Both the position numbers and the translations under genes were made by a program. Below are positions 1 to 14,895 of a stretch of DNA of 14,895 nt, piece by piece (positions within the stretch are counted from its first letter, which is position 1; every line of letters begins with the position of its first letter). The DNA is from Candidatus Poribacteria bacterium. GTDB taxonomy: Bacteria; Poribacteria; WGA-4E; WGA-3G. The stretch covers positions 1 through 14,895 of the forward strand of contig VXZL01000034.1 in the NCBI GenBank assembly GCA_009845505.1, written 5' to 3'. The notes beneath the pieces were generated by a model. The model saw only the letters and a program-made list of their open reading frames with translations, was not told the origin of the DNA and did not search any database.

Positions 1-990
1 TATTTATCCAAGCCGACAGATGAAGTAATCGCGGCACTCGCTGCGCTGGAAGGGGATATCCTCATCCTCGGTGTCGGGGGCAAGATGGGACCGACACTCG
101 CGAAACAGGCGAAACGCGCCATCGACGCTGCAGGTATCACCAAAAGAGTGATTGGGGTCTCCCGTTTTTCGACATCCGGCGTACAAGAAAACTTACAAGC
201 AGCGGGTATTGAAACGATTGCCGCCGATTTACTCTCAGAAAACAGTCTGCAAAACCTACCTAACATCGAAAATGTGATTCTAATGGCAGGTAGGAAATTC
301 GGCTCTATAGGCAATGAAAGTCTGACGTGGGCGATGAACGGCTATATGCCGGGACGTGTAGCGGATAAGTTTCGCAACTCCCGGTTGGTCATTTTCTCAA
401 CAGGGAACGTCTATCCGCTGACCCCGGTCTCTTACGGCGGTGCCACTGAGAATTCACCTATTGCTCCGATTGGTGAATACGCGCAATCGTGTCTGAGCCG
501 TGAGCGGGTATGCACCCACTTCTCATCGCAATTCGGTACGCCGATGGTAATTTTGCGACTGAACTATGCCATAGACCTCCGCTACGGGATACTACTGGAC
601 ATCGCTGAAAAAGTTTATGCAGAAGAACCAATCTCCTTGGAAATGGGAAATGTGAACATAATCTGGCAAGGCGATGCGAATGCGGTTGCCCTACGGGCTT
701 TTGCGCACTGTCAAAGCCCACCGTTGATTCTCAATGTGACGGGTCCAGAGACTGTTTCTGTCCGATACCTTGCGTCATGTTTCGGAACACTCTTTAGCAA
801 ATCGCTGCGTTTTGACGGTGAAGAGGCAGAAACTGCCCTGTTGAGCAACGCCTCTCAGTGTCATCAACGGTTCGGCTACCCTCGTGTCTCCTTAGGACAG
901 ATGATTGAATGGGTATCAGAATGGGTCAGGATAGGCGGCACCACGCTTCACAAACCGACCCATTTTGAGGTACGCGACGGGAAATTCTGA
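1..990 (+). CDS. NAD(P)-binding epimerase/extended-SDR-like protein, 5' end missing
   Basis: The frame is open from base 1, so the gene starts upstream of the window; 329 codons are visible. A Rossmann dinucleotide-binding loop, GVGGKMG, lies at in-window codons 24-30, immediately after a hydrophobic beta strand (DILILG). The ATG at 85 lies inside this loop, so it cannot be the true start. Further typical SDR elements are a post-strand ILMAG, a serine/threonine strand (IFSTGNVYP, about codons 131-139) and a substrate-side C-terminal half. The catalytic YxxxK motif appears as Y-A-Q-S-C (codons 160-164), so the usual lysine is a cysteine. Established knowledge: extended SDRs act on nucleotide sugars or similar substrates using NAD(P). 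The substrate cannot be told here, and the missing lysine makes ordinary epimerase activity doubtful. It is followed after 85 bp by a secreted propeller gene with no obvious functional link. Confidence 0.85.
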   Translation, partial: YLSKPTDEVIAALAALEGDILILGVGGKMGPTLAKQAKRAIDAAGITKRVIGVSRFSTSGVQENLQAAGIETIAADLLSENSLQNLPNIENVILMAGRKFGSIGNESLTWAMNGYMPGRVADKFRNSRLVIFSTGNVYPLTPVSYGGATENSPIAPIGEYAQSCLSRERVCTHFSSQFGTPMVILRLNYAIDLRYGILLDIAEKVYAEEPISLEMGNVNIIWQGDANAVALRAFAHCQSPPLILNVTGPETVSVRYLASCFGTLFSKSLRFDGEEAETALLSNASQCHQRFGYPRVSLGQMIEWVSEWVRIGGTTLHKPTHFEVRDGKF

Positions 991-991
991 A

Positions 992-1026
992 GTGGGTGGT
1001 GAGTCGTGGGTAGTGGGTAGTGAGTC
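992..1026 (+). repeat. Five tandem heptamers, GTGGGTA type
   Basis: Five consecutive 7-bp units read GTGGGTG, GTGAGTC, GTGGGTA, GTGGGTA and GTGAGTC. They begin 2 bp after the stop codon of the SDR-like gene and end against a small palindrome. Similar period-7 arrays of other sequence occur in other gaps of the window. Confidence 0.8.
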
Positions 1027-1045
1027 AAGAGAGGTCTCTTTAACC
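1027..1045. repeat. AAGAGA-GG-TCTCTT palindrome plus TAACC
   Basis: A perfect 6-bp inverted repeat around a 2-bp centre (1027-1040) directly follows the heptamer array and continues as TAACC. The 11-mer TCTCTTTAACC (1035-1045) occurs as its reverse complement at 14754-14764, also next to a heptamer array and an AGAGA-G-TCTCT palindrome. The two sites look like members of one repeat family. The function is unknown. Confidence 0.6.
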
Positions 1046-1075
1046 CAGAACCCTCATAAAAAACATAGACAAAAA

Positions 1076-2035
1076 ATGCGAATTTTGTTAGTATGTCAGA
1101 GTAGTCTTTTTTTCACGTTTGTACTTTTAACCGATAGTGCTTTGTGCCAACCACAACCGCCCCTAACGATCGCTTTCGCCTCGGATGTGAGCGGTGACTG
1201 GGAAATCTATCTGACAGACACCGCCGGGAAGCAGCCTGTGAATCTTACACGCAACCCTGCGGCGGACTACTATCCAACGTGGGCACCTGACGGCACGCAG
1301 ATCGCATTTTTTTCACGGCGAGACGGAAATCATGAGATTTACGTGATGCAGGCTGATGGCAACGACCAGCACCGATTAACACATCACCCCGGGACGGATA
1401 AAGCACCAGCGTGGGCACCCGACGGTAAACGCCTCGCTTTCACATCAAATCGCGGCGGGCATTTCGACATCTACTTGCTTGATCTTCATAACGATGAGGT
1501 CATCCAACTTACGCAAAATGCCTTTGAAGATGAGATTCCAGCGTGGGCACCCGATGGAAACAGTCTCGCTTTCCACTCAAAGCGGGAATTCAATTGGGAT
1601 ATATACGTCGTTGATGTCCATACCGGAGTTGAACGGCGGTTGACGGATCAACCGTTGATGGACACTTATCCGGCTTGGGCACCTGACGGCACACGGATTG
1701 TATACGCCGCCATGCACCAAGAGGCAGAACTCGCCGATTTTGACTTGTATATTATGGACGCAGTGAACGGTGAAAATAAGGAAGCTTTGACCGATACACC
1801 CACAGATGAAGCCGTTCCTGCTTATGCACCTGATGGAGATACTATCGCTTTTCAATTTGAAAAAGACGGCAGGTGGGTTATCCATCTCATACGTGCTGAT
1901 GGTAGCGAACGCCGTGAATTAATTAACAACGGTGCATGGGCAACACAACCGAAATGGTATAGCGGTCCAGATGCACTATCAATAGAACCTTCAGGATTAC
2001 AAATTCAACAATGGGGCAAAATCCGAACCCCATAA
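1076..2035 (+). CDS. Secreted TolB/PD40-type beta-propeller protein with C-terminal WGKI tail
   Basis: The 319-residue product has a hydrophobic signal sequence (residues about 1-25, MRILLVCQ... to SALCQ). A run of PD40 (WD40-like) repeats follows, with A-P-D-G loops at residues 70-73, 114-117, 158-161, 202-205 and 251-254. The period is 44 residues, 49 for the last. Each repeat has the form [D/N]-x-x-I-Y-x-x-[D/Q], a [L/I]-T segment, x-P-x-[W/Y]-A-P-D-G and a [I/L]-x-[F/Y] strand, giving about six blades. Similar propellers (TolB and relatives) act as periplasmic or surface binding scaffolds. There is no peptidase or other catalytic domain. The ATG at 1076 was chosen because it opens the signal peptide; an in-frame ATG at 965 would overlap the SDR gene and translate the heptamer array. 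No clear Shine-Dalgarno sequence is seen. The last residues, QIQQWGKIRTP, match the ends of the next two proteins. Confidence 0.88.
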   Translation: MRILLVCQSSLFFTFVLLTDSALCQPQPPLTIAFASDVSGDWEIYLTDTAGKQPVNLTRNPAADYYPTWAPDGTQIAFFSRRDGNHEIYVMQADGNDQHRLTHHPGTDKAPAWAPDGKRLAFTSNRGGHFDIYLLDLHNDEVIQLTQNAFEDEIPAWAPDGNSLAFHSKREFNWDIYVVDVHTGVERRLTDQPLMDTYPAWAPDGTRIVYAAMHQEAELADFDLYIMDAVNGENKEALTDTPTDEAVPAYAPDGDTIAFQFEKDGRWVIHLIRADGSERRELINNGAWATQPKWYSGPDALSIEPSGLQIQQWGKIRTP

Positions 2036-2040
2036 CAAAA

Positions 2041-2189
2041 TGGCTGTCAGTCATCAGGGCGTTCGCTACGCTCACTGTCAGTGGTCAGTAGTCAGTTAGA
2101 GATCGTTATCGGTATTAGTAGAAATTTCTGTAAACACCACAACGCCTTACTGATTGCTGAAAGCGCAGTGCTCTGATGGCTGAGTGCTA
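2041..2189. repeat. Imperfect palindromic intergenic element 1 (GTCAG heptamer arms)
   Basis: The arms 2041-2060 and 2170-2189 are reverse complements at 15 of 20 positions. Inner arms (about 2077-2099 and 2147-2165) also pair imperfectly. The left arm contains three tandem heptamers (GTCAGTG, GTCAGTA, GTCAGTT at 2077-2097). The right end lies 21 bp before the ATG of the first CBM-like gene, just ahead of its ribosome binding site. It resembles the elements at 2866-3015 and 5336-5472. It could be a MITE-like repeat, an mRNA hairpin, or a weak terminator after the propeller gene. Confidence 0.75.
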
Positions 2190-2210
2190 CAATAAAAGGA
2201 GATACGTTTT

Positions 2211-2861
2211 ATGCGTTTCACAACTTTAGTATTAGGTATGCTCTTCATATTCGGATTACTGCTAACAAGCGGTATCAGTTACGGCTATGAGCGGGCAATT
2301 GAGGCAGAAATGGCGGATGCCATCGAAGCACCAATGATAATCGACGACGATGCCGATGCTTCAGGGGGCCAGTTTATATGGATGGAAGGACCTCCATTGG
2401 CTGGTGGCGGTGGTGAAGGTTGGGCAGAATACATCCTGCCTATCCCAGAAGCCGGCACTTACGCACTCTGGGGCAAGGTCATCGCATGGGACGGTAACAG
2501 TGATTCCTTCTGGGTCACGTGGCAACCCGCCGATCCAGACGAAAACGCTCAAGAGACTCAAAACACTGAGTTCCGCTGGGGTGTTGGCCAAGGTGAAGAA
2601 TGGCACTGGGACCGTATTAACCACTGGTTAGACGGCGGAACATTTGAACGGGAATGGGAATTGGAGGCAGGCGAAACAACACTCCGTATCGCAGTTCGGG
2701 AAGATGCGACAATGTTGGATGTAATTTTCATCACCGACAATCTTTCTGAAGATGAAGCGGAAGCAGGTCCCCGCGACCCGATTCCATCAGATTCCTTAGT
2801 CCCGGTTGAACCGCAAGATAAACTCACTACAACCTGGGGTAAACTCAAAGCAGCAAGATAG
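2211..2861 (+). CDS. Secreted CBM6/35-like jelly-roll protein, paralogue 1
   Basis: The 216-residue protein has a signal peptide (residues about 1-25) and one beta-sandwich domain of the CBM6/CBM35 kind. Visible elements are an opening EAEMA (32-36), W-M-E-G (57-60), a glycine run (GGGG, 65-68), P-E-A-G-T-Y-A-L-W-G (79-88), DGNSDSFWV (94-102), WHWDRINHW (131-139) and the closing REDATMLDVIFIT (163-175). In this fold the Trp/Asp-rich loops usually bind sugars, but the ligand here is unknown and no enzyme domain is attached. An acidic, proline-rich linker leads to the C-terminal KLTTTWGKLKAAR. A strong ribosome binding site, AAGGAGA (2196-2202), lies 8 bp before the ATG. It is a tandem duplicate of the following gene, probably co-transcribed. 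A stand-alone surface or periplasmic binding protein is the best reading. Confidence 0.8.
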   Translation: MRFTTLVLGMLFIFGLLLTSGISYGYERAIEAEMADAIEAPMIIDDDADASGGQFIWMEGPPLAGGGGEGWAEYILPIPEAGTYALWGKVIAWDGNSDSFWVTWQPADPDENAQETQNTEFRWGVGQGEEWHWDRINHWLDGGTFEREWELEAGETTLRIAVREDATMLDVIFITDNLSEDEAEAGPRDPIPSDSLVPVEPQDKLTTTWGKLKAAR

Positions 2862-2865
2862 GTAA

Positions 2866-3015
2866 TAGCAGTCAGGGCGTTCCGTTCCACTTCACTCTCA
2901 GCGATCAGCGGTCAGTAACTCGTTTGTGGCAATAATTGAACGTTTGTCATACCCACAACATCCTGCTGACTGCTGAGAGAGTTGTGTAGCAACGCGCCCT
3001 GACCGCTGACTACTA
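2866..3015. repeat. Imperfect palindromic intergenic element 2
   Basis: The left arm (about 2866-2930) and right arm (about 2951-3015) are long, gapped inverted repeats. Both begin ATAG[C/T]AGTCAG when read from the outside, and they share AGGGCG, CTCTCAGC and GTCAG segments. Period-7 GTCAG-type units are visible in both arms. The right end lies 21 bp before the ATG of the second CBM-like gene, which is the same distance as element 1 from the first. It could be a repeat insertion or part of the duplicated unit. Confidence 0.75.
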
Positions 3016-3036
3016 TACAAAGAAAGGAGGTTTGCG

Positions 3037-3711
3037 ATGAGACACAGTATAATTTTCATGCTGGTTATATTAACAACATTCTTATATGGAACAGCAAGAC
3101 TTGGCGCAGAGGTTGAGATTGCTCTCGAAGCGGAACTCGCAAATGAGATGGTAGAACCTATGATTATTGCAGAGGATAAACTTGCCTCTGATGGGAAATT
3201 TATCTGGATGGAAGGCGCACCGGTAGCCGGTGGCGGTGGCACAGGTCATGCTGATTTTATCATTAATATTCCGGAACCGGGGGACTATGCTCTCTGGGGG
3301 CATGTCATCGCATGGGATGGCAACAGTGATTCCTTTTGGGTAACATGGCAACCCGCCGATCCAGACGAAGATGCCCAACAGACACAGAATACAGAGTTTC
3401 GGTGGGGCGTTGGTCAAGGTGCCGCGTGGCACTGGGACCGTATCAACCACTGGTTAGATGGCGGAACATTTGATCGAGAGTGGGAATTCGACAAAAAGGG
3501 TGAGACGCTTTTACGGATCGCTGTCCGGGAAGACGCTACGATGATCGATGCAATCTTCGTGACAACTAACGTGAAAGCGACAGCCCCAGATCAAGCGAAC
3601 GTTCGGCTCCCAAACGATAGAGACCGGAAGATACAAGTTGAGGGGCTTGCTGTAAGTGCAAAAGGCAAAGCCGCGACCACCTGGGGGACCCTAAAACGGG
3701 CGTATCAATAA
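3037..3711 (+). CDS. Secreted CBM6/35-like jelly-roll protein, paralogue 2
   Basis: The 224-residue product is built like the preceding gene: signal peptide (about residues 1-24, ending LGA), EAELA, W-M-E-G (57-60), GGGG, DGNSDSFWV (94-102), WHWDRINHW (131-139) and REDATMIDAIFVT (164-176). Residues 91-150 of the two paralogues differ at only 5 of 60 positions, while signal peptides and linkers differ strongly. The linker here is basic/polar rather than acidic, yet the C-terminus again ends in KAATTWGTLKRAYQ. An excellent ribosome binding site, AAAGGAGG (3023-3030), lies 6 bp before the ATG. The ligand is unknown. The last 146 bp overlap, on the opposite strand, the end of a small convergent gene. 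Confidence 0.8.
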   Translation: MRHSIIFMLVILTTFLYGTARLGAEVEIALEAELANEMVEPMIIAEDKLASDGKFIWMEGAPVAGGGGTGHADFIINIPEPGDYALWGHVIAWDGNSDSFWVTWQPADPDEDAQQTQNTEFRWGVGQGAAWHWDRINHWLDGGTFDREWEFDKKGETLLRIAVREDATMIDAIFVTTNVKATAPDQANVRLPNDRDRKIQVEGLAVSAKGKAATTWGTLKRAYQ

Positions 3712-4123
3712 GAAATGGTGGCATGAACTTGCATGTGCAGGTCTTACTACGAATATTCGCTCGATGCCCGGATTGCAGGTCAGCGTAAGGCATAGATTTG
3801 ATGAACCGGTTGTTTTGAAACAGATAACACTGTTCCCGGTAATAATCAATACGCCATAAATCGAATCCGCGTTCAAACTGAACAACACGCTCAGGTGGGC
3901 CAAGATGGAGTCGTAGTTTCTCCACTGCCCGCCTGTCTCGCTTAATAAGGGTATGCGTTGCATACGCAAGTCCCGACAGAATCCCAGCCAACGCAATTTT
4001 CCCTCTTAATTTAACCGAAATACTCTCCGCAGCCGGTGTCAACCCCCACATTAGAGAGAAAATAAGGGCGAAAGCGCACATCTCTTTTTTTTTCTCAGAG
4101 AAAATTTGACATAAACTTCGCAT
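3566..4123 (-). CDS. Small exported or membrane protein of unknown function, convergent overlap
   Basis: The 185-codon frame looks genuine in its first two thirds. It has an N-terminal hydrophobic segment (about residues 16-33, AFALIFSLMWGLTPAA), a second mildly hydrophobic stretch (43-55), then a charged region and LGPPERVVQFERGFDLWRI (74-92) followed by YREQCYLFQNNRFI (95-108). The G-P-P-x-x-V, W-x-I-x-Y, F-x-N-x-x-F pattern recalls small SmpA/BamE-like lipoprotein domains, but there is no lipobox, so this is only a resemblance. Residues from about 138 to the end are antisense to paralogue 2 and have no recognisable features; the tail may be read-through beyond an ancestral stop. The start may be the ATG at 4123 or the one at 4081, which begins the hydrophobic segment directly. 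Neither has a strong ribosome binding site. Confidence 0.55.
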   Translation of the reverse strand: MRSLCQIFSEKKKEMCAFALIFSLMWGLTPAAESISVKLRGKIALAGILSGLAYATHTLIKRDRRAVEKLRLHLGPPERVVQFERGFDLWRIDYYREQCYLFQNNRFIKSMPYADLQSGHRANIRSKTCTCKFMPPFLIDTPVLGSPRWSRLCLLHLQQAPQLVSSGLYRLGAERSLDLGLSLSR

Positions 4124-4136
4124 TTTTGTCTTAACC

Positions 4137-4166
4137 TTGACAAAAAGAATAGTTTTGGGGTATCTT
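4137..4166 (+). promoter_or_regulatory. Sigma70-like promoter for nadA
   Basis: A perfect -35 TTGACA (4137-4142) is followed after 18 bp by TATCTT (4161-4166; four of six match TATAAT). Transcription would start near 4173, about 35 bp before the nadA ATG. The site lies in the divergent gap between nadA and the small minus-strand gene. Confidence 0.5.
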
Positions 4167-4207
4167 AATAGGAACGATTAAAAATTGACTTGGAGCGTGA
4201 TAAAAAG

Positions 4208-5335
4208 ATGACTGTTATGCGTTCTAACGGAGAAACCCCTCAAGCAACAGATACACCTGATTGTACAACCGACCTCAGTGTTGAGGACGTTAAGCAAGAG
4301 TTATACAAGCGACACCATCCGAGTTTAACGTTTCTCGATATAGAGGCGCATGCCAAGACCATCCACAGAATACGCACATTAAAGCAGAAGCACGACGTTG
4401 TGATGCTCGGTCACAACTATATGGAACCGCTCGTCTTCGGATTGTCCGAAAAAGAGGAACAGGGCGATTCACTCGGCTTGAGTATGTACGCAGCAAAAAC
4501 GGAAGCACCTTATTTAGTCTTCAACGGTGTACCGTTTATGGCAGAAACAGCGAAAATCTTAAGCCCCGACAAGACGGTGTTAGTTGCAGATAAAACAGCA
4601 GGATGCTCACTCGCCGATAACTTCGGTGCGGAAGATGTCAGGGAGTTGAAAAACCTCTATCCCGGTGCACCAGTGATGATCTATGTGAACAGTTACGCCG
4701 ATGCGAAAGCGGAATCGGATATCTGTTGTACATCGGCAAACGCAGCACACATCGCAAAAACGTTACCCGGGGACACAGTAATTTTTGTGCCGGACATCTT
4801 TTTCGCGCAAAATTTAGAGGAAGAGTTGAAAGACGAGAAAAAGGTTGTCTATCCGGGTAAAGATAATACTGCGCGCGGCGCAGTCTGTGAAGTTCATGAA
4901 AGATTCACACTCACCGACCTTCTAAGTATCCGCGAATCCTTTGAAATTCCGAAAGGACATCCCAGTCGCAAACTCTATGCACACTGGGAATGCCGCCCGA
5001 ATGTTTTACAAGAAGCGGATTTTTACGGCAGTACAAGTCAGATTATGAAGGACATTGCGGCGCGTGTGGCAGCGAATCAGTTGGAACGTGCTTTTGTCGC
5101 CTCGGAGTGTGAATTAACCTCGAACCTGGCACAAGAGTTCCCAGCCGTCCAATTCTGGACAGCCTGTTCCGTCCGATGTTCACACATGGCAAAGGTGAGT
5201 TTGGGCAAGATTGCAAATATTCTGGAAGCGATTGATCAGAGCGATGACCTCAGCGAATATGAGGTTACACTCAGCTCTGAAGTTATCGACAAAGCCCGCG
5301 CACCGATTGAGCGAATGCTTGAAGCGAGTGTTTAA
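4208..5335 (+). CDS. nadA: Quinolinate synthase (NadA)
   Basis: NadA condenses iminoaspartate with dihydroxyacetone phosphate to quinolinate in de novo NAD synthesis, using a [4Fe-4S] cluster held by three cysteines. The 375-residue product shows the family hallmarks: a GHNY segment (68-71), GDSLGLS (86-92), GVPFMAETAKIL (107-118), AGCSLAD (131-137), YVNSYADAKAESDICCTSANA (159-179), CEVHERF (227-233), HWEC (259-262), GSTSQI (274-279) and a C-terminal APIERML. Likely cluster ligands are Cys133, Cys262 and Cys320 or Cys324 in C-S-V-R-C. The ATG at 4208 was preferred to the in-frame TTG at 4190 because GGAG (4192-4195) precedes it, although the 12-bp spacing is long. No nadB or nadC is adjacent. 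The gene stands alone with its own promoter and ends in TAA-TAG against a palindrome. Confidence 0.95.
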   Translation: MTVMRSNGETPQATDTPDCTTDLSVEDVKQELYKRHHPSLTFLDIEAHAKTIHRIRTLKQKHDVVMLGHNYMEPLVFGLSEKEEQGDSLGLSMYAAKTEAPYLVFNGVPFMAETAKILSPDKTVLVADKTAGCSLADNFGAEDVRELKNLYPGAPVMIYVNSYADAKAESDICCTSANAAHIAKTLPGDTVIFVPDIFFAQNLEEELKDEKKVVYPGKDNTARGAVCEVHERFTLTDLLSIRESFEIPKGHPSRKLYAHWECRPNVLQEADFYGSTSQIMKDIAARVAANQLERAFVASECELTSNLAQEFPAVQFWTACSVRCSHMAKVSLGKIANILEAIDQSDDLSEYEVTLSSEVIDKARAPIERMLEASV

Positions 5336-5472
5336 TAGCCGTCAGCCATCAGGTCGCTACGCTTTCAGCCGTCAGTTAAGTCGTGTGGCAGTTGCGGACG
5401 TTTTCGCTCGCCACAAACGAGTTACTGACAACTGAAAGCGAACGTAGTGAGCGTGCTGACGGCTGACTGCTA
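5336..5472. repeat. Palindromic element 3, probable bidirectional terminator
   Basis: A nearly perfect hairpin of 137 bp fills the whole gap between two convergent genes. The outer arms 5336-5347 and 5461-5472 pair at 11 of 12 positions. Inner arms, such as GTCAGTTAAGTCGTGTGGC (5371-5389) against 5410-5429, pair with few gaps. The apical loop is about 5390-5409. Its first bases (TAG) give nadA a tandem TAA-TAG stop; its other end (CTA) gives the PorV-like gene a tandem TAG-TAG stop on the minus strand. The right arm contains heptamers (TGCTGAC, GGCTGAC, TGCTACT). The position suggests transcription termination in both directions; there is no classical U-tract. Confidence 0.8.
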
Positions 5473-6465
5473 CTAAAACCTTGTAATAAAAGAGACGCGA
5501 TGTGCATTACCGAGATAAGCGTCTGGTACGAAAGCGTAGTCGAATTGAAAATCAATATTCGCTAAGGCATCCTCACCGCTGCGTCGGACACCAACGCCGA
5601 GTGACAACCCGTCACTCGGATTTTCGTTTAAGCCCATACGGTAGCCGATACGCGCCGCCACACTGCCATAGAACCAGCGTTCTGCCCCAACGTGAAAACT
5701 TGGGTTTGCATCAATGAGTGGGAGGTGTGCATCGGCAACGAGAGCCCATATTTCACGTTCAGGCATCGATTCCTCCGACTCCTGCCAAGCTCTATAAGCC
5801 AGACCTGCACGGAGTGCCATCGGCAAATTCTCCGCTCCATCTAAGACCCCAGCATTTTGGACAGCAACGCCGATACCAAGATGATTGTCAAGGAGCCGCA
5901 GAATTAAACCGACATCAGCGGCAGCACCGTAGGCGTTTTGAATATCCAGTTGCTCTGAAATTATCTTCGCCGTACCACCGATAGATATGGCTGTACCAAG
6001 CGGATAAGCGACAGATAAACCTGTAGCGAATCCACCGACAGTTACCGTGCTATCTGGGTCTTCCGTTGGTCCTTGTCGACGCTCAATTTCCGTGAAACTG
6101 CCGAGGAAACTTGCACCCCAGACGAATCCGTTGACCCGTTGTGCGTACCCGATAGACTGATTGTTAATATCAGCGAACGAAAAGTGCTGCATTGCCGTCA
6201 ATTCTTGGTCATGAACGGCGGTTAAGCCTGCAGGATTCCAAAAGATGGTATTAACATCGTTCGCAAGTCCTGCAAATGCCCCACCCATCCCGACAGGACG
6301 ACTCCCGCCTTCAATCTTGAGGAAAGCGGCACCTACAGTCCCGGCTCCGTCGTGGATATTAACTGCGCTGGCAGTTGAGACACCTGCGGTTATTATGAGA
6401 AGCACCATTACATTGTACCGCCAAGCCCACACGCGGCTTGCGAAAACGGCTCCCCTTTTCTCCAT
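5473..6465 (-). CDS. PorV/PorQ-family outer-membrane beta-barrel protein
   Basis: The 330-residue protein has a signal sequence (hydrophobic 19-33, ending STASA). The N-terminal hallmark of the PorV/PorQ (UPF0164) family follows: GTVGAAFLKI (42-51), GGSRPVGMGGAFAGLANDVN (53-72) and FWNPAGL (75-81). The rest is alternating amphipathic strands with GxG turns, and the chain ends in HRVSFITRF with a terminal Phe, as expected for a BAM-inserted barrel. In Bacteroidota, PorV is the outer-membrane shuttle of type IX secretion that receives cargo C-terminal domains; other members are general outer-membrane proteins. A ribosome binding site, AAAGGAGAA (6480-6472), precedes the ATG. It lies 77 bp downstream of the giant surface-protein gene and is probably co-transcribed with it, which suggests a dedicated export or anchoring partner. 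The T9SS role is inferred from family and context. Confidence 0.85.
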   Translation of the reverse strand: MEKRGAVFASRVWAWRYNVMVLLIITAGVSTASAVNIHDGAGTVGAAFLKIEGGSRPVGMGGAFAGLANDVNTIFWNPAGLTAVHDQELTAMQHFSFADINNQSIGYAQRVNGFVWGASFLGSFTEIERRQGPTEDPDSTVTVGGFATGLSVAYPLGTAISIGGTAKIISEQLDIQNAYGAAADVGLILRLLDNHLGIGVAVQNAGVLDGAENLPMALRAGLAYRAWQESEESMPEREIWALVADAHLPLIDANPSFHVGAERWFYGSVAARIGYRMGLNENPSDGLSLGVGVRRSGEDALANIDFQFDYAFVPDAYLGNAHRVSFITRF

Positions 6466-6483
6466 TATAAATTCTCCTTTTTC

Positions 6484-6532
6484 GCTATTGGCTATTCGCG
6501 GTTCGCGGTTCGCGAAGAGCGGTCTGCGGTTC
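6484..6532. repeat. Seven tandem heptamers, GCGGTTC type
   Basis: Seven 7-bp units on the + strand read GCTATTG, GCTATTC, GCGGTTC, GCGGTTC, GCGAAGA, GCGGTCT and GCGGTTC. They occupy most of the 77-bp gap between the giant gene and the PorV-like gene, ending just before the ribosome binding site of the latter on the minus strand. Confidence 0.8.
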
Positions 6533-6542
6533 TCCCTGACAA

Positions 6543-9500
6543 CTATTCCACAACAAGCACTTTGCCGACAGCGTTTGCGCTATTTCCAGCTGCGTTGATC
6601 GCTTCTAACCGGAAGATATAGAGCCCTCGTGCGACTTGGTTCCCCGCCTGGTTCTCCAAATTCCATTTCACCAATTGGTCGTTCCGTTGCCCTGATACAA
6701 CATCCGGATAGGTCTGCGAGAGGATCATATCCCCACTCCAATCATAGATACTCAAGGTAAGTTCAACAGTCTCTCCGAGTGGTACGTTAACATCAAAGGA
6801 AAAGAATGCGACATCACCTCTGGAGATCCTGAGTGGATTTGGCCATCCAAACGTCGGTTCTCGGAATGTCAGAGATACCGACATGGTATATTCTCCGATG
6901 TCGTAAACCTCGTAATTGCCTGCATTGTCAGTAACGCGAACATCCAAGTCATATTCACCAGAGCGTGTTGGTAGGAAATCAATAGACCAGATGCTCCACG
7001 GCTCCTGTTCAGCGTTGCTATCATCAACAGCAGGGACCGGGTCAATGGGTTGATTATCGGGACCAATCCCGACGATTTCAACAAGCCAGACCCCAGATGC
7101 TGGAACAGAGATTTCGCTATCCCCGACGCGTTGTGTGCCGGTTGGGTCAGAGGCTGTCCCTTCCAAAGGCAGTGCTGCATCGGTGAGTTCAGTCTCACCG
7201 CCATCACTTGTTACAGCAGCAGTAGGCACCGTCGTTTCATAAAGAAATTCCGTTGTAATAGAATCGGTGGGTGCGAATCCGAGGAGTTCAGAGTCGTTTC
7301 CGACACTAATAACTGTAATTTGATAAATCCCTTGGGCTGTTAAACCATCGGATTTGAAGAGGAGCGTATCAATACCATTTTGTTGTGTGTTTCCCGAAAG
7401 TTCAGCACCATCAGGTCCCCTGACGACAATTCTTGACTGAGCGAGGTTAACACCTAAGCCCGTGTCAAACATGTTCGCTTGTATGACGACCCCACCCGTC
7501 GTAGAAACGGCTGTCGGATAATCTATTGCATCAATATCAACGAGGAGTGGCGCATCATTGAGAAGCAAGGCACCTGCATCAATCATCGGTGGGCTGGTGT
7601 CGTAGGTAAAGACTTTTTCATAAGACACATCCCCGTTCCCTGCCTGATCTTTGGGGGTAACCGTCACTCGGTATTCACCATCAGCCGACCCGTTGTCTGC
7701 GAGGGGCACAGCAAGTACGAAACGGAGCGTGGCTTGGTTGTCATCCTCAACGCGTCCGTCAATTTTGGTTGGGTTGGGTGAAACGCGTTCAAGAACGAGC
7801 CACTCTTCATCAACGTTTTCCCAATCAATTCCCGACTGTTCGTCGGTAGGGTTAACCTGAATCTCCGTCAAGGAGTTATTCTCGCCAGGAGAGGCAACAA
7901 GGAGGCTAATCGCTTCAGGCTCAACTTCGGGAACTTCTGTATCATGAGTGAAGGTGAGGAACTGAACATCCCCAATTCGTCCAGATCCACTGATGGGTGT
8001 AAACTCGATGGTATAGATCCCGTCGTCAGACCCGTCTACAGCGAGTGGACGGACGAGGTTATAAATCAACCGGTCAGTCTCACGGACTTGTTGTCCAGCA
8101 ACGACTTGATTTGAAGCATTCAGCAATCGAAGCGTCGAGAGATGGTTCTCATCATCATTTTCAATTGTCACTTCTATACGATCAATTTCTTCGTTGCTAA
8201 ACGCCTCATCCGATGGTGCTGTTGTTGGCGATGTTGAAACAAGCGTGGGCAAACGCCTCGAAAGTTGGAAACTGCGCTCAAAGACGGTCGCGCTTCCGTT
8301 ACCCGCCCGGTCAACGGCTTGTACGCGAATGATGTAGCGTCCATCCTCAATGAGTTGATTGGTATTCAGCGTTAACTGTGTTGCTGCGTTACTAACAAGT
8401 TCACCCGATATTTGTGCGCCATTCGGGTCAATTAGCGTCAACGTAGTCGCTGCCCAGTCTATATCACTCCCACCCTCATCGTTAAGGGTTATCAGTATCT
8501 GTGTACGATCCTCGGTAACGAGAGCACCATCTGCGGGGACAGTACTCACCAAGGTCGGTGCTTGCGTATCGTAGACAATGAGATGTTCAATGCTGAACGT
8601 ATTCCCGGATTTATCCGCTAACTCAACACGGACGGTATACTCTCCATCCATACTCCCATTACGGGACAAGGGTTCATCGAGCGTGAGATAGATCTCGCTG
8701 CTGGTATCATTCGTGAGTTGCGCCGGTACTGGGTTTCCACTCGCATCAAGCAGGCTAACTTTCTGCTCCGACAATTCGAGATCCGCGGGACCAACATCTT
8801 CGACGCTGAAGTGAAACTGTGTTAAGTTGTCGCTGATATATGAGACAGGCTGACTTAAGTCAACAGGATCCGCAAAAGTTATCTGCGGTTCCTGGGTATC
8901 ATAGACAAACTCACGATAGACGGTGTTTCCCTGCCTTCCAGCCTTGTCAATGGGTACGACAAACACGCTGTATCTTCCATCCGTGCTTCCGTCAGAGGTA
9001 AAGGCTGCGGGTTCCCAACCAATCAAACTCTCACCATCAGAACCGAGAAGTCCCGGAACAAGTGCGCCATCTGGAGTTTGCACTTGGATGAGTGAACCCT
9101 GACTACCGAAATCTAATCCCGTTTCCGTTGGATCGAGGAGCGCAGCAATTATAGCCATATTGCTGGCATTGACATAAGCGACCCCTTCCTCCTGCCCACC
9201 TATAATAACCCTATCAATACTCGGCAACGGTATATCAATGATGAATTCATAATTCGCTGCACCCGATGCCGTATTACCGGCTATATCCTGAGGGGTCACA
9301 GACAAGGTGTATGAACCAATTTGCGTCAATTCTAAGAAATCCACAACAACCTTAGAAATACCATCATCTTCTAACGTGAGTAGAATTGCTGCTTCATCAG
9401 GACCGATCAACTCAATCACCGTATTCGAGAAATCAACTTCCGTCAACTCTTCAAACGCAAGCGTGATACTACTAATAGACGCCAAAAACTCAGTCGTTCG

Positions 9501-12500
9501 ATCTGGCACAAGTGCCACCGGCGGATCGGTATTTACCAGAACCGAGGTTAAACGAGGGGCCTTGGAATCATAAACAAATACGTACGCCGAATCTAAACGA
9601 TTCTGTGCTTTGTCAACAAGCGACACTTGTACGGTATACTGACCATCCGCGCTCCCATCCCGAAGGAATGAAGCCGCAAGTGTTAGATAGAGTTCACCCG
9701 CTAACGCATCAAACGTCAGGGTTGTCGGCACAACCGCACCTGAAGCATCCACCAATGCAATCGCTTGGTCCTCAAAAAACAGATCCGCGGGACCCCTATC
9801 TTCAACAGTAAACACAAATTGCCTGAAATCGCCACGGATATAAGAGACAGGGTCACTCAATATTAGCGGAGAGGCTGCCGTTATCCGAGGCTTCTCCGTG
9901 TCATAGATAAATTGACGATAGACCACATCCCCCCGTCTTCCTGCCTTATCAACGGATGTAATTTCTACTGTATACTGTCCATCAGCACTACCGTCTGTCG
10001 GGAGAGATAACGGTTGCCATGTCAACTGGTCAACGCCATTGGACGACATCCGACCCGGCACAACCGCACCTGAAGCACTCGTCACAAGGATACTTGAGCC
10101 TTCACTCCCCAAAGCCAATCCAGTTTCAGTCGGGTCAAGGAATCTAACACTTATTACCACCTTGCCGGCATTGACGTACGCAATGTCGTCCTCTTGTTCA
10201 GCAATAACCACCCTATCAACGCTCGGCGGCGGTATATCCAGAATAAACTCATAACTCGTTGCACCCGATGCCGCATTACCGGCTATATCCTGAGGGGTCA
10301 CAGACAAGGTGTATGAACCAATTTGCGTCAATTCTAAGAAATCCACAACAACCTTAGAAATACCATCATCTTCTAACGTGAGTAGAATTGCTGCTTCATC
10401 AGGACCGATCAACTCAATCACCGTATTCGAGAAATCAACTTCCGTCAACTCTTCAAACGCAAGCGTGATACTACTAATAGACGCCAAAAACTCAGTCGTT
10501 CGATCTGGCACAAGTGCCACCGGCGGATCGGTATTTACCAGAACCGAGGTTAAACGAGGGGCCTTGGAATCATAAACAAATACGTACGCCGAATCTAAAC
10601 GATTCTGTGCCTTGTCAACAAGCGACACTTGTACGGTATACTGACCATCCGCGCTCCCATCCCGCGGGAACGAAGCTGCAGGCGTTAGATAGAGCTGATT
10701 CGTTAATTCATCAAATGTCAGTGTTGTTGGGACAGCATTACCTGCAACATCCGTCAACGTAATCACTTGATCCGCAAAAAACAGATCTGCGGGCCCCACA
10801 TCTTCAACCGTGAACACAAACTGTCTGAAATCACCAGGGATATAAGAAACCGACTCACTTAATACCAACGGAGACCCGCTGGTTATCCGAGGGGTTTCTG
10901 TATCATAGATAAATTGACGATAGACCACATCGCCTCGTCTCCCTGCCTTATCAACGGGTGTAATTTCTACCGTATATTGCCCATCAGCACTACCGTCTGT
11001 TGGGAGAGATAACGGTTGCCATGTCAACTGGTCAACGCCATTGGACGACATCCGACCCGGCACAACCGCACCTGAAGCACTCGTCACAAGGATACTTGAG
11101 CCTTCACTCCCCAAAGCCAATCCAGTTTCAGTCGGGTCAAGGAATCTAACACTTATTACCACCTTGCCGGCATTGACGTACGCAATGTCGTCCTCTTGTT
11201 CAGCAATAACCACCCTATCAACGCTCGGCGGCGGTATATCCAGAATAAACTCATAACTCGTTGCACCCGATGCCGCATTACCGGCTATATCCTGAGGGGT
11301 CACAGACAAGGTGTATGAACCAATTTGCGTCAATTCCAAGAAATCCACAACAACCTCAGAAATACCATCGTCTTCTAAAGTGAGTAGAATTGCCGATCCA
11401 TCAGGCGCCACTAACTGAATCATAGTATTGGCAAAATCAACACGGGTCGCATCTTCAAATTTAAGAGTCATACGACTTATAGGCTCTAAGATCTCGGTAA
11501 CCTGCTGCGGCAGCAGTTCCATCGGCGAAGCCGTACTGGCGATAACGGAAGATAAGTGCGGCACCTGCGAATCATAAACTAACTTATGCGCCGCCTCCAG
11601 ACGATTTTCCGATTTGTCAACAAGGGAAAACGTTATTTGATACGCTCCGTCTGCACTACCATCCCGCCGAAAGGGTTCAGCAAATGTAAAATAGAGTTGA
11701 CTGTTTAACTCATCGATGGTGAGTGTCCCCGCGACAGGTGCTTCGTTAGCATCAAAGAATTCCACGGCTTGATCTTCTAATTCTAAACCCGCGGGTCCTA
11801 CATCTTCGAGGGTGAATTGGAATTGTGAGAAGACACCACCAACATAGGTGACAGGCTGGTTCAATTCGAGCGGTGTCGCAGCAGTAATACGCGGGGTCTG
11901 TGTGTCGAAAACGAACTGTCGATAGACCACCTCGCCCTGCCTACCCGTTGCATCAACAGGCGTAACAGCAACTGTGTAACGTCCATCTGCACTTCCATCA
12001 GTTGGGAGGACGACGGGAACCCACGTTAACTGATTTGTTCCATTGGATGTAGTGATACCCGGTGCCGGAATCCCGGTAGGGTTGGTGACAGTGATAGTTG
12101 AACCGTCCTCACCTAAATCTAATCCAACACCTGTTGGATCCGAGAAGGTAGCCACTATCTGAGAAGCAGTTTCGTTAACGTAAACAATTCCCTCAACATT
12201 TCCATCAATTAAAACGGAACTGACAATAGGCAAAGCGAGATCAATCTGAAACCTATAAACAAAGGGTGCTGTGCTCTGATTGCCCGTCAGGTCTTGGGGT
12301 GTAATTGAGAGAAGATACTCACCGGGCTGCGTCAAGGCTCCAAAATTAAGCGTTAAAGTGGTTTTTCCATCATCAAAACGGTTGATAGGTATATTTCCGC
12401 CAGTTGGATCCGCAAGCGTGACACTTGTATTCTCAAAGTCAACATCGCTGTCGGAACCGAGTAAATTTAGCGATGTGCCGCCGGATGTGGCATCGAAAGT

Positions 12501-14708
12501 TACGATGATTTGTGAGAAACTTGTATCAATGCTTGTCGTCCCACGCGTAGAAAGTAATAATCCGGATTCGGTTGCGACCGCCACACTTTCAATTGCCGGA
12601 AATTGTGTATCTAAAAAGACCGAAAATTCCTGTATGTAACGCTCGCCTTTAAAATCAACAAACGTTGCAGCTATAGTGTATTCGCCATCAGCACTGCCAC
12701 TGCGAGGCACTACAACATCGGTGCTCCAAGTCAAGCGGTTATTTACGGGATCAGTTTCAATTCTTCGTTCTGGAATAACAACGCCCTGCGGGTTTGTGAC
12801 CGTGACAGTTGAGGCGTTGAAATCAATGCCTGAACCGATATAATCAATAAGTTCGACAACGATCATGGGCAAACTATTGACAGTGGTTGCCTCAGGCATC
12901 GTTAATTGTACTTCGGTCCGGCTTTGACTCACGAGATAGAATTCATGGCGAGCCGTCGCACTGACGTTGCCAGCACGGTCGGTCGGTGTAATTTCTATTG
13001 CGTAGGTCCCGTCATCAGAACCGTCCAAGGCAACGGATTCTAACACCGTTAGTGTGGCAGTATCCCTACCATTATTTGTAATATTAACAGGAACCTCTAT
13101 TTGTGTTCCGCCGACATCGTGTGTCAGTCGGAAACTGCTCTGAATGAAATCAATACCACTGGTTACTTCATTCAGGACCACCTGGACCTGTGACAAATCG
13201 CTGACGGTTTCATTCGCTGCGGGGACAGTAGATACAAGGGTTGGCAGCTCGGTATCATAGAGGAGTAGAAAGGTCTCGCTGTCCGAGTTGCCGAGTGTAT
13301 CGGCGAATTGTACATCAAGCCTGTAACTCCCATCCTGATTCACAAGCGGTTCATCCAAAACGTAGGTAATCTGGGTATTCGTTCTATCTACAAAGGTACG
13401 ACCCGCGAGTCGCTCAGTCGTATTTCCATTGCGGATAGCACTAAACTGGATCCGCGTGCCCTGCTCAAAATCGACACCGACCCCAGCATTGCCGTCGCTA
13501 AAAGCGGCAACAATCTGTGTAAGGGGCTGATTGTGGTAAATGGTATCGCCAATTTGGCTAAAGGATCCGCCTCCCTGTGTTGGACTTAAAGAGGTGAGTT
13601 GCGGTGGAAGGTTATCATAAACAAAAGGGACACGAACAGCACTGCTTTGATTACCGGCATTATCAATACCAACAACTTCAACGGTATATTCTCCATCGCG
13701 AAGACCGTCTTTGGGGGATAGCGGTGCCAAAAGTACCCATCGAATTCTATTTCTTCCCGGAAATGTCTGCCGCCCTAAAATCTCACCCTCCGGTCCGGTG
13801 AGCCGAATCGTTGAACCAGAGAGGTTAACACCGTTTTCAAAATTGTCTGCGAGTGTCGCTTCAACAAAATCTAACTGACGGCTGACGCCACTCCCTGGAG
13901 CGATAGTTCCTGTGTTGCCAGCAACGCTCACTAAATTGGGAGCCACATTATCAAAGGTGAATTCCGTTGTCTCTTGAACAAGATTACCGGCTTTATCAAC
14001 AAGTGTGATTGTTAGTGTATAACTTCCATTTTCGGAACGTATGTCTAAAGGGTTCCCTAAACTAAAACTCAGCTGTGTTGTATAATTGAGGTACCCCCTA
14101 CGTACAACACCGCGTGCATTTTTTAAGACGACATTCGTCCGCTGCGCGGCGAAATCAATCGCGCTCCCTTCATCTACGTCCGGTATTACAGTTATGTTCC
14201 GTAAGGGGACATTGATAAGAATGCCATTGGTAAGCAACAGATTTGGATCGTCATTGGCAAATACGCTGGAAATGCGAGGCGGTCTGGTATCTAAAATAGC
14301 CTCAGCGGTTCTTTCCAATACTTCGCCCGGTGCGGCTTCCTTATCAAGAACAACGCTAATTGTATAAGTTCCGTCGGCTAACTGTACATCGTTAGTACGT
14401 CCATCCCAACTGATACGGGCTGACTGTCTCGGGAAGATAGTCCCCCGCCGAATAAGATGTTGATTTGCCCGAACAGTATAAGAATCGCCCTCTATGGCAG
14501 TTTCATCATCAACGGAAAAAATAATATTTAAACGTTCCTTCTCTCCTCTAAAAATCGAATCACCGTTTGCATCAAGTGATAAACTCGTGAGACCTGCCCA
14601 GACATCAGCAGGCACCAACAGAACTGCAAGACAGACGACAAAAACCTGACTTATGATAGCAAGTTTCGGCTTGCAAGCAACGCCGCATATATTTTTAATT
14701 TTTGGCAC
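6543..14708 (-). CDS. Giant secreted Ig-like repeat surface protein with FlgD/T9SS-like C-terminal domain
   Basis: The 2721-residue product starts at GTG (14708) with AGGGAG 6 bp upstream; no in-frame ATG lies nearby. A signal peptide covers residues 1-38 (hydrophobic 16-33, ending DVWA). A first FlgD-like domain (about 40-145, S-W-D-G ... D-G-T-Y) is followed by about 22 Ig-like domains of 100-115 residues. Most end in D-x-A-G-N followed by [F/L]-x-Y-D-T-x-x-P-x-[I/L]. Residues about 704-2054 are four copies of a three-domain super-repeat. D-G-S-x-D-G-x-Y loops recur. The last 110 residues contain W-P-N-P (2621-2624), S-I-Y-D-W-S-G, W-N-L-E-N-Q-A-G, A-R-G-L-Y-I-F-R-L and a final GKVLVVE, as in FlgD-Ig or type IX secretion C-terminal domains. 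The only cysteines are in the signal peptide. The likely role is adhesin or surface stalk, exported with the PorV-like protein encoded just downstream. Ligand unknown. Confidence 0.9.
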   Translation of the reverse strand: MPKIKNICGVACKPKLAIISQVFVVCLAVLLVPADVWAGLTSLSLDANGDSIFRGEKERLNIIFSVDDETAIEGDSYTVRANQHLIRRGTIFPRQSARISWDGRTNDVQLADGTYTISVVLDKEAAPGEVLERTAEAILDTRPPRISSVFANDDPNLLLTNGILINVPLRNITVIPDVDEGSAIDFAAQRTNVVLKNARGVVRRGYLNYTTQLSFSLGNPLDIRSENGSYTLTITLVDKAGNLVQETTEFTFDNVAPNLVSVAGNTGTIAPGSGVSRQLDFVEATLADNFENGVNLSGSTIRLTGPEGEILGRQTFPGRNRIRWVLLAPLSPKDGLRDGEYTVEVVGIDNAGNQSSAVRVPFVYDNLPPQLTSLSPTQGGGSFSQIGDTIYHNQPLTQIVAAFSDGNAGVGVDFEQGTRIQFSAIRNGNTTERLAGRTFVDRTNTQITYVLDEPLVNQDGSYRLDVQFADTLGNSDSETFLLLYDTELPTLVSTVPAANETVSDLSQVQVVLNEVTSGIDFIQSSFRLTHDVGGTQIEVPVNITNNGRDTATLTVLESVALDGSDDGTYAIEITPTDRAGNVSATARHEFYLVSQSRTEVQLTMPEATTVNSLPMIVVELIDYIGSGIDFNASTVTVTNPQGVVIPERRIETDPVNNRLTWSTDVVVPRSGSADGEYTIAATFVDFKGERYIQEFSVFLDTQFPAIESVAVATESGLLLSTRGTTSIDTSFSQIIVTFDATSGGTSLNLLGSDSDVDFENTSVTLADPTGGNIPINRFDDGKTTLTLNFGALTQPGEYLLSITPQDLTGNQSTAPFVYRFQIDLALPIVSSVLIDGNVEGIVYVNETASQIVATFSDPTGVGLDLGEDGSTITVTNPTGIPAPGITTSNGTNQLTWVPVVLPTDGSADGRYTVAVTPVDATGRQGEVVYRQFVFDTQTPRITAATPLELNQPVTYVGGVFSQFQFTLEDVGPAGLELEDQAVEFFDANEAPVAGTLTIDELNSQLYFTFAEPFRRDGSADGAYQITFSLVDKSENRLEAAHKLVYDSQVPHLSSVIASTASPMELLPQQVTEILEPISRMTLKFEDATRVDFANTMIQLVAPDGSAILLTLEDDGISEVVVDFLELTQIGSYTLSVTPQDIAGNAASGATSYEFILDIPPPSVDRVVIAEQEDDIAYVNAGKVVISVRFLDPTETGLALGSEGSSILVTSASGAVVPGRMSSNGVDQLTWQPLSLPTDGSADGQYTVEITPVDKAGRRGDVVYRQFIYDTETPRITSGSPLVLSESVSYIPGDFRQFVFTVEDVGPADLFFADQVITLTDVAGNAVPTTLTFDELTNQLYLTPAASFPRDGSADGQYTVQVSLVDKAQNRLDSAYVFVYDSKAPRLTSVLVNTDPPVALVPDRTTEFLASISSITLAFEELTEVDFSNTVIELIGPDEAAILLTLEDDGISKVVVDFLELTQIGSYTLSVTPQDIAGNAASGATSYEFILDIPPPSVDRVVIAEQEDDIAYVNAGKVVISVRFLDPTETGLALGSEGSSILVTSASGAVVPGRMSSNGVDQLTWQPLSLPTDGSADGQYTVEITSVDKAGRRGDVVYRQFIYDTEKPRITAASPLILSDPVSYIRGDFRQFVFTVEDRGPADLFFEDQAIALVDASGAVVPTTLTFDALAGELYLTLAASFLRDGSADGQYTVQVSLVDKAQNRLDSAYVFVYDSKAPRLTSVLVNTDPPVALVPDRTTEFLASISSITLAFEELTEVDFSNTVIELIGPDEAAILLTLEDDGISKVVVDFLELTQIGSYTLSVTPQDIAGNTASGAANYEFIIDIPLPSIDRVIIGGQEEGVAYVNASNMAIIAALLDPTETGLDFGSQGSLIQVQTPDGALVPGLLGSDGESLIGWEPAAFTSDGSTDGRYSVFVVPIDKAGRQGNTVYREFVYDTQEPQITFADPVDLSQPVSYISDNLTQFHFSVEDVGPADLELSEQKVSLLDASGNPVPAQLTNDTSSEIYLTLDEPLSRNGSMDGEYTVRVELADKSGNTFSIEHLIVYDTQAPTLVSTVPADGALVTEDRTQILITLNDEGGSDIDWAATTLTLIDPNGAQISGELVSNAATQLTLNTNQLIEDGRYIIRVQAVDRAGNGSATVFERSFQLSRRLPTLVSTSPTTAPSDEAFSNEEIDRIEVTIENDDENHLSTLRLLNASNQVVAGQQVRETDRLIYNLVRPLAVDGSDDGIYTIEFTPISGSGRIGDVQFLTFTHDTEVPEVEPEAISLLVASPGENNSLTEIQVNPTDEQSGIDWENVDEEWLVLERVSPNPTKIDGRVEDDNQATLRFVLAVPLADNGSADGEYRVTVTPKDQAGNGDVSYEKVFTYDTSPPMIDAGALLLNDAPLLVDIDAIDYPTAVSTTGGVVIQANMFDTGLGVNLAQSRIVVRGPDGAELSGNTQQNGIDTLLFKSDGLTAQGIYQITVISVGNDSELLGFAPTDSITTEFLYETTVPTAAVTSDGGETELTDAALPLEGTASDPTGTQRVGDSEISVPASGVWLVEIVGIGPDNQPIDPVPAVDDSNAEQEPWSIWSIDFLPTRSGEYDLDVRVTDNAGNYEVYDIGEYTMSVSLTFREPTFGWPNPLRISRGDVAFFSFDVNVPLGETVELTLSIYDWSGDMILSQTYPDVVSGQRNDQLVKWNLENQAGNQVARGLYIFRLEAINAAGNSANAVGKVLVVE
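9273..9608 (-). repeat. 336-bp tract identical to 10275-10610
   Basis: Read side by side, every base of 9273-9608 matches 10275-10610, with mismatches at 9272 and 9609. Identity then continues to 9662. The tract covers the end of one B domain and most of the following C domain. It is coding sequence of the giant gene. Confidence 0.9.
10000..10334 (-). repeat. 335-bp tract identical to 11002-11336
   Basis: Every base of 10000-10334 matches 11002-11336; mismatches flank it at 9999 and 10335. It covers the end of a C domain and most of the A domain. Bases 10275-10334 are common to both identical tracts and so are present unchanged three times in the gene. Confidence 0.9.
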
Positions 14709-14728
14709 TCGTTTCTCCCTTTAGTAGT

Positions 14729-14770
14729 TATCGGCTATCGGTTATCAGTTATCGGTTAAAGAGAGTCTCT
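14729..14770. repeat. Four TATCGGT-type heptamers followed by AGAGA-G-TCTCT palindrome
   Basis: Heptamers TATCGGC, TATCGGT, TATCAGT and TATCGGT (14729-14756) lie in the leader of the giant gene, ending about 8 bp from its ribosome binding site. They run into GGTTAAAGAGA (14754-14764), the reverse complement of 1035-1045, and a perfect palindrome AGAGAGTCTCT (14760-14770). Confidence 0.75.
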
Positions 14771-14850
14771 GCAACAATTTCCTTGACCTTGAACGCTCCA
14801 AGACACGGTTCCCAGTTAGGGATTCTCTAATAACTAAAAACTAACAACCC

Positions 14851-14885
14851 GGGGAATGCCATACGGGGAAGCCCACACGGGCTTC
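14851..14885. repeat. GC-rich hairpin with a short direct repeat, possibly the edge of another element
   Basis: GAAGCCC (14868-14874) and GGGCTTC (14879-14885) form a perfect 7-bp stem with an ACAC loop. GGGGAATGCC (14851-14860) is repeated nearly unchanged as GGGGAAGCCC (14865-14874). The rest of 14771-14895 has no gene. A subterminal hairpin of an IS200/IS605-type element outside the window is one possibility, and a terminator of an upstream gene is another. Neither can be decided here. Confidence 0.4.
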
Positions 14886-14895
14886 ATACCGTTGA

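Follow-up and report, generated by a model that had tools for sequence, protein, structure and literature searches.

The window analysed here, the whole stretch of 14,895 nucleotides from a Poribacteria contig, encodes a secreted beta-propeller and two secreted CBM-like paralogues on the forward strand, together with an outer-membrane protein and an Ig-repeat surface protein on the reverse strand. The NadA of the window is 96% identical to the NadA of two Poribacteria MAGs, in agreement with its assignment to Candidatus Poribacteria. The features are as follows.

1076..2035, forward strand: secreted PD40 beta-propeller (PD40, E 3.9e-52)
1976..2032, forward strand: diverged C-terminal tail of the propeller, LSIEPSGLQIQQWGKIRTP (from the sequence and the ends of homologues)
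2211..2861, forward strand: paralogue 1, secreted CBM-like jelly-roll protein of 216 aa (from the sequence)
2796..2858, forward strand: C-terminal tail of paralogue 1, LVPVEPQDKLTTTWGKLKAAR (profile match, E 3.0e-10)
3037..3711, forward strand: paralogue 2, secreted CBM-like jelly-roll protein of 224 aa (low-confidence model with weak Foldseek hits of CBM35/CBM6-like type)
3646..3708, forward strand: C-terminal tail of paralogue 2, LAVSAKGKAATTWGTLKRAYQ (profile match, E 1.2e-7)
5473..6465, reverse strand: PorV/PorQ-family outer-membrane protein, a possible adaptor (NF033709, 119.1 bits, cut-off 90)
6543..14708, reverse strand: 2721-aa Ig-repeat surface protein, C-terminal domain of the T9SS-type FlgD_ig family (whole protein 42.7 bits against a cut-off of 27)

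Judged from the sequence, the propeller likely starts at the ATG at 1076, which lies within a longer open reading frame (ORF) from 965. The same MRILL occurs as a start or a continuation in several propeller homologues among the matches listed. Paralogue 1 (2211..2861) had no match at E 0.01 in either Pfam or NCBIfam, and the family motif of paralogue 2 is present at 43 of 64 nadA loci, seven of the 64 lying outside the Poribacteria. The Ig-repeat protein (6543..14708) bears another tag class, FlgD_ig; its C-terminal stretch alone (6594-6767) scored 24.2 bits, which is below the cut-off.

A preliminary description of this DNA had noted that the three forward-strand proteins share a C-terminal W-G-x-[IL]-[KR] tail. 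Translation confirms the three C-termini as they were read, and they can be aligned without gaps over about 17 residues (LSIEPSGLQIQQWGKIR, PVEPQDKLTTTWGKLK and AVSAKGKAATTWGTLK). The shared end is real, but the conserved module is about 18 residues long, L-x-V-[ED]-[PA]-x-[GD]-K-L-[TA]-T-T-W-[GA]-x-[LI]-K and then a few unconstrained residues, and the glycine may be alanine or serine: many profile-matched tails carry W-A or W-S in place of W-G. The consensus of 65 tails reads L-[AP]-V-[ED]-[PA]-x-[GD]-K-L-[TA]-T-T-W-G-x-[LI]-K, followed by 1-8 free residues that are rich in arginine. The propeller tail, with QQWGKIR, is a diverged member that falls outside the strict pattern.

Number and distribution of the tails

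The host draft genome comprises 4.78 Mb and is 86% complete. The DNA pattern for T-W-G-x-[ILMF]-K matched it 68 times, as compared with a single match for the reversed control, and the positions around all 66 strict matches outside the window were checked. In 65 of the 68 cases the motif ends 1-8 residues before an in-frame stop. Two of the three exceptions are internal (L013 and L037), and the third is an ORF of 30 aa that continues for 17 residues past the motif (L020). A tail profile of 24 positions, built from the 65 tails, gave 144 matches in a six-frame search of the host genome with E no higher than 1, with scoring that covered 150 of 190 first-look candidates. The stretches examined contain at least 143 ORF hits at 8 bits or more, corresponding to 142 distinct genes; 23 of the 166 unique profile hits scored below 8 bits and were left out of the 143, which include one ORF of 39 aa (L159) that repeats another (L024) and two others cut by contig ends. 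Except in the two contig-end ORFs, the stop lies 0-15 residues past the aligned tail in every listed profile hit.

The strict motif was found in all 84 Poribacteria genomes, with 5293 matches against 188 for the control and a median of 66 per genome (range 3-109). These genomes represent 21 genera and 10 families, the host genome and one conspecific included. In 20 stretches hand-picked from the listed matches of four genomes from other orders or classes (G001-G004), 22 of 24 motifs end 0-4 residues before the stop; of the other two, one is internal (L181) and one lies within an ORF of 22 aa (L194). Four genomes with low strict counts gave 26-54 profile matches at E 0.1, and at 12 loci from these genomes each of the 20 profile hits is followed by the ORF end after 0-9 residues. 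We had considered low-copy genomes such as G009 as near-losers of the tail. This was rejected, since G009, with a strict count of only three, has 36 profile matches at E 0.1; no natural loss of the tail is therefore available for finding its reader.

Outside the Poribacteria, the motif remained at background level in 80 genomes from the phylum that includes a Marinimicrobia relative (129 matches against 100 for the control) and was absent from four archaeal genomes; the comparison covers this one other phylum and these archaea, and does not establish exclusivity to Poribacteria. A profile search of the lineage had been proposed in the preliminary description, which would have been refuted by a motif confined to the three proteins, or by one just as frequent within sequences or in cytoplasmic proteins. 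Neither is the case.

Carrier proteins and conservation of the tail

A home-made rule assigns a signal peptide to 103 of 110 carriers, compared with 64 of 154 non-carriers (Fisher p 5e-20). The carriers scored were ORFs that include their own 5' end and reach 200 aa or more. The non-carriers are ORFs rather than verified genes, taken from own-genome stretches and from 52 of the 64 nadA loci, with the tail-bearing ORFs at these 52 loci excluded. Lipoprotein-like proteins are rare (only 4 of 121 scanned ORFs), and the median carrier length is 260 aa across the 121.

The folds of the carriers are diverse and include LamG domains, PD40 and Kelch propellers, CBMs and lamin-tail domains, and a nuclease-like ORF is also found among them. 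Pfam assigned Laminin_G_3 to 30 of 54 carriers, 3keto-disac_hyd to four, CBM9_1 and F5_F8_type_C to three each, and Kelch and LTD to one each. A further 67 ORFs (61 with signal-peptide-like starts and six added by hand, four of which are 5'-truncated) have, among the families listed, 31 Laminin_G_3, seven PD40, six 3keto-disac_hyd, four Kelch and three LTD matches, so that LamG accounts for 61 of the 121 scanned ORFs. Within individual families the tail is well kept. It is present in 117 of the 120 CBM-like homologues listed, and the 120 LamG homologues listed comprise 109 with a W-[GA] tail, 10 with W-S and one in which further residues follow the tail. Among the propeller homologues listed, 28 of the best 31 have the W-[GA]-x-[IL]-[KR] end; one of the 28 reads W-S, and the protein of the window itself is among the 31. 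The homologue sets were the best 120 of 519, the best 120 of 297 and the best 120 of 6537 proteins. A C-terminal sorting signal is in general recognized by a short, conserved end that numerous exported proteins have in common although their folds are unrelated, and this is what we observe; the preliminary description had predicted such a set of signal-peptide proteins with the motif near the stop.

At the invariant T and G codons of the tails all four bases occur in third position, and the stop codons after the tails vary. Downstream of the stop, conservation amounts to 0.039 bits per site against the 0.033 expected from sample size, and the DNA identity between tails has a median of 0.52. Synonymous sites are almost unconstrained and conservation ends at the stop, so it is the protein that is under selection. 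In the CBM-like family the tail core reaches 3.83 bits, compared with 3.72 for the body, a small margin, and 3.42 for the linker. In a second family the corresponding values are 3.42 for the tail core, 2.94 for the body and 2.97 for the linker.

Predicted structures were inspected for one LamG carrier and for paralogue 2. The LamG model has a mean pLDDT of 89, with most of the domain at 93-98 and a drop to 57-61 over the last 18 residues, and contains a short helix at 250-256. The CBM-like model of paralogue 2 is of low confidence (mean pLDDT 60, and about 29-32 over residues 201-224, where the tail is located), with a helix call at 216-223. Neither the LamG model nor the low-confidence CBM-like model contains an extra C-terminal Ig domain. 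A membrane-helix-like stretch, defined as a 19-residue window with a mean hydropathy of at least 1.6 within the last 45 residues, occurs in 0 of the 121 ORFs, and a cysteine within the last 20 residues in one of them. Searching the PDB with the tail profile returned only three matches, all at E 0.08 or worse.

Relation to known C-terminal tags and possible readers

Carriers of the PEP-CTERM and GlyGly-CTERM tags are otherwise unrelated and broad in range, and PEP-CTERM combines a hydrophobic stretch with a basic end. According to the respective reports, PEP-CTERM/exosortase and GlyGly-CTERM/rhombosortase involve short C-terminal homology regions on exported proteins (PMC1569441, PMC3237569), and GlyGly-CTERM likewise has a hydrophobic stretch and a basic end (PMC6219818). 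The tail resembles both tags in being a short C-terminal region on otherwise unrelated exported proteins, but lacks their hydrophobic stretch and basic end. MYXO-CTERM, the tag of myxosortase, is similar in that it marks the C-termini of dozens of proteins per genome throughout a phylum (PMC11980579). Its hallmarks are an invariant cysteine, a transmembrane helix and an end rich in arginine, whereas the tail has neither the cysteine nor the helix, the C-terminal transmembrane helix common to the PEP, MYXO and GlyGly tags being absent from all 121 ORFs. The T9SS C-terminal domain (TIGR04183, Por_Secre_tail, FlgD_ig-like) is likewise C-terminal and found on exported proteins of many folds. It is an Ig-like domain of about 70-80 residues, while the tail is about 18 residues long and has neither the Ig-like fold nor a motif in common with it. 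Proteins with the T9SS domain depend on SprA/PorV for export and on PorU for cleavage, and genes of the SprA-like, PorV-family and C25 kinds are present in Poribacteria.

At E 0.01, 54 carriers matched seven NCBIfam families, none of them a curated tag model. Nor does such a model cover the tail among the matches that the window's three proteins gave in NCBIfam, and the Pfam matches listed for the 121 scanned ORFs include no tail or tag model. The literature available to us yielded no published description of the tail. C-terminal tags as such are known; one that is so short, lacks a membrane helix, a conserved cysteine and an Ig domain, and is spread through a phylum appears to be new.

The preliminary description had also proposed that the tail is a tag class distinct from the T9SS-like domain of the same window, and the host genome bears this out. 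FlgD_ig gave 57 matches, 53 of them over the cut-off and with a median open frame of 744 aa, and none of the 57 lies within 1.4 kb of a tail-profile match. Six contigs hold both kinds of match. The nearest pair is 1436 bases apart, so no FlgD_ig domain there ends in the tail, and the two weaker tail-like ends that occur next to C25 genes belong to separate ORFs (L223, L226). FlgD_ig and Por_Secre_tail are missing from the 21 Pfam families of the 54 carriers and from the 25 of 34 Pfam families listed for the 67 further ORFs. Nor is there any motif common to the tail and the ends of the FlgD_ig domains here, which mostly read KMMKL[KR] in the C25-PorV loci. At five such loci, picked for the closeness of both hits (G000, G002, G009, G023 and G079), a C25 protein of 1900-2100 aa is followed by a PorV-like gene; the C25 proteins end in KMMKL[KR], but in LLKLK in G009. 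Two other C25 loci of the host genome, G000 (L226 and L227), are without the C25-PorV pair.

Parts of a T9SS-like system are widespread in the phylum. A SprA-like protein, usually of about 2200 aa, was found in 83 of 84 Poribacteria genomes, in one of the 84 above the curated cut-off, and Pfam SprA_N was met in two of three SprA-like proteins checked. All 18 genomes searched have PorV-family matches (12-30 per genome) and C25/PorU-like matches (2-5 per genome), counts that may include fragments. A search for GldM gave no match in the 18 genomes with an equally silent control, so no absence is claimed. The SprA-like gene neighbourhoods show no conserved partner in ten stretches, and tail counts correlate neither with PorV counts nor with C25 counts (Spearman rho 0.02 each, 18 genomes); neither approach ties any gene to the tail. 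Hence, of the co-occurring transport or processing protein anticipated in the preliminary description, T9SS-like parts are present but none is linked to the tail specifically.

Taken together, Sec export and a conserved, apparently exposed and fold-independent C-terminal peptide, which is under protein-level selection and phylum-wide, argue for a sorting signal, and we consider it very probable that the tail is a sorting or targeting tag. The signal peptide would direct Sec export of the carriers, with the tail probably left outside the folded domain, as suggested by the two models, one of low confidence. A receptor in the outer membrane could then bind the stretch K-L-x-x-T-W-G-x-[IL]-K, perhaps folded into a short amphipathic helix that presents L, W and I/L on the same side, after which the carrier would be moved to or fixed at the cell surface.

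The T9SS is known to read C-termini, and a T9SS-like module is present in these genomes, which makes it the best candidate for the reader. Further reasons are that HBP35 needs its last 22 residues to be delivered to the surface by the T9SS (PMC3120885) and that T9SS C-termini tolerate a C-terminal extension (PMC11285876). The latter study also reports that the T9SS signal of one species may fail in another. The most likely reader would be a divergent outer-membrane module of this type, with a SprA-like translocon, PorV-family proteins and C25/PorU-like proteins; some PorV-like barrels may read the short tail and others the FlgD_ig domain. The lack of a genetic link, the nil correlation of counts, SprA matches that nearly all fall short of the curated cut-off and the absence of a motif common to the tail and the FlgD_ig ends speak against it, and the assignment of the tail to this module is tentative, rather more doubtful than probable. 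The chain as a whole, a phylum-wide C-terminal sorting signal, Sec export and a T9SS-like reader in the outer membrane, falls somewhat short of an even chance. Nearly evenly poised is the proposal that the exported proteome is split in two, with the T9SS-type Ig-like domain on mostly larger proteins and a helix-free, Ig-free peptide of 18 residues on about 140 mostly small binding proteins, the latter served by a dedicated receptor, maybe one of the many expanded PorV-like barrels.

The same signal could instead be sorted or processed by a machine other than the T9SS, perhaps one specific to Poribacteria. This is unlikely, although it would explain why two tag classes occur on different proteins of one genome, why tail numbers do not follow those of PorV or C25, and why no curated C-terminal tag model was matched in NCBIfam by the window proteins or the 54 carriers; the presence of the T9SS-like module and the HBP35 precedent for short T9SS signals weigh against it. 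Less probable still is an uncleaved docking peptide that binds a scaffold, an envelope polymer or a glycan, comparable to the larger dockerins, on carriers secreted by another route. The prevalence of binding folds (LamG, CBMs and propellers) and the exposed appearance of the tail in the models fit such a role, but lamin-tail proteins and the nuclease-like ORF carry the tail too. The LamG proteins, which make up half of the scanned ORFs, may be paralogues, and the tail might be a structural clasp of the domain or an inheritance from one ancestor of all carriers; the recurrence of the module on propellers, CBMs and lamin-tail proteins, a tail core conserved above the body in two families and the low confidence of the tail in both models make this very improbable. 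A mobile DNA repeat inserted at gene ends, suggested by the many copies at a near-fixed place by the stop, is refuted by the codon, post-stop and DNA-identity data, unless the insertions are very old.

As a sorting tag, the tail resembles the address label of an apparently undescribed protein-sorting route; it points to the route to be sought and supplies a minimal testable peptide, as well as a sequence-based list of the proteins that are likely sorted or at the surface. As abundant symbionts of sponges, Poribacteria have many LamG, propeller and CBM proteins that may touch the host. The signal domains of the T9SS are of type A and type B, and a reading of two labels, if true, would add a third kind of outer-membrane export signal beside these. 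Kamke et al. 2014 report T9SS-type domains but no structural genes in their poribacterial genomes, a remark on which the divergent SprA-, PorV- and PorU-like genes found here have a bearing.

C25–PorV pairs and a possible T9SS-like module

Five chosen loci, one each from the window's own genome (G000, locus L223) and genomes G079 (L224), G009 (L225), G002 (L228) and G023 (L229), carry a PorV-like gene next after a C25 (PorU-like) gene, and in all five the C25 protein itself bears a T9SS-like end. PorV/PorQ-family matches are numerous, with 12–30 per genome across 18 genomes. The SprA-like gene stands alone; its G002 version encodes:

L203:6644-13534, SprA-like protein, with a LysM domain close to the N-terminus

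Together, the C25 and PorV-like pairs and the SprA-like gene suggest a divergent T9SS-like module in Poribacteria. Kamke et al. 2014 reported no T9SS structural genes in the poribacterial genomes they studied.

Locus L223, whose sequence includes a short run of unknown bases, also contains a tail-bearing ORF with the C-terminal variant TTTWAELKR:

L223:7506-8126, nuclease-like ORF, its likeness to staphylococcal nuclease judged by eye

nadA and its neighbours

Window 4190-5335, nadA

In the scan, the closest matches to NadA outside Poribacteria came from Euryarchaeota MAGs (64–69% identity), of which one is labelled Marine Group III, and from Marinimicrobia (61–62%), a pattern that may reflect transfer of the gene. 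The CBM-like motif AWDGNSDSF is present in 43 of the 64 nadA loci (L054–L117, seven of them non-Poribacteria), and the CBM-like family therefore often adjoins nadA.

Probable repeat within the giant Ig-repeat gene

On the strand opposite this gene lie two ORF pairs:

Window 9307-9573 and 10309-10575, identical translations, 1002 bases apart
Window 10039-10254 and 11041-11256, identical translations, 1002 bases apart

Such identity at this spacing points to an internal repeat, about 1 kb long and of recent origin.
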